A DNA stretch of 64,000 nucleotides. Source: an uncultured Jannaschia sp. Its GTDB lineage: Bacteria; Pseudomonadota; Alphaproteobacteria; Rhodobacterales; Rhodobacteraceae. The translations under genes and the position numbers were made by a program. Location of the stretch: positions 1,231,001 to 1,295,000 of the forward strand of contig NZ_CANNEZ010000001.1 in the NCBI RefSeq assembly GCF_947503795.1, written 5' to 3'. This document shows positions 1 through 64,000 of the stretch, piece by piece (position 1 is the first letter of the stretch; each line of letters starts with the position of its first letter). Below the pieces are notes generated by a model. That model ran no database searches, was not told the origin of the DNA, and saw nothing but the letters and a program-made list of their open reading frames with translations.

Positions 1-1
1 G

Positions 2-1585
2 GAGGAGCGGTTCCGCTCGACGCTCGACCGCGGGCTGCGGCTTCTCGAGGACGAGGTGGGGCGGCTGCCCGAGGGCGGCACGCTGGGCGGAGCTGCGGCC
101 TTCAAGCTCTACGACACCTACGGGTTCCCGCTCGACCTGACTCAAGACGCGCTCCGCGAGAAGGGGATGGCTGTCGATGTCGCGGGCTTCGATGCCGAGA
201 TGGCCGAGCAGAAGGCAAGGGCGCGCGCGGCCTGGTCCGGCTCGGGCGAGCAGGCCGATGCGGCGATCTGGTTCGATCTGGCCGAAGAGCATGGGTCGAC
301 GGAGTTCCTCGGCTACGACACCGAGACGGCCGAGGGGCAGGTGCTGGCCCTCGTGCGCGACGGCGATGCGATCGACGCTGTCGAGGCGGGCGAGACCGCG
401 GCGATGGTCCTTAACCAGACGCCCTTCTACGGCGAAAGCGGGGGCCAGGTCGGCGACACCGGCACGGTGCGAACCGAGGGTGGTCGCGGGACGATCACCG
501 ACACCAAGCGGATCGGCGGGGTCTTCCTGCATATGGTCAAGGTCGAGGAGGGTCGGATCGCGCCGGGTCAAACGGCGGAGCTGGTCGTAGATCACGCGCG
601 TCGTTCGGCGATCCGCGCGAACCATTCGGCGACACATCTTCTGCATGAGGCGCTGCGCGCGGCCTTGGGCGATCACGTCGCGCAGCGCGGCTCGCTCAAC
701 GCGCCCGACCGGCTGCGCTTCGATTTCAGCCATGGGCAAGCGGTGACGCGCGAGCAGCTGACCGGGATCGAGGCCGAGGTGAACGCCTTCATCCGCCAGA
801 ACTCCGCCGTCGCGACCCGGATCATGGCGCCCGACGACGCACGCGCGCTCGGGGCGCAGGCGCTGTTCGGCGAAAAATACGGCGACGAGGTTCGCGTGGT
901 GTCGATGGGGCGAAGCGACGGTTCTGGCAAGGGCGGCGACGGTGCGACCTACTCGATCGAGCTGTGTGGCGGCACCCATGTCGGCCGCACCGGCGAGATC
1001 GGGGCCTTCGTGACGTTGGGCGACCAGGCGAGCAGCGCGGGCGTGCGCCGGATCGAGGCGCTGACCGGACAGGCGGCGATGGACCATCTCCGGGCGCAGG
1101 ACGCGCGGGTGTCCGAACTGGCCAACCTCTTCAAGGCCCAGGCCGACGAGGTTCCCGACCGGGTGCGCGCGTTGATGGACGAGCGGAAGGCCCTGCAATC
1201 GGAAATCGCGCAGCTTCGTCGTGACGCGGCGATGGGCGCCGGGGCGGAGGCTAGCGAGATCAACGGGATGCAGGCCGTTCTTCAGGTTGTTTCGGGCGTC
1301 TCTGGCAAGGACCTCGGCGCGATGATCGACGCGCAGAAGCAGGCGCTCGGCTCGGGTATCGTGGTGCTGATCGCCGATACCGGCGCCAAGCCTGCCGTGG
1401 CGGCGGGCGTGACCAAGGATTTGGCCGAGCGGGTCTCGGCGGTCGATCTCGTCAAGGCCGCGGTCGAGGCGCTTGGTGGGCGTGGCGGCGGCGGTCGGCC
1501 CGAGATGGCGCAGGGCGGCGGCGCCGATATCGCGCAGGCCGACACGGCGCTGGCGGCGGTTCGCGGAGTGATCGAGGGGGCCTAG
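2..1585 (+). CDS. alaS: Alanyl-tRNA synthetase, C-terminal part (5' end outside window)
   Basis: Charges tRNA-Ala in the cytoplasm. The reading frame is open from base 2, so the start and most of the catalytic domain lie before the window; about 527 residues are visible, against roughly 880 for the family. The segment [15 protein letters not shown] belongs to the end of the aminoacylation module. It is followed by the editing domain with its zinc-type motifs [10 protein letters not shown] (HxxxH) and CGGTHVG (CxxxH), then a coiled-coil-like stretch and the glycine-rich C-Ala/DHHA1 domain ending in a GGRGGGG segment. The stop overlaps the convergent SMR gene by 4 bases. Confidence 0.98.
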
Positions 1586-1911
1586 TGCCCCGTCGTGTTC
1601 GAGAAGAGCTGCATCACGACGATCCCGGCCACGATCAGCGCCATGCCAATCAGGGCGGGCGCATCGAGGCGTTGGCCGAAGGCGACCCAGCCGATCGCGG
1701 CGATCAGGACGATGCCCAGACCCGACCAGATCGCATAGGCGATCCCGACCGGGATGGTCTTGAGAACGATCGCGAGGAACCAGAAGGATAGCGCATAGGC
1801 CGCCACCGTCAGGAGCGAGGGCCAGAGCCGGCTGAAGCCGTCCGACGCCTTCAGGGCCGTGGTGCCGATGGTTTCGGTCGCGATGGCAAGGACGAGGTAG
1901 AGCCAGGGCAT
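1582..1911 (-). CDS. Small multidrug resistance (SMR) family transporter
   Basis: A 109-residue inner-membrane protein with four predicted hydrophobic helices, the standard SMR length. The conserved membrane-embedded glutamate of helix 1 is present (E13 in [13 protein letters not shown]), as is the [13 protein letters not shown] signature of helices 2-3. Family members work as small antiparallel dimers exchanging protons for cationic drugs or guanidinium. I cannot separate the EmrE-like from the guanidinium (Gdx/SugE) subtype by reading alone. It is convergent with alaS and sits 4 bases downstream of the YitT-like gene on the same strand, so the two are probably co-transcribed. Confidence 0.93.
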
Positions 1912-1915
1912 GGGG

Positions 1916-2557
1916 TCACCGTCCGATATAGCGGTCGCGGCGGTGGTTCACCGCGACGATGAGGTTCACGATGACCGCGCCCAGGAGCGACGCGGTGACG
2001 AGCCAGGGGTCGAGGACGGCGAAGGCCGCCGCGAAGAGCAGTGCGTCGAAGCCGAGCTGGACAAGGCCCGCGCGCAGGCCAAACCGCTCCTGCAGCCAGA
2101 GCGCGAGGATGCCGATGCCGCCGAGCGACGCGCCGTGGCGGAAGATCACCATCAGTCCCATTCCGATCACAGCGCCGGACAGGGCCGACGCCGTCCACGG
2201 ATCGAGGCGATCGAAGCTGAGGACCTCGGGGAGGCCGCGGCTGAAGAGCGAGACGAGGGTGACGGCGATCACCGTCTTGGCCACGAAGCGGGGACCGAGA
2301 CGGATCCAGCCCAGCACGTAGAAGGGCAGGTTGAGAAGGAAGAACCAGAGCCCGAAGGACCAGCCGGTGACGTAGGACAGCAGAACGCCCAGACCCGCAG
2401 TCTGGCCGGTGACAAGGCCGGCGGCGGTCAGGAACTGGACGCCAAGGGCGCAGAGCGCCGTCCCGAGGAGAAGCGCCTGCGCGTCCTCGAGGAGGCTGTG
2501 CGACAGGGCGGGGCGATGCGGCTCCTGCGCATCGTCGGGGGTCTGGGTGCGGGCCAT
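1916..2557 (-). CDS. YitT family membrane protein
   Basis: A 213-residue integral membrane protein with about five or six hydrophobic segments. It begins with a short hydrophilic stretch and then an LLLGTALCALGVQFL helix. The pattern GLVTGQTAGLGVLLSYVTG in the first third and RHGASLGGIGILALWLQE in the middle is typical of the YitT/DUF161 family, whose transport function is not settled. It lies just upstream of the SMR gene (4-base gap), suggesting an operon of two small transporters. The upstream 160 bases hold the icd terminator and presumably its promoter, which I could not pick out. Confidence 0.85.
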   Translation of the reverse strand: MARTQTPDDAQEPHRPALSHSLLEDAQALLLGTALCALGVQFLTAAGLVTGQTAGLGVLLSYVTGWSFGLWFFLLNLPFYVLGWIRLGPRFVAKTVIAVTLVSLFSRGLPEVLSFDRLDPWTASALSGAVIGMGLMVIFRHGASLGGIGILALWLQERFGLRAGLVQLGFDALLFAAAFAVLDPWLVTASLLGAVIVNLIVAVNHRRDRYIGR

Positions 2558-2658
2558 GCTCCCGGCCTATCGCGGCTTTCCGGTCGGGGGAAGCGACCGT
2601 GAGGGCCTCCGTGGCGCGCGCCATGTTGCGCGGGTCCGAACGGCAAGCGATGCGCAGG

Positions 2659-2685
2659 AAAAAGGCACCCCGCCGGGGGTGCCTT
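2659..2685 (-). terminator. Rho-independent terminator of icd
   Basis: A perfect 10-bp stem (2662-2671 with 2676-2685) with a 4-base loop, followed on the minus strand by a run of five T (complement of 2659-2663). It lies 33 bases after the icd stop codon. This is the only textbook intrinsic terminator I found in the window. Confidence 0.9.
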
Positions 2686-2717
2686 CATTGGTTCGTCCGT
2701 ACGGGGCGGCGAGTGAC

Positions 2718-3926
2718 CTAAAGCGCCGCCTGCAGGTTCTCGTCGATCTTTTCGAGGAAACCCATCGTGGTCAGCCACTTCTGGTCGGGTCCGACCAGCA
2801 GGGCGAGGTCCTTGGTCATGTGGCCCGATTCCACAGTGTCGACGATCACCTTCTCGAGCGTCTCGGCAAATTTCATGAGCTGGTCGTTGCCGTCGAGCTT
2901 GGCACGGTGCTTGAGGCCGCCGGTCCAAGCGAAGATTGACGCGATGGAGTTGGTCGAGGTCTCCTTGCCGGCCTGGTGCTGGCGGTAGTGGCGCGTGACG
3001 GTGCCGTGGGCGGCCTCGGCCTCGACGATCTTGCCGTCGGGGGTCATGAGCTGCGAGGTCATCAGGCCCAGAGAGCCGAAGCCCTGCGCTACCGTGTCCG
3101 ATTGCACGTCGCCGTCGTAGTTCTTGCAGGCCCAGACATACCCGCCGGACCACTTCATCGCCGAGGCCACCATGTCGTCGATCAGGCGGTGCTCGTAGGT
3201 GATGCCAGCGTCCTTGAACTTGTCGGCATACTCGGCGTCGAAGATGCGCTGGAAGATCAGCATGAACTGGCCGTCATACTGCTTCAGGATCGTGTTCTTG
3301 GTCGACAGATAGACCGGGTAGTTGCGCTTGAGGCCATACTCGAAGCTGGCGCGGGCGAAATCCTCGATCGACTTGTCGAGGTTGTACATCGACATGAACA
3401 CGCCCGACGACGGCGCGTCGAAGACCTCGTGTTCCTCGACCGTGCCGTCCTCGCCGACGAACTTCATCGACAGCTTGCCCGGGCCGGGGAACTTCATGTC
3501 GGTGGCGCGGTACTGGTCGCCGAAGGCGTGGCGGCCGATGACGATGGGCTGGGTCCATCCGGGCACGAGGCGCGGCACGTTCTGGCAGATGATCGGCTCG
3601 CGGAAGACGACGCCGCCCAGGATGTTGCGGATCGTGCCATTGGGCGAGCGCCACATCTTCTTGAGGCCGAACTCCTCCACACGCGCTTCGTCGGGGGTGA
3701 TCGTGGCGCATTTCACGCCGACGCCGACTTCCTTGATCTTCTCGGCGGCGTCGATGGTGATCTGGTCGTCGGTCTCGTCGCGGCTCTCCATCCCGAGGTC
3801 GTAGTAGAGCAGGTCGATGTCCAGATAGGGCAGGATCAGCTTGTCCTTGATGAACTGCCAGATGATGCGGGTCATCTCGTCGCCGTCGAGTTCGACGACG
3901 GGGTTCTCTACCTTGATCTTGGACAT
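2718..3926 (-). CDS. icd: NADP-dependent isocitrate dehydrogenase
   Basis: Cytoplasmic TCA-cycle enzyme converting isocitrate to 2-oxoglutarate and CO2 with NADP+. The 402-residue length and the start [20 protein letters not shown] identify the homodimeric, eukaryote-like class common in Rhodobacteraceae rather than the E. coli class. Substrate-site segments such as [12 protein letters not shown] and cofactor-side segments such as [11 protein letters not shown] are intact. I chose the ATG at 3926 because it matches the family N-terminus and has a GAGG motif a few bases upstream; the frame stays open further upstream without family resemblance. It ends in a clear terminator and is divergent from the VOC gene. 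Confidence 0.98.
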
Positions 3927-3989
3927 GGGTGCCTCGCGGTGATTGGTGTTCGCCCGTCCGATAGCGCATCTCGAGACCGCTGGCCAGAT

Positions 3990-4007
3990 GGTATGCAATC
4001 GCATACC
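3990..4007. promoter_or_regulatory. Perfect 18-bp inverted repeat in the icd/VOC divergent region
   Basis: GGTATGC-AATC-GCATACC, 7-bp arms with a 4-base spacer, lies 64 bases upstream of icd and about 84 bases upstream of the VOC gene. The shape fits an operator for a dimeric regulator (GntR-like palindromes have this form), but a 5'-leader hairpin is also possible. The regulator is unknown. Confidence 0.55.
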
Positions 4008-4090
4008 GGAACGCGCACGATGGGCGTGCGGCGATGAGGAATAGCTCGTCGCCAAGGCGTGGCGCAGAGTGCCGGGCAAAGGAGAGCGGC

Positions 4091-4573
4091 ATGGCGGAAC
4101 GCAAGGGCCCACAGGTCGGACATATCCACCTCCGGGTGGCGGATCTGGAACGTGCAGTCGCGTTCTACGCGCTGCTCGGATTCGAGGTGCAGGCCCGGAT
4201 CGGGAAGACGGCGGCGTTTCTGGGGGCCGACGGATATCATCACCACATCGGGCTGAACGTCTGGGGCTCGCGCGGCGGGACGCCGCCGCCGCCTGGGCAT
4301 ACGGGGCTGTTTCATGGCGCGTATCTCTATCCCGATCGCGCAGCACTCGGACGGGTCGTGCGGCGCGTCACGGAGGCCGGCTTCGCGCTGACCGGCGCCT
4401 CGGATCACGGTGTGTCCGAGGCGGTCTATCTCGATGATCCCGACGGCAATGGGGTGGAGCTCTACCGCGACCGGCCCGCGGAAGACTGGCCTCGCGGGTT
4501 GGATGGTGCGCTCGTGATGACGAACGGGCCACTGGATGTTGCGGGGCTGATCGCGGCGGGCGACGCCGCCTGA
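4091..4573 (+). CDS. VOC (glyoxalase/dioxygenase fold) family protein
   Basis: A 160-residue protein of the vicinal-oxygen-chelate superfamily. The first beta-alpha module begins [17 protein letters not shown] and the second ends [12 protein letters not shown]. Likely metal ligands are the histidine of HIHLRV, the YHHHIGLN histidines and the glutamate of VELYRD. The layout resembles the CatE-like branch, but the substrate cannot be told from sequence. The ATG at 4091 is preceded by GGAGAG, and the family N-terminus starts there. It is divergent from icd across the palindrome-bearing region. Confidence 0.85.
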
Positions 4574-4579
4574 CGGCCG

Positions 4580-5161
4580 TCAGGACCGGGCGAAGAAGCG
4601 CGCGATCAGTGGCGACAGCCACATCCAGAGGGCGGGCGCACCCCGTTCGACCTGGATGCCAACGCGGCTCCGGACCTGGTCTTCGGTCACGTCGTATTCG
4701 GCCCAGGAGCCGCCGCCGTTCTCGAGGTTCAGAAGCGGCGTCTGCATCCGGTCGAGCGCTTTGGCGAAGCGGGCATCGACTGTCTCGACCGCCTCGAACT
4801 CCTCCCAGAGCGCGCGGAAGTCGCGGCCCTGATCGGGCGGCAGTAGGCCGAAGAGGCGGTCGGCCGCGGCCGCCTCTTCGGCGGCCTGAGCGGCGGTATC
4901 GACGGTGCCGAAAATCGGGTGGTCGCCCGCGTCGATCTCCACGAGGTCGTGCAGGATCAGCATCCGGATCACGCGGTCGATGGACACGCCAGCGGGCGCG
5001 TGCGGTGCCATCACCAGCGCGAAGAGCGTCAGGTGCCACGAATGCTCTGCCGAGTTCTCATAGCGGCTGTCATCGGCGAGGCGGGTCGCGCGGATCACGG
5101 ATTTGAGGCGATCCGCCTCCATCAGGAAGGCTGCGCGGGCGTCGAGATCCGGGTCAGTCAT
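4580..5161 (-). CDS. HD-domain hydrolase (YfbR-like, HD_3)
   Basis: A 193-residue HD-superfamily phosphohydrolase. Metal-binding residues appear in order: H40 in NSAEHSWHL, the H71-D72 pair in MLILHDLVEIDAGDH, and a later aspartate near ARFAKALDRMQ. The arrangement matches the family that includes the 5'-deoxynucleotidase YfbR; the substrate is inferred only. It is the last gene of a three-gene leftward operon and its start overlaps the 3' end of the small gene upstream by 8 bases, pointing to translational coupling. Confidence 0.85.
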   Translation of the reverse strand: MTDPDLDARAAFLMEADRLKSVIRATRLADDSRYENSAEHSWHLTLFALVMAPHAPAGVSIDRVIRMLILHDLVEIDAGDHPIFGTVDTAAQAAEEAAAADRLFGLLPPDQGRDFRALWEEFEAVETVDARFAKALDRMQTPLLNLENGGGSWAEYDVTEDQVRSRVGIQVERGAPALWMWLSPLIARFFARS

Positions 5162-5390
5162 CGACCTTGGCGGATGCGTGCTCGGCGATGCGGCGGCGGA
5201 GGAGTTCCTGCGCCCGGATCGCGGCGCGCTGGACCCGCACGGAGGTGATGAACGCCTCCTGCAGGGTCTGGGACGAGTCGCCGAGCGCGGTGCCCATGAT
5301 CTTGATCATGTCCTCGTCGCCGGTCGCCTCGACATGCGCGATCACGTCGGCCGCCAGCTTGTCGGCCAGCTTTTCGGCGAGCGCGCTCAC
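5154..5390 (-). CDS. Small protein of unknown function (78 aa)
   Basis: A mostly helical, charged 78-residue protein beginning MSALAEKLADKLAADV and rich in Ala, Glu and Arg, with no membrane segment or recognisable motif. The start is a GTG at 5390. It is supported as a real gene by position: 22 bases after an alpha/beta hydrolase gene and overlapping the HD hydrolase gene by 8 bases, all on one strand. I do not recognise a family. Confidence 0.65.
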   Translation of the reverse strand: MSALAEKLADKLAADVIAHVEATGDEDMIKIMGTALGDSSQTLQEAFITSVRVQRAAIRAQELLRRRIAEHASAKVDD

Positions 5391-5412
5391 CGGGTCGCTC
5401 CGGCGATGTGTC

Positions 5413-6066
5413 TCACCGCGTGGTCTCGGTCAGGCGGCGCGAGACATAGGATTTCACGCTGTCGATCATCGGGTCCATATGCGGATCCTCGAAGAAGTGA
5501 CCGGCGCCCTCCATCTCCTCGTGGGTGATGGTGATGCCCTTCTGCTCATGAAGCTTGTTGACCAGCGTCACAGTGTCGGTCGGCGGCGCGACGCGGTCGG
5601 CGCCTCCGTTGATGATCAGGCCCGAGGAGGGGCAGGGCGCGAGGAAGCTGAAATCGTAGCGATCTGCGGGCGGCGAGACCGAGATGAAGCCCGTGATCTC
5701 GGGGCGGCGCATCAGAAGCTGCATCCCGATCCACGCGCCGAACGAGAAGCCCGCGACCCAGCAATGCTTGGAATTGGGGTTCATCGACTGGAGGTAGTCG
5801 AGCGCGGAGGCGGCATCCGACAGCTCGCCGATGCCCTGGTCGTACTCGCCCTGGCTCCGCCCGACACCGCGGAAGTTGAACCGCAGCACCGTGAAGCCCA
5901 GCGAATGGAACGCGTAATGCAGGTTGTAGACGACCTTGTTGTTCATCGTACCGCCGAATTGCGGATGCGGATGCAGGACGATCGCAATGGGCGCGTCCTT
6001 GACCTTCTGGGGATGGTAGCGGCCCTCGAGGCGGCCCTCGGGGCCGGGGAAGATCACTTCGGGCAT
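5413..6066 (-). CDS. Alpha/beta hydrolase
   Basis: A 217-residue cytosolic alpha/beta hydrolase. The nucleophile elbow is GFSFGAW with S108, the likely acid is the aspartate in NGGADRVAPP, and the likely catalytic histidine is in EGAGHFFED. An early HPHPQFGGTMNN loop is typical of the small dienelactone-hydrolase-like branch common in proteobacteria. The substrate is unknown. The ATG at 6066 has AGGAG at good spacing; a longer frame exists but lacks a better start. It is the first gene of a leftward operon with a small protein and an HD hydrolase, and divergent from iscR. Confidence 0.88.
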   Translation of the reverse strand: MPEVIFPGPEGRLEGRYHPQKVKDAPIAIVLHPHPQFGGTMNNKVVYNLHYAFHSLGFTVLRFNFRGVGRSQGEYDQGIGELSDAASALDYLQSMNPNSKHCWVAGFSFGAWIGMQLLMRRPEITGFISVSPPADRYDFSFLAPCPSSGLIINGGADRVAPPTDTVTLVNKLHEQKGITITHEEMEGAGHFFEDPHMDPMIDSVKSYVSRRLTETTR

Positions 6067-6079
6067 GAAAGCTCCTGCA

Positions 6080-6107
6080 TTGACGGCGCGGGTGGCGGGT
6101 CGATATG
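6080..6107 (+). promoter_or_regulatory. Possible iscR promoter
   Basis: TTGACG (6080-6085), a 16-base spacer and GATATG (6102-6107) lie in the 121-bp gap between the divergent hydrolase gene and iscR, about 80 bases before the iscR ATG. The -10 match is weak. I found no CCGAC-N7-GTCGG palindrome here, unlike the internal promoter in iscS. Confidence 0.3.
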
Positions 6108-6187
6108 TCGCTCGCTCACCGGTGGGCACAGGTAAGCCGCGTCCGCGCCGGGGTCAACGCACAGGGTCTTCGCCACGGGAGGGCGCC

Positions 6188-6646
6188 ATGAAGCTGAGCA
6201 CCAAGGGTCGTTACGCGATGGTCGCCCTCACGGATCTGGCGATGCAGCCCGAAGACGCGCTGACATCGCTGGGCGACATCTCGCGGCGGCAGGATATCTC
6301 GCTGCCCTATCTCGAACAGCTATTCGTCAAGCTTCGGCGCGCAGGTCTGGTCTCGTCGGTGCGCGGGCCGGGCGGTGGTTACCGGCTGGCGCGCGCGCCG
6401 GACGCGATCCGGGTGTCGGATATCCTCGGGGCCGTTGACGAGACGGTCTCCGCGATGGAGACGGGGGCCGGGGCCAAGGGCGGCTCGTCGGGCAGCCGGG
6501 CGCAGTCGATGACGAACCGTCTCTGGGAATCGCTCTCGGCCAATGTCTACGTGTTCCTGCACCAGACGCGGCTGTCGGACGTGGTGCAGAACGAATTGAC
6601 CCCCTGTCCCGCGGTGCCCTCGCTCTTCGAAGTGGTGGACGAGTGA
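6188..6646 (+). CDS. iscR: Rrf2-family Fe-S regulator IscR (single-cysteine type)
   Basis: A 152-residue DNA-binding regulator at the head of the Fe-S assembly operon. The N-terminus MKLSTKGRYAMVAL, the winged-helix region and the wing GPGGGYRLAR are classic Rrf2/IscR. The usual three-cysteine ligand set near residues 92-104 is absent: the segment there reads ETGAGAKGGSSGSR, and the only cysteine is C140 near the C-terminus. A one-cysteine IscR with unusual cluster ligation has been described in Rhodobacter, and this looks like that type. The start has GGGAGG just upstream. It probably controls this operon and iron uptake through the CCGAC-N7-GTCGG sites. Confidence 0.95.
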   Translation: MKLSTKGRYAMVALTDLAMQPEDALTSLGDISRRQDISLPYLEQLFVKLRRAGLVSSVRGPGGGYRLARAPDAIRVSDILGAVDETVSAMETGAGAKGGSSGSRAQSMTNRLWESLSANVYVFLHQTRLSDVVQNELTPCPAVPSLFEVVDE

Positions 6647-6652
6647 CCGCGC

Positions 6653-6701
6653 CGGGGGGCCAGCCCCCCGGACCCCCCGAGGTATTTGAGGCCAGAGGAA
6701 G
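6653..6701 (+). repeat. Interspersed hairpin element, copy 1 (carries an SD-like tail)
   Basis: It begins with the palindrome CGGGGGGCCAGCCCCCCG (6653-6670), continues through CCCCCCGAGGTATTTG and ends in a purine tract (GGCCAGAGGA...). The first ~47 bases differ at only two positions from the copy at 61231-61284. It fills the gap between the iscR stop and the iscS GTG, and its tail supplies the only plausible ribosome binding site for iscS. Confidence 0.9.
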
Positions 6702-6710
6702 GAACCCCCG

Positions 6711-7744
6711 GTGACCGAGCGGGTCTATCTCGACTGGAATGCCACCGCGCCGCTACGGCCCGAGGCACGGGCAGCGATGGTCGCGGCGATGGATGTCGCG
6801 GGCAATCCGTCGAGCGTCCATGGCGAGGGGCGCGCGGCCAAGGCCGTGGTCGAGCGGGCGCGCGCGGAGCTGGCCGAGGCGTTCGGCGCGCAGGCGGCGG
6901 ACATCGTCTTCGTGTCGGGCGCGACCGAGGCGGCGGCGCTGGCGATGGCGGGGCGCGAGCTGGCCACCGCGCCCATCGAGCACGAGGCGGTCGCGGCCTG
7001 GGGCGACGGCGCGCTTGCCGTCGATGCGCGGGGGCAAGTCGCAGTCGTGGACCCGGCCCGGAGCGCGGTGCAACTGGCCAACAGCGAGACCGGCGTGATG
7101 CAGGACCTGGCCGCCGGGCTGGCCGTCAGCGACATGACGCAAGCCTTTGGTAAGGTCCCGGTTGCCTTCGATTGGTCGGGCGTCGAGATGGCGCTGATCT
7201 CGGCCCACAAGCTGGGCGGCCCGAAGGGAATCGGCGCGTTGGTCTTGCGGCGCGGGCTGGACGTGACCTCGCAGATCCGGGGCGGCGGGCAGGAGATGGG
7301 GCGCCGGTCGGGCACCGAGAACATCGTCGGGATCGCGGGTTTCGGGGCCGCGGCCACGGCGGCGGCCTGCGATCTGGCAGACGGGACCTGGGACCGGGTT
7401 GCGGAACTTAGAACTTTTCTAGAAACAAGTCTTGAGGGTGGCGCCAATCCGACTATTTTAGTCGGGAAGGAGTCGCGGCGCCTGCCGAACACCTCTAATC
7501 TCATCACGCCGGGATGGCGCGGCGAGACGCAGGTGATGGCGCTCGATCTTGCGGGGTTCGCCGTGTCGGCGGGCTCGGCTTGCTCGTCGGGGAAGGTGCG
7601 CTCCAGCGCGGTCCTCGGGGCGATGGGCTACGGGCCGGGCGAAGCCGATTGCGCGATCCGCGTGTCGCTCGGGCCCGACGTGACGATGGAACAGGTGGAA
7701 CGCTTCGTCGCGACCTTCCGCCGCTTGAGGGACAGGAGACGGAT

Positions 7745-7748
<4 letters not shown>
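6711..7748 (+). CDS. iscS: Cysteine desulfurase, IscS/NifS type (group I)
   Basis: PLP enzyme that removes sulfur from cysteine for Fe-S assembly. The PLP lysine is K167 in [10 protein letters not shown]; the persulfide-carrying cysteine is C291 in [10 protein letters not shown]. At 345 residues it is shorter than E. coli IscS (about 404). The GTG start at 6711 is preceded by AGAGGAAGGA from the repeat element. Around 7400-7470 the codons become A/T-rich (CTT, AGA, ACT, TTT, CTA, ACA, ATT, TTA), unlike the rest of the gene, and an apparent promoter with a palindromic operator lies there. Its stop overlaps the sufB ATG. A second desulfurase, SufS, ends the operon. Confidence 0.95.
7432..7465 (+). 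promoter_or_regulatory. Internal promoter with IscR/iron-box-like operator inside iscS
   Basis: TTGAGG (7432-7437), a 16-base spacer and TATTTT (7454-7459) form a promoter whose -10 lies inside a perfect 17-bp palindrome, CCGACTA-TTT-TAGTCGG (7449-7465). The palindrome matches the CCGAC-N7-GTCGG sites upstream of the iron-transport gene at 63326-63366. Nearby are two more inverted repeats, TAGAA-N3-TTCTA (7409-7421) and TTTCTAGAAA (7416-7425). It would drive sufB onward. Internal promoters in the Rhodobacter isc-suf operon have been reported, which supports the idea. Confidence 0.65.
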
Positions 7749-9252
<1,504 letters not shown>

Positions 9253-9256
<4 letters not shown>

Positions 9257-10170
9257 ACGCCGTGGCCGAGGCGACCCCGCGCGTTCGGCGGCGCGACCGC
9301 GTGCTGTTGCGCGAGGTGGCCGAGGGCGTGGCGCTCGGGCGGCGCGTGCGCGTCACCGATATCGGCGCCCGGCAGACCAAGGAGGCGCCGCCCTACGGCG
9401 CGCTCCTCGCGGCCGGCATGGCGCATGTGACCGCCTTCGAGCCCGAGCCCGAGGCTTACGCGGCGCTCGTGGCCGACGCGCGCGAGGACATGACTGTCCA
9501 CCGACTCGCCATCGGCGCGCCGGGGCCTGCCACGCTCTATGCGCACAAGATCGCCTCGCTGACCTCGATCTTCCCGTTCAGCGCGCCCGCCGCGCGCTTT
9601 CTCGGCAAGGGGTTCTGGGTCAACCGGCCGGTAACCGAGATTCCCGTCGAGCTCGTGGCGCTGGACGATGTGCCGGGGCTCGCCGACGGGATCGACATCC
9701 TCAAGATGGATATCCAGGGGGCCGAGCGCGACGTGATCGAGGGCGGGCGCCGCGCCCTGTCCGAATGCATGGTCGTGATCCCCGAAGTCCGGTTCTACCG
9801 GATGTATGACGGCGAGCCGATGCTGGCCGAACTGGACCAGAGCCTGCGCGCGCAGGGTTTCGTGCTGCACAAGTTCCTGCACCAGAAGTCGGTGATTTCA
9901 CCCAGCCCGCAGGCCAAGCGGCTGGAGAAGGCGGGCGTGCGCAACCAGCTTCTGGACGGCGACGCGGTGTATATCCGGTTGATCGAGGATCCGGACGCGG
10001 TCACGACCGATCAGCTCAAGGTGCTGGCACTCGCGGCGGCGTCGGTCTTCGACAGCCCGGATCTCTGCTGCCACTGCCTGCACCTGCTGACCCTGCGCGG
10101 CGCCGTCGCGCCCGACCTTGCCGAAACCTTTGCCCGCCGGGCCGTGCCCGCGATGGACGAACTGACCTGA
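9253..10170 (+). CDS. FkbM family methyltransferase embedded in the suf operon
   Basis: A 305-residue S-adenosylmethionine-dependent methyltransferase. The nucleotide-binding region [16 protein letters not shown] is followed by [14 protein letters not shown]; the FkbM signature [17 protein letters not shown] is clear. The last ~90 residues, with a [12 protein letters not shown] cysteine/histidine cluster, lie outside the core domain. The GTG at 9253 overlaps the sufB stop (GTGA), so translation is probably coupled. FkbM enzymes usually O-methylate sugars or small molecules and have no known step in Fe-S assembly; why it sits between sufB and sufC is unexplained. Confidence 0.88.
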
Positions 10171-10207
10171 AGACTGCCCCGACGGGCGGCGTTGAGAGGA
10201 TGCCGAG

Positions 10208-10962
<755 letters not shown>

Positions 10963-10963
<1 letters not shown>

Positions 10964-12207
10964 TGGCGGAGCGAGCGACCTCCGACACGCTGGACCGGCG
11001 CCTGAACCTGCCTGCGGGTGGCGGCTGGCTGGGCCGGGCGCGACGCGACGCGGCCGACCGGCTGCGCGCGGTGGGCCTGCCCGGTCGGCGCGACGAATAC
11101 TGGCGCTACACCGATCCCGCGCCGCTGACCGACCCCGCCCCGCAGATCGAAGCCAGCGCCGATGGGGGCGACCCGTTCGCCGGGTTCGAGACATACACGA
11201 TCACGATTGATGCGGATGGCGTCACGCTGCCGGGTGACCTGCCCGACGGGGTCGAGGTCGCGACGCTCGCGCAGGCCGGCGAGGCTGATATCCATTGGGC
11301 GCGCGACCTCTACGGCACGCTCGAGGCGGCGGGCTCGCGGCCTGTGTCGCGGCCGCTCGCCATGCTGAACACGGCGATGGCGACCGACGGGTTGGTGATC
11401 CGTGCGACCGGCATAGTCACCCGTCCGATCCACATCCGCACGACCGGCAACGGCGATGCGATGCATCACCATGTCGTCCGCGTCGAAAGCGGGGCGGAGC
11501 TGACGCTCCTGAAATCCGGCACGGGTGGCGCACGCGTCAATACCGTGACCGAGGTGGATGTGGCCGATGGCGGCACCTGCCACCACCTGCGCATCCAGGG
11601 CCCCGATGCGGACCGCCACGTCAACACCCACCTGTTCGCGCGGCTGGGCGCGGGGTCGATCCTCAAGTCCTTCACCCTCAGCGCGAATGGCCGGCTGACC
11701 CGCAATGAGGCGGTGATCGACATGGCCGGCGATGACGGCGGGGCGACCATTGCAGGCGCGACCTTCGGGCGGGGTGACTTCCATCACGACGATACGGTCT
11801 GGGTCACCCATGGCGCGCTGAACGGCGAAAGCCGGCAGGTCTTCAAGAAGGTCCTGCGCGACGGGGCCGTGGGCGTGTTCCAGGGCAAGATTCTCGTCAA
11901 GGACGGCGCGCAGAAGACCGATGGCTACCAGATCAGCCAGTCGCTCCTGCTGGACGATGACAGCCAGTTCCTCGCCAAGCCCGAGCTCGAGATCTACGCC
12001 GACGACGTGGCCTGCTCGCACGGGTCAACGACTGGCGCGATCGACGAGACGGCGCTCTTCTACCTGCGCTCGCGCGGGGTGCCCGAGCGGGTGGCGACCG
12101 ACCTTCTGGTTCTGTCGTTCCTCGCCGAGGCGACCGAAGAGATCGAGGATCCGGCCCTGCGCGAGCATGTGATGGACCGCATGGCGGATTGGCTCGCCCG
12201 CGACTGA
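10963..12207 (+). CDS. sufD: Fe-S assembly subunit SufD
   Basis: Partner of SufB in the SufBCD scaffold, 414 residues. The C-terminal segment VACSHGSTTGAID contains the conserved histidine implicated in cluster formation at the SufB-SufD interface, and the LSFLAEATEEIED tail is typical. The N-terminal part includes the conserved RDEYWRYTD motif. The ATG at 10963 overlaps the sufC stop by one base; the longer upstream frame is a shadow of sufC. Its stop overlaps the start of the first Yip1 gene. Confidence 0.97.
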
Positions 12208-12689
12208 TGTCGGTCACGCGCGACATCCCGAGGGCCTGGATCCGGCCGCGTCAGGTCATGGCCGAGCACATGGCGCGCGGCACGGGCGACAGCGCGGCGT
12301 TCATCTTCCTGATGGCCGGGTGCTTCCTTCTGTTCGTCTCACGCCTGCCGGTCCTGTCGCGGCAATCCTTCCTGACGGGCGAGGATTTCATGGTCCAGAT
12401 GGGCGGCACGCTGATGGCGCTGGTCTTCGTGCTGCCCTTGATCATCATCGCGCTGGCCTTTGTGGCGCATCTTCTGGCCAAACTCGCGGGCGCACTGGGC
12501 ACCGCCGAGGGCGCGCGGGTCGCGACGGCCTGGTCGCTCCTGGCGGCGTCGCCCGCGATGCTGCTCAACGGCTTGACCGAAGGGTTCCTCGGGGCGGGCC
12601 CGGCCCTGCAACTCGTCGGCCTCGTGGCATTGGGCGGGTTCATCTGGATCTGGGTCAACTCGCTCTACGCGGCGGAGTGGGCCCGGTGA
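12207..12689 (+). CDS. Yip1-family membrane protein, first copy
   Basis: A 160-residue integral membrane protein with about four hydrophobic segments, for example IFLMAGCFLLFVSRLPVL and ALVFVLPLIIIALAFVAHLL, in a Yip1-domain-like layout. The function is unknown. The ATG at 12207 overlaps the sufD stop (TGATG), and the stop overlaps the GTG of the next gene, so it is translationally coupled into the suf operon. No cysteine motif or Fe-S motif is visible, so a direct biochemical role in cluster assembly is not indicated. Confidence 0.8.
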   Translation: MSVTRDIPRAWIRPRQVMAEHMARGTGDSAAFIFLMAGCFLLFVSRLPVLSRQSFLTGEDFMVQMGGTLMALVFVLPLIIIALAFVAHLLAKLAGALGTAEGARVATAWSLLAASPAMLLNGLTEGFLGAGPALQLVGLVALGGFIWIWVNSLYAAEWAR

Positions 12690-13284
12690 TCGCCATCCTC
12701 CAATCCGGCCTGCGGCGCTTCCTGCGTAACCCTATGGGCGCGCTCGAAGACATGCGGGATATCGCCCCGGCCGCATCCGTCGCGGTGATGGCGCTGGTTG
12801 CCGCGGGCCTGGTCCACGTGGTGCTGGACCATCTGCTCGGGGCCTGGGCCTTTCCCTACTCCTTCGAGCCGGGAGGCAAGCGCGCGGGAGGGCCGTTCGT
12901 CGGCACGTTCGTGGTGCTGGCGCGCCTCTTCGGCACGGCAGCAGGCCTGTGGCTGGTCGCGCGCGTGCTCGGGCAGCCTCTCAGCTGGGCGCTGGCGATG
13001 TGGATGATCGTTCCCTTCGCATTAGCCGAGATCGGGCTCGATTTGCTGGAGCTGTCGACGGCGGCGATCCACGAATTGACGATGCTCGACCTGTATGGCC
13101 GCCTGTTCCTGATCGGGTTCACCGGCACGCTGCTGGTCCTGATCGCGTCGGTGAAGGCCGCGCTGCCGGGGCGTGACTGGCTCGGCGCACTTGGCGCCAG
13201 TGTGGTCATCTGGGGCGGCGGCACCTACATCCCCTACCTTGTCCTGCCGATTGCGGGCATCCTCCATCTGACGGAACGCGCGAA

Positions 13285-13288
<4 letters not shown>
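12686..13288 (+). CDS. Yip1-like membrane protein, second copy
   Basis: A 200-residue membrane protein with about five hydrophobic segments, beginning VIAILQSGLRRFLRNP and ending in a hydrophobic YLVLPIAGILHL stretch. The overall plan resembles the preceding gene and Yip1-domain proteins, with a longer loop containing FSYSFEPGGKRAGG-like sequence after the first helix. The GTG at 12686 forms a GTGA overlap with the upstream stop, and its own stop overlaps the sufS ATG. The function is unknown; position alone ties it to Fe-S assembly. Confidence 0.75.
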
Positions 13289-14493
<1,205 letters not shown>

Positions 14494-14505
<12 letters not shown>

Positions 14506-14967
14506 GGTCGTGAACTCCGCGACTTGGGCGCCGGTGATCCGCTGAAGCTCCGCCGGGGCGACCGGGAAGACGTGGCGCGGGGTGCCCGCAGCGGCCCAGA
14601 CCGTCCCGAAGGCCAGAAGGCGCGCGTCCATCCAGATCGGCACATCCGAGATCAGCCCGACCGGCGACACGCCCCCGATCGCAAAGCCGGTGACCCGGCG
14701 CACCGTCGCCGCATCCGCCCGAGTCAGCGGTCCGCCGGCAAGGGACGCGGCGCGGTCCGGGTCGACCTGATTGCCGCCCGCGGTCAGGAACAGTGCGCAG
14801 CCGTCGCCCTGACCGAACAGGATCGATTTCGCGATCTGGTCCAGCTCACAGCTGACGGCGGCCGCGGCTTCGGCGGCGGTGCGGGTCTGATCGGACATCT
14901 CGACGGGGCGGGCATCGAGGCCCGCGGCATCGAGCGCGGCGGTCACGCGGCGAAGGCTCTTGCTCAT
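14494..14967 (-). CDS. YbaK/EbsC-type aminoacyl-tRNA deacylase-like protein
   Basis: A 157-residue protein of the YbaK/ProX editing family, which hydrolyses mischarged tRNAs in trans. The conserved lysine appears in QIAKSILFG and the family segments VTGFAIGGVSPVG and AAAGTPRHVFPV are present. The ATG at 14967 matches the family N-terminus. It converges with sufS (12-base overlap), and its 5' end faces glnE. The exact tRNA substrate cannot be assigned. Confidence 0.88.
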
Positions 14968-15019
14968 GGGGCTGGTTCTGCCCGTTGACGCCGGAGGCCG
15001 CAACGGGCCTGATCGGGCG

Positions 15020-17746
15020 ATGTTCCGCTCCCGCATCACGCAGGCTCCGATCCCCTTCGATCCCGCGGCGGGCGCCGATGCGGTCGGGGCCCTCGCGCCG
15101 CCCTCGGACGTGGCCCCGCTGATCGCAGGCGCCGCCGGGTGCAGCCCGTTCCTCGCCATGGGCATGGCCCGGGAACGGGACTGGCTCTCCGGTCTCTGGG
15201 ACGCGGCGCCCAAGGACATTCTCGATGGTCTACTGGCCGAAACGGCACGGATCGACGGTGACCGGAAGCCGGCCTTGCGCGTTCTCAAGCGCCGGATCGG
15301 CCTGCTGGTCTCGCTTTGCGACCTCGGCGGTGTCTGGCCGGTGATGGAGGCGACGGCGGCGCTCACACGATTTGCCGACGCTGCCACCAATGCCGCGTTG
15401 GCTCACGCGCTCGGGCGCCACGCCAAGGGGCCGGTCGAGGGAGATGGCGGCCTCGTTGCCATCGCGATGGGCAAGATGGGCGCGTTCGAACTCAATTATT
15501 CCAGCGATATCGACCTCGTCCTGCTGTTCGACGAAAGCCGCTACGATCCGGCCGATTACGGGACGGCGCGCGCGATCCTGCTGAAGGCCGCGCGGACGGC
15601 GATGGCCACGCTCTCGGATGTCACGGCGGACGGCTACGTCTTCCGCACCGACCTGCGCCTGCGCCCCGACCCCGGCTCCACCCCGATCGTTCTCTCGATG
15701 GAGGCGGCGGAGCGCTACTATGAGGCCATGGGCCGCGCGTGGGAGCGGGCGGCCTGGATCAAGGCGCGGGCCTGCGCGGGGGCCGTCGAGGCGGGGGCAG
15801 GGTTCGTCGAGCGGCTCGCGCCCTTCGTCTGGCGGCGGCACCTCGATTTCGCCGCCGTGCAGGACGCGCATGACATGCGGCTCCGGATTCGCGACCACAA
15901 GGGGCTGGGCGGACCGCTGGACCTCGCCGGGCATCACATCAAGCTGGGGCGCGGCGGCATCCGCGAGATCGAGTTCTACGCCCAGACCCAGCAGATCATC
16001 GCGGGCGGGCGTGATCGCTCGCTCCGGGTCCGCCCGACGCTCGAGGCGCTGGACCGTCTGGTCGAGGCCCGGTGGGTCGGAGCCGAGACCCGCGACGTGC
16101 TGGCCCCGAGCTACGTCCACCTGCGCCGGGTCGAGCACGCGCTCCAGATGGTGCAGGATGCGCAGACCCATGTCATGCCGCGCGATGCGGACGGGATGCG
16201 CCGGATCGCCAACCTGATGGGCGTGAGCGACACCGACGCGTTCCTCGCCGACCTGCGCGACCGGATCGGCGCCGTCGAGCGGATCGTGGACCCGAGCTTC
16301 CGGCCCGACGCGCCCGCGTCGGATGCGCCCGACGCGATCGAGGGCGCGGCGGCGGTGACCGACCGCTGGCCGACATATCCTGCGCTCCGCTCCGAGCGCG
16401 CGCGGACGATCTTCGCGCGGCTCCGGCCGCGGCTCCTGCGTGAACTGGGCGGCGCGGCGCGCCCGGCCGAGGCGCTGTCGGCCTTCGACGACTTCTTGCG
16501 CGGGCTTCCGGCGGGGGTGCAGATCTTCTCGCTCTTCGAGGCCAAGGACGAGCTCGTCTCGCTCATCGCTGATATCTGTGCGACCGCCCCCGATCTCGCG
16601 CGCTACCTGTCGCGCAACGCGGACGTGCTCGATGCGGTGATCGACGGGCGCTTCTTTGCGGACCTGCCCGAGCGGTGGGAGCCGCCCGCGCCCGCCGAAG
16701 ATTACGAGGCGACGCTGATCGCGCTCCGTCGCTGGCACCGGGAACGGCATTTCCGCATCGGCGTCCACCTGCTGCGCCGTCTCGCCCCGCCCGAGATCGC
16801 GTCCCGGCGCTATGCCGCGCTGGCCGACGCGACGCTGGCCGGGGCCTGGGCCGCCGCCGAAGCCGAGACCGCGCGGCGCTACGGGCGCGTGCCGGGTCAG
16901 GCGCTCGCGGGGATCGGGATGGGATCGCTCGGCGCCGGGCGGCTGAACGCGCGCTCGGACCTCGATCTCGTGGTGCTGCACGATGGCGGCGAGGGGGTGT
17001 CCGATGGCGCCCGCGCGTTGCCGCCGGCCCAATGGGCCGCGCGGTTCACCCAGACGCTGATCACCGCGCTTTCGGCGCCGATGGGGGACGGACGGCTCTA
17101 CGAGGTGGATATGCGCCTGCGCCCCTCGGGGCGGCAGGGGCCTGTGGCGACGGCGCTGTCGGGCTTCCGCACCTACCAGGCGAGCGAGGCTTGGGTCTGG
17201 GAGCACATGGCCCTGACGCAGGCACGGCCGGTGGCGGGCTCGCCCGAGGTCGGCACGGCGGCGATGGCGGCGCGGGCCGAGGTGCTGGCGTCCTCGCGTT
17301 TCGCACCCGACGAGATCCTACGCGGCCTCGCCGAGATGCGCGCGCGGGTCCGCGCGGCGGAACGGGTCGGAGGCGGACTTTCGGTCAAGGTCGGGCCGGG
17401 CCGGTTGCAGGACATCGCGCTAGTGGCGCAGGCCCACACGCTGATCGCGGCCGCGACCGGCGGCGAGATCGCCCGCACGGTCGACGCGCAGCTCGCCGCG
17501 GACGGGTGGCTGCCGCCGGAGGCCCGCGCGACGCTGGCCGAGACCCATGCCCGCCTGTCGGACGTCCAGCAGACGCTGCGCCTGATTACAGCCGACGATC
17601 CGCCCGGCGATCTGGGGACGGGGGGGTTGGCCCTCCTCGCTGCGATCACCGGCAGCGATGATGTCGCAACGTCCTGCGATGTCGCCGCTGGGCGCGCCGA
17701 GGCCGCGATCGACGCGGCGCTGGACCGGGCCGGTCTGGCAGGATAG
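15020..17746 (+). CDS. glnE: Bifunctional glutamine synthetase adenylyltransferase/deadenylylase
   Basis: Adjusts glutamine synthetase activity by adding and removing AMP, part of nitrogen control. 908 residues from the ATG at 15020, slightly under the usual 940-990. Two nucleotidyltransferase domains are seen: the N-terminal removase with AMGKMGAFELNYSSDIDLV, and the C-terminal transferase with GMGSLGAGRLNARSDLDLVV near residue 634. Each is followed by a helical GlnE-type domain. The start is uncertain because the frame is open to 14960, but that region overlaps the ybaK-like gene and lacks family sequence, and no strong ribosome site is seen at 15020. Confidence 0.93.
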   Translation: MFRSRITQAPIPFDPAAGADAVGALAPPSDVAPLIAGAAGCSPFLAMGMARERDWLSGLWDAAPKDILDGLLAETARIDGDRKPALRVLKRRIGLLVSLCDLGGVWPVMEATAALTRFADAATNAALAHALGRHAKGPVEGDGGLVAIAMGKMGAFELNYSSDIDLVLLFDESRYDPADYGTARAILLKAARTAMATLSDVTADGYVFRTDLRLRPDPGSTPIVLSMEAAERYYEAMGRAWERAAWIKARACAGAVEAGAGFVERLAPFVWRRHLDFAAVQDAHDMRLRIRDHKGLGGPLDLAGHHIKLGRGGIREIEFYAQTQQIIAGGRDRSLRVRPTLEALDRLVEARWVGAETRDVLAPSYVHLRRVEHALQMVQDAQTHVMPRDADGMRRIANLMGVSDTDAFLADLRDRIGAVERIVDPSFRPDAPASDAPDAIEGAAAVTDRWPTYPALRSERARTIFARLRPRLLRELGGAARPAEALSAFDDFLRGLPAGVQIFSLFEAKDELVSLIADICATAPDLARYLSRNADVLDAVIDGRFFADLPERWEPPAPAEDYEATLIALRRWHRERHFRIGVHLLRRLAPPEIASRRYAALADATLAGAWAAAEAETARRYGRVPGQALAGIGMGSLGAGRLNARSDLDLVVLHDGGEGVSDGARALPPAQWAARFTQTLITALSAPMGDGRLYEVDMRLRPSGRQGPVATALSGFRTYQASEAWVWEHMALTQARPVAGSPEVGTAAMAARAEVLASSRFAPDEILRGLAEMRARVRAAERVGGGLSVKVGPGRLQDIALVAQAHTLIAAATGGEIARTVDAQLAADGWLPPEARATLAETHARLSDVQQTLRLITADDPPGDLGTGGLALLAAITGSDDVATSCDVAAGRAEAAIDAALDRAGLAG

Positions 17747-17775
17747 CGCGGGCGGCAGCATCGGGAGTGCACGAC

Positions 17776-18036
17776 ATGGTGGCAAAGGACGGGCAGGGGC
17801 CGGACGACCCGAAAGGGCTGATCCACGAGGCGTATCGCATCGACGGCATCACGGGATCGGAATGCCGGACGATCTTCCTCGATTGGGCGCTGACGATCGA
17901 GGATGCGGCAGCGGCGATCCCGCGCCTGCTGGACGGGCGGCCCGACGAACATCCCATGAGCCAGGTCCTGCGCGACGGCCTTGGCGCGTCGCCCCAGGGA
18001 CGGCGCGGCGGTCGCGCCGCACGGGTGCGCGACTAG
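17776..18036 (+). CDS. Conserved-looking small protein of unknown function (86 aa)
   Basis: An acidic/basic mixed 86-residue soluble protein containing LIHEAYRIDGITGSECRTIF and LTIEDAAAAIPRLLDGRPDEHP, with an Arg-rich tail. GGGAG lies 8 bases before the ATG at 17776; a GTG at 17767 is an alternative. It begins 29 bases after glnE on the same strand and its stop overlaps that of the convergent regulator by 4 bases. The composition is protein-like rather than shadow-like, but I do not recognise a family. Confidence 0.65.
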   Translation: MVAKDGQGPDDPKGLIHEAYRIDGITGSECRTIFLDWALTIEDAAAAIPRLLDGRPDEHPMSQVLRDGLGASPQGRRGGRAARVRD

Positions 18037-19064
18037 CCCCGGACCGGTGTCCCGTGGGTGCCCCGCTCGCGGTAGGGGGTGGTGCCGTAATGCGCGCGGT
18101 AGCATTTCGAGAAATGCGAGGGCGAGGTGAAGCCGCAGGCCAGTGCCACGTTGATGATCGACATATCCGTCTGCATCAGCAGGTTGCGCGCCTTCCCCAG
18201 CCGCAGCTCCATGTAGTATTTCTTGGGGCTTCGGCTCAGGTAACGACGAAAGAGCCGCTCCAGTTGCCGCGTCGACATCCCAACATCGGCGGCGAGGATC
18301 GACGGGCTGATCGGCTCCTCGATGTTCTGCTCCATTTCGCGGATGACCTGGCTCAGGCGCGGGTGGCGGACGCCGATCCGTGTGGGGATCGACAGCCGTT
18401 GCGTGTCCTGATCGGTGCGAATGGACGAATAGATCAGCTGGTCCGCGACAAGCGCCGCCAGCCCTTCGCCATGGTCCTGCGCGATGATGTGCAGCATCAG
18501 GTCGACCGAGGCCGTGCCGCCGGCGGTCGTGATGCGCTTGCCGTCGGCGGTGAAGATCGACTTGGTCAGCTCGATCTCGGGAAATTCCTCGGCGAAGCTG
18601 TCCTGGTTCTCCCAGTGGATGGTCGCGCGCTTGCCGTCGAGCAGGCCCGCGACGGCCATCGTCCAGGATGCCGTGCAGAGGCCGCCGATCGTGACACCGC
18701 GACGCGCCTCGCGGCGAAGCCAGCTGACGAGGCGCTTGGTCGTGGCCGAGGCCACGTCGATGCCGCCGACAAGAAGCAGCGAGTCGTCGCGCGAGATCTC
18801 CTCGAGGTCGCGGTCCAGCATGAAGCTCGTGCCGGCCGAGCAGGTGATCGTGCCGCCGCCTTCGCCCAGCAGCTCCCATGTATAGAGTTCGGCCCCTGCC
18901 ATCCGGTTGGCGATGCGAAGCGCATCCACGGCACTGGCGAAGCACATCAGCGTGAACCGGTCGAGCAAAACGAAGATGAATTTTCGAGGCTTCGCCGGAG
19001 CCGTGATTTCGATCGCGGCGGGGCGGGCCGGGGCCACTTCGACGGGGTAAGTGCTGTCACCCAT
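18033..19064 (-). CDS. GlxA-type AraC-family transcriptional regulator
   Basis: A 343-residue regulator with an N-terminal DJ-1/PfpI-like (class I amidotransferase fold) domain at about residues 28-200, including the elbow [11 protein letters not shown], and a C-terminal AraC helix-turn-helix at about 235-330 with [21 protein letters not shown]. This architecture is shared by GbdR/CdhR-type activators of betaine or carnitine breakdown, but no such genes are adjacent, so the inducer is unknown. It is divergent from the DAHP synthase gene; a 20-bp inverted repeat lies 32 bases upstream of its start. Confidence 0.92.
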
Positions 19065-19095
19065 GGCGGGCGTCCTCGTTCACGGAAACAGACGC

Positions 19096-19115
19096 GTCAC
19101 ACGCGATCCTGTGAC
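19096..19115. promoter_or_regulatory. Inverted repeat GTCACA-N8-TGTGAC upstream of the GlxA-type regulator
   Basis: Perfect 6-bp arms with an 8-base spacer in the 163-bp divergent region, 32 bases from the regulator's ATG and about 110 bases from the DAHP synthase ATG. It could be an operator for autoregulation. The arm order is the reverse of a CRP/FNR site (TGTGA-N6-TCACA). Confidence 0.4.
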
Positions 19116-19227
19116 CGCAAAAGCCCAAACCGGCGTCGGGATCAAGCGAATTGGCGCATCGGGTTCTGGTGGCCGACCGTGGTTTGCGGTAGGGCCGGGC
19201 TCCAGACAGACAGACGAGGTGCCGAGC

Positions 19228-20589
19228 ATGGCCTGGACCAAGAGCGACTGGAGAGCGAAACCGCGGGTTCAGATGCCCGATTACCTCGATGCGGGCGCGC
19301 TGGGCGCTGTCGAGGCACGGCTGGGTCAGTACCCGCCGCTGGTCTTCGCGGGCGAGGCGCGGACGCTGAAATCCGAGCTTGCGGCCGCCGGCCGGGGCGA
19401 GGCGTTCCTCCTGCAGGGCGGCGACTGCGCCGAGAGCTTCGCCGAGTTCTCCGCCGACACGATCCGCGACACGTTCAAGGTCATGCTGCAGATGGCGATG
19501 GTCCTGACCTTCGGGGCCAAGGTGCCCGTTGTGAAGGTCGGCCGCATGGCCGGTCAGTTCGCCAAGCCCCGATCGGCCCCGACCGAGGTGAAGGACGGCG
19601 TGGAGCTGCCCAGCTACCGCGGCGACATCATCAACGAGCTGGACTTCACCGAGGCCGCGCGCATCCCGAACCCGGCCAAGATGCTCGAGGCCTACACGCA
19701 GGCGGCGGCGACGCTGAACCTGCTGCGCGCCTTCTCGAAGGGCGGGTTCGCCGATGCGCACAAGGTGCATCAATGGACGCTTGGCTTCGTCGAGGGCGAG
19801 CGAGCCGCGCAGTATCGCGACATGGCGGGCCGCATCCAGGACACGCTGGATTTCATGACCGCCGCCGGTGTGACGGGCAATAATGACGAGCTGACGACGG
19901 TCGACTTCTACACCTCGCACGAAGCGCTTCTGCTCGAATACGAAGAGGCACTCTGCCGCCAGGACAGCCTGACGGGCAACTGGCTGGCCGGGTCGGGGCA
20001 CATGATCTGGATCGGCGACCGCACGCGACAGCCCGATGGGGCCCATGTCGAGTTCTGCCGTGGCGTGTTGAACCCGATCGGTCTGAAATGCGGGCCGACG
20101 ACCACCGAGGAGGACCTCAAGGTCCTGATCGACACGCTGAACCCCGAGAACGAAATGGGGCGCCTGACCCTGATCGCGCGCTTCGGGGCCGGCAAGGTCG
20201 GCGACCACCTGCCGCGTCTTATCAAGACCGTGAAGGAGATGGGCGCGAACGTCGTATGGACCTGCGACGCGATGCACGGGAACACGATCAAGTCGTCCAC
20301 CGGCTACAAGACGCGCCCCTTCGAAAGCGTGCTGCGCGAGGTGCAGGAGTTCTTTGCGATCCACCGCGCCGAGGGCACCGTGCCAGGCGGCGTGCATTTC
20401 GAGATGACGGGCCAGGACGTGACCGAATGCACCGGCGGCGTGCGCGCCGTCACCGACGAGGACCTGTCGGATCGCTACCACACCGCCTGCGACCCGCGCC
20501 TCAACGCGTCGCAATCGCTGGAGCTGGCCTTCCTCGTGGCCGACGAGCTTTCGGGGTTGCGGGCCGAGCGGCAGCGCGCCGCGTCCTGA
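19228..20589 (+). CDS. 3-deoxy-7-phosphoheptulonate (DAHP) synthase, class II
   Basis: First enzyme of the shikimate pathway, condensing phosphoenolpyruvate and erythrose 4-phosphate. 453 residues, the plant/actinobacterial-like class II type. Diagnostic segments are [28 protein letters not shown] (phosphate-binding) and CDAMHGNT, with a metal-binding [18 protein letters not shown] region near the C-terminus. The ATG at 19228 matches the family start MAWTKSDWR. It stands alone between divergent and convergent neighbours. Confidence 0.96.
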
Positions 20590-20608
20590 TCCTGTCCCTG
20601 TGCGCGCC

Positions 20609-20995
20609 TCAGGGCGCGGGCTGGGCCTTCAGCCATGTCAGCGCCGCGTCTTCGGTTTCGAAGGCGCGCGCTTCGACCGGAATCACCTTGCCCATCGCCT
20701 CGACCAGACCGCCCGCCGCGCCGGGGGCGTTCGAGACGACGTAGTTCCGGACCTTAGCCAGCGACGCCACCCTGGCCTTGAGACTGTCGAGCGACAGGCC
20801 CGCGCCGGCCTCCGCGGTCGCGTTGGTGTCGAACTGCAGAAGCATGTCGACCTTCGTCGGGGCGGCATCGAACACCTCGAGCATATGCTCGGACATGGCG
20901 GTCATATCGTCGCGCGTGACCTCGGCGACGATCCGGAACGCATGAAGGTGGGGCAGGTCGGTCGGGATTTCCCGAATGGTGGGCGTGGCGAACAT
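20609..20995 (-). CDS. STAS/SEC14 (SpoIIAA-like) domain protein
   Basis: A 128-residue soluble protein of the SpoIIAA-like/STAS-SEC14 family: a beta-alpha sandwich beginning LHAFRIVAEVTRDDMTAM, then LLQFDTNATAEAGAG and a conserved basic central region. The role is unknown in most bacteria. The ATG at 20995 has TGGAGG upstream at good spacing. It lies 56 bases downstream of a PAS-domain gene on the same strand, possibly an operon. Confidence 0.8.
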   Translation of the reverse strand: MFATPTIREIPTDLPHLHAFRIVAEVTRDDMTAMSEHMLEVFDAAPTKVDMLLQFDTNATAEAGAGLSLDSLKARVASLAKVRNYVVSNAPGAAGGLVEAMGKVIPVEARAFETEDAALTWLKAQPAP

Positions 20996-21051
20996 CTGGG
21001 CCTCCAGGACCGTTGAATGCCACCTGAACGCGCCCCCGCGGTCGCCGTTCC

Positions 21052-21744
21052 TTACTTCACGACCCGAAGCCACGGGACGGCGGATGGCCCCGGTGCATAG
21101 GGCGTCGCAGCCTCGGCCAATTCTATCGGCAACGGCGCCGCGCGATCCGTCGCGCGCCGCATCGGATGGTGTTCGGACCGGGCAGTCGCGCGCAGGCGGT
21201 GGCCGGTCACGGCGAAGCGGCGGGGGGCGTCCCCGGCGACCACGCGGTCGGTCACCACGACGACCTGTGCCTTGGTGACCGCGAAGGCCGCGTCGAGCAG
21301 CGGCAGGATCAGCATCTTCGCGCCCACCGTGCCGTCGGGCCCTTCGCAGGCCAGGTCCAGCTCGGCGGCGAGCCCCGTCTCGAACACCTCTTCGACCAGA
21401 GCCGCGGCGCGATCGCGGTCGGGGAGCGCGAAGAACGCCTTGATCGGCAACCCGCGCACGTCCATGCCCATCAGATCGCGCATCATGCGACCGCCCAGAC
21501 GCACCCGCACCGTGCCCGCGCGCACGCGATCGATGATCATCGAATGCCCGACCGTGACGCGCATCGCGTTCGGATCCAGCGCATCGCGACGCGGCAGCGC
21601 GGTGCCCGTGCGCAGCGACGACCAGTAGCGCCACGCCTCGTCGAGGATCGGCGACGACCGCATCGTGGCGAACCCCCGCGCCGCGTCGCCCGTCGAAATG
21701 CGCGTGATCACCACGTCCCGCGTCGTGTCGTCATAGCCCGTCAT
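21052..21744 (-). CDS. PAS-domain protein (PAS_5 type)
   Basis: A 230-residue protein with a single PAS-like domain of the alphaproteobacterial PAS_5 type. The N-terminal half contains SSPILDEAWRYWSSLRTG, DPNAMRVTVGHSMIIDRV and GGRMMRDLMGMDVRGLPIKAFF, the family hallmarks. The C-terminal ~80 residues look disordered, rich in Arg, Ala and Pro. No output domain is attached. Family members are mostly uncharacterised. Its upstream region faces yicC. Confidence 0.82.
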   Translation of the reverse strand: MTGYDDTTRDVVITRISTGDAARGFATMRSSPILDEAWRYWSSLRTGTALPRRDALDPNAMRVTVGHSMIIDRVRAGTVRVRLGGRMMRDLMGMDVRGLPIKAFFALPDRDRAAALVEEVFETGLAAELDLACEGPDGTVGAKMLILPLLDAAFAVTKAQVVVVTDRVVAGDAPRRFAVTGHRLRATARSEHHPMRRATDRAAPLPIELAEAATPYAPGPSAVPWLRVVK

Positions 21745-21860
21745 CTATCGTCCCTCGTGTGCCGCGCCCCGATCCCGCCATCCATGTGGCGCAAACGGGG
21801 CGTATGCCCGCCACCCGGCGGCATAATTATGGCAAGCCGTCACGAAATGCTCGCATTTCC

Positions 21861-21875
21861 TTCACCAACGGTTAA
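21861..21875 (+). promoter_or_regulatory. CtrA-box-like site upstream of yicC (one mismatch)
   Basis: TTCA-N7-TTAA (followed by C) sits about 50 bases before the yicC ATG and differs from the TTAA-N7-TTAAC CtrA consensus at one position. It is much weaker evidence than the perfect box at 24821-24835. Confidence 0.3.
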
Positions 21876-21924
21876 CGGCTTGGGCCGCTGGACGGGCGCG
21901 CGGGCAGCCGCTAGGCCGGGGCCC

Positions 21925-22770
21925 ATGAAGTCGATGACGGGATACGCGGCGCTGGATCGCGACGGGCGCCGCTGGGAGATCCGATCCGTCAATGCGCGCG
22001 GGCTGGACCTGCGGCTGCGCCTGCCTGACGTGGCAGGGCTCGAGCCGCCGGTCCGCGCGGCGGTGGCGGGCGTCGCGGTACGCGGCAACATCACGCTGGC
22101 CTTGCGCCTGTCGGATAGCGGCGCGGGGGCGGCCCGACTGGATCCGGCGGGGCTGGACCGCGCGCTGGCCGCCCTGGCCGAGGTCGAGGCGCGGGCCGAC
22201 CTGCCGCTCGCCCCGGTGACGGCGGCCGACATCTTGTCCCTTCGCGGCGTCTGGGAGGCGGGCGAGACCGCGCCGCCCGCGCTCGCGGTCCTGACCGCCG
22301 ACCTTGCCGATCTGGTCGCGGCCTTCGCCGCCGACCGTGCCCGCGAAGGGGCCGCCCTTCACGCGCTGCTGGCGGCCCGCGTGGACGAGATCGAGTCCTT
22401 GACGGATGCCGCAGCGGGCCTCGCACCTGCCCGTGCCGCCCATCAGGCCGAGGCCCTGCACGCGGCTCTGGGGCGCCTGACCGGCGCGGCGATGGACGAT
22501 GCGCGCATCGCCTCCGAGATCGCGGCACTGGCGATCAAATCCGACATCACCGAGGAGGTCGAGCGCCTGCGCACCCATGTCGCCGCGGCCCGCGCGCTGC
22601 TGGGCGAGGACGCGCCCGTGGGGCGTCGGCTGGACTTCCTGACGCAGGAGTTCAATCGCGAGGCCAACACGCTCTGCTCGAAGTCCGGCATGCCGGAGCT
22701 GACCACCATCGGCCTAGATCTCAAGGCCGCCATCGACCGCCTGCGCGAGCAGGTCCAGAACGTGGAATGA
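21925..22770 (+). CDS. yicC: YicC/YloC family endoribonuclease
   Basis: A 281-residue protein of the YicC family, which has endoribonuclease activity and in E. coli targets a small RNA. The diagnostic N-terminus MKSMTGYA and the C-terminal [21 protein letters not shown] are both present. The ATG at 21925 gives the exact family start. It is followed after 4 bases by gmk, the common yicC-gmk pair. Confidence 0.95.
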
Positions 22771-22774
22771 CGAT

Positions 22775-23449
22775 ATGAGCCTGCGCCGCGCCGACATGAT
22801 CCAGGGCATCCGCCGCGGCCTCGCGGTCATCCTGTCCAGCCCGTCGGGGGCGGGGAAATCGACGCTCGCGCGGCGGCTGATGGTTTGGGACGAGAGCCTG
22901 AGCTTCTCGGTCTCGGCCACGACCCGTCCCCCGCGCGAGGGCGAGGCCGAGGGCGTCGACTACTATTTCCGGTCGCGCGAGGCATTCGGGAAGATGATCC
23001 TCGACGGCGAGATGCTGGAGCACGCCGAGGTCTTCGGAAACCACTACGGCAGCCCCCGCGCGCCGGTCGAGGCGGCGCTGTCGGCAGGGCGCGACGTGAT
23101 TTTCGACATCGATTGGCAGGGCGGGCAGCAGATCCGCAACTCCTCGCTCGGTCGGGACGTCGTCTCGATCTTCATCCTGCCGCCTTCCATCGCCGAACTG
23201 GAGCGGCGTCTCCGCGAGCGGGGCCAGGACAGCGACGACGTGATCGCGGGCCGGATGGCCAAGTCCGAGGCCGAGATCAGCCATTGGGCCGAGTATGACT
23301 ACGTGCTGGTCAATGACGACGTGGATGCCTGCGAGGCGCGGCTGCGCACGATCCTGACGGCCGAGCGCTTGCGCCGCGATCGCCAGCCCTGGCTCACCGA
23401 TTTCACCCGCGCGCTCGGCACGGAATTCCGCGAAAGGGAACGGCGATGA
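22775..23449 (+). CDS. gmk: Guanylate kinase
   Basis: Phosphorylates GMP to GDP. 224 residues with the P-loop [10 protein letters not shown] (residues 21-30), the GMP-binding segments [11 protein letters not shown] and [11 protein letters not shown], and the [11 protein letters not shown] motif. It overlaps the next gene by ATGA. A second in-frame ATG (residue 8) is an alternative start. Confidence 0.97.
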
Positions 23450-23967
23450 TCTATGCGCTGGACGACATCCGCCCCGAGATCGGCGCGGAGGCCTGGGTCG
23501 CCCCCGATGCCAACGTCATCGGACGCGTCATCCTGCGGGACCGCGCGAATATCTGGTTCGGCGCGACGCTTCGGGGTGACAACGAGCCCATCGTCGTGGG
23601 CGAGGGGTCGAACGTGCAGGAGGCCTGCGTCCTCCATACCGATCCCGGCTGCCCGCTGACAATCGGCGCCGACTGTACCATCGGCCACAAGGCGATCCTG
23701 CATGGCTGTACCATCGGGGACGGCTCGCTCGTGGGGATGGGGGCGACGGTGCTGAACGGTGCCGTCATCGGGAAGGGCTGCCTGATCGGTGCGGGGGCGC
23801 TGGTGACCGAGGGCAAGGTGATCCCCGACGGATCCCTCGTCGTCGGCGCGCCCGGAAAACCGGTGCGGGAGCTGGACGAGGACGCGCGCGCGGGGCTGAT
23901 CGCCTCGGCGCGGCACTACGTGGCGAACGCCGCGCGCTTCCGGGCCGGATTGCGCCCGCTGGGCTGA
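23446..23967 (+). CDS. Gamma-class carbonic anhydrase family protein
   Basis: A 173-residue left-handed beta-helix protein with hexapeptide repeats (for example [12 protein letters not shown]). The zinc-ligand histidines of the gamma carbonic anhydrase fold are present as H64, H81 and H86. Catalytic activity is likely but not certain, as many such homologues are untested. It is coupled to gmk by an ATGA overlap and converges with chpT after a 3-base gap. Confidence 0.92.
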
Positions 23968-23970
23968 GGA

Positions 23971-24603
23971 TCAGACGATCAGGCTCAGGTGCCGGGCGTC
24001 GGCGCTGACCGATACGGGACGGCGGAGCGCACGCGAGAGCTTCGATAGGATGCCGAACTGCACCTCCGAGCCCTTGAGATCCGACGGCACGCCCGCCTTG
24101 CCCAGCGACTGCCAGAGCGGCTCGTCGATCTTGAGGCGCTCGGCATCGACATGCAGCACCCAGGCGGCCTCGTTGCGGATCACCTCGACCTTGGCGCCCC
24201 AGGGAGTCGCCACCTCGATGCAATTGAGCGCGAGACAGGCGAGCCGCATCTCGTCGCGCGACCGCTCGGCTTCGTCGCGCCAGAGGACGGTCGTGCGCGT
24301 CTCGGCATACATGGCACCCACGATCTCGCGCATCTCGCGGGCGGAGATGGGCTTGGCGCCGGGTGCTGCGGCCCCGAAGGCCAGGCGGAAGAACCGGATG
24401 CGCGCGACCGCGGCGTCAAGGGCGGACCGGATCAAACCGATCTCGTCGCCGCCCGCGGCGCCCGACATCTCGAGCAGTTCGAGCCCGTTGCCGATCGCGC
24501 CGATCGGGCTGACGAGGTCGTGGCAGAGCCGCGACCCCAGGAGCGCGACGAGATCGGGTTCGTCGGCCGCGTCGCTCGCGCTAGGCTCCTTGGTGTCCTT
24601 CAT
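23971..24603 (-). CDS. chpT: Histidine phosphotransferase ChpT
   Basis: A 210-residue cytoplasmic phosphotransfer protein that in alphaproteobacteria relays phosphate from the kinase CckA to CtrA and CpdR. The phospho-accepting histidine is H28 in LGSRLCHDLVSPIGAIGNG; the C-terminal half is a degenerate, non-ATP-binding histidine-kinase-like domain. The ATG at 24603 has AAGGAGG at good spacing. Its start is only 12 bases from the divergent DUF3553 start, so the two ribosome sites occupy opposite strands of the same few bases. Confidence 0.93.
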   Translation of the reverse strand: MKDTKEPSASDAADEPDLVALLGSRLCHDLVSPIGAIGNGLELLEMSGAAGGDEIGLIRSALDAAVARIRFFRLAFGAAAPGAKPISAREMREIVGAMYAETRTTVLWRDEAERSRDEMRLACLALNCIEVATPWGAKVEVIRNEAAWVLHVDAERLKIDEPLWQSLGKAGVPSDLKGSEVQFGILSKLSRALRRPVSVSADARHLSLIV

Positions 24604-24615
24604 CGGAGAGCCTCC

Positions 24616-24798
24616 TTGAGCCACGACGCCAATTCGATTTTCGAGCCGGGCATGCTGGTCCGGCATCCCGACCGGCCGGATTGGGGGCTGGGGCAGGTGC
24701 AGTCGGCCATCGACGATCGCATCACCGTCAATTTCGAGCACGCCGGCAAGCAGCTGATCGACGGTCGTCGCATCGGTCTCGTCCCCGTCTTCGCATGA
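24616..24798 (+). CDS. DUF3553 domain protein (60 aa, TTG start)
   Basis: A 60-residue protein beginning, after an inferred TTG start at 24616, with SHDANSIFEPGMLVRHPD and continuing PDWGLGQVQS and ITVNFEHAGK, the DUF3553 pattern. These resemble a small beta-barrel of the type fused to UvrD/PcrA C-termini, where it may contact RNA polymerase. GGAGAG lies 5 bases before the TTG; the only in-frame ATG (24652) would cut off the conserved FEPG start. It is divergent from chpT with a 12-base gap. Confidence 0.8.
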   Translation: MSHDANSIFEPGMLVRHPDRPDWGLGQVQSAIDDRITVNFEHAGKQLIDGRRIGLVPVFA

Positions 24799-24820
24799 CA
24801 GAGCCTTGCCATGGCGATGG

Positions 24821-24835
24821 TTAACGGAACCTTAA
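24821..24835 (-). promoter_or_regulatory. Perfect CtrA-type binding site upstream of olsBA
   Basis: Read on the minus strand it is TTAAGGTTCCGTTAAC, an exact match to TTAA-N7-TTAAC; on the plus strand it is TTAA-N7-TTAA. It lies 80-95 bases upstream of the chosen olsB start, in the 117-bp gap after the DUF3553 gene. ChpT, which phosphorylates CtrA, is encoded about 200 bases away. Confidence 0.6.
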
Positions 24836-24915
24836 GGATGAGATGGACCGGCGCAATCCCGCAGGGCGGCAGCCCGACATTGCGCCGCATCCCGCCGGGC
24901 GGTAACCCCGCCCGC

Positions 24916-25596
24916 GTGTCGTCCCAACTTTCCCTTGTCACGACGCGCGACCCCGACGCGGTCGCGGACGCGCTGGCGCTGCGGCGCGCGGTCTTCGTCG
25001 ATGCCGGCGGCGCGGTCTCGGATGCGGATGCGTTCGACGACGGCGCCGAACACCTGATCCTGCGCGACCCCGCCCGCCCCGAGATCGGCGTGGTGGGCAC
25101 GCTGCGGATCGGAACCGGCTGCGCCTATACCGCGCGCGAGTTCGACCTGTCGCGCCTCGTGGCCTCGGGCCGGGCGATGGTCGAGATCGGGCGGACCTGC
25201 CTCCATCCCGACTATCGTGGCGGGCTGGCCGGGCTGACGCTGCTGCAGGGCGCGCTCGATGCCGCGACCGCGCGTGGGGCCGAGTTGCTGGTCGGCACGG
25301 CCTCGTTCCCCGGAAGCGATCCGACCGCGCATCTCGACGCGCTGCGACGTCTCGCCATCGACGCGCTGGCCCCCGAGGCCATCCGGCCCACGGCCCATGG
25401 CCCCGGCGCCATCACCATATCCGGCGCCGCGCCGCGCGCGGCGATGCGCACGGTGCCCCCGCTCATCAAGACCTATCTGCGGGCAGGCGCGCAGGTCGGA
25501 TCGGGGGCCTATTGCGACGCGGCCTTCGGGACGACCGATATCTGCATGGTGCTCGACCTCGCCGATCTGCGCCTGCCGCGCGGGCTGCGCGGATGA
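24916..25596 (+). CDS. olsB: Ornithine-acyl-ACP N-acyltransferase (OlsB-like, GNAT fold)
   Basis: Predicted to make lyso-ornithine lipid by acylating ornithine, the first step in this phosphate-free membrane lipid. 226 residues from the GTG at 24916. The GNAT-like core contains ALALRRAVFVDAGG, AREFDLSRLVASGRAMVEIGRTCLHPDYRGG and a C-terminal TDICMVLDL. The frame is open to an ATG at 24811, but that start would put the CtrA box inside the gene and adds non-family sequence; no good ribosome site marks either start. It is coupled to olsA by ATGA. Confidence 0.88.
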   Translation: MSSQLSLVTTRDPDAVADALALRRAVFVDAGGAVSDADAFDDGAEHLILRDPARPEIGVVGTLRIGTGCAYTAREFDLSRLVASGRAMVEIGRTCLHPDYRGGLAGLTLLQGALDAATARGAELLVGTASFPGSDPTAHLDALRRLAIDALAPEAIRPTAHGPGAITISGAAPRAAMRTVPPLIKTYLRAGAQVGSGAYCDAAFGTTDICMVLDLADLRLPRGLRG

Positions 25597-26417
25597 TCTG
25601 GGACGACGCGCCGCAACCGGCGCCCGCGCGACTGGCCGTCGCCGACTGGCTGCGTGTCGCCATTCGGGGGCCGATCCTCGCCGCGGTGGTGTTCGGACCG
25701 CTTCTGGTGCTGCTGGCGCTGCGCCTGGTCGAGCGTCCGATCCACGGGGTGCAGCGGCCCTGGACACCGTGGATCACGCAGGGCGTCTGCAAGACCGCGT
25801 TCCGCGTCCTCGGGATGCGGCGCGTGGTGCGGGGCGCGCCGATGCGGGGGACCGGCGCGGTCGTGGCGAACCATTCGTCCTGGCTCGATATCTTCGCGCT
25901 CAACGCGTCGAAACGGGTGTATTTCGTCTCCAAGTCCGAAGTGGCGGGCTGGCCCGGCATCGGCTGGCTGGCGCGGGCGACGGGGACGGTCTTCATTCGC
26001 CGCGACCGGCGCGATGCCCGCGCCCAGCAGGCCCTGTTCGAGGACCGGCTTCGCGCGGGCCATCGGCTGCTGTTCTTCCCCGAGGGCACCTCGACCGACG
26101 GACGTCGGGTGCTGGCCTTCAAGCCGACGCTCTTCGAGGCGTTCTTCTCGGCCGGGCTGCCGGGGATGCAGGTCCAGCCGGTCACGGTCGCCTATCACGC
26201 GCCGCCGGGTGCCGATGCGGCGTTCTATGGCTGGTGGGGCGATATGGGCTTCGCCGAACACATGCTGCGCATGCTGGCCGCGCCGCGTCATGGCCGGGTC
26301 GAGATCGTCTATCACCCCCCGATGCCGGTGGCGGACACAGACGGGCGGAAGGCACTGGCGCGCGCGGTCGAGACCACGATAAGGGCCGAACTGGAGGCGC
26401 AGGGCATCGCGCCCTGA
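25593..26417 (+). CDS. olsA: Lyso-ornithine lipid O-acyltransferase (OlsA / PlsC family)
   Basis: Adds the second acyl chain to lyso-ornithine lipid at the membrane. 274 residues with a hydrophobic N-terminal segment (AVVFGPLLVLLALRL). The acyltransferase motif is NHSSWLD (N93, H94, D99) and the glycerol-phosphate-type motif is FPEGTSTDG. The olsB-olsA pairing with an ATGA overlap supports the ornithine-lipid role over ordinary 1-acylglycerol-3-phosphate acylation, although OlsA can do both. It converges with the ThiE-like gene. Confidence 0.9.
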   Translation: MIWDDAPQPAPARLAVADWLRVAIRGPILAAVVFGPLLVLLALRLVERPIHGVQRPWTPWITQGVCKTAFRVLGMRRVVRGAPMRGTGAVVANHSSWLDIFALNASKRVYFVSKSEVAGWPGIGWLARATGTVFIRRDRRDARAQQALFEDRLRAGHRLLFFPEGTSTDGRRVLAFKPTLFEAFFSAGLPGMQVQPVTVAYHAPPGADAAFYGWWGDMGFAEHMLRMLAAPRHGRVEIVYHPPMPVADTDGRKALARAVETTIRAELEAQGIAP

Positions 26418-26420
26418 AGC

Positions 26421-27029
26421 TCAGCCCATCGCGTCGATGAGGCGGGCCAGCGCGGCGGCGGGTTCGTCGGTGGCCCAGATCTCCTCGCCCAGCGCGATGA
26501 AATCCGCGACCGGGGCCAGCGCCGCGATCGTCGCGGGGTCGAGTGCGCCCTCGGCCACGACCGGCAGCTCGATCATCTGCGACCACCAGGCAAAGAGCTC
26601 GGCATCGGCCCGCTCGCCATGACCCAGCGTCGTGGCCCCGGCCGGACCGAAGGCCACGTAATCCGCGCCCGCCTCGCCAGCGCCCATGCCGTCGTGCCGC
26701 GAGGCGCCGCAGAAGGCGCCGATGATCGGGTCGCCGCCCCAATCGGTGCGCAGTTTTCGAAGGCCGCGCGGGTCGGTCAGGTGGACGCCGTCGAGGCCGA
26801 GCCGTTCGACCAGCCCCGCGTGATCGGTCACCACGAGGGGCACGTCGCGGGCATGGGCCACCTCGCGCAGCGCATCGGCGGCGCGGATCACACGGTCTTC
26901 GTCGCGGGTGGCGAGGTCCAGGCGCAGGCAGGCAATGTCGTGGGTGTCGAGGATCGCGGCGAGGGTGTCGGCGAACCCCGCATCGATCTCGGGCGGGGTC
27001 ACGAGGTAGATCTGCGGCTGGTCGGTCAT
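26421..27029 (-). CDS. Thiamine-phosphate synthase-like protein (degenerate ThiE paralogue)
   Basis: A 202-residue TIM-barrel protein of the ThiE/TenI family: IYLVTPPE at the start, LDGVHLTD in the middle and ADYVAFGPAGATT near the end. Several ThiE substrate-site residues look changed: the usual QLREK is replaced by LRLDL, the NDR motif by TDH, and the FGPIFPT-K loop by FGPAGATTLG. It may therefore be a paralogue with altered or lost thiamine-phosphate synthase activity. It stands apart from other thiamine genes. Confidence 0.78.
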   Translation of the reverse strand: MTDQPQIYLVTPPEIDAGFADTLAAILDTHDIACLRLDLATRDEDRVIRAADALREVAHARDVPLVVTDHAGLVERLGLDGVHLTDPRGLRKLRTDWGGDPIIGAFCGASRHDGMGAGEAGADYVAFGPAGATTLGHGERADAELFAWWSQMIELPVVAEGALDPATIAALAPVADFIALGEEIWATDEPAAALARLIDAMG

Positions 27030-27074
27030 ATGCGGTCCCCGTCTCTGCTGCCGGGGCCTAGCGGGCCGCTCGCG

Positions 27075-27458
27075 TCAGAACAAGCCCAGCACGAGTCCCA
27101 TCAGCGCCATGCCGACCGTGGGATAGACACCATCCATCCAGATCAGGCCGCGCGGGCGCTGCGAGAAGAGGACGTTGGTGGCCACCCAGGGCGCGACCGC
27201 GAAGAGTCCCAGCCCGAGCCCGAGCATCAGGCCGCCCGAGGGATCGGCGATCCCGGTCAGGCCGAGCACATAGGCCAGCGTCGCGGCGACGACCACGGTG
27301 CAGAGGAAGCTGCCGACATAGGGGACGGGGTCCTTGCGGTTGACCGTCTCCTCGGTCAGGCCCGACGCGGCCATCCACCCTTTGCCGATGATGCCGTACC
27401 AGACGGCCCCGAAGACCCAGGCCGCGACGGCGGCGGCGATGATGGAGAGAATGGTCAC
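27075..27458 (-). CDS. DUF1761 family membrane protein
   Basis: A 127-residue membrane protein with four hydrophobic helices, starting VTILSIIAAAVAAWVFGAVWYG and containing WMAASGLTEE, typical of DUF1761. The function is unknown. The GTG at 27458 fits both the family start and an AGGGA motif upstream. It is divergent from the TrmJ-like gene and follows no obvious operon partner. Confidence 0.85.
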   Translation of the reverse strand: MTILSIIAAAVAAWVFGAVWYGIIGKGWMAASGLTEETVNRKDPVPYVGSFLCTVVVAATLAYVLGLTGIADPSGGLMLGLGLGLFAVAPWVATNVLFSQRPRGLIWMDGVYPTVGMALMGLVLGLF

Positions 27459-27561
27459 GGCATGTTCCCTTCGGTTCGCTTCGGGTTCGATCCTGCACCC
27501 TTCCTTCAAATCCGCCAAGCGTCGCGTTGCGCGGCCCGCGCGCGCGGGGTAGGGCGCGGCC

Positions 27562-28299
27562 ATGACTGACCATCAGCCCGCCTTCGTGCTCGTGCGCCCC
27601 CAGATGGGCGAGAATATCGGCGCCAGCGCGCGCTCCATGCTCAATTTCGGGCTGGAGCGGATGCGCGTCGTCGCCCCGCGCGACGGCTGGCCGAACGAGC
27701 GGGCGGTCGCGCTGGCCAGCGGGGCGGGACGGCTGCTGGACGCGGCGACGCTGCATGACGACACCGCGGGCGCGGTGGCCGATTGCAGCTTCGTCTTCGC
27801 GACGACCGCGCGCGACCGCGACCTCACCAAGCCCGTCTTCACGCCCGAGGCCGCCATGGCTGAGGCGCGCAGCCGCCTGAAGGACGGCCAGCGCATCGCG
27901 ATACTGTTCGGCCCCGAACGCACGGGGCTCGAGAACGACGACATTGCGCGGGCCAATGCCATCGTCTCGGTGCCCACGAACCCGGTCTTCCCGTCGCTCA
28001 ACCTCGCGCAATGCGTCCTCCTGATGGGCTACGAATGGGTGCGGGGCGCGCATGACGGCCCCGCGACCCGGACGGACATGGCGGGCACGGACTGGGCCAA
28101 CCAGGCCGAACTGGACGCGCTGGCCGCGCATTACGAAGACCGTCTCGATGCCGCGGGGTTCTTCTTTCCCGAGGGCAAGGCGCCCGCGATGAAGCGCCAT
28201 CTTCGCAACCTCTGGTCGCGAATGCCGCTGACGCGGGCGGACGTGCAGACCTTCCACGGCATGATGCGCCAGATGGTCCGCTGGAAGGAGCGCGGCTGA
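27562..28299 (+). CDS. TrmJ-like tRNA/rRNA 2'-O-methyltransferase (SPOUT family)
   Basis: A 245-residue SAM-dependent RNA methyltransferase of the TrmH/SpoU superfamily with the TrmJ layout. The SPOUT motifs are NIGASARSMLNFGL (motif 1), IAILFGPERTGLEN (motif 2) and VPTNPVFPSLNLAQCVLL (motif 3, forming the trefoil knot). TrmJ methylates tRNA position 32. The C-terminal ~80 residues are helical as expected. Confidence 0.92.
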   Translation: MTDHQPAFVLVRPQMGENIGASARSMLNFGLERMRVVAPRDGWPNERAVALASGAGRLLDAATLHDDTAGAVADCSFVFATTARDRDLTKPVFTPEAAMAEARSRLKDGQRIAILFGPERTGLENDDIARANAIVSVPTNPVFPSLNLAQCVLLMGYEWVRGAHDGPATRTDMAGTDWANQAELDALAAHYEDRLDAAGFFFPEGKAPAMKRHLRNLWSRMPLTRADVQTFHGMMRQMVRWKERG

Positions 28300-28380
28300 C
28301 ATCCGCGCCGCGCGGTCCCATGGGGGTCGCGCTCGGTCGCCGGACGCCTTAGATCGGGGCCGACAGGGGTCGGAGGCGAT

Positions 28381-29511
28381 ATGGCGAAGCGCGCGATTTT
28401 CGAGGATGTGGACACGGCCGCGCGGCCCGAGACGACGGGCGGCGTGATCGACGCGGCGCGCCGCGGCAACCGCGCGCTGGTGCGGATCTGGCTCTGGATG
28501 CTCTTCGCGCTGCTAGTGGTGATGATCGCGGTGGGCGGACTGACGCGGCTGACCGATTCGGGCCTCTCGATCACGGAATGGGCGCCGCTCTCGGGGGCGA
28601 TTCCGCCGCTGTCCGACGCGGATTGGCAGGCGGAGTTCGACGCCTATCGCGCGATCCCGGAATACGAGCTTCAGAACAAGGGCATGACCCTGTCGGAGTT
28701 CCAGTTCATCTACTGGTGGGAATGGGGCCATCGCCAGCTCGGCCGCGTCATCGGCCTCGTCTGGGCGATCGGTTTCTTCGGTCTGCTCTTCACCCGCAGC
28801 ATCCCGACCGGATGGACCGGACGGCTGGCGACCCTCGGTGTCCTTGGCGGGTTACAGGGCGCCATCGGCTGGTGGATGGTGTCGAGCGGCCTGACCGGCA
28901 CGATGCTCGACGTCGCTTCCTACAGGCTGGCGACGCATCTGGGGCTGGCCTTCGTGATCCTGTCTCTGATCGCGTGGTACATCCTGTCGATGTCGCGCCC
29001 CGAGGCGGCGCTGCTGCAGGCGCGGCGCGCGGGCGACGCACGGCTGACACGGTGGGGCACGGTGCTGGTGGCCGGCATCTTCCTCCAGGTCGTCATCGGC
29101 GCGCTGGTCGCCGGGATCGACGCGGGGCGCGGCTATACCGACTGGCCGCTGATGGCGGGCGGGTTGACGCCGCCGGACATGTGGCGGCTCGAGCCATGGT
29201 GGCGCAACCTCTTCGAGAATGACGGCACGGTGCAGTTCCTCCACCGCGTCACGGGCTATGTCCTCTTCGCCGTGATCGTCGCCGCCTGGCTGGTTGCGCG
29301 AAAGGGCGCGAACCGGGCGACGGGCGTGGCCTTCATGGGCGTGATGCACATGGCCGTCCTCCAGATGATCCTCGGGATCGTGACGGTGACGTATTCCGCG
29401 CCCTGGCACCTCGCGATCCTGCACCAGTTCGGGGCCGTCCTCCTGATCTGCCTCGCGGTGCGCGCTCGGCACCGCGCCAAGTATCCGCTCCCCCAATCCG
29501 TGAGGACCTGA
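28381..29511 (+). CDS. ctaA: Heme A synthase (COX15/CtaA)
   Basis: Integral membrane enzyme oxidising the C8 methyl of heme O to make heme A for aa3-type cytochrome oxidase. 376 residues with about eight hydrophobic helices. Heme-ligand histidines lie in GHRQLGR, ATHLGLAF, FLHRVTGY and LHQFGAVL; the conserved GGLTRLTDSGLSITEW loop follows helix 1. The extracytoplasmic cysteine pair of the Bacillus type is not seen, matching the alphaproteobacterial type. GGAGG lies just upstream of the ATG. Confidence 0.96.
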   Translation: MAKRAIFEDVDTAARPETTGGVIDAARRGNRALVRIWLWMLFALLVVMIAVGGLTRLTDSGLSITEWAPLSGAIPPLSDADWQAEFDAYRAIPEYELQNKGMTLSEFQFIYWWEWGHRQLGRVIGLVWAIGFFGLLFTRSIPTGWTGRLATLGVLGGLQGAIGWWMVSSGLTGTMLDVASYRLATHLGLAFVILSLIAWYILSMSRPEAALLQARRAGDARLTRWGTVLVAGIFLQVVIGALVAGIDAGRGYTDWPLMAGGLTPPDMWRLEPWWRNLFENDGTVQFLHRVTGYVLFAVIVAAWLVARKGANRATGVAFMGVMHMAVLQMILGIVTVTYSAPWHLAILHQFGAVLLICLAVRARHRAKYPLPQSVRT

Positions 29512-29512
29512 G

Positions 29513-30979
29513 ATGCCCGCATATGACGATCTGATGGCCTTCCAGCGCGTGACCGAGGCCTTGGGACAGGTCGCGGGCCGCACGGGCTGGGATCAGGAGA
29601 CGCTGATGCCGCGCGGCGCCGCGCCCCAGCGCGCCGAGGAGATGGCCGCGCTGGAGGAGGTGCTGCACGCGCGCCGCACCGATCCGCGCCTGGGCGACTG
29701 GCTGGACGAAGCGCATGCCAGGGACGACGTGGCCGACGCCAACCTGCGCGAGATGCGCCGTGCCTACGACCGCAACCGCAAGGTGCCCGCCAAGCTCGCC
29801 GCCGAGATCGCGCGCGTCACCTCGCTGGCGCAGGGCCAATGGGCCGAAGCGCGGGCGGCGGACGATGCGGCGGCCTTTGTGCCGGTGCTGGCCGAGGTCG
29901 TGAGCCTGCGCCGCGAGGAGGGCGCAGCACTGGCCGAGGGCGGCGACGTCTACGACGCGCTGATGCAGGATTACGAGCCGGGTGCCGTCGCCGCCGACAT
30001 GGCCGCGATGTTCGACACGATGCGGCCCCGGCTGGTCGCGTTGCGCGAACGGGCCTTGGCGGGCGAGGCCGCGCCGACGCTCTCGGGGCACTTCCCCGAA
30101 GGCACGCAGCTTCTGCTGGCGCACGAGATCGCGACCGCCTTTGGCTACGACTTCGCCCATGGCCGCATCGACCGGGCGGTCCATCCGTTCTCGTCGGGCT
30201 CGGGGCTGGACGTGCGGATCACCACGCGCATCGACGAGGCCGATCCGTTCAACTGCCTCTACTCCACGATCCACGAGGTCGGGCATGCTTGCTACGAGCA
30301 GAATATCGACGGCGACCACCTCCTGACGCCACTTGGCCGGGGCGTGTCGATGGGCGTCCACGAAAGCCAATCGCGCAGCTACGAGAACCAGATGGGTCGG
30401 TCGGAGGCCTATTGCGGCTGGCTCTACGGACGGATGCGGGACCTCTTCGGAGAGATCGGGGTCACCTCGGAGCGCGACTTCTACCGGGCCGTCAATTCCG
30501 TCGGCACAGGCTTCATCCGCACCGAGGCGGACGAGTTGAACTACAACCTCCACGTCATGCTGCGCTTCGACATCGAGCGCGCGATGCTGGGCGGCGATCT
30601 GCCCCCCGCGGATGTCGAGGCGGCGTGGAACGACCGCTTCCGGGCGGATTTCGGGGTCGCGGTCGACAAGCCCTCGAACGGATTCCTGCAGGACGTGCAC
30701 TGGTCCGTGGGCCTGATGGGGTATTTCCCGACCTATTCGCTGGGCAACCTCTATGCAGGGTGCCTGATGGCGAAGGCGCGCGCGGACCTGCCGGGCATCG
30801 ACGGCGCGCTCGCGGCCGGCGACCCGTCCCCCGCGACCGGCTGGATGGCCGCGAACCTGCAACGGTGCGGCGGGCTGCGGACGCCGGTGGACACGATCCG
30901 CCACGCGACCGGAACAGAGCCCTCGGCCGAGCCGCTCCTGACCTATCTCGAAGCGAAGTTCGGCGACCTTTACCCCTAG
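29513..30979 (+). CDS. Carboxypeptidase, peptidase family M32
   Basis: A 488-residue cytoplasmic zinc metallocarboxypeptidase. The zinc motif is HEVGH (H254, E255, H258) in TIHEVGHACYEQN; the family motif HESQSR follows in VHESQSRSYEN with its downstream glutamate. The length is standard. It begins 1 base after ctaA, so it is probably read from the same transcript, and it converges with soeC (4-base stop overlap). Confidence 0.95.
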   Translation: MPAYDDLMAFQRVTEALGQVAGRTGWDQETLMPRGAAPQRAEEMAALEEVLHARRTDPRLGDWLDEAHARDDVADANLREMRRAYDRNRKVPAKLAAEIARVTSLAQGQWAEARAADDAAAFVPVLAEVVSLRREEGAALAEGGDVYDALMQDYEPGAVAADMAAMFDTMRPRLVALRERALAGEAAPTLSGHFPEGTQLLLAHEIATAFGYDFAHGRIDRAVHPFSSGSGLDVRITTRIDEADPFNCLYSTIHEVGHACYEQNIDGDHLLTPLGRGVSMGVHESQSRSYENQMGRSEAYCGWLYGRMRDLFGEIGVTSERDFYRAVNSVGTGFIRTEADELNYNLHVMLRFDIERAMLGGDLPPADVEAAWNDRFRADFGVAVDKPSNGFLQDVHWSVGLMGYFPTYSLGNLYAGCLMAKARADLPGIDGALAAGDPSPATGWMAANLQRCGGLRTPVDTIRHATGTEPSAEPLLTYLEAKFGDLYP

Positions 30980-31872
30980 GCGGCCGCGGGCGCCGTCCGG
31001 TCGGCATGGGCGCCGTAATAGAGGCCCACGACATGCTCGGCCTCGGCGAAGAAGAGCCATCGCGAGGTCAGCACGCCCGCGAGGTGCACGACGACCGCGA
31101 TCACCGCGTTCCAGTGGTGCATCGCGAAGATCAGGACCATCGCCGCGGGGATCAGCGACATCGCCAGCAGCGCGATGACCCGCAGCTTGACGGCGTGCTT
31201 CCGGGCCACCTGATAGACCATCTCGCGGGTCAGGTAGTTGTCGCCGGTATGTGGCTTTTCCCAGAGCGTGACGGTGCCATCCAGCCGCGTCGCGGTCCGC
31301 GCGGTACTGCCCGCCTCGGCGAAGCGGCGGTCGCCCTTCCACCAGTGCCAGACCTGCAGCGCACCGGCGAGGAGAAGGAGGACGCCCGCGACCTCGGTGT
31401 TGGCTGAAAGGAGCGCGCCGCCTGCCAGCGACACGGTGAGAAACAGCGCGGGCGTGGCCCACTGGTTCCAGCGCGGCACGGTGCGAAGCTGGGTGTAGAT
31501 CATCGAGGTCGTGAAGACCGTCGCCATCCCGAGGATCGCGCCGATCCAGCCGAGCGGCGCCCAATGCGCATCGAGGAACACGAGGCCAGCCGCGTAGATC
31601 GCGAGGATCACGAGCGCCGACACCGCCGCCCACGCCTCGCGCGAGAGCCAGGAGGAGCGCCATTCGCGGTAGCTGCGCCAGGCGTTCTTGCGGTTCTTGA
31701 GGTGAAAGGTCGCTGCCAGCAGCCCCCCCACGGCGAGCGCATAGGCGATTGCGAAGAACACGAAGGCGACCGAGCCGGTGGGCGCCGGAAAGCCGAATCC
31801 GAGAAAGAACAGAAGGCCGAAGCCCGCGCCAGAGAGCGACGAGAAGATGATGACGGACGGTGCGGGATGCAT
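30976..31872 (-). CDS. soeC: Membrane anchor subunit of sulfite dehydrogenase SoeABC
   Basis: A 298-residue DmsC/NrfD-like quinone-reducing anchor with about eight hydrophobic helices. It carries electrons from the SoeAB module to the membrane quinone pool. Assignment as SoeC rather than a DMSO-reductase anchor rests on context: soeB directly upstream (1-base overlap) and the xsc-pta-ackA genes before soeA. The ATG at 31872 fits the family start MHPAPSVIIFSSLSGAGFG. Confidence 0.88.
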   Translation of the reverse strand: MHPAPSVIIFSSLSGAGFGLLFFLGFGFPAPTGSVAFVFFAIAYALAVGGLLAATFHLKNRKNAWRSYREWRSSWLSREAWAAVSALVILAIYAAGLVFLDAHWAPLGWIGAILGMATVFTTSMIYTQLRTVPRWNQWATPALFLTVSLAGGALLSANTEVAGVLLLLAGALQVWHWWKGDRRFAEAGSTARTATRLDGTVTLWEKPHTGDNYLTREMVYQVARKHAVKLRVIALLAMSLIPAAMVLIFAMHHWNAVIAVVVHLAGVLTSRWLFFAEAEHVVGLYYGAHADRTAPAAA

Positions 31873-32657
31873 CAGACCTTCTCCAGCGCGCGGTCGACCC
31901 AGGCGAGAAAGCCCGTCGGCTCCTCGGCGACGGGGGCGAGGAACGGGGCGAGGATGTCCTCGTCGCCGCCCATCACCGGCGGCTGGATCGTGTCCTTGGG
32001 ACGCGGCGGCAGATACTTGTTGACCGGCGCGGTGCCCTGTTCCGGCATCAGGTCGACGCCGCCCCGCGCGGCCACCAGCTTCGAGACGGCACTGTCGGGG
32101 TCCGAGAGATCGCCGAAGTGTCGCGCGCCCGCCGGGCAGGTTCGCACGCAGGCCGGCTGGCGATCCACTTCGGGCAGGGTCTCGTTGTAGATCCGGTCGA
32201 CGCAGAGTGTGCATTTCTTCATGACGCCCGCGGCCTCGTCGGCCTCGCGGGCGCCGTAGGGGCAAGCCCAGGCGCAGAGGCCGCAGCCCATGCAGGCGTC
32301 TTCGTTGACCAGCACGATCCCGTCCTCGGCCCGCTTGTAGCTGGCGCCGGTGGGGCAGACCGTGACGCAGGGCGCGTCGTCGCAGTGCAGGCAGGATTTC
32401 GGGAAATGCACCGTCTGCGCCAGCCGGGGCGGCACGTGGTCCGCCAGCATCGGGTCGGGCGCCACCTGGAAGGCGTGAATGCGATTGAGGAAGGTTCCCG
32501 ACGCGTCACCGTAGGGATCCTGATCGCTGAGCGGCGCGCCGTAGTTCTGGGTGTTCCAGCCCTTGCAGGCCGTGACGCAGGCGTGACAGCCGACACAGGT
32601 GTCGAGGTCGATCACGAGGCCCAGCTTCTTCTGGACCGTATCGGGCAAGGTGGTCAT
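31872..32657 (-). CDS. soeB: Iron-sulfur subunit of sulfite dehydrogenase SoeABC
   Basis: A 261-residue ferredoxin-like subunit with four [4Fe-4S] binding clusters of cysteines: CVGCHACVTAC, CLHCDDAPCVTVCPTGA, CMGCGLCAWACPYGA and the CTLC...CVRTCP group. It passes electrons from the molybdopterin subunit to the anchor. No signal peptide is present, so the complex faces the cytoplasm, as known for SoeABC. A 97-base gap containing a 7-bp stem-loop (32695-32701 with 32719-32725) separates it from soeA. Confidence 0.92.
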   Translation of the reverse strand: MTTLPDTVQKKLGLVIDLDTCVGCHACVTACKGWNTQNYGAPLSDQDPYGDASGTFLNRIHAFQVAPDPMLADHVPPRLAQTVHFPKSCLHCDDAPCVTVCPTGASYKRAEDGIVLVNEDACMGCGLCAWACPYGAREADEAAGVMKKCTLCVDRIYNETLPEVDRQPACVRTCPAGARHFGDLSDPDSAVSKLVAARGGVDLMPEQGTAPVNKYLPPRPKDTIQPPVMGGDEDILAPFLAPVAEEPTGFLAWVDRALEKV

Positions 32658-32754
32658 CGGGTCGATCCTCGGGTCGGATTGGCGGCGGCGGCGGGGCGAG
32701 GGGCCGGCCCTTCGCGCGCCTCGCCATCTCTGCGGGACATCGACGGGCGCGGCA

Positions 32755-35577
32755 TCAGACCGTCCACCGCAGCTCGTCCGGGCCCTTGCCCACCGGACTG
32801 GCCTGACGCCCGGTATCGGGCTTCGAACGGAGGTCGGCGGGCGGCGGGACCTTCTCGATCGCGACCTTGAGGTCGAACCACGCGGCCTGCCCGGTGATGG
32901 GGTCGGAATTGCTCCACCGCATCCCGTCCTTCTTCGGCGGAAGCAGTTCGTGGATCAGGTGATTCAGCAGGAACCCCTTGTTGGCCTCCGGCGCGTCGTC
33001 GTGGAGCGCCCATGCACCCTTGCGCTTGCCGATGGCGTTCCAGGTCCAGACCGTGTTCTCGTTCAGCGCCGGCATATGCGCCACAGGCACCGTGATCTCG
33101 CCATGGGGCGAGGTGACACGCGCCCAGTCGTCCTCCGCGAAGCCATGCGCCTCCCAGAGCTTCGTCGGCAGGTAGAGAGGGTTGCGGCCGTGGATCTGGC
33201 GGAGCCAGGCGTTCTGTGTGCCCCAGGAGTGGTACATCGCCATCGGCCGCTGGGTCAGGGCCGTGATGGTATACTTGCCGTCTCCGCCGTGGTCGGCGGT
33301 CGGATCCCACCAGATCGGCAGCGGATCCATCGTCGCCTTGATCCGCGTGCGGAGGTGGTCGGGCGGCTGGCGATCGCCATGCCCTTCGGCGGCGAGCTGG
33401 AAGCGGCGCAGGGGTTCGCACCAGAGGGTGAACAGATAGGGCGACGCCTTGTCGTAGAGGCCGATCTCGACCGCCCAATCCTGGTAGGCGCGGTTCCACG
33501 GCTTGTAGAATTGCGCCTCCTCGGGGATGTGCGCGACGCAGAAGCCGCCGTTCTCGATATAGGCGTCGAGCTGGGCGGGGTTCGGCGCGCCGCGCCCGGT
33601 CTCGTCGCCATTGCCGCGCCAGCCCATCAGGGGGCCGACGCCCGGACGCCGCTCGTGACGGACGATGTAGTCGGCGTAATCGGCGAATTTCTGGCCGCCG
33701 TCATCGGTCACGAAACCCGGCAGGCCCAGCTTTGCCCCAAGGTCGATCAGCGCCGACTGGAAGCCCTTCACATCGCGATCCGGCTCGACCACGGGCCAGC
33801 GGATTGCATCGGCCGCGGCCTCGGCCTCGCAGATGGGCCGGTCGAGCAGCGAAATGCAGTCGTGGCGTTCGAGATAGGTCGTGTCGGGCAGGATCAGATC
33901 GGCATAGGCCACCATCTCGGAGGAATAGGCGTCCGAGTAGATGATATGCGGGATGACGTAGGACCCGTCCTCGCGCGTGTCCGAGAGCATCGCCATCGTG
34001 CCCGACGTGTTCATGGACGAGTTCCACGCCATGTTCGCCATGTAGAGGAACAGCGTGTCGATCTCGTAGGGGTCGCCCGCATGGGCGTTCGAGATGACCA
34101 TGTGCATCATCCCGTGCGCCGACATGGGGTTCTCCCACGTGAACGCCTTGTCGATGCGAGCGGGGGTGCCGTCGCCCTTCAGCGCCAGGTCCTGCGGTCC
34201 GTGGACGAAGCCCAGATGCGGGCCGTCGAGCGGCGCGCCGGGCGTGACCTTGCAATGGGGCTTCGGGTGGGCCGTCGCGGGCTTGGGGTAGGGTGGCTTG
34301 AAGCGGAAACCGCCTGGCGTCTCGACCGAGCCGATCAGGATCTGGAGGAGGTGCAACGCGCGGCAGGTCTGGAAGCCGTTGGCATGGGCCGAGATGCCGC
34401 GCATGGCGTGAAAGCTGACCGGGCGGCCCGTCATGGTCTTGTGCGTCCGGCCCCGGAAATCGGTCCATTCGCGATCCAGCTCGATCGCCTCGTCGAAGGC
34501 CACCCGCGCGATCTCGGAGGCCAGCGCGCGGATGCGGGGGGCGGGAATGCCGGTGCGCTCGGCCACGGCCTCGGGCGCGTAGTCGTCGGTGAGGTACTTG
34601 TGCGCGAGATGGTGGAAGACGGTGCGATGGGTGACGCCGTCCACCTCCCACGCGCCGGTCAGGTCGGGCTCGACCCCGTCCGCATCGTAGCAACGGGGGC
34701 GGTTCTCGCGGCGGCACCAGACCAGCGCGTGGCCGTCATCGTCCTTCAGCGGCAGGCCCTCGCCCGCGCCCTCGGCCGCGTCGATCAGGACCGGCGCGTC
34801 GGTGAACTGTGCGAGGTAGTCGAGGTCGATCTTGCCCGCCTTCAGGAGACAATGCACGAGGCTGAGGATCAGGAGGCCATCGGTGCCCGGCGTGACCCCG
34901 AACCAGTCGTCGGCCACGGCGTTGTAGCCCGAGCGAACGGGGTTCACGCCGACGACGCGCCCGCCATGGCCCTTCATGCGTCCGATGCCCATCTTGATGG
35001 GGTTCGAGTCGTGATCCTCCGCCACGCCGAAGAGGATGAAAAGCTTCGTACGCTCCCAATCGGGCTGCCCGAACTCCCAGAAGGCGCCGCCCATCGTGTA
35101 GATGCCGCCCGCCGCCATGTTGACCGAGCAGAAGCCGCCATGGGCCGCGTAATTGGGCGTGCCGAAGGCCTGCGCCCACCAGCTCGTGAAGCTCTGGGAC
35201 TGGTCGCGGCCGGTGAAGAAGGCGAGCTTTGACGGATCGGTCTCGCGAATGGGTTTCAGCCAGCCGGCGGCGATGTCGTAGGCCTCGTCCCAGGAAATCT
35301 CCTCGAACTCGCCCGAGCCGCGCGGCCCGGTCCGTTTCATCGGCGCGCGCAGCCGCGAGGGCGCGTTGTGCTGCATGATGCCCGCCGAGCCCTTGGCGCA
35401 GAGCACACCGCGATTGACCGGGTGGTCGCGGTTGCCCTCGATATAGGCGACCTTCTCGCCCTGATCGGTGTGCTTGATATGCACGTCGATACCGCAGCGA
35501 CAGGCGCACATGTAGCAGGTCGTCTTGCGGATTTCGTCGCCCACCTTCGGATGCAGGTCGATCTTCGGCGTGTTCAT
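32755..35577 (-). CDS. soeA: Molybdopterin subunit of cytoplasmic sulfite dehydrogenase SoeABC
   Basis: A 940-residue molybdopterin oxidoreductase of the DMSO-reductase superfamily that oxidises sulfite to sulfate. The N-terminal [4Fe-4S] site is C21, C24, C28 and C60. There is no twin-arginine signal, unlike periplasmic DMSO, polysulfide or thiosulfate reductases. That, plus coupling to ackA (ATGA) downstream of xsc and pta, points to SoeA, which removes the sulfite released by Xsc. Molybdopterin dinucleotide-binding domains are recognisable through the middle and C-terminal region (VTSPHGEITVPV). Sequence alone cannot fully exclude another substrate. Confidence 0.9.
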   Translation of the reverse strand: MNTPKIDLHPKVGDEIRKTTCYMCACRCGIDVHIKHTDQGEKVAYIEGNRDHPVNRGVLCAKGSAGIMQHNAPSRLRAPMKRTGPRGSGEFEEISWDEAYDIAAGWLKPIRETDPSKLAFFTGRDQSQSFTSWWAQAFGTPNYAAHGGFCSVNMAAGGIYTMGGAFWEFGQPDWERTKLFILFGVAEDHDSNPIKMGIGRMKGHGGRVVGVNPVRSGYNAVADDWFGVTPGTDGLLILSLVHCLLKAGKIDLDYLAQFTDAPVLIDAAEGAGEGLPLKDDDGHALVWCRRENRPRCYDADGVEPDLTGAWEVDGVTHRTVFHHLAHKYLTDDYAPEAVAERTGIPAPRIRALASEIARVAFDEAIELDREWTDFRGRTHKTMTGRPVSFHAMRGISAHANGFQTCRALHLLQILIGSVETPGGFRFKPPYPKPATAHPKPHCKVTPGAPLDGPHLGFVHGPQDLALKGDGTPARIDKAFTWENPMSAHGMMHMVISNAHAGDPYEIDTLFLYMANMAWNSSMNTSGTMAMLSDTREDGSYVIPHIIYSDAYSSEMVAYADLILPDTTYLERHDCISLLDRPICEAEAAADAIRWPVVEPDRDVKGFQSALIDLGAKLGLPGFVTDDGGQKFADYADYIVRHERRPGVGPLMGWRGNGDETGRGAPNPAQLDAYIENGGFCVAHIPEEAQFYKPWNRAYQDWAVEIGLYDKASPYLFTLWCEPLRRFQLAAEGHGDRQPPDHLRTRIKATMDPLPIWWDPTADHGGDGKYTITALTQRPMAMYHSWGTQNAWLRQIHGRNPLYLPTKLWEAHGFAEDDWARVTSPHGEITVPVAHMPALNENTVWTWNAIGKRKGAWALHDDAPEANKGFLLNHLIHELLPPKKDGMRWSNSDPITGQAAWFDLKVAIEKVPPPADLRSKPDTGRQASPVGKGPDELRWTV

Positions 35578-36647
35578 CTCGGCTCCCCGTCCAGCAGCCG
35601 CTGCGCATCCCGCGCAAGCGTCCGCTCTTCCTCCGCGACCACGACGTGAACCGGCACCTCGCCCGCCCAGGCGAGTCGCGCCGCGATCTCGTCCCGGACC
35701 CCTACGTCATTCTGGCCGATCCCGCCGGTGAAGGCGAGGGCGTCGAGCCCGCCCATCGCCGCAATGGCCGAGCCCGCGTGGCGGACGGCCCAGTAGATGA
35801 AATGGGCACGGGCGAAGCGCGCGGCCTCGGATCCGTCGGCCAGCAGCGCGCGCATGTCGCTGTGGCCGCCCAGCCCCAGAAGCCCCGACGCGCGGTTGAG
35901 CCGGTCGGCGGCACCGTCGATGCCGTGCCGCCGCGCCATGTCGAGCACGGCCATCGGGTCGATATCGCCGGACCGCGTGCCCATCGTCAGGCCCGCCGTG
36001 GGCGAGTAGCCCATCGACGTCGCCACCGACCGGCCGTCGCGGATCGCGCAGAGCGACGCGCCGTTCCCGAGATGCAGCGCCAGGAGGCGCGGGGGCAGGT
36101 CGCCGCTTTCGCGCAAGGTCTCCGTCAGGCCCGCATAGCTGATCCCGTGAAATCCGTATCGGCGGAGGCCCTGCGCGCGGTCGTCTTCGGGGAGCGCATA
36201 GGCCCGCGCGACCTCCGGAACGGTCGCGTGGAAGGCGGTGTCGAACCCGGCCACCTGCACGAGGTCTGGTGCGCGGGCCGCCAGAGCGCGGATGGGCGCG
36301 AGGTTGTGGGGATTGTGGAGCGGGGCGAGGGGCGTCTGCACCTCGATCCCGGCGATGACCTCCGGCGTGATGCGCACGGTCCCGTCGAAGGCCGAGCCGC
36401 CATGAACGACCCGGTGGACCGCCGCGTCGAGACAATCCACCGGATGGCCGCGGTCGCGCAGCGCATCGAGCATGAGGTCCGTCGCGGCGTCATGGTCCGC
36501 GATCGCGCGCGTCTGCGCCACGCCGCCGAGCTCGATCCGGGCATCGCCGCCGATCTCGGACACGACGCCGTCGAAGATCTCGGTCAATGCCGCATCGAAC
36601 AGCGCGAATTTCAACGACGAGCTGCCTGCGTTGACGACGAGCATCAT
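35574..36647 (-). CDS. ackA: Acetate kinase
   Basis: Interconverts acetyl phosphate and acetate with ATP formation. 357 residues, shorter than the usual ~400. Motifs: VVNAGSSSLKFALF at the N-terminus, AVHRVVHGG, GFHGISYAGL, ALHLGNGASLCAI and AFTGGIGQND. Its ATG at 36647 overlaps the pta stop and its stop overlaps the soeA ATG, so it is translationally locked into the taurine operon. It gives the cell an ATP-yielding outlet for acetyl phosphate made by Xsc, beside Pta. Confidence 0.95.
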   Translation of the reverse strand: MMLVVNAGSSSLKFALFDAALTEIFDGVVSEIGGDARIELGGVAQTRAIADHDAATDLMLDALRDRGHPVDCLDAAVHRVVHGGSAFDGTVRITPEVIAGIEVQTPLAPLHNPHNLAPIRALAARAPDLVQVAGFDTAFHATVPEVARAYALPEDDRAQGLRRYGFHGISYAGLTETLRESGDLPPRLLALHLGNGASLCAIRDGRSVATSMGYSPTAGLTMGTRSGDIDPMAVLDMARRHGIDGAADRLNRASGLLGLGGHSDMRALLADGSEAARFARAHFIYWAVRHAGSAIAAMGGLDALAFTGGIGQNDVGVRDEIAARLAWAGEVPVHVVVAEEERTLARDAQRLLDGEPR

Positions 36648-37576
36648 GGCCGCGCCGCCGCGACGATCATCCCGAGCGCGGCGCTGGCCAGCCGTGCCGG
36701 CGTCTTCTGAGCCCGCGAGGTCAACAGGATCGGGACCCGCGCGCCCATCACCACGCCGCCCGCACATGCGCCGAGCGCGAAGACCAGCGTCTTGAAAAGC
36801 ACGTTGCCCGTCGTGATCGCGGGCGCGACCATGATGTCGGCGGCCCCGGCCACCGGGTCATCGTAGCCCTTGATCGCCGCCGCCTCGGATGACAGCGCGA
36901 GGTCCATCGCGATGGGTCCCGCCACGTCCGCCTCGGGGATGGCATGGCGGGCCCATGCCGCGATCTCCTGCGATTCCAGCGTGTTGGGGATCGACGCGAT
37001 GGGGTCCTCGGTCGCGGCCAGCAGGGCGGCGCGGGGCCGCTCGATCCCGAGGATGCGGGCCAAGGCCACGGCGTGGCCGAGGCAGGCCTTCCGCGTCTCG
37101 ACATCAGGCGCCACGTTCAGCGCCGCGTCCGTCAGCAGGAGCGGTCGGTCGTCGCCGGGCCGGGTGATGTGAAAGACATGGCCGCAACGCACCCCATCGT
37201 CGCGAAGGCCCGCCGCGCGGGGCAGCAGACCGCGCAGGAAGGTCGACGTGTGGACCTGACCCTTCATGATCGCGTCCGCATCTCCGGTCCGCGCCAGTGC
37301 CGCGGCGGCGGGCGAGGCCGCGGCGGCCGGCGCGTCGACCAGGCGCAGACCCGAGATGTCCCATTCGATCCCGTCCGCGGCGGCGGCGATCTTGGCCGGA
37401 TCGCCCACGAGGATCGGCTCCGCCAGCCCGTTCTCCGCCATCTCGCGCAATCCCGCCAGCGCGGTCACGGAGCCCGCATTCACCAGTGCGACACGAGGCA
37501 CGGGCAGGCCGCGTGCGCGGGTCAGGAGACCCTCGGGTGCGACGGGTTCGGTGGGCGACAGGAAGGTATGCGTCAT
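36644..37576 (-). CDS. pta: Phosphate acetyltransferase (short form)
   Basis: Converts acetyl phosphate to acetyl-CoA. 310 residues, the short single-domain PTA/PTB type found beside xsc in sulfonate degraders. Segments include PRVALVNAGSVTAL, GDADAIMKGQVHTSTFLRG and a C-terminal APAITTGNVLFKTLVF. The ATG at 37576 is preceded by AGGA. Between xsc and this gene lies a strong hairpin. The stop overlaps the ackA start. Confidence 0.93.
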   Translation of the reverse strand: MTHTFLSPTEPVAPEGLLTRARGLPVPRVALVNAGSVTALAGLREMAENGLAEPILVGDPAKIAAAADGIEWDISGLRLVDAPAAAASPAAAALARTGDADAIMKGQVHTSTFLRGLLPRAAGLRDDGVRCGHVFHITRPGDDRPLLLTDAALNVAPDVETRKACLGHAVALARILGIERPRAALLAATEDPIASIPNTLESQEIAAWARHAIPEADVAGPIAMDLALSSEAAAIKGYDDPVAGAADIMVAPAITTGNVLFKTLVFALGACAGGVVMGARVPILLTSRAQKTPARLASAALGMIVAAARP

Positions 37577-37589
37577 GCAGGTGGTCCTT

Positions 37590-37622
37590 GGGCTATGGTG
37601 CGGCGTCGCCGAACCATAGCCC
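37590..37622 (-). other. Strong intercistronic hairpin between xsc and pta
   Basis: A perfect 10-bp stem (37590-37599 with 37613-37622, GGGCTATGGT/ACCATAGCCC) whose 13-base loop can fold further through a 4-bp CGGC/GCCG stem. No T run follows, so it is not a simple terminator. It may stabilise the xsc mRNA end or reduce read-through into pta. Confidence 0.7.
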
Positions 37623-37655
37623 ACCCGGTGCGTCGCGGGCGTGACCGTGTGGCGA

Positions 37656-39428
37656 TCACTCCGCCGCCATGTCCGATGCGTCGATCCCGGCCACGCGCAC
37701 CGGCTTCTTCATCGCGTCGCGACGGAAGGGTTCGCCCAGTTCCTGGTTGAGCATGACCTCGATCAGCGTGGTCGTGCTGGCCTTCATCTGCTCGTCGATC
37801 GCTGTCCGCAGGGCGTCCGTCAGCTCGTCCATCGAGCGGACCGCGACGCCCTTGAGGCCGCAGGCCTGCGCGATTCCGGCATAGCTGACCTGCGTGTCGA
37901 GTTCCGTGCCCACGAAGTTGTCGTCGAACCAGAGCGTCGAGTTCCGCTTCTCTGCGCCCCACTGGTAGTTGCGGAAGACGATCTGGGTGATCGCGGGCCA
38001 TTCGCCGCGCCCGATAGCCGTCAATTCGTTGACCGCGATCCCGAAGGCGCCGTCGCCCGCGAAGCCCACCACGGGCACGTCCGGGCGGCCGATCTTGGCG
38101 CCCACGATGGAGGGCAGGCCGTAGCCGCAGGGCCCGAAGAGCCCGGGGGCGAGGTATTTCCGCCCTTCGTCGAAATCGGGATAGGCGTTGCCGATGGCGC
38201 AGTTGTTGCCGATATCGCTCGAGATGATCGCCTCGCGCGGCAGGGCGGACTGGATCGCGCGCCATGCCATGCGGGGGCTCATCCAGTCGGGCTTGTCGGC
38301 GCGGGCACGCTCGTTCCACGTCGTGCCGGGATCGTCCTCCTCGTGATCCATCGAGGAGAGCTGCTGCTTCCAGGCCGATTTCGTCTGCGCGATCCGGTCG
38401 CGGCGGGCCTGACGATCATGGTCGCCCGCGCTGTCGGAGAGGTTCGCGAGGATCCCGCGCGCGACCTTGGCCGCGTCTCCGACGATGCCGACGGTCACCT
38501 TCTTCGTCAGGCCGATGCGGTCGGGGTTGATGTCGACCTGGATGATCTTGGCGTCCGTGGGCCAGTAGTCCATGCCGTAGCCGGGCAGGGTCGAGAACGG
38601 GTTGAGCCGCGTGCCCAGCGCCAGCACGACATCTGCGTCGCGGATCAGCTCCATCGCCGCCTTCGAGCCGTTGTAGCCCAGCGGCCCGGCAAAGAGCGGA
38701 TGCGTGCCGGGGAAGGCGTCGTTGTGCTGGTAGCCGACGCAGACCGGCGCATCGAGCCGCTCGGCCAGCGCCATAGAGGCCGCGATCCCGCCCTCGGACA
38801 GGACCACGCCGGCGCCGTTCAGGATCACGGGGTTCTTCGCTCCATCAAGGAGTTGCGCGGCGTTCTTCACACTGTTCTCGCCGCCGGGCGACACCTCGAA
38901 CTCGACCGGCTCGGGGATCTCGATATCGACGACCTGCGTCCAGAAATCGCGCGGAATGTTGATCTGTGCGGGTCCCGACAGACGCTTGGCCTTCGAGATC
39001 ACGCGGGCCAGAACCTCGGCGATGCGGGACGGGTCGCGCACCTCCTCCTGGTAGGCAACCATGTCCTCGAAGAGCTTCATCTGCTCGACTTCCTGGAAGC
39101 CGCCCTGGCCGATGGTCTTGTTCGCGGCTTGCGGCGTCACCAGCAGCAGCGGCGTGTGGTTCCAGTAAGCGGTTTTGACGGCCGTGACGAAGTTGGTGAT
39201 GCCCGGCCCGTTCTGCGCGATCATCATCGACATCTCGCCGGTGGCGCGGGTGTAGCCGTCAGCCATGAAACCCGCGGACCCTTCGTGCGCAGCGTCCCAG
39301 AAGGTGATCCCGGCGCTGGGGAAAATATCCGAAATCGGCATCATGGCCGAGCCAATGATCCCGAAGGCGTGGCGGATGCCATGGGCCTGCAGGGTTTTGA
39401 CGAAAGCCTCTTCGGTGGTCATCTTCAT
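37656..39428 (-). CDS. xsc: Sulfoacetaldehyde acetyltransferase
   Basis: Thiamine-diphosphate enzyme cleaving the C-S bond of sulfoacetaldehyde with phosphate to give acetyl phosphate and sulfite, the central desulfonation step. 590 residues, standard. The catalytic glutamate is E49 in WDAAHEGSAGF; the ThDP-binding motif starts at VVGFAGDGAFGIAVNE. The Xsc-specific feel comes from FGIIGSAMMPISDIF and FWDAAHEG at the start and from its neighbours. GGGGAGAG precedes the ATG. A pair of TauR-box-like repeats lies 66-98 bases upstream. Confidence 0.97.
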   Translation of the reverse strand: MKMTTEEAFVKTLQAHGIRHAFGIIGSAMMPISDIFPSAGITFWDAAHEGSAGFMADGYTRATGEMSMMIAQNGPGITNFVTAVKTAYWNHTPLLLVTPQAANKTIGQGGFQEVEQMKLFEDMVAYQEEVRDPSRIAEVLARVISKAKRLSGPAQINIPRDFWTQVVDIEIPEPVEFEVSPGGENSVKNAAQLLDGAKNPVILNGAGVVLSEGGIAASMALAERLDAPVCVGYQHNDAFPGTHPLFAGPLGYNGSKAAMELIRDADVVLALGTRLNPFSTLPGYGMDYWPTDAKIIQVDINPDRIGLTKKVTVGIVGDAAKVARGILANLSDSAGDHDRQARRDRIAQTKSAWKQQLSSMDHEEDDPGTTWNERARADKPDWMSPRMAWRAIQSALPREAIISSDIGNNCAIGNAYPDFDEGRKYLAPGLFGPCGYGLPSIVGAKIGRPDVPVVGFAGDGAFGIAVNELTAIGRGEWPAITQIVFRNYQWGAEKRNSTLWFDDNFVGTELDTQVSYAGIAQACGLKGVAVRSMDELTDALRTAIDEQMKASTTTLIEVMLNQELGEPFRRDAMKKPVRVAGIDASDMAAE

Positions 39429-39493
39429 GGCGTCTCTCCCCGTTCTGCCGTCCCGGCGGTTGTGGCAGGGCTACGGCGGCGGTCAAGGCCCGC

Positions 39494-39526
39494 GTAGGGC
39501 CAGTCGACGCCTCACCTTATGTCCAG
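39494..39526 (-). promoter_or_regulatory. Putative TauR operator upstream of xsc
   Basis: On the minus strand two direct repeats lie 23 bases apart: CTGGACATAA (39526-39517) and CTGGCCCTAC (39503-39494). The same two-repeat form and spacing occurs upstream of tpa. A TTGACC hexamer (complement of 39481-39486) follows 7 bases after the second repeat and could be the -35 element. Confidence 0.6.
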
Positions 39527-39536
39527 ATGCCGCGCC

Positions 39537-41003
39537 TCAGCGGATCGAGGCCCCGACTGCGGCGAGCCGGCGGATGCCTTCGGGGATATCCTCGGACGAG
39601 ATCGACGAATAGGCGAGTCGGTAATGGGTGCCGGGGTCGCGTTCGGGGCCGAAGAACGCACCCGCGGGCTCGATCAGGACCTGCTGTGCGCGGGCGGCAT
39701 GGGCGAGGTCGTCGGAGCGCACGCCGTCCGGCGCGCGCATCCAGAAGGACGACCCGCCGAAGGTGCTGGCCCCGGCCAGCAACAGCCCGTGCTCGGCGAT
39801 CGCGGCTTCGGCCACGCTGCGTCGGTCGCGATAGGCGCGCGCCATCTTCTGAACCTGCGCGTCGTAATGGCCTTGGGCGAGGTAGTAGGCCGCCGCCCGC
39901 TGGGTGTGGCCTGGAACGTGGCGCAAGATCAGCGACCGCAGCGTCCGCGCCTCGCGGATCAGCGGTTCGGGCGCGACCATGTAGCCGAGGCGCAGGCCGG
40001 GAAAGAGCGACTTGGCGAAGCTGCCGATATAGACGACGCGGCCCGACGCATCGAGCGATTTGAGGGCGGGCGCGGGGGCCGAGGCGAAGGCCAGCTCGAA
40101 CTCGTAATCGTCCTCGACCACGACGAAATCGCAGGCTTCGGCGCGCTCGAGCAGCGCGCGGCGCCGGGGCAGGGGCATGGTCGCCGAGGTCGGGCAATGG
40201 TGCGACGGCGTCACGAACAGCACGTCCGCCTCGGGGGGCACGTCGGCGGGCAGCAGGCCGTCGCCGTCGACAGGCACTTCGACCGTGTTGCAGCGCGAGA
40301 GGTTCAGGATCTCGCGCAGCGCGGGATAGCAGGGATGCTCCATCACCGCCGTGCGCCGCTGGGTCAGCAGGATCTGCGCCACGATCCAGAGCGCGTTTTG
40401 CGCGCCCAAGGTGACCAGAACCTCCTCGGGGCGGGCGGTGATGCCGCGCCGGGGCAGGATCTGGCGCACGATCTGTTCGATGAGCTGAGGATCGTCGCGA
40501 CCGTAGCTGTCGGCGGTCAGCACCTCGAAATCGCGGGCGCCAAGGGCTTGGAGCGCGCAGCGGCGCCAGGAGGCATGGTCGAAGAGGCGCGGATCGGTCT
40601 GGCCGTAGATGAACGGGTAGCGATAGCGGCGCCAGTCCTCGGGACGGCTGAGGACGGGGGCCGCGGGGAAGCGCTGGCCGATAGCGCGCGACCAGTCGAC
40701 GCGGCTGTCGCTCGGGGCGGGAGGTTCGGGAAAGCGGGGCGGCTGGGGTGCTGTGTCGGACACGAAATAGCCCGAGCGTCCCTTGGCCGTCAGGTAATCG
40801 CCCGCGACGAGTTCGGTATAGGCGAGCGTCACGGTGATGCGGCTGATCCCGAGATGACGGGCCAGCCCGCGCGAGGACGGCATTCGGTCTCCGGGGCGAA
40901 AGCGGCCGGCGAGGATGCCGCCGGTCACCATCTCCTGCAACTGCCGCTGGAGGGTGCCGGGGTGGTCGCGGCGCAGCTGGAAGATCTCGACAGGAACGGC
41001 CAT
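39537..41003 (-). CDS. tauR: MocR/GntR-type taurine regulator TauR
   Basis: A 488-residue MocR-class regulator: an N-terminal GntR winged helix (about residues 10-75; GDRMPSSRGLARHLGISRIT) and a C-terminal aminotransferase-like PLP domain (about 110-480; lysine in YIGSFAKSLFPGLR). In Rhodobacter capsulatus TauR activates taurine genes by binding CTGGACTTAA-type direct repeats, and such repeats lie upstream of tpa, xsc and tauR here. Its position between tpa and xsc agrees with this role. Confidence 0.93.
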   Translation of the reverse strand: MAVPVEIFQLRRDHPGTLQRQLQEMVTGGILAGRFRPGDRMPSSRGLARHLGISRITVTLAYTELVAGDYLTAKGRSGYFVSDTAPQPPRFPEPPAPSDSRVDWSRAIGQRFPAAPVLSRPEDWRRYRYPFIYGQTDPRLFDHASWRRCALQALGARDFEVLTADSYGRDDPQLIEQIVRQILPRRGITARPEEVLVTLGAQNALWIVAQILLTQRRTAVMEHPCYPALREILNLSRCNTVEVPVDGDGLLPADVPPEADVLFVTPSHHCPTSATMPLPRRRALLERAEACDFVVVEDDYEFELAFASAPAPALKSLDASGRVVYIGSFAKSLFPGLRLGYMVAPEPLIREARTLRSLILRHVPGHTQRAAAYYLAQGHYDAQVQKMARAYRDRRSVAEAAIAEHGLLLAGASTFGGSSFWMRAPDGVRSDDLAHAARAQQVLIEPAGAFFGPERDPGTHYRLAYSSISSEDIPEGIRRLAAVGASIR

Positions 41004-41005
41004 GT

Positions 41006-41037
41006 CTGGACAGATAGCCGATCCGATCTGGACTTAG
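41006..41037 (+). promoter_or_regulatory. Putative TauR operator at the tauR start
   Basis: Two direct repeats 22 bases apart on the plus strand: CTGGACAGAT (41006-41015) and CTGGACTTAG (41028-41037). The second is closest to the known TauR repeat. The nearer one begins 3 bases from the tauR start codon, so it overlaps the tauR ribosome-site region and suggests autoregulation. Confidence 0.6.
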
Positions 41038-41054
41038 AAGCCGCGGGCCGGGAC

Positions 41055-41075
41055 GGGGGCGGGCGTGCCGCCCCC
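41055..41075 (-). terminator. Hairpin after tpa (no T tract)
   Basis: An 8-bp GC stem (41055-41062 with 41068-41075) with a 5-base loop lies 9 bases after the tpa stop and before tauR. There is no T run, so it may be an mRNA-end stabiliser or a weak/Rho-assisted terminator separating tpa from tauR expression. Confidence 0.4.
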
Positions 41076-41083
41076 GGCGGGCG

Positions 41084-42478
41084 TCAGCCGAAGACGCGCC
41101 CCATGGCCTCGTCGACCGAGGCGGTGATTGCGTCGATATCGTCTGCGGTCGCGATCAGCGCGGGGCTGAACAGAAGGCAGTTGTTGCGACCCGGCACGGA
41201 CCGGTTCGACGCACCGATGACGATGCCCTGCGCCATGCAGTCGGCGGCGACAGCCTTGACCTGCGCCTCGGGCACGGGTTCGCGGCTGTGGCGGTCGGTG
41301 ACCAGCTCGACGCCGCAGAAGAGCCCCTTGCCGCGCACCTCGCCGATCACGCCGTGCCGCTCGGCCAACTCGTGGAGGTTGCCCATCAGGCGCTCGCCCA
41401 TCTTCCGGGTGTTCTCGATCAGGCCCTCGCGCTCGATGATGGCCATGTTCTCGAGCGCGGCGACCGGACCCGCCGCACAACCGCCGAAGGTCGACACCGC
41501 GCGGAACCAGTTCATCGGATCGTCGGGCTTCGACTTGAACGTGTCGAACACGTCCTCGGTCGTCACGACGCAGGAGATGGCCGCGTAGCCCGAGGCGACG
41601 CCCTTCGCCATGGTGACGATGTCGGGGCGGATGCCGTAATGCTGATATCCGAACCATTCGCCGGTGCGCCCGACACCGCAGACGACCTCGTCGATATGGA
41701 GGATGAGGTCGTATTTATCGACGATCTCCTGCACCCGCTCCCAGTAACCGGGCGGGGGCACGATGACGCCACCGCCCGCGGTGATCGGTTCGAGGCAGAT
41801 CGCACCCACCGTGTCCGGGCCTTCGGCGATGATGACCTCCTCGATGGCGTTGGCCGCGACACGGCCGTAATCCTCACCCGAAAGATCGCCCCAGCCCTGC
41901 TCGGCGGCGCGGTATTCGAGGCAATGCGGCACGCGGACGAAGCCCGGCGCGAAGGGACCGTACTGCTCGTTGCGCTCGTCCTGGCCGCCCGCGGACATGC
42001 AGCCGATCGTGGTGCCGTGGTAATCGCGGTCGCGGTAGAGGATCTTCCACTTCTTGCCGCCGTGCCGGGTATGGGCGATTTGGCGGATCATCTTGAACGC
42101 CTGCTCGTTCGCCTCGGACCCCGAATTGGTGTAGAAGACGCGGGACATGCCGGGCATCTTCGCGATCAGCCGCTCGGCAAAGCGCGAGCCGGGGATCGAG
42201 CCCAGCGTCTGCGCGAAATAGTTCATCTTCACGAGTTGGTCGCGGACCGCATCGGCGATCTCGGCCCGGCCGTAGCCCACGTTCACCGTCCAGACGCCGC
42301 CGGAGACGGCGTCGAGATGCTCCTTGCCGTGCTGGTCCCAGACCCGCATTCCGCGGCCTTTGACGATGATGCGCGGATCGGTCGTCTCAAGCGCCTTGTG
42401 GGGCATCAGGTGATGCCAGATATGCGCGCGGTCCGCCTCGACGACGGCGGAGAGATCGTTGGGGTTGATGTGGTCCAT
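41084..42478 (-). CDS. tpa: Taurine:pyruvate aminotransferase
   Basis: Class III PLP aminotransferase moving the amino group of taurine to pyruvate to give sulfoacetaldehyde and alanine. 464 residues. The PLP lysine is K292 in TMAKGVASGYAAIS; the cofactor-binding YTNSGSEANEQAFKM and LHIDEVVCGVGRTGEWF motifs are intact. The ATG at 42478 has CAGGAG at good spacing and gives MDHINPNDLSAVVEADR, the Tpa-type N-terminus. Next to tauR, xsc and tauABC, the taurine assignment is firm. Alanine recycling would need an alanine dehydrogenase encoded elsewhere. Confidence 0.96.
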   Translation of the reverse strand: MDHINPNDLSAVVEADRAHIWHHLMPHKALETTDPRIIVKGRGMRVWDQHGKEHLDAVSGGVWTVNVGYGRAEIADAVRDQLVKMNYFAQTLGSIPGSRFAERLIAKMPGMSRVFYTNSGSEANEQAFKMIRQIAHTRHGGKKWKILYRDRDYHGTTIGCMSAGGQDERNEQYGPFAPGFVRVPHCLEYRAAEQGWGDLSGEDYGRVAANAIEEVIIAEGPDTVGAICLEPITAGGGVIVPPPGYWERVQEIVDKYDLILHIDEVVCGVGRTGEWFGYQHYGIRPDIVTMAKGVASGYAAISCVVTTEDVFDTFKSKPDDPMNWFRAVSTFGGCAAGPVAALENMAIIEREGLIENTRKMGERLMGNLHELAERHGVIGEVRGKGLFCGVELVTDRHSREPVPEAQVKAVAADCMAQGIVIGASNRSVPGRNNCLLFSPALIATADDIDAITASVDEAMGRVFG

Positions 42479-42570
42479 GACGAACTCCTGAAAGGGGGTA
42501 GGGGCGAGGATCGCGCGCCGCTGACATGATAATCGATACGCGCGACAAGCGCATCTAAATATCGCGCGCG

Positions 42571-42603
42571 ATAGGGCCAGAGCCACCGTTATCCTAGGTC
42601 CAG
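42571..42603 (-). promoter_or_regulatory. Putative TauR operator in the tpa-tauA divergent region
   Basis: Minus-strand direct repeats CTGGACCTAG (42603-42594) and CTGGCCCTAT (42580-42571), 23 bases apart, 93 bases upstream of the tpa ATG and 136 upstream of tauA. A 14-bp palindrome TATCGCGCGCGATA (42560-42573) touches the second repeat. A TATCAT hexamer (complement of 42526-42531) is a possible tpa -10 with no good -35, as expected for an activated promoter. The rest of the 260-bp gap shows only GC-rich sequence. Confidence 0.65.
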
Positions 42604-42738
42604 ATAGCCCCCGCCGTTGCCACATGGCCGGGGCCGTGCCTAGGCTTCGGCAAGCGTCGGGGCCCGTGCGGGTCCTGCGCCGAAACGAGGGGGCCGCGAA
42701 GATGCCCCCCGCACGCACACCAACCGGGAGACCGAGAC

Positions 42739-43752
42739 ATGAGCCTGAAATCGAACCTGCTCGGCGCGACTGCCGCGCTGACTGCCCTGACCGGCGCGCA
42801 GGCCGCGCTGGCCGACGCGCATCTGAGCGAGATCACCGTCGCCTACTTCCTCGAATGGCCGATGCCGTTCCAGGCCGCCAAGGTCGCCGGCACCTACGAA
42901 GAGGCGCTCGGCCTCGACATCAACTGGGTGGCCTTCGACACCGGCACCGCGATGTCGGCCGCCATGGCCTCGGGCGACGTGCAGATCTCCGTAAGCCAGG
43001 GCGTGCCGCCCTTCGTCGTCGCCGCCTCGGCCGGGCAGGACATCAAGATCGTCGACGTGGCGGTCAGCTATTCGGACAATGACAACTGCGTCGTCTCCAC
43101 CGCGCTCGAGATCGACGCCGACACGGCGGGTGACCTGAACGGCAAGCGCGTGGCCGTGCCGATCGGCACCGCGGCGCATTACGGCTTCCTCAGCCAGATG
43201 GGTCATTTCGGCGTCGACGTCGAAAGCATGGAAGTGGTCGACATGGCCCCGGCGGAAGGTGCAGCTGCGCTGGCGCAGGGCGATATCGACATGGCCTGCG
43301 GCTGGGGCGGTGCGCTGCGCCGCATGAAAGAGCACGGCAACGTGCTGCTGACCGGCGCCGAGAAGGAAGAGCTGGGCATCCTGGTGTTCGACGTGACCTC
43401 GGCGCCCGCCGACTTCGTCGCCGAGGAGCCCGAAATCCTGGCCAAGTTCCTGAAGGTGACCGCCGACGCGAACGCCACCTGGAATGCCGGTGGCGCCGAT
43501 GCCGAGGCCATGATCCCCGTGATCGCGCAGGATGCCGGCATGGACGAGGACGCGACCCGCGAGACGATGGCGACCTTCGTGTTCCCGTCGGTCGATGACC
43601 AGCTGGGCGACCGCTGGCTCGGCGGCGGCGCGCAGTCGTTCATGGATGGCGTCGCGGGCGTCTTCAAGGACGCAGGCTCCATCCCCGAGGCGCTCGATAC
43701 TTATGCCGACGCCGTGGACACCGGTCCGCTGGAGGCCGCGCAGGGCATGTGA
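42739..43752 (+). CDS. tauA: Taurine ABC transporter substrate-binding protein
   Basis: Periplasmic binding protein, 337 residues. A signal peptide is visible (MSLKSNLLGATAALTAL, with probable cleavage after AQAALA). The mature part begins DAHLSEITVAYFLEWPMPFQ, typical of TauA/SsuA-like proteins of the NMT1 fold. GGGAG precedes the ATG. It is the first gene of tauABC and is divergent from tpa; taurine specificity is inferred from the cluster. Confidence 0.94.
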   Translation: MSLKSNLLGATAALTALTGAQAALADAHLSEITVAYFLEWPMPFQAAKVAGTYEEALGLDINWVAFDTGTAMSAAMASGDVQISVSQGVPPFVVAASAGQDIKIVDVAVSYSDNDNCVVSTALEIDADTAGDLNGKRVAVPIGTAAHYGFLSQMGHFGVDVESMEVVDMAPAEGAAALAQGDIDMACGWGGALRRMKEHGNVLLTGAEKEELGILVFDVTSAPADFVAEEPEILAKFLKVTADANATWNAGGADAEAMIPVIAQDAGMDEDATRETMATFVFPSVDDQLGDRWLGGGAQSFMDGVAGVFKDAGSIPEALDTYADAVDTGPLEAAQGM

Positions 43753-43775
43753 GCCCCTACGCATGAATTCGACCG

Positions 43776-43795
43776 GGGGCGCCGCCGCGCGCCCC
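43776..43795 (+). other. Intercistronic hairpin between tauA and tauB
   Basis: A 7-bp GC stem (43776-43782 with 43789-43795) with a 6-base loop, followed by TTGT, in the 89-bp gap after tauA. Such structures after binding-protein genes usually keep the binding protein more abundant than the rest of the ABC transporter. Confidence 0.5.
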
Positions 43796-43841
43796 TTGTC
43801 ACCCGAGGGACGACGGTCAACGACATAGAAGGGCCCGCGAC

Positions 43842-44645
43842 ATGACGGGACTGACGATCGAGAACATCTCGATGCGCTTCGATCTTCCGAATGGCAGCTT
43901 CGTGCAGGCGCTTCAGGACGTATCGCTGAACATCAAGGCCGGCGAATTGATGAGCGTTCTGGGCCCGTCGGGCTGCGGGAAGACGACGCTTCTGAACATC
44001 GTGGCGGGGTTCCTCGCGCCGACCGAGGGGCGCATCGTCCTCAACGGTCACGAGGTTCACGGGCCCGATGCCGAGCGTGGTATGGTCTTCCAGCAAGGCG
44101 CGCTCTTCGAATGGATGAGCGTGCGCGACAACGTCGAATTCGGGCCGCGCATGAAGGGCATGGCCGTGGCGGAGCGGCGCGAGAAGGCCGATCACCTGCT
44201 CGAGGTGACGGGCCTGCGCGATTTCAAGGACAAGGCGATCTACGAACTTTCGGGTGGCATGCAGCAGCGCGTGGCGTTGGCCCGCTGTCTCGCCAACGAC
44301 CCGGACGTGATCCTGATGGACGAGCCTTTGGGCGCGCTCGACGCGCTGACCCGCGAGAAGATGCAGGGCCTCGTGCTGCAACTCTGGAAGGAGACCGGCA
44401 AGACGGTCATCCTCATCACCCATTCGGTCGAGGAGGCGCTCCTTCTGGGCGAGCGGCTTCTGGTCATGGCGCCGCGTCCCGGTCGCATCCACCGCGAGTA
44501 CCGGCTGCCTTTCGCGGAGGCCGGGGTGAATGCGGACCTGCGCGAGGTCAAGAAAGACCCCAAATTCGGCGAGACCCGAGACGAGATCCTGTCGATGATC
44601 TGGGAAATGGAAGAAGAGATTATGGGCCGGACGGAGAGCGCATGA
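43842..44645 (+). CDS. tauB: Taurine ABC transporter ATP-binding protein
   Basis: A 267-residue ATPase of the SsuB/TauB type. Walker A GPSGCGKTT (residues 41-49), signature LSGGMQQRVALAR (about 137-149) and Walker B VILMDEPLGALD. AGAAGGG is placed before the ATG. It is separated from tauC by 1 base. Confidence 0.96.
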   Translation: MTGLTIENISMRFDLPNGSFVQALQDVSLNIKAGELMSVLGPSGCGKTTLLNIVAGFLAPTEGRIVLNGHEVHGPDAERGMVFQQGALFEWMSVRDNVEFGPRMKGMAVAERREKADHLLEVTGLRDFKDKAIYELSGGMQQRVALARCLANDPDVILMDEPLGALDALTREKMQGLVLQLWKETGKTVILITHSVEEALLLGERLLVMAPRPGRIHREYRLPFAEAGVNADLREVKKDPKFGETRDEILSMIWEMEEEIMGRTESA

Positions 44646-44646
44646 C

Positions 44647-45906
44647 ATGACCGGCCTTGTTCTCCTCATCCTCTATGTGGCGCTGTTCGTCGGCTCCATG
44701 GTCGCCGTCGCCTTCTTTACCCGCAATCGGACGCGGAAGGACTTCACCGCGCTCAAGACCGTGACCTTCGGCGACGAGAGCGCCGTGCGTCCGAACCGTG
44801 CGGCCAGCATCATCTCGGTTCTGGTGATCTTCCTGCTCTGGGGCGCGTTCACCGGCTCGAAATGGGCGCCGTTTCACGTGCCGGGACCGTTCGTCGGCGA
44901 AAGCGGCTTCACCTATACCGCGCAGGATGCCGCCGGACAGACCGACGACGCGCAGGTCTCCTTCATCGTTCATCCCGTCGGCGAGGATGTCGCCGCCCCC
45001 GAGCCGGGCGCGGCGGACGGCTTCGCCGAGGACGATACCGGCACCATCGGCGCCTACCGGACCGAGCTGTTCCGCGTCACCAGCAACGATGGCGAGGGCG
45101 CGACCGTCATCGCCGTCGACGGGCAGGAGATCGCGCCGGGCCAGACGGTCGACATCGCCAACGGCACCGTCACGATGACGCCCCGCGGCTCGCTGAATGT
45201 GCGGCCCGATACCGGCTTCCAGATGGAATCAATCTGGCTGCCCGCCCCCGAGGAGGTCGTCGGCGCCTTCGTCGACATCTGGCAGAACGGCTACCAGAAC
45301 TTCACCCTGATCGAGCATCTGGGCTGGTCGCTGATCCGCGTCCTCGTGGGCTTCGTCCTCGGCGCGCTGGTCGGCATCCCGCTGGGCTACGCGATGGGTC
45401 TCTCGGGCTGGTTCCGCGGCTGGTTCGATCCGATCGTCGAATTCATGCGGCCCGTCCCGCCTCTGGCGCTCATCCCGCTGGTCATCATCTGGTTCGGCAT
45501 CTGGGAGACGGGGAAGATCGTGCTCCTGTTCCTCGCGGCACTCTGGATCATGGCCATCGCGGCGCGCGCAGGCGTCTCTGGCGTGAACATCACCAAGGTC
45601 CACGCGGCCTATTCGCTGGGTGCGTCCAAGTGGCAGATCCTGCGCCACGTCATCATCCCCAACTCGCTGCCCGAGATCTTCACCGGCGCGCGGGTCGCGA
45701 TGGGGGTGTGCTGGGGCACGGTCGTCGCGGCCGAACTTGTCGCCGCCCAGAAGGGTGCGGGCATGATGATCATTGCGGCGTCGAAGTTCCAGCAGACCTA
45801 TATCGTCCTGATGGGCATCATCCTGATCGGCCTGATCGGCTACGGGATCGACATCCTGATGCGCAAGGCCGAGGACATTCTGGTGCCGTGGAAGGGTCGC
45901 TCCTGA
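44647..45906 (+). CDS. tauC: Taurine ABC transporter permease with inserted periplasmic domain
   Basis: A 419-residue permease, far longer than the usual ~260-280 for TauC/SsuC. The C-terminal ~220 residues are the normal BPD transport domain with the EAA-type loop AAYSLGASKWQILRHVIIPNSLPE. The first ~190 residues hold two extra hydrophobic helices (LVLLILYVALFVGSMVAVAF and ASIISVLVIFLLWGAF) and then a hydrophilic stretch of roughly 110-120 residues that resembles a bacterial Ig/cadherin-like module (FTYTAQDAAGQTDDAQVSFIV). This part is probably periplasmic and could contact TauA; that is inference. Confidence 0.92.
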   Translation: MTGLVLLILYVALFVGSMVAVAFFTRNRTRKDFTALKTVTFGDESAVRPNRAASIISVLVIFLLWGAFTGSKWAPFHVPGPFVGESGFTYTAQDAAGQTDDAQVSFIVHPVGEDVAAPEPGAADGFAEDDTGTIGAYRTELFRVTSNDGEGATVIAVDGQEIAPGQTVDIANGTVTMTPRGSLNVRPDTGFQMESIWLPAPEEVVGAFVDIWQNGYQNFTLIEHLGWSLIRVLVGFVLGALVGIPLGYAMGLSGWFRGWFDPIVEFMRPVPPLALIPLVIIWFGIWETGKIVLLFLAALWIMAIAARAGVSGVNITKVHAAYSLGASKWQILRHVIIPNSLPEIFTGARVAMGVCWGTVVAAELVAAQKGAGMMIIAASKFQQTYIVLMGIILIGLIGYGIDILMRKAEDILVPWKGRS

Positions 45907-45913
45907 CGCGGCT

Positions 45914-46609
45914 CTAGCCGTCCAGCCAGACGAGGACCGCGAAGACGATGACGCCCGCGACCAGCGCGGCGAAGCGGCTCTCGCGTTCCTCGGGCAGCTC
46001 TTCCTTCAGGACGTTCAGGATCACCCCGCCGCCGAGCACCGCGAGGACGTACATGATCCAGGTTTCGGGCACTTCGATGGCCGTGCCCACGGCCCAGCCG
46101 ACGAGCAGGGCCACGGACAGAAGCCAGCGCGCGATGCGCATGTAGCCCGCGCGGAACGCCTCGAGCAGGCCGAAATCCGTGACCAGCAGATGCAGCGCCA
46201 TCGCCGCCACGAAGAGCCAGAGCTCGGCGCGGTCGGCCAGAAGGTAGCCGGTCACCAGGTTGTAGACCACGAAGCTGGCGAGGTGGACGCCGAAGGTCCC
46301 CGGCTCCTCCTCGTGCCCGGCGGTGCGGCGGCGCAGGGCGTCCGACTGGACCATCCGCTCGATCCCGTAGAAGCCGACCAATGCGGCCAGCGCCACGCCC
46401 CAGATGCCGAAACCCAGCGCCGTGTCCTCGCCGACCAGTTCCGCGCCATGGGCCAGCTCGGGCAGCAGGTGCAGGAAGACGTAGCCGATCGACGCGCCGC
46501 CCGCGAAGGACAACCAGCGCGAGCGGGGCGTGTTCGACAGGAAGGTCAGGCGCGGCGTCAGCCAATGGACGGCGACGAGGAGGAGCGCGGCGGCGAGGGA
46601 AGCGATCAT
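45914..46609 (-). CDS. ZIP-like metal permease family membrane protein
   Basis: A 231-residue membrane protein with about seven or eight hydrophobic helices. It begins MIASLAAALLLVAVHWLTPRL and contains SFAGGASIGYVFLHLLPELAHG, reminiscent of ZIP-family helix IV-type histidine motifs (HLLPE), and GGVILNVLKEELPEE near the end. Transport of zinc or another metal is possible but not shown. It lies 35 bases after an MFS gene on the same strand and converges with tauC. Confidence 0.7.
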   Translation of the reverse strand: MIASLAAALLLVAVHWLTPRLTFLSNTPRSRWLSFAGGASIGYVFLHLLPELAHGAELVGEDTALGFGIWGVALAALVGFYGIERMVQSDALRRRTAGHEEEPGTFGVHLASFVVYNLVTGYLLADRAELWLFVAAMALHLLVTDFGLLEAFRAGYMRIARWLLSVALLVGWAVGTAIEVPETWIMYVLAVLGGGVILNVLKEELPEERESRFAALVAGVIVFAVLVWLDG

Positions 46610-46644
46610 GCCCGGTCAACGGATCGCGGACGGGGCGGTTCCCC

Positions 46645-47859
46645 TCAGGCGTCCCGCGGGCGCAGCCGCAGCCAGACCAGCGCGACCGCGGCCAGCGTCA
46701 GGAACGGCACCATCGCATAGTTCACCTTGGCCCAGCCCGCGACGGCGTCCACCGCCGACCCCATCAGGCCGCCCGACGAGAGCGAGGCCAGCGTCACCAT
46801 CCCGAAGACCAGAAGGTCGTTCAGACCCTGTACCGTGCCCCGCTCATGCGCGGCGTGGTTCGCGGTCAGCATCGCGGTCGCCCCGATGAAGCCGAAGTTC
46901 CAACCGATGCCCAGAAGGATAAGTGCTCCGAAGAAGTTGAAGAGCGTGACCCCTGCCAATGCCATGATCCCGGCCGCGGCGAGGCAGGCGAGCCCGGCCG
47001 AGATGATCCGCGTCGTCCCGAACCGTGCGATGAGGTGGCCGGTGAAGAAGCTGGGCGCATACATCGCGATGACATGGGCCGAGACGATATCGGCCGCGTT
47101 CCCGGTCGAGAAGCCGCAGCCCACGACCGCCAGCGGTGTCGAGGTCATCACGAGGTTCATGAGCGCGTAGGTGACCATCCCGCAGACCACGGCGACGACG
47201 ATCGCGGGCTCGCGCAGAAGCTGGCCGCGGCTGCGCCCGCGCGGCGCGTCGGCGGCGGGCTTGGCGGGGGTGGGGATGTCGAGAAGGAAGAAGAGCCACA
47301 ACCCGACGAGGTTCAGGACGATGACCGCGCCGTAGGTATAGAGGAACGGGATCACCGTCGCGTCCGACGTCAGCTTGACCAGTTGCGGCCCGATCAGCGC
47401 CGAGATCAGGCCCCCCGCCATGACGTAGCTGATGGCCTTGGGGCGGAAGGCCTCGGACGCGGTGTCGGTGGCGGCGAAGCGGTAGAAGCCCAGCGTCGAC
47501 ATGAAGATGCCGGTCAGGTACGCGCCCGCGAGGAAGATCGCGAAACTGGACGTGATCAGTCCCGTCAGCGACAGCGCCGCCCCGCAGGCCCCGGCGACGG
47601 CCCCTAGGACGAAGCCGAAGCGTCGGCCCTTCGCCTGCATCAGCGGGCTGATCCACGGCGCGGTCGTCATCGAGCCGAAGACGATGAGGCTGATGGGCAG
47701 CGTCGCCAGAAGCGGCGTCGGCGCGAGGCTCATCCCCGCCAGCCCGCCGACCACGAAATTCATCGGAAGCTGCGCCCCGAGGATCGCCTGCGCCGCCACG
47801 AGGACGAGGACGTTGCGCCGTGCGCGGGAATCGTCGGGGATATCGGTGATGGCCGTCAT
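46645..47859 (-). CDS. MFS transporter
   Basis: A 404-residue major facilitator with twelve predicted helices. The first loop FGSMTTAPWISPLMQAKGRRFGF contains the MFS GxxxD/R-G-R/KR-type motif (QAKGRR), and a central charged loop (PADAPRGRSRGQLL) separates the two halves. The substrate is unknown. It follows cobB by 51 bases on the same strand, so it may be part of the cobA-cobB transcript, but a cobalamin link is only positional. Confidence 0.88.
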   Translation of the reverse strand: MTAITDIPDDSRARRNVLVLVAAQAILGAQLPMNFVVGGLAGMSLAPTPLLATLPISLIVFGSMTTAPWISPLMQAKGRRFGFVLGAVAGACGAALSLTGLITSSFAIFLAGAYLTGIFMSTLGFYRFAATDTASEAFRPKAISYVMAGGLISALIGPQLVKLTSDATVIPFLYTYGAVIVLNLVGLWLFFLLDIPTPAKPAADAPRGRSRGQLLREPAIVVAVVCGMVTYALMNLVMTSTPLAVVGCGFSTGNAADIVSAHVIAMYAPSFFTGHLIARFGTTRIISAGLACLAAAGIMALAGVTLFNFFGALILLGIGWNFGFIGATAMLTANHAAHERGTVQGLNDLLVFGMVTLASLSSGGLMGSAVDAVAGWAKVNYAMVPFLTLAAVALVWLRLRPRDA

Positions 47860-47910
47860 GGCCGAAGACTACGCCGCGCCACCAAGGGCCACCAGCGCGT
47901 CATTGTATCG

Positions 47911-49155
47911 CTACGCGCGGGGCGCGATCAGATGTGCGAAGGACCCGCTGGCCGCCCCGTGCCGCAGGCCCATGGGGGCAAGCGTTGTGCCCTCGGCATC
48001 GCTGGCCGCGAACACCGGCTCCCCCTCTGCGCGCAGGGTCGTGGCATAGTGGAACTCGTGCCCCGCCCAGCGCCCCGCGAATGGCCCATGGCCCGCCTCG
48101 AGCTCGCGGTAGCCGAGATGCAGCCGGCGCGTCTCGAAGCTCGTTTCCAGCCGCAGAAGGCCCGCCATGGCGTGTTGAGTGCCGTCCGCGTCCACCAGCC
48201 CGTCGCCCATCACCATGTAGCCGCCGCATTCGCCGAAGACCTGCCGGTCGGCCAGCGATCCGAGGAAGCGCCCGGCGGCGGCGAGTCGCCCGGCGTGGAG
48301 TTCGGGATAGCCGCCCGGCAGGTAGACGAGATCGGCAGGCGGCGCGGCCTCGTCGGCCAGCGGCGAGAAGATCCGCAGTTCCGCGCCCGCCGCCCGCCAG
48401 CCGTCGAGGAGGTGCGGGTATGCGAAGGCAAAGGCCGCGTCCTGCGCGACCGCGATCCGTTGGGCCGGAGGTGGCACGGCAACGAGCGGTGTGTCGGGCA
48501 GGGGGGCGGCGCATGCGACGAGGGCGTCGAGATCGACATGGGCCGCGACGATCTGAGCGGCGCGGGCAAGAAAGGCGTCGAGGTCGGGATGCTCCTCGGC
48601 CTGGACGAGGCCGAGATGCCGGGCGGGCAGGGCGAGCGTCGCGTCGCGCGGAATCACGCCCAGCACCGGGATCGGACAGGCATGTCGCAGCATGGTCCCG
48701 TGTCGGTCCGATCCGACCCGATTCAGGATCACGCCCGCAACCCGTACGGCCGGATCATGCGCGGCGAAGCCCGAGACCAGCGGGGCCACCGACTGCGCCA
48801 TGCGCGCCGCATCGACCACCAGCACGACGGGCAGCGCCATCTGCCGCGCGAGATCGGCCACGGCGCCGCGCCCGTCCGGCGGGGCCCCGTCGAAGAGGCC
48901 CATCGCGCCCTCGATCAGAAGAAGGCCCGGTCCTGCGGCGAGGCCCGCGATCATCGCGGGGGCCATCGCCCAGGCATCGAGATTGGGGCAGGGCGCGCCG
49001 GTCGCCGCGGCATGGAAGCGCGGGTCGATATAGTCGGGGCCGGATTTCGCCCCGCGCACCGCGTGGCCTGCCTGCCGCAGCGCGCCCAGCAGGCCCAGCG
49101 TCACGGTCGTCTTGCCCGCGCCCGAAGACGGCGCGGCGAGGATCAGGCCGGGCAT
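47911..49155 (-). CDS. cobB: Cobyrinate a,c-diamide synthase
   Basis: Amidates the a and c side chains of the corrin ring using glutamine and ATP. 414 residues: an N-terminal P-loop domain (AAPSSGAGKTTVTLGLLGAL, then SGPDYIDPRFH and IEGAMGLFDG) and a C-terminal glutamine amidotransferase domain with the nucleophile cysteine in VFGECGGYMVMG. It follows cobA after a 7-base gap. Confidence 0.96.
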   Translation of the reverse strand: MPGLILAAPSSGAGKTTVTLGLLGALRQAGHAVRGAKSGPDYIDPRFHAAATGAPCPNLDAWAMAPAMIAGLAAGPGLLLIEGAMGLFDGAPPDGRGAVADLARQMALPVVLVVDAARMAQSVAPLVSGFAAHDPAVRVAGVILNRVGSDRHGTMLRHACPIPVLGVIPRDATLALPARHLGLVQAEEHPDLDAFLARAAQIVAAHVDLDALVACAAPLPDTPLVAVPPPAQRIAVAQDAAFAFAYPHLLDGWRAAGAELRIFSPLADEAAPPADLVYLPGGYPELHAGRLAAAGRFLGSLADRQVFGECGGYMVMGDGLVDADGTQHAMAGLLRLETSFETRRLHLGYRELEAGHGPFAGRWAGHEFHYATTLRAEGEPVFAASDAEGTTLAPMGLRHGAASGSFAHLIAPRA

Positions 49156-49162
49156 GGGAGCG

Positions 49163-50008
49163 TCACGCGCTTTCGGCGGGCCGTCGCCGGTCGAGCGGGT
49201 CGAGATCGCGTGGCGCCTCGCCCGCCGCCTGCGCCTGCCAGTCGAGCGCCTGGCGCAGCGCCACGGCCATGCCGATGCAGATGATGGCCGGTGGCTCGAG
49301 CCCGGCGGCGGCGATATCGGCCTCGCAGTTGGCGAGCGTCGTCTCGATCGTGCGCTGGCCGTCCAGCGTGGCGGTGGTCGTGACGGCCACCGGCTCGGAC
49401 GGGCGGCGACCGGCGGCGATGAGCTGGGCCGCGATCTGGCCGATATGCTTCATCCCCATGTAAAGCACGATCACCTGGCTGCCGCGCGCGATCCCGGCCC
49501 AGTCGACCGCCGTAGGGGCGGCCCCGCTGGCGTCGTGGCCGGTGACGAAGGTGACCGATTGGTTCACGTCGCGGTGGGTGACCGGGATGCCGGCATAGGC
49601 CAGCCCCGCGATCCCCGCCGTGATGCCCGGCACGATGCGGATGGGCACGCCGTGCTGGACCAGCGTCTGCGCCTCCTCTCCGCCGCGTCCGAAGACGAAA
49701 GGATCGCCGCCCTTGAGCCGCAGCACGCGTTTGCCCGCGCGGGCCAGTTCGACCAGCCGCAGCGATATGTCGCGCTGCTTGGCCGAGGGTTTACCGCCGC
49801 GCTTGCCGGCATAGATGCGCTCGGCCTGCGGGGCCCAGTCGAGGATCGCCTCGCCCACGAGCGCGTCGTAGACGATCACGTCGGCTTGCCGCAGAGCGTT
49901 CAACCCGTGCAGCGTCAGAAGGCCGGGGTCGCCCGGACCGGCACCACACAGCCAGACCCAGCCGCGTTGCAGCTCGGGCCAGTCGTTCGGAGGGAGTTCG
50001 GGCGTCAT
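49163..50008 (-). CDS. cobA: Uroporphyrinogen-III C-methyltransferase
   Basis: Makes precorrin-2 by two SAM-dependent methylations of uroporphyrinogen III, the entry to cobalamin and siroheme. 281 residues. Motifs: CGAGPGDPGLLTLHGL, VYDALVGEAILDW, RLKGGDPFVFGRGGEE, VVPGITAG-like and AGIPVTHRD. The ATG at 50008 has AGGAAGGA upstream. It is first of the leftward cobA-cobB pair and divergent from cbiD (86-bp gap, no cobalamin riboswitch seen). Confidence 0.95.
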   Translation of the reverse strand: MTPELPPNDWPELQRGWVWLCGAGPGDPGLLTLHGLNALRQADVIVYDALVGEAILDWAPQAERIYAGKRGGKPSAKQRDISLRLVELARAGKRVLRLKGGDPFVFGRGGEEAQTLVQHGVPIRIVPGITAGIAGLAYAGIPVTHRDVNQSVTFVTGHDASGAAPTAVDWAGIARGSQVIVLYMGMKHIGQIAAQLIAAGRRPSEPVAVTTTATLDGQRTIETTLANCEADIAAAGLEPPAIICIGMAVALRQALDWQAQAAGEAPRDLDPLDRRRPAESA

Positions 50009-50094
50009 GATTCCTTCCTGCCGTGGCCCGCGCGATTTGGAAAGACGGCGCGCGACCATTGGCGGCCCGCGGGCGGCGTGGCATGGGTTGGCGC

Positions 50095-51120
50095 ATGAAC
50101 GACGCGCCGAAGCTGCGCCGGGGCTGGACCACCGGTGCCTGTGCCACCGCCGCGGCCAAGGCCGCGCTAGCAGGGCTGTGGGGCGGGGCCGTGCCGCGCG
50201 AGGTCGAGATCGTGCTGCCGCGCGGGGAACGTCCGGTCTTCGCGGTCGCAGAGGGTCGGATCGGCGACGGCTGGGCCGAGGCGGCGGTGATCAAGGATGC
50301 GGGCGATGACCCCGACGTCACCCATGGCGCGACCATTGTGGTGCGCGTTGCTGCCTCGGACGGCGGGGTCGTGTTCCGCGCGGGCGAGGGCGTCGGCACC
50401 GTGACCAAGCCCGGCCTGCCCATCGCGGTGGGTGAGCCCGCGATCAACCCGGTCCCCCGCGCGATGCTGGACGAAGTCGTGGCCGAGGCGGCGGCGCAGT
50501 ACGGGCAACGGCCCGATATCGAGATCACCGTGTCGGTGCCCGGCGGTGCGGTATTGGCGGCGAAGACATGGAATCCGCGCCTTGGGATCGAGGGCGGGCT
50601 TTCGATCCTCGGCACCACGGGGATCGTGCGGCCCTTCAGTTGCGCGGCCTGGATCGCGTCCATCCATCGCGGGATCGACGTGGCTGCGGCGTCCGGCCTG
50701 ACCCATGTGGCGGGCTGCACCGGGGCCACGTCCGAGCGGGTGGTGCAGGCGCTGCACGGTCTGCCAGATCACGCGATGCTCGACATGGGCGATTTCGCGG
50801 GCGGGATGCTGAAATATCTCCGCCGTCATCCGATCGCACGGGTCACGATCGGCGGCGGCGTCGGAAAACTCGCGAAGTTGGGGCAGGGGGCAATGGACCT
50901 TCATTCCGGGCGCTCGCAGGCGGATTTCGCGAGGCTGAGCGACTGGGCGGGCACCGATCTGACCGATTGCAACACGGTGCTCGAGGCGGTGACGCGGGTG
51001 CCCGCGCTTGCGGAGAAGGTCGGGACCGAGGCCCGGCGCGCGGCCCTGGGCATAATCGACGCCGAGGTCGACGTGGTCGTCATCGATCGCGCGGGCGACG
51101 TGATGGCCCATGCGCGGTGA
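50095..51120 (+). CDS. cbiD: Cobalt-precorrin-5B (C1)-methyltransferase (CbiD)
   Basis: C1-methylating, acetaldehyde-releasing corrin-ring enzyme. 341 residues. The family start LRRGWTTGACATAAAKAA is clear, with VIKDAGDDPDVTHGA, GIVRPFS and MGDFAGGMLKYLRRHP further on. I chose the ATG at 50095; another ATG at 50083 is possible and neither has a strong ribosome site. CbiD is best known from the anaerobic route, yet it overlaps the aerobic-type cobK here, a mix seen in Rhodobacterales where CobF is missing. cobK starts 11 bases before its end. Confidence 0.93.
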   Translation: MNDAPKLRRGWTTGACATAAAKAALAGLWGGAVPREVEIVLPRGERPVFAVAEGRIGDGWAEAAVIKDAGDDPDVTHGATIVVRVAASDGGVVFRAGEGVGTVTKPGLPIAVGEPAINPVPRAMLDEVVAEAAAQYGQRPDIEITVSVPGGAVLAAKTWNPRLGIEGGLSILGTTGIVRPFSCAAWIASIHRGIDVAAASGLTHVAGCTGATSERVVQALHGLPDHAMLDMGDFAGGMLKYLRRHPIARVTIGGGVGKLAKLGQGAMDLHSGRSQADFARLSDWAGTDLTDCNTVLEAVTRVPALAEKVGTEARRAALGIIDAEVDVVVIDRAGDVMAHAR

Positions 51121-51829
51121 CGTTCTGGTGCTGGCGGGCACGGCCGAGGCGCGGGCCCTGCTTGCGCGCTGCGGCGGGTTGCGCGTGACGGCTTCGCTGG
51201 CCGGGGCGACGGACTCGCCCCGCGATCTCGGGGTGCCGACGCGCCGCGGCGGCTTCGGCGGCGCGGAGGGCTTTCGCGCGGCGCTCGCGTTGCATTCCGC
51301 GGTCCTCGATGCCACGCATCCCTTCGCGTCCACCATCAGCACCCGCACCGCGACGATCTGCGCCGCGCGCGCCGTCCCCTATCTGCGTCTCACCCGCGCG
51401 CCTTGGCCGACCGAGCCGGGCTGGATCCGCCACGCGGACGCCACCGCCTGCGCCGAGGCGTTGCCTGCGGGCGCGCGCGTTCTTCTGACCGCCGGGCCGG
51501 GAGCGCTCGACCCGTTTCTCGGGCGAGGTCTGGATCTGACCTGCCGCCGCGTCGATCCCGCCCCGGCCCGCGCAGGGGTCGATTGGGTCATCGGGACGCC
51601 GCCCTTTACCGAACGCGACGAAGCGGCCTTGATGCGGGACCGCGCGATCACCCATCTGGTCACCAAGAACAGCGGCGGGTCGCGGGCCAAGCTCGATGCG
51701 GCGCGCCGCTTGGGCGTGTCCGTCCACGTCATTGACCGACCGCCCCCACCGCCCGGAGACGAGACCCATGACATCGACCGCGCCTATGCCTTCATCCTCG
51801 CCCATGCGGATCATCGCAGGGCCGGATGA
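51110..51829 (+). CDS. cobK: Precorrin-6A reductase
   Basis: A 239-residue NAD(P)H-dependent reductase of the CobK/CbiJ family. The N-terminus MRGDVLVLAGTAEARAL, the conserved VLDATHPFASTIS and the C-terminal LVTKNSGGSRAKLDAARRLG are diagnostic. It overlaps cbiD by 11 bases and the DNA glycosylase gene downstream, indicating a tightly packed operon. Confidence 0.94.
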   Translation: MRGDVLVLAGTAEARALLARCGGLRVTASLAGATDSPRDLGVPTRRGGFGGAEGFRAALALHSAVLDATHPFASTISTRTATICAARAVPYLRLTRAPWPTEPGWIRHADATACAEALPAGARVLLTAGPGALDPFLGRGLDLTCRRVDPAPARAGVDWVIGTPPFTERDEAALMRDRAITHLVTKNSGGSRAKLDAARRLGVSVHVIDRPPPPPGDETHDIDRAYAFILAHADHRRAG

Positions 51830-52427
51830 CGTCGCCGAGGGAGTCGCATGGCTTCGTTCGGAATGCCCGAAGATGGCCGCGGCCCTCGACCGGGTCGGAC
51901 CCCTGCCGCTGCGGCGCCGCGACGACGGGTTCGGGGCGCTTCTCTCGGCGATCGTGGGACAGCAGGTCAGCATCGCTTCGGCGGCCGCGATCAACGCGCG
52001 GCTCGCCGAGGCCGGGCTGGTGACCGAGGCCGCGATCCGCGCTTCTGCCGAGACGGATCTGAAGGCCTGCGGTCTTTCGCGGCAGAAGATGCGCTACGCC
52101 CGCGCGCTGGCCGAGGCCGGCATCGACTGGACCGCCCTGCGTGCGATGCCCACCGACGAGGTCGTGGCCACCCTGACCGCCGTGCCGGGCATCGGGGCCT
52201 GGACGGCGGAAATCTACGCGATGTTCAGCCTCGGCCACGCCGACGTCTTCGCGCCGGGCGACCTGGCGCTGCAGGAGGGCGCGCGTATGGTCTACGGCCT
52301 TGACGATCGCCCGAAGGAACGGGCCCTGCGCGACTGGTCGGCGGATTGGTCACCATGGCGATCGGTTGCGGCACGGCTCTTCTGGGCCTACTACGCGCGG
52401 GAGAAGCGTCGGGAGGGCATCGCGTGA
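51768..52427 (+). CDS. DNA-3-methyladenine glycosylase II (AlkA/MagA-type HhH-GPD)
   Basis: Base-excision repair glycosylase for alkylated purines. About 219 residues from the ATG at 51768 (GGAG upstream); an ATG at 51804 giving 207 residues is equally possible and cuts the overlap with cobK from 62 to 26 bases. The helix-hairpin-helix is LTAVPGIGAWTAEIYAM, and the catalytic aspartate is in DVFAPGDLALQEG. There is no C-terminal Fe-S cysteine cluster. A role in repair is unrelated to its cobalamin neighbours. Confidence 0.92.
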   Translation: MTSTAPMPSSSPMRIIAGPDDVAEGVAWLRSECPKMAAALDRVGPLPLRRRDDGFGALLSAIVGQQVSIASAAAINARLAEAGLVTEAAIRASAETDLKACGLSRQKMRYARALAEAGIDWTALRAMPTDEVVATLTAVPGIGAWTAEIYAMFSLGHADVFAPGDLALQEGARMVYGLDDRPKERALRDWSADWSPWRSVAARLFWAYYAREKRREGIA

Positions 52428-53086
52428 CACTCAGGCATGAGCGCCGGGGGCCGGAAGCGCCCGACCGGCTGGTGATCTTCCTGCATGGCTACGGCGCGAA
52501 TGCCGCCGACCTGATCGGGCTGGCCGATCCGCTGGGCCCACATCTGCCCGGCACCGCCTTCCTCGCCCCCGACGCGCCGGAAGAACTGCCGGGCATGCCC
52601 GGCGGCTTTCAGTGGTTTCCGATCCCGTGGCTTGACGGGTCCAGCGAAGAGGCCGCGCAGGCCGGGATGGCGCGCGCCATCGAGGACCTGAACGCATGGC
52701 TTGACGAGGTGATCGCGGCCGAGGGCGTGCCGATCTCGAATGTCGCGCTTTTCGGGTTCAGCCAGGGCACCATGATGGCGCTGCATGTCGGCCCCCGTCG
52801 CGACCCCGGATTGGCCGGTATCGTGGGATTCTCGGGGCGGCTTTTGTCGCCCGAGACGCTGGCCGACGAGGTGGCGACCCGGCCCCCGGTCCTGCTGGTC
52901 CATGGCGATGCCGACGAGGTCGTACCGGTCCAGTCGCTTCCGCAGGCCGCCGAAGCGCTGGAAGGGGCGGGGTTCGACCGCGTTTACGCCCATATCATGA
53001 AGGGCACCGGCCACGGGATCGCGCCTGACGGGCTGTCGGTCGCGCTGGCCTTCCTGCGGGACATCTGGAGCATCGAGAGCGACTGA
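52424..53086 (+). CDS. Phospholipase/carboxylesterase family alpha/beta hydrolase
   Basis: A 220-residue cytoplasmic esterase of the acyl-protein-thioesterase-like family. The oxyanion loop FLHGYGANAADL, nucleophile GFSQGTMM, acid VHGDADEVVP and histidine GTGHGIAPDG are all present. The GTG at 52424 overlaps the glycosylase stop (GTGA) with GGGAGGG upstream. Confidence 0.92.
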   Translation: MTLRHERRGPEAPDRLVIFLHGYGANAADLIGLADPLGPHLPGTAFLAPDAPEELPGMPGGFQWFPIPWLDGSSEEAAQAGMARAIEDLNAWLDEVIAAEGVPISNVALFGFSQGTMMALHVGPRRDPGLAGIVGFSGRLLSPETLADEVATRPPVLLVHGDADEVVPVQSLPQAAEALEGAGFDRVYAHIMKGTGHGIAPDGLSVALAFLRDIWSIESD

Positions 53087-53131
53087 ACGGACACGTCGGA
53101 AAACCGTCATCCAACCCCGCTATCTGGGCCC

Positions 53132-53159
53132 TTGTCAGTCCTCGGCACCCATATATAGT
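53132..53159 (+). promoter_or_regulatory. Promoter of the HNH gene
   Basis: TTGTCA (53132-53137), a 16-base spacer and TATAGT (53154-53159), within an ATATATAG patch, form a good sigma-70-type promoter about 69 bases before the HNH ATG. Confidence 0.55.
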
Positions 53160-53227
53160 CCGAGCTGACGGGGGCCACGCGCCCGACGACCGGGCGCGCC
53201 GCCCCCACGCCAGGGGATGCGAGCGCA

Positions 53228-53833
53228 ATGGTTCCTGCGACCGACACGATCGACCCGGATTTCCGAACCGCATTCACCCGCGATCCTGCCGGCCTGCGTC
53301 ATTTCCCGGCACTTGTGCTGAACGCCGATTATCGCCCGCTGAGCTATTATCCCCTCTCGCTCTGGCCGTGGCAGGATGCGGTCAAGGCCGCCTTCCTCGA
53401 CCGCGTCACCATCGTCAGCGAATACGAGGAGGTGGTCCGTTCGCCGACCACCGTGATCCGCATCCCGTCTGTCGTGGTCCTCAAGGACTACGTCAAGCCG
53501 CAGCGGCAGGTCGCCTTCACGCGCTTCAACCTGTTCCTGCGCGACGAATTCTGCTGCCAGTATTGCGGCGCGCGCGGTGACCTGACCTTCGATCACGTGG
53601 TGCCCCGGGCGCGGGGCGGAATCACCTCGTGGGAAAACGTGGTCGCGGCCTGCGGGCGGTGCAACCTGCGCAAGGGCTCTCGCTCGCTCAAGCAGGTCGG
53701 GTTCACGCTGCGCAAGCCGCCCCGGCAACCGGCCTCGGGCGAGCTGATGAATCTCGGGCGCAAGTTCCCACCGAACCACCTGCACGACAGCTGGATGGAC
53801 TTCCTCTACTGGGATGCCGAACTGGAAGCCTGA
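53228..53833 (+). CDS. HNH endonuclease family protein
   Basis: A 201-residue protein with a C-terminal HNH nuclease domain. The zinc ribbon uses CQYC (C110, C113) and CGRC (C142, C145); the catalytic segment is DHVVPRARGG (H123) followed by NVVAACGRCN. The N-terminal ~95 residues are the conserved upstream domain of this common chromosomal family (LVLNADYRPLSYYPLSLWPW). Family members are widespread and mostly uncharacterised, so a restriction or phage role should not be assumed. Confidence 0.92.
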   Translation: MVPATDTIDPDFRTAFTRDPAGLRHFPALVLNADYRPLSYYPLSLWPWQDAVKAAFLDRVTIVSEYEEVVRSPTTVIRIPSVVVLKDYVKPQRQVAFTRFNLFLRDEFCCQYCGARGDLTFDHVVPRARGGITSWENVVAACGRCNLRKGSRSLKQVGFTLRKPPRQPASGELMNLGRKFPPNHLHDSWMDFLYWDAELEA

Positions 53834-53851
53834 GGCCGCCGGCGACGCCGC

Positions 53852-54262
53852 CTAGCCGTCACGTCCCGGCTCGCCAGGATCGTTCGAGTAGAGGGCGATC
53901 TTGTTGCCCTGGGGGTCGCGAAGATAGCCGACATAGAACGCCGCCCCGTAGTCCGCGCGGAACCCGGGCGCCCCCTCGTCCCGGCCCCCGGCCGCGATCG
54001 CCGCGGCATGAAGGGCGCGGACGTCCCGTTGGCTCCGGGCCTCGAAGGCGATCATCGACCCGTTTCCGGTCGAGGCCGGGCCGCCGTCGAAGGGCGGTTT
54101 GACGTAGAACTCCGTCAGACTGGCCGGGTGGTCCGGCCCCAAGGCGTAGCTCAGGCCCTCGGGCCCTTCCGTCACGCCGTAGCCAAGCGCGGGCAGGATC
54201 GCCGCGTAAAACCGCTTGGCGCGCGGAATGTCGTCGGCCCCGACGGTGACGTAGCCGATCAT
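53852..54262 (-). CDS. VOC family protein (glyoxalase-like)
   Basis: A 136-residue single-module vicinal-oxygen-chelate protein. It begins MIGYVTVGADDIPRAKRFYA and ends YVGYLRDPQGNKIALYS. Metal-ligand positions are poorly kept (no clear HxH near the start), so it may not be a metal enzyme. The ATG at 54262 matches the family start; two upstream ATGs are possible. It converges with the HNH gene. Confidence 0.85.
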   Translation of the reverse strand: MIGYVTVGADDIPRAKRFYAAILPALGYGVTEGPEGLSYALGPDHPASLTEFYVKPPFDGGPASTGNGSMIAFEARSQRDVRALHAAAIAAGGRDEGAPGFRADYGAAFYVGYLRDPQGNKIALYSNDPGEPGRDG

Positions 54263-54369
54263 TGTGCGGGGCCGCATGGGTTGCGGCATGGTTCGGGCGG
54301 GCAGGACATCATCCGCCATCCATAGGCCGGAACGTGCCGCGCCTCCAGCGCCCGGCTGCCGTCCCGCTC

Positions 54370-55620
54370 TCAGACCAGCCCCGGCGCGCCCCCGAGCCGC
54401 TTGGCCAAGGGCGCGACCGTCAGCCCCTGCACGATGATCGAGAAGAGCACCACGATATAGGTCGCCGTGAGCATCACGGGCGTCCATTCGCCGTCGGGCA
54501 AAGACAGGACCAGTGCGACCGAGATGCCGCCCTTCAATCCGCCCCAGGTCATGATGCGCGTGAGCCCCGTCTCCATGCTCTCGGCAAAGGGGCGGAGCAG
54601 CGTGACCGGCACCACGACGGCGGCAAACCGCGCCACGAGGTGCAGGACGATCGCGGCCAGCCCGGCGAGGAGGTAGGACGCCTCGAAAGCGACCGCGAAG
54701 ACCTCGACCCCGATCAGAAGGAACAGGACCGCGTTCAGGATTTCGTCGATCAGGGTCCAGAACGTGTCGACATGGGCGCGCGTCTCGTCCGACATCCCGT
54801 ATTTCGAGCCGACATCGCCGATCAGAAGCCCGGCGACCACCGCCATGATCGGAGCCGAGACATGGAGGAGGAGGCTGAGCTGGTAGCCGCCGAATGCGAG
54901 CGCCAGCGTGATGAGGACCTCGAGCGGCGGATCGTCGATGCGGCGCATGACGCGGAAGGCCAGGTACCCGAGGGCCGCACCGAGGGCCGCGCCGCCGAAC
55001 GCCTCCTGCACGAAGAGGATCGCCGCCGCCTCGAGGCCCGAGCCATGCGCGTCGCCCGCCGGATAGGCGAGCCCGACGAGGACGAGGAAGACGACATAGC
55101 CGACGCCGTCATTGAAAAGGCTTTCGCCCGCGATCTTTGTTTCCAGCGATTTGGGCAGGTCGGCGGCGCGCAGAACGCCCAGCACCGCGACCGGATCGGT
55201 GGGCGAGATCAGCGCGCCGAAGACCAGCGCGATCAGGAGCGGTGCTCCGGTGATCCAACTGAACCCGATCCCGGCGATGGCGGTCGAGAGGCCGACGCCG
55301 ATGGTGGCCATCAGAAGCACGAGGACCCATTCGCGCTTGAGGTCGGCGACCTTGACGTGCAGCGCGCCGGCAAAGAGCAGAAGGCCCAGCATTCCTTCAA
55401 GCAGCGCGTCCGAGAATTCGATGTCGAGGACGACGGTCCGGATCTCGGCCGCCAGGCCCCAGGACGGCACGGCGAGGTCCACCATCATCAGCGTCAGCGA
55501 TGCGGCCAGTGCCACGATCAGGATGCCGATCGCCGAAGGCAGCTTGAGGAACAGGTGGTTCACGGCCCCGAACGCCCCTGCCATGACGAGGAGGAGCGAG
55601 GCGATCTGGAGAAGGTCCAT
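54370..55620 (-). CDS. Na+/H+ antiporter, CPA1 (NhaP) family
   Basis: A 416-residue membrane antiporter with about twelve helices. The CPA1 signatures are ALISPTDPVAVLGVL (helix 5 region) and GESLFNDGVGYVVF (helix 6 ND motif). It lacks a long cytoplasmic C-terminal tail. It follows the cupin gene by 3 bases on the same strand. Confidence 0.94.
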   Translation of the reverse strand: MDLLQIASLLLVMAGAFGAVNHLFLKLPSAIGILIVALAASLTLMMVDLAVPSWGLAAEIRTVVLDIEFSDALLEGMLGLLLFAGALHVKVADLKREWVLVLLMATIGVGLSTAIAGIGFSWITGAPLLIALVFGALISPTDPVAVLGVLRAADLPKSLETKIAGESLFNDGVGYVVFLVLVGLAYPAGDAHGSGLEAAAILFVQEAFGGAALGAALGYLAFRVMRRIDDPPLEVLITLALAFGGYQLSLLLHVSAPIMAVVAGLLIGDVGSKYGMSDETRAHVDTFWTLIDEILNAVLFLLIGVEVFAVAFEASYLLAGLAAIVLHLVARFAAVVVPVTLLRPFAESMETGLTRIMTWGGLKGGISVALVLSLPDGEWTPVMLTATYIVVLFSIIVQGLTVAPLAKRLGGAPGLV

Positions 55621-55623
55621 GGA

Positions 55624-56058
55624 TCAGGATCCGATCGTGCGGGGGATGTCGAACGTGGGCGGCGCGAGGGTGAAACCCTCGAAGCGAAAGCCGGGCGAGA
55701 CGGTACAGCTGACGAGTGTCCAGTCGCCGGTGGTGCGCGCGGCCTGCCAGTGTTCCTTCGGCACGCAGCCCTGCATCGACTGGCGCAGGATGTCGGGGCC
55801 GAGCACCGTGTCGGTCGCGGGACCGGCATCGTCCGGCGAAATGCTCAGCACGAGCGGCTCGCCCGCGTGCCAGAACCAGAGCTCGTCGGCATCGACGCGG
55901 TGCCAGTGACTGCCGCCGCCGTCGCGGAGCAGGAACAGGATCGCAGTACCCGCGGGCCGCACGCCCGGCCCAGCCTCGGACACGAAGGTCTGGCGGTAGA
56001 ATCCGCCCTCTGGATGGGGTGCGAGGTCGAGCGCCGCGATGATCTCGTCGGCCGTCAT
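55624..56058 (-). CDS. Cupin family protein (DUF985-like)
   Basis: A 144-residue cupin of the DUF985 type: LAPHPEGGFYRQTFVS at the start, AILFLLRDGGGSHWHRVDADELWFWHAGEPL as two spaced core segments, and the C-terminal CTVSPGFRFEGFTLA. The catalytic or binding role is unknown. The ATG at 56058 overlaps the stop of the upstream DMT transporter gene (ATGA), and the antiporter gene starts 3 bases after its stop, so the three form an operon. Confidence 0.92.
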   Translation of the reverse strand: MTADEIIAALDLAPHPEGGFYRQTFVSEAGPGVRPAGTAILFLLRDGGGSHWHRVDADELWFWHAGEPLVLSISPDDAGPATDTVLGPDILRQSMQGCVPKEHWQAARTTGDWTLVSCTVSPGFRFEGFTLAPPTFDIPRTIGS

Positions 56059-56948
56059 GCGAGGCGCCCCCGCCAGAGCGTATAGAGCCCCGCCGCCACG
56101 ATCACCGCGATCCCGGCCAGGGCCAGACCGTCGGGCCAGTCGCCGAAGATCGCCAACCCGATCACGGCCGCGACGGGGATCTCGAGATATTGCATCGGTG
56201 CGAGCGTGGCCGAGGGCGCATGGCGCAGGGACCACGTCATCAGGAGGTGCCCGAAGGTACCGAGCAGACCCATCGCCAGAAGGACCGGCAGGTGCCCCGT
56301 GATCGGCAGGAGTGCCACGGGTCCGACATTCGGCAGCGCGAGGTAGAGCGCACCGAGGCCGACCACCGCCATCACCCCCGATGCGGCCTGCATCGGGATC
56401 GGGTCTGCTTCGGACGCGACGCGCCGGGTGACCAGCATGAAGGCCGCGAAGACGAAGGCGACCCCGAGGGGGTAGAGCACGGCCCAGCCGACCTCGACGA
56501 AGCTCGGCTGCATCACCATGAGGGTGCCCGCGAAGCCGACCGCGCAGGCGGCGAGGCGGCGCGGCCCGACCTCCTCGCCCAGGATCATGTGCCCCATCAG
56601 CAGGAGGATGAACGGCATGACGAAGGCGATGGCCAGCGCGTCGGCCAACGGCAGGTAGGTCAGTCCCTTGGTCATCAGCCAGATGCCCGTCACCTGCAGC
56701 ACCGTGCGCAGTCCCGTCAGCCGCCAGCCCAGCGGCGAAATGCGCCAGCTCTGCCCCGAAAGCCGGACGAGCGGGATCAGGATCACGGCCTGCACCACGA
56801 AACGGATGAAGACGAGCTGCAGGACCGGGAAGGTGCCCGCCGCGATCTTGGCCATCGCGTCCGACAGCGGGGCGGTGACGCAAAAGCCCAGCATCAGCGC
56901 CATGCCCAGCGCGGGGCGGTCGATCCGGGGGGCGGCGGCGGCATCCAT
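56055..56948 (-). CDS. EamA/DMT family transporter
   Basis: A 297-residue drug/metabolite-type transporter with ten hydrophobic helices in two EamA repeats (for example LVFIRFVVQAVILIPLV and GVAFVFAAFMLVTRRVA). The substrate is unknown. The ATG at 56948 follows from the family N-terminus; the longer frame upstream is a shadow of eno. It heads the DMT-cupin-antiporter operon. Confidence 0.92.
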   Translation of the reverse strand: MDAAAAPRIDRPALGMALMLGFCVTAPLSDAMAKIAAGTFPVLQLVFIRFVVQAVILIPLVRLSGQSWRISPLGWRLTGLRTVLQVTGIWLMTKGLTYLPLADALAIAFVMPFILLLMGHMILGEEVGPRRLAACAVGFAGTLMVMQPSFVEVGWAVLYPLGVAFVFAAFMLVTRRVASEADPIPMQAASGVMAVVGLGALYLALPNVGPVALLPITGHLPVLLAMGLLGTFGHLLMTWSLRHAPSATLAPMQYLEIPVAAVIGLAIFGDWPDGLALAGIAVIVAAGLYTLWRGRLA

Positions 56949-57001
56949 GGGCGCGACGCTAGGCCCGGGCGGTCGGGGCGGCAAGCGCCCCGGCCCTTGG
57001 A

Positions 57002-58312
<1,311 letters not shown>

Positions 58313-58325
58313 TTAGCGCGGGGGC

Positions 58326-59207
58326 TCAGGTTTGGGAAGCCAGCCGCGCAAGCCGCGCCTCCCGCAGGAGGGTGTAGAGCCCCGACAGAATGATGATGGC
58401 GACCCCCAGAAGCGTCGCCGCGTCAGGCCGTTCGGAGAAGGCCACCATGCCGATGATCAGTGCGAAGACCATCCGGCTGTAGCGCAGCGACGAGACGACG
58501 GCGATGTCGCCCAGCCGGGTCGCAGCCACGATCGCGACGTAGGCCGCGACGCCGATGATGACGCAGAGCGCGAGGATCGTCGCCTGGCCCTGTTCCGGCA
58601 GGACGACGGGCTGGCCCTGCACGGCCTGAAGCAGCAGCCCCGCGGGGACCAGCGCCGCGAAGGCGTGGAGCGACAGACGCGGGCCGCTGATCTCGGGCGG
58701 CATGGTGCGCGTGGCGAGGTCGCGCGCCGAGAGCGCGATGGTCGCCCCGACCGCGAGGAGGACGGCCGGATCGAAGCTGTCTGCGCCGGGGCGCAGGATG
58801 ACCAGAACGCCCGCGAAGCCGACACCGATCGCGGCCCAGCGCCGCCATCCGACCCGCGCCCCGAGCACGAGTGCCGCCCCCATCGCCACGACGAGCGGTG
58901 TCGCCTGGATCACCGCCGACGCGGTGGCCAGCGGGATGGTGGTGATGGCCGAGACGAAGAAGAGCGTGCCGATCACCTCGAACCCGGAGCGGACGAGGAC
59001 GCGCCGGTCGAGATAGAGCGGCGACCGCACCCCGCCGCCGCGCAGCCCGAGCCAGAATGCGAAGACGAGGGCCCCGCCGAGGCCCAGCATCCAGATGATC
59101 TGGCCCGGCGGGATGTGGTTGGCAAGGGCCTTGATGAGCCCGTCCTCGACCGCGAAACAGGCCATGGCCGCGACCATCAGCGCGCAGCCCTTCAGCGTAT
59201 CGCTCAC
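58326..59207 (-). CDS. EamA/DMT family transporter
   Basis: A ten-helix drug/metabolite transporter of about 293 residues from the GTG at 59207; the frame also extends to a TTG at 59255. Neither start has a good ribosome site. Hallmarks include GCALMVAAMACFAVEDGLIKAL at the N-terminus (two adjoining segments) and LRYSRMVFALIIGMVAF in the second half. The substrate is unknown. It lies 46 bases upstream of eno on the same strand. Confidence 0.9.
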   Translation of the reverse strand: MSDTLKGCALMVAAMACFAVEDGLIKALANHIPPGQIIWMLGLGGALVFAFWLGLRGGGVRSPLYLDRRVLVRSGFEVIGTLFFVSAITTIPLATASAVIQATPLVVAMGAALVLGARVGWRRWAAIGVGFAGVLVILRPGADSFDPAVLLAVGATIALSARDLATRTMPPEISGPRLSLHAFAALVPAGLLLQAVQGQPVVLPEQGQATILALCVIIGVAAYVAIVAATRLGDIAVVSSLRYSRMVFALIIGMVAFSERPDAATLLGVAIIILSGLYTLLREARLARLASQT

Positions 59208-59397
59208 CGTGTCGCGGCCTGTCGCCCGGTCGGCGGCCCGAGTCGGCGCAGGCAAACGCCGTCTGTTCGGACGGGCTCGTGATCTCTTTCGAGGCCCGGC
59301 GCAAATGAACGTCGGGTCTGGGGCGTCCGACCGTGGTGGATCATATCGAGACGTGGCCCGACCCTTGGCGCGCTGGTTGGCAAAGCCGAATGTATCC

Positions 59398-59808
59398 TCA
59401 CCGACGCCGGGTCCCGAACAGCTCCAGCCGATGCCCCTTCAGGTCGTAGCCCAGCCGGTCCGCGATCCGCTCCTGCAGGGCCTCGATCTCGGGGTCGACG
59501 AACTCGATCACCTCGCCGGTCTGCATGTCGATCAGGTGGTCGTGATGGTCGCGCTCGGCATCCTCCCAGCGGGCCCGGCCGTCGCCGAATTCGCGCCGCT
59601 CGACGATGCCCGCCTCCTCGAAGAGCGCGACCGTCCGGTAGACGGTCGCCACCGAGATGCTCGGGTCGACGGCCGCGGCACGGGCGTGGATCGTTTCGAC
59701 ATCAGGGTGGTCGTCGGCGGCCTCGAGCACGCGGGCGATGACGCGGCGCGGCCCGGTCAGCCGCAGGTTGGCCGCCTCGCAGCGCTGGATGATCGTCGGC
59801 GTCGTCAT
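59398..59808 (-). CDS. fur: Fur-family metal regulator (Fur/Mur type)
   Basis: A 136-residue metal-dependent repressor. The winged helix holds SISVATVYRTVALFEEAGIV; the metal-site segment is ERDHHDHLIDMQTGEVIEFVD. The C-terminal CxxC structural zinc site of many Fur proteins is absent, as in the manganese/iron-sensing Fur/Mur proteins of Rhodobacteraceae. GGGAGG precedes the ATG at 59808. It lies 33 bases after selO on the same strand. Confidence 0.92.
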   Translation of the reverse strand: MTTPTIIQRCEAANLRLTGPRRVIARVLEAADDHPDVETIHARAAAVDPSISVATVYRTVALFEEAGIVERREFGDGRARWEDAERDHHDHLIDMQTGEVIEFVDPEIEALQERIADRLGYDLKGHRLELFGTRRR

Positions 59809-59841
59809 GGGGGCCTCCCTAGTGCGCGGCCGGGCGGGGGT

Positions 59842-61230
59842 CTAGGTGCCGCAGAAGGTGCGGGTCACGCGTTCGTCCGCGCTGGCGGGGTGGCGGTAGG
59901 GGGCGTTGGCCTCGGTCTCGACCCAAGGATCGGCGAGGACGGCATGGAGCGCGTGGAACGGCGCGTCGTCGCCCCGTTGCGCCGCGCGGATCGCCGCTTC
60001 CACCTGGTGGTTGCGCGGGATGATCGCGGGGTTGGCGCGCGCCATGGCGGCGGAATCGGGGTCCGTCGCCTGCCAGCGGACGAACCAGTCGTCGAAGGCG
60101 TCCCGGTCGGTGAACTGATCGCGGGCGGTCTCCGGCGCCACGGCCAGCGCGCGGAAGGTGTTCGTGAAATCGGCCTGACCCGTGGCCATGATCGCCAGCA
60201 GTTCCATCGCGAGGCTCATGTCCGGGGTGCCGACCTTCGCCGTCATCACCTGCGTCCATGCGTCGGCATAGAGGTCATGAAACCCCTCCAGCGCCGAGGT
60301 CGCCTCGGCCACCGCCGCCGTCCGCTCGCCCATCAGGGGCAGGAGCGCGGTCGCCAGCTGCGCGAGGTTCCACAGCGCGATGTCGGGCTGCTTCGACCAG
60401 GCATATCGGCCGAACTGGTCGATGCTGCTGAAGACGGTATCGGGGTGATAGGCTTCCATGAACGCGCAGGGGCCGTAGTCGATGGTCTCGCCAGAGATCG
60501 TCATGTTGTCCGTATTCATGACGCCATGCACGAAGCCGAGGCCCATCCATTGCGCGATGAGTTTGGCCTGGACGTCCATCACGTGCCGCAGAAGGCCCAT
60601 CGGGCCGTCGGCATCCGGGGCATGGCGCGCAATCGCATAGTCCAGCAGGCGCTTGAGGGCATCGGTGTCGTCGCGCGCCGCGAAGACCTGGAAGGTGCCG
60701 ACGCGAATATGGCTCGCCGCGACGCGGGTCAGGACGGCGCCGGGCAGCGGGCCTTCCTGGCGCAGGACCGTCTCGCCGGTCCGGACGGCGGCCAACGCGC
60801 GGGTCGTCGGCACGCCCAGCGCATGCATCGCCTCGGACAGGAGGTATTCACGGATCACCGGGCCGATCGCCGCGCGGCCATCCCCCATGCGGCTATAGGG
60901 CGTGGGCCCGCTGCCCTTGAGCTGGATATCGACCCGCCGCCCGTCCGCGACATGCTCGCCCAGAAGGATCGCGCGCCCGTCACCCAGCTGCGGCGACCAG
61001 CCGCCGAACTGGTGTCCGGCATAGAGCTGGGCCAGCGGATCGGCGCCCTCGGGGACACGGTTGCCGGCAAAGATCTCGGGGGCCGCACGCAGGGCCGAGA
61101 CGTCGAGCCCCAGCTCGCCCGCCAGTCCCTCGTTCAGCGCGATCCAGGACGGGGCCGCGACCGGCGTCGGCGCCATCTTTGTGTGGAACCGGTCGGGGAG
61201 GCGGGCGTAGCTGTTGTCGAACGCGAACAT
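59842..61230 (-). CDS. selO: Protein adenylyltransferase SelO (YdiU family)
   Basis: A pseudokinase-fold enzyme that AMPylates proteins in redox homeostasis. 462 residues from the ATG at 61230. Diagnostic segments: [12 protein letters not shown] at the start, [19 protein letters not shown] (nucleotide site), [15 protein letters not shown] and [11 protein letters not shown] (metal site). A cysteine at the extreme C-terminus (TRTFCGT) sits where animal SelO has selenocysteine. The ribosome site AGAGGATGAAGAG is the tail of the interspersed repeat. It is followed by fur. Confidence 0.96.
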
Positions 61231-61284
61231 CTCTTCATCCTCTGGCCACAAATACCTCGGGGGGTGCGGGGGGCTGGCCCCCCG
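61231..61284 (-). repeat. Interspersed hairpin element, copy 2 (carries an SD-like tail)
   Basis: On the minus strand it reads hairpin CGGGGGGCCAGCCCCCCG (61284-61267), then CACCCCCCGAGGTATTTG and a purine tail ending at the selO ATG. It differs from the copy at 6653-6701 at two positions over the first 47 bases. It starts just after the nucleoside hydrolase stop and ends at the selO start codon. Confidence 0.9.
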
Positions 61285-61288
61285 CCGC

Positions 61289-62224
61289 TCAGAGCCGGGC
61301 GAGCCGGGTGGTCAACAAATCGTAGAACCCGTCCGCGTCGATGCCGCCGATGAAAGTCGCATTCGGCGCGCGGTCGGTGACCCGCCACCAGTCGGCCACC
61401 GTCATGCCGCGCGTCAGCGGGCTGTCGACCTCGATCTCGACATTGATCTCGCGCCCCGAGAAGAGGTCGGGCCGCAAAAGCCACGCGATCACACAAGGAT
61501 CGTGGAGCGGCGCGCCCTCCGAGCCGTATTTCTCCTTGTCGAACCGCTCGAAGAAATCGGTCCAGGCGGCGACCATGTCGCCCACCCTGGTGCCCAGATC
61601 GCGGAACGCCTGCACCCGCGCCGCCGTGGTCAGCGCCTTGTGCGTCACGTCGAGCGGCAGGACCGTGATCGGGATGCCCGATGCGAACACGTCGCGGGCG
61701 GCCTCGGGGTCGACATAGATGTTGAACTCGGCGGCGGGCGTGATGTTGCCCACCTCGAAATAGGCCCCGCCCATCAGGACGATCCGCGCGATCCGGTCGG
61801 CGATATCGGGCGCGCGGGCGAGGGCGGTGGCGATATTCGTCAGCGGCCCGAGGGGGCAGAGCGTGACGCTGCCCGCGGGCTCGGCGCGGAGCGTCTCGAT
61901 GATGAAGCCGACCCCGTCCTCGGACGTCAGCGGCATCTCGGGCTCGGGCAGATGCGGGCCGTCGAGGCCAGTCTTGCCGTGGACATGCTCGGCGGTCACG
62001 AGGTCGCGCGCCAGCGGTCGGTCGCATCCGGCATGGACGGGAATATCGCGGCGCCCGGCCAACTCGCAGACGATCCGCGCGTTCTTGGCGGTCAGCGCCA
62101 GCGGCACGTTGCCCGCGACGGCGGTGATTCCGAGCACGTGGAGTTCGGGCGAGGCGAGGGCCAGCAGGATGGCGACGGCGTCGTCCTGTCCGGGATCGGT
62201 GTCGATGATGATCTTCTGGGTCAT
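61289..62224 (-). CDS. Inosine/uridine-preferring nucleoside hydrolase
   Basis: A 311-residue N-ribohydrolase that splits nucleosides into base and ribose. The calcium-binding motif [18 protein letters not shown] (residues 5-22) is intact, along with [20 protein letters not shown] in the middle and a C-terminal ligand region. The frame starts at its ATG at 62224. It lies upstream of selO with only the interspersed repeat between them. Confidence 0.95.
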
Positions 62225-62283
62225 GGCCTCAGGTAGAGGACGGCGCGCGCCGGTTGTCCAGCGCGCGCCGCCCGCCTGTCCGA

Positions 62284-63291
62284 TCAGCCGTCGAAATCGA
62301 CCTCCTCGACCAGGCGCAGGGCTTCGGCCCGGTGGCTGGCAATCGCGGTCAGATCGGTCGTGTCGGCCTCGAGCGCGCCCCAGCCCGCGACGAGGTCCGA
62401 GGGCGACGCGTCGGGCGATGCGGGGTATTCATGGACCACGTTGGCATAGATCTCCTGCGCTTCGGGCGACGAGAGATATTCCATGAAGGCCAGCGCCTCG
62501 GCCTCGTTGGCGGCTCCGTTGACCATGGCCACGCCCGAGATGTTCACATGCGATCCCTGACCGTCGGCGAAAGACGGAAAGTCGATGCGCACGGCATTCG
62601 CCCATTCTGACTGTTCCTCGTCCGCCAGCATCGCACCCATGTAGTAGGTGTTGCCCAGCGAGATGTCGCATTCGCCGGCCCAGATCGACTTGACCTGCGC
62701 GCGGTCGTTGCCTTCGGGCGATTTCGCGAGGTTCGCTTTCAGCCCTTCAAGCCAGGTCTTCGTGGCCTCGGCGCCGTTATGCTCGATCATCGCCGAGACG
62801 AGGCCGATCGTGTAGACATGCGTCCCCGAGCGGGTGCAGATGCGGCCCGACCAGATCGGATCGGCGAGCTGTTCGTAGGTCGTGATCTCGCCCGGTGCGA
62901 CGCGGTCCTTCGAGGCATAGACGATCCGCGCCCGCGTGGTCAGGCCGAACCAGTGGCCCTCGTCGTCGCGCAGCGCATCGGGGATGTTGGCCTCGAGCAC
63001 GTCCGAGGACACGGCCTGGGTGACGCCCGCCTCCTTGGCCTCGGCCAGCCGCGAGATGTCGACCGTGAAGAGAAGGTCCGCCGGCGAGCGCGGGCCCTCG
63101 GCCACCAGTCGCTCGGTGATGCCCTTATCGATGAAGACCACGTTGGCGGTGTGCCCCGTCGCCGCCTCGAAGCCGTCGACCAGCGGCTGGATCAGCTCGG
63201 GCTGACGATAGGAATAGACGTTGACCTCCCCCGCGAAGACCGGCGCGGCGACGGTCAGGGCAGTGGTGGCGAGAATGGCGTGGCGCAGCAT
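62284..63291 (-). CDS. fbpA: Ferric-iron ABC transporter substrate-binding protein (FbpA/AfuA family)
   Basis: A 335-residue periplasmic binding protein. The signal peptide MLRHAILATTALTVAAPVFA is followed by GEVNVYSYRQPELIQPLVDG. The adjoining tyrosine pair of ferric-binding proteins is present in LGNTYYMGAML. The ATG at 63291 has AAGGAGG at good spacing. No permease or ATPase gene is next to it in the window. Its promoter carries two tandem iron-box-like palindromes. Confidence 0.93.
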   Translation of the reverse strand: MLRHAILATTALTVAAPVFAGEVNVYSYRQPELIQPLVDGFEAATGHTANVVFIDKGITERLVAEGPRSPADLLFTVDISRLAEAKEAGVTQAVSSDVLEANIPDALRDDEGHWFGLTTRARIVYASKDRVAPGEITTYEQLADPIWSGRICTRSGTHVYTIGLVSAMIEHNGAEATKTWLEGLKANLAKSPEGNDRAQVKSIWAGECDISLGNTYYMGAMLADEEQSEWANAVRIDFPSFADGQGSHVNISGVAMVNGAANEAEALAFMEYLSSPEAQEIYANVVHEYPASPDASPSDLVAGWGALEADTTDLTAIASHRAEALRLVEEVDFDG

Positions 63292-63318
63292 CGCGGCCTC
63301 CTTGGTTGCATGGCCGCG

Positions 63319-63366
63319 ACTATTTCCGACTAAATCTGTCGGGTCAATCCCGACTCTTCTTGTCGG
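63319..63366 (-). promoter_or_regulatory. fbpA promoter with tandem iron-box-like operators
   Basis: On the minus strand TTGACC (63347-63342), a 17-base spacer and AATAGT (63324-63319) form a strong promoter. One palindrome CCGAC-N7-GTCGG (63326-63342) lies between -35 and -10; a second (63350-63366) lies just upstream, 24 bases centre to centre. They resemble the predicted Rhodobacteraceae iron box bound by IscR. The -35 overlaps the mazG stop codon. Confidence 0.75.
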
Positions 63367-64000
63367 ATACTTTTTCCCGCGCTTTCGCCGCATCCCAAAG
63401 CGCGTCCATTTCGGCCAGATCGGACTGGGCCGGACTGCGCCCGTCGGCGGCCAACGCATCCTCGAGCGCCTCGAAACGCCGGATGAATTTGGCGTTCGCG
63501 GCGCGGAGGGCAGATTCGGGATCAACCTCAAGGTGGCGCGCGAGGTTCGCAACAACGAAGAGGAGGTCGCCCATCTCCTCCTCGATCTCGGCCGCCGTCG
63601 CCGTCTCGCGGGCCTCGACCAATTCCGCCGCCTCCTCGCGCAGCTTGTCGAGAACGGCGACCGTCTCGGGCCAGTCGAATCCGACCCGCGCCGCGCGGTT
63701 CTGTAGCTTCACCGCCCGCATCAGCGCGGGCAGGCCCATCGCCACGCCGTCCAGCGTGCGGCCCGACCGCTCGGCGGCCTTCGACGCCTCCCAATCCGCG
63801 ACCTGCTGGGCGGCGGACTTGTCACGTTCGCCGTCGCCCCAGATATGCGGGTGCCGGTCGACCATCTTCTGCGCCACCCGCTCGGCGATGGAATGGAAGT
63901 CGAACCGGCCCGCCTCGGACCCCATCTCGGCGTGGTAGACGACCTGCAAGAGCAGATCGCCCAGCTCGCCCTCCAGCTCGTCCCACGCGCCCCGCTCGAT
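63344..64000 (-). CDS. mazG: Nucleoside triphosphate pyrophosphohydrolase MazG, C-terminal part (5' end outside window)
   Basis: Hydrolyses (d)NTPs to monophosphates. The frame is open to the window edge (…WDELEGELGDLLLQVV at the right end), so the first ~50 residues of the protein are missing; 218 are visible. The second MazG domain shows KLREEAAELVEA and EEEMGDLLFVVANLARHL, the EExxE...ExxD metal motifs. Its last codons hold the distal fbpA operator and its stop codon overlaps the fbpA -35 element. Confidence 0.94.
   Translation of the reverse strand: MERGAWDELEGELGDLLLQVVYHAEMGSEAGRFDFHSIAERVAQKMVDRHPHIWGDGERDKSAAQQVADWEASKAAERSGRTLDGVAMGLPALMRAVKLQNRAARVGFDWPETVAVLDKLREEAAELVEARETATAAEIEEEMGDLLFVVANLARHLEVDPESALRAANAKFIRRFEALEDALAADGRSPAQSDLAEMDALWDAAKAREKVSDKKSRD

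Follow-up and report, generated by a model that had tools for sequence, protein, structure and literature searches.

Transcription of sufB and the later suf genes in Jannaschia is probably (at about 90%) served by a promoter embedded in the coding sequence of iscS, with an Irr-type box beside its -35 element and an IscR-type operator over its -10 element and start. This predicted site occupies positions 7407-7465 of the window (i.e., the whole stretch of 64,000 nucleotides that was analysed). Because its motifs match those of the P3 promoter of R. sphaeroides, we read the inverted repeats at 7409-7425 as an Irr-type box and the whole as the Jannaschia orthologue of P3.

In the working that we propose, transcripts for sufB and the later genes would start from the promoter inside iscS. 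Irr would sit just upstream of the -35 element, at about -50, and IscR would lie across the -10 element and the start, where it would repress by blocking polymerase. IscR senses Fe-S cluster status and Irr senses haem/iron status, and the supply of suf products would therefore be set apart from that of iscR-iscS. The Jannaschia suf promoter would thus be capped, with its level set by Fe-S and haem/iron status together, and expression of iscR and iscS would depend on an upstream promoter in which no iron site can be recognised. We infer that the embedded site works in Jannaschia as P3 does, and that iron sensing enters the Jannaschia operon mainly or only there.

Table 1. Features of the isc-suf locus and of the 63-kb region, in window coordinates
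Feature	Position	Strand	Basis or remark
iscR upstream region, without recognisable Irr or IscR box	5938..6187	+	best Irr match has 6 mismatches
iscR, Rhodobacteraceae-type Rrf2 regulator (IscR)	6188..6646	+	first gene of the operon; Pfam Rrf2 PF02082, E 1e-34
iscS, cysteine desulfurase, host of the embedded site	6711..7748	+	Pfam Aminotran_5, E 1.2e-34
Irr-type box TTAGAACTTTTCTAGAA	7408..7424	+	iscS codons CTT AGA ACT TTT CTA GAA; matches the R. sphaeroides P3 Irr gel-shift site TTAGAAATATTCTAGA
-35-like TTGAGG (TTG core)	7432..7437	+	TTG at 7432-7434
IscR-type operator CCGACTATTTTAGTCGG	7449..7465	+	matches the P3 IscR motif GACTATTTCTGTCGG
-10-like TATTTT, within the operator	7454..7459	+	sequence; P3 has A at -10
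Inferred transcription start	7465..7469	+	from the TTG near -34 in P3
sufB	7745..9256	+	NCBIfam SufB NF008773, E 5.5e-275, over cut-off (searched from 7748)
Two IscR-type boxes, promoter of FbpA-like gene (62284-63291, minus)	63326..63366	+	motif matches

The embedded site and its operon

The genome is 3.46 Mb in size, with the window on its contig 1; the operon runs iscR, iscS, sufB and then more suf genes (Table 1). The iscR product matched the NCBIfam IscR model TIGR02010 at E 4.6e-41, yet under its cut-off (139.8 vs 207.55 bits), and every match of the iscS product to the NifS/IscS models of NCBIfam was also under its cut-off. The ATG of sufB overlaps the iscS stop, and sufB is the first gene that lies entirely 3' of the embedded promoter. 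Both regulator genes are encoded by this genome: iscR beside iscS, and irr at L177:1444-1869, whose product matched NCBIfam IrrA NF045678 at 197.8 bits vs a cut-off of 150.

The site is read on the sense strand of iscS, before sufB. A first-pass annotation, made from the sequence alone, had described TTGAGG-N16-TATTTT, a palindrome at 7449-7465 and two inverted repeats just upstream, and all of these are where it placed them: 16 bases separate TTGAGG from TATTTT, the perfect palindrome CCGACTA-TTT-TAGTCGG covers the -10 element, and the repeats are TAGAA-CTT-TTCTA (7409-7421) and TTTCTAGAAA (7416-7425). It had correctly seen the repeats but missed their Irr-type identity, which is indicated by the R. 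sphaeroides counterpart TTAGAAATATTCTAGA, reported to bind Irr. The stretch TTAGAACTTTTCTAGA at 7408-7423 has no mismatch to TTAGAA-N3-TTCTAGA, and GACTATTTTAGTCGG at 7451-7465 has none to the IscR core GACTATTTNNGTCGG. About 50 nt separate the Irr-type box from the inferred start, at which the IscR-type box lies. A sigma-70 scan of 6000-7800 reported no consensus promoter; promoters of R. sphaeroides are described as having little sequence in common (PMC6956336, in the portions drawn on here).

Within the window, the full 17-mer recurs much more often than chance would allow, with 4 rows at up to 3 mismatches (the site itself on both strands and two 63-kb sites) vs 0.04 expected. The loose form CCGAC-N7-GTCGG exceeds chance only mildly, with 3 in the window vs 0.45 expected (equalled in 2 of 100 shuffles) and 15 sites in the whole genome vs 7 for a reversed control. 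For the Irr pattern and the IscR core, nothing but the exact matches in iscS is conspicuous genome-wide. No other place in the genome matches TTAGAA-N3-TTCTAGA or GACTATTTNNGTCGG exactly; at up to 2 mismatches, the Irr pattern showed no genome-wide excess (3 forward and 3 reverse vs 7 and 3 in the reversed control) and the IscR core little or none (11 and 9 vs 9 and 5).

A further claim of the first-pass annotation, that CCGAC-N7-GTCGG recurs twice at an iron-transport promoter near 63 kb, was correct. The two copies, at 63326-63342 and 63350-63366, start 24 nt apart and lie upstream of the minus-strand gene 62284-63291, whose product matched solved FbpA-type ferric-binding proteins (best E 2.7e-99) and no NCBIfam model over its cut-off. 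We speculate that tandem operators may give tighter repression here than at iscS. A Fur-family regulator gene (L176; 59419-59772, minus strand; Pfam FUR over cut-off), which we take to be Fur/Mur, lies ~2.5 kb from the FbpA-like gene. On contig 2 of the same genome, at ~485.1 kb, there is an Irr-like box of the upstream type, TTAGAACGGTTCCAAA (L323:1501-1516), and a gene for an Nfu-type Fe-S carrier (Nfu_N and NifU domains) has its likely start ~60 nt after it, at 1575 in L323. This gene is a possible second Irr target, although such weak matches have no genome-wide excess over the control.

Conservation in Jannaschia and the region upstream of iscR

Between 7407 and 7460, 12 of 18 codons are rare (i.e., make up less than 10% of their codon family in a reference of 10 window genes and 3801 codons), vs 38 of 345 across iscS. 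When the codon scores of iscS were shuffled 20,000 times, no shuffle gave an equal 18-codon cluster. We then compared the iscS orthologues of all 20 Jannaschia genomes searched, of which the other 19 are 75-82% identical to that of the window. The 20-mer TTAGAACTTTTCTAGAAACA is common to all 20, the Irr-type box TTAGAACTTTTCTAGAA is unchanged in all 20, and a TTG follows four bases past the 20-mer in every case. The codons AGA ACT TTT CTA GAA ACA and CTT (7410-7427 and 7431-7433) are invariant. Over windows of 8 scored codon columns, synonymous identity peaked at 1.00 at 7404-7425, vs a maximum of 0.78 elsewhere in iscS (windows not overlapping 7395-7440) and a mean of 0.57. The first-pass annotation had reported a switch in codon choice within iscS, had ascribed it to DNA-level signals overriding codon preference and had proposed excess synonymous conservation in related genomes as a check; the rare-codon cluster and the synonymous conservation bear out both the switch and its interpretation.

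The IscR core GACTATTTNNGTCGG is less strictly kept than the Irr-type box in Jannaschia, with at most 1 mismatch in 16 of 20 (exact in 12) and 2-3 mismatches in the other 4. In none of the 20 iscS loci is there an Irr match with up to 2 mismatches besides the embedded box. In two of these species iscR lies away from iscS-suf, ~3.5 kb off on the other strand in G016 and on another contig in G011; both retain the 20-mer, and their IscR cores have 0 and 1 mismatches, respectively.

Upstream of iscR, Jannaschia differs from the rest of the family. An Irr box with up to 2 mismatches lies within 250 nt upstream of iscR in 114 of 128 other genera, vs 0.2% of shuffles (which preserved base composition only, not dinucleotides), and in 86 of 89 cases it starts 22 nt past the start of a TTGAC-type IscR box (both scored on the forward strand). 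This upstream Irr box is still present in two relatives, Kandeliimicrobium (L193) and the genus of L047. In Jannaschia, none was found in any of the 20 genomes (17 searched within 250 nt and 3 by a scan of the iscR region). In the 17 loci with the iscR start in the span, the best upstream Irr match has 5 or 6 mismatches and the best P2-type IscR match 4 to 6 (4 in 2 of 17, vs 6% of shuffles). The iscR regions of the remaining three (L352, L353 and L355) hold no Irr match with up to 3 mismatches; L352 and L353 have weak IscR-like matches (3 to 4 mismatches), none of them within 250 nt upstream of iscR. The single Irr-like match of G011 (3 mismatches, ~1.2 kb before iscS) also falls outside the 250 nt upstream of iscR. 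The upstream boxes thus appear to have been lost in Jannaschia, though other genera lack the upstream Irr box too (14 of 128). Of those 14, 13 keep the internal box, and upstream-box absence was not significantly associated with internal-box retention (Fisher p 0.30).

In the window, TTGACG-N16-GATATG stands upstream of iscR at 6080-6107, and several Jannaschia have TTGACG and then GATAA(T) where relatives carry the IscR and Irr boxes. The window element looks like a plain promoter, although it was not picked up by the promoter scan at the thresholds used.

Loss of the upstream operators could mean that iron control of the operon has been lost generally, in which case the embedded site would be an idle leftover of P3 and the isc-suf genes of Jannaschia would be driven constitutively from upstream. 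The weakened IscR core in 4 of 20 species would fit such decay. We consider this unlikely, because the Irr box and TTG core are intact in 20 of 20 species whose iscS has otherwise diverged to the extent given above, and because the two species with iscR outside the operon keep them as well.

Somewhat less probable still is an action in RNA, through a hairpin at 7449-7465 of the iscS-suf transcript that might be a processing site, an sRNA target or an attenuator. RNA fold prediction does give the palindrome a stem of 8 pairs. However, the 86-nt region is no more stable than its shuffles (z -0.42; 62 of 200 as good), and searches of 6000-7800 gave no Rfam match at gathering scores and no terminator-like site. 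The pairing is also poorly kept: all 14 arm bases of the palindrome are retained in just 7 of 20 Jannaschia, and its 5' flank is not CC in much of the family.

Family-wide spread and two codes on shared bases

We searched one genome per genus across the family (248 including our own), of which 232 matched at E<=1e-70. The 130 family genomes compared (own included) are the best-scoring of those picked, with a few places on small contigs left out. The Irr box is at the aligned place, with up to 2 mismatches, in 103 of these 130 (98 exact), and the IscR core has at most 1 mismatch in 98. A lower-scoring sample (30 of 80 genomes) had the Irr box in 15 and the IscR core in 13, and 65 titled loci outside Jannaschia, a set that partly overlaps the main family set, had them in 63 and 50, respectively. 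At the aligned place, both R. sphaeroides P3 motifs recur exactly in Roseibaca (L195), and there is a near match in Cereibacter changlensis (L242). The outgroup consisted of the 27 best-scoring loci of 105 matching genomes outside the family (other families of the same class); none of the 27 has an Irr box at the aligned patch, each showing at least 4 mismatches. Horizontal acquisition of an AT-rich patch was rejected, since family members share the patch as an orthologous segment at a single position.

In all 88 genes with both boxes at up to 1 mismatch, the Irr box starts 44 nt ahead of the ACT in the IscR box. A TTG stands 20 nt (55 genes) or 21 nt (20 genes) before this ACT in 75 of the 98 genes with an IscR core, and other offsets from 10 to 37 hold a TTG in 0 to 3 genes each. 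The TTG occurs in two registers, across codons or as a Leu codon, and it is therefore the DNA word, not the codon, that is kept. Because TTG is also present in 18 of the 27 family genes without an Irr box, the promoter seems to outlast the Irr site.

The iscS reading frame divides the box into CTT-AGA-ANN-NTT-CTA-GAA, and Asp can therefore not be encoded at its third codon. Asp nevertheless occupies this position (7413) in most proteins that are free of the box, both in the outgroup (23 of 27) and in the family (23 of 27); among the 103 box-bearing proteins, 88 have Asn and 1 has Asp, where rows were chosen by the box and the amino-acid contrast is thus partly definitional (less so for the outgroup and box-lacking rows). 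In L228, L234 and L242 the third box codon is GAT, at the cost of one box mismatch. The Arg codon is AGA in 103 of 103 box-bearing genes and CGN in 26 of 27 box-lacking ones, which mostly have CGC (20/27) at Arg and CTG (14/27) at Leu. The base after TTCTA differs between the two kinds of box: it is G in 101 of 103 embedded boxes and A in 107 of the 110 Irr boxes upstream of iscR that are within 1 mismatch of TTAGAA-N3-TTCTA. The differing G opens the codon at 7422, where all 27 outgroup proteins have Glu. The box forbids Asp and, at the conserved Glu codon, deviates from its upstream consensus. Each code seems to yield where the other cannot; from the genetic code, we infer that these exchanges were forced.

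Five loci (L165, L254, L291, L292 and L222) have an embedded box that ends in TTCTAAA, as in the upstream type, and Lys in place of the conserved Glu. The segment after the box is lengthened in L165 and L222, and L254 is labelled a Sphingomonadales MAG.

The history of these changes was followed on a tree of 130 rows, built from IscS without the patch and from IscR for the 108 rows where the pattern found it. This tree is poorly resolved, with 16 of 127 inner branches starred, which is too little support to establish the sequence of gains and losses. The Irr box changes 20 times on the best tree, and at least 5 changes are forced by starred branches. Of 5 independent pairs, an average of 3.8 showed Asp together with loss of the box, which is not significant (median p 0.125). 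Co-loss of the Irr box with irr was tried as functional proof and fails: irr is still encoded in 26 of the 27 family genomes without the box, and box and regulator were therefore not simply lost together. At E<=1e-10, 2 of 80 genomes are without irr; one is boxless, and the other (L138, G186) has a box with 1 mismatch. In this single case the right half of the embedded box has changed from TTCTAG to TTCTGG, which looks like the onset of decay. Co-loss with iscR was uninformative, since iscR was found in 80 of 80 genomes.

These comparisons also bear on whether the rare-codon run instead acts as a translational pause in IscS, for folding or ribosome queuing, with the palindromes as a by-product. 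The density of rare codons (12 of 18), most of them frozen in 20 of 20 Jannaschia, is what a pause might leave. We nevertheless hold it to be very improbable. The family keeps the DNA word while the residues differ (RTFLE in Jannaschia, RNILE in most other members), the TTG falls in two registers, the spacing of the two boxes is fixed, genes that lack the box mostly use CGC and CTG at Arg and Leu, and the site in R. sphaeroides is a measured promoter in the account of PMC6956336 drawn on here. Conservation at the protein level only, with RTFLETSL as an important IscS helix, is scarcely credible: R (25/27), L (17/27) and E (27/27) are conserved at the box-encoded positions of outgroup proteins too, but such constraint predicts free synonymous variation, which the 20 Jannaschia contradict, and both the Arg codon and the residue at 7413 follow the presence of the box.

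Within the P3-type reading, we tentatively propose a further step for Jannaschia, to which we give slightly less than an even chance. The iron and Fe-S feedback on cluster assembly may have moved wholly into the iscS coding sequence. With the upstream operators lost and the pair inside iscS kept, iscR-iscS would therefore be uncoupled from feedback and the suf genes would remain under it; the box would have cost the enzyme its near-universal Asp, and Glu would have cost the box its consensus A.

A dual operator that has to spell part of an enzyme as well offers a clean example from nature of two codes on shared bases, and many family genomes are available in which to watch each code yield. It makes testable how far bacterial regulatory DNA dictates protein sequence and whether a feedback loop can survive when all of its operators lie inside a gene. 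In addition, an in-frame TTAGAA-N3-TTCTAGA within iscS is a cheap marker for P3-type control in Rhodobacteraceae.

Comparison with known systems

In R. sphaeroides, P3 is a promoter inside iscS with a mapped start, lacZ activity and gel shifts with both IscR and Irr (PMC6956336, here and below for the portions drawn on), and it was taken up again in a follow-up, of which we likewise drew on part (PMC7728643). Its Irr site, TTAGAAATATTCTAGA, lies ~50 nt upstream of the start and its IscR site, GACTATTTCTGTCGG, at the start, each gel-shifted, with TTG near -34 and A at -10 (PMC6956336). The embedded site is alike in being internal to iscS and before the suf genes, with an Irr-type box ~50 nt upstream, an IscR-type box at the inferred start and TTG near -34/-35. 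The first-pass proposal of an internal promoter with an IscR-type palindrome over its -10 element thus has a working orthologue in P3.

Another part of that proposal, that sufB onward is induced independently, is not borne out in that form by the same source. IscR represses P3 2.5- to 2.8-fold in both iron conditions, and P3 alone has no significant iron response in the R. sphaeroides wild type; under iron depletion, P3 rises significantly (2-fold) only where Irr is missing, and slightly (1.5-fold) where IscR is missing (PMC6956336). Taken together, the promoter, the operator and the codon override of the first-pass interpretation are supported, independent induction as it was phrased is not, and the lack of recognisable operators upstream of iscR in Jannaschia was unforeseen.

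P3 of R. sphaeroides adds to the upstream promoters P1 and P2, and P2 bears an IscR box and a predicted Irr box, to which Irr binding was not confirmed in the portions of PMC6956336 drawn on here. In Jannaschia, by contrast, P2-like boxes are not recognisable upstream of iscR. The IscR regulon and Iron-Rhodo-box of Rhodobacteraceae involve a palindromic IscR box over or near -35/-10, as here (Remes 2015, PMC4618611, in part; also Rodionov 2006, via citing papers). One IscR target, afuA, encodes an iron-transport binding protein, like the 63-kb gene of the window; the boxes in the part of PMC4618611 drawn on are located upstream of genes, one of them in an operon ahead of RSP_1545, whereas the Jannaschia box is inside a coding sequence. 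With alphaproteobacterial Irr boxes (Fur family), the embedded box shares the TTAGAA-N3-TTCTA core, which it continues with G where boxes upstream of iscR continue with A. The words 'codon' and 'synonymous' are absent from the text of PMC6956336, and we found nothing on the synonymous conservation, the residue constraint or the loss in Jannaschia in searches of an open-licence library. The promoter class is already known from Rhodobacter and the Jannaschia form is a variant of it; new are the 20-nt invariance, the family-wide aligned Irr box, the Asp/Glu trade-off and the missing upstream Irr box in Jannaschia.
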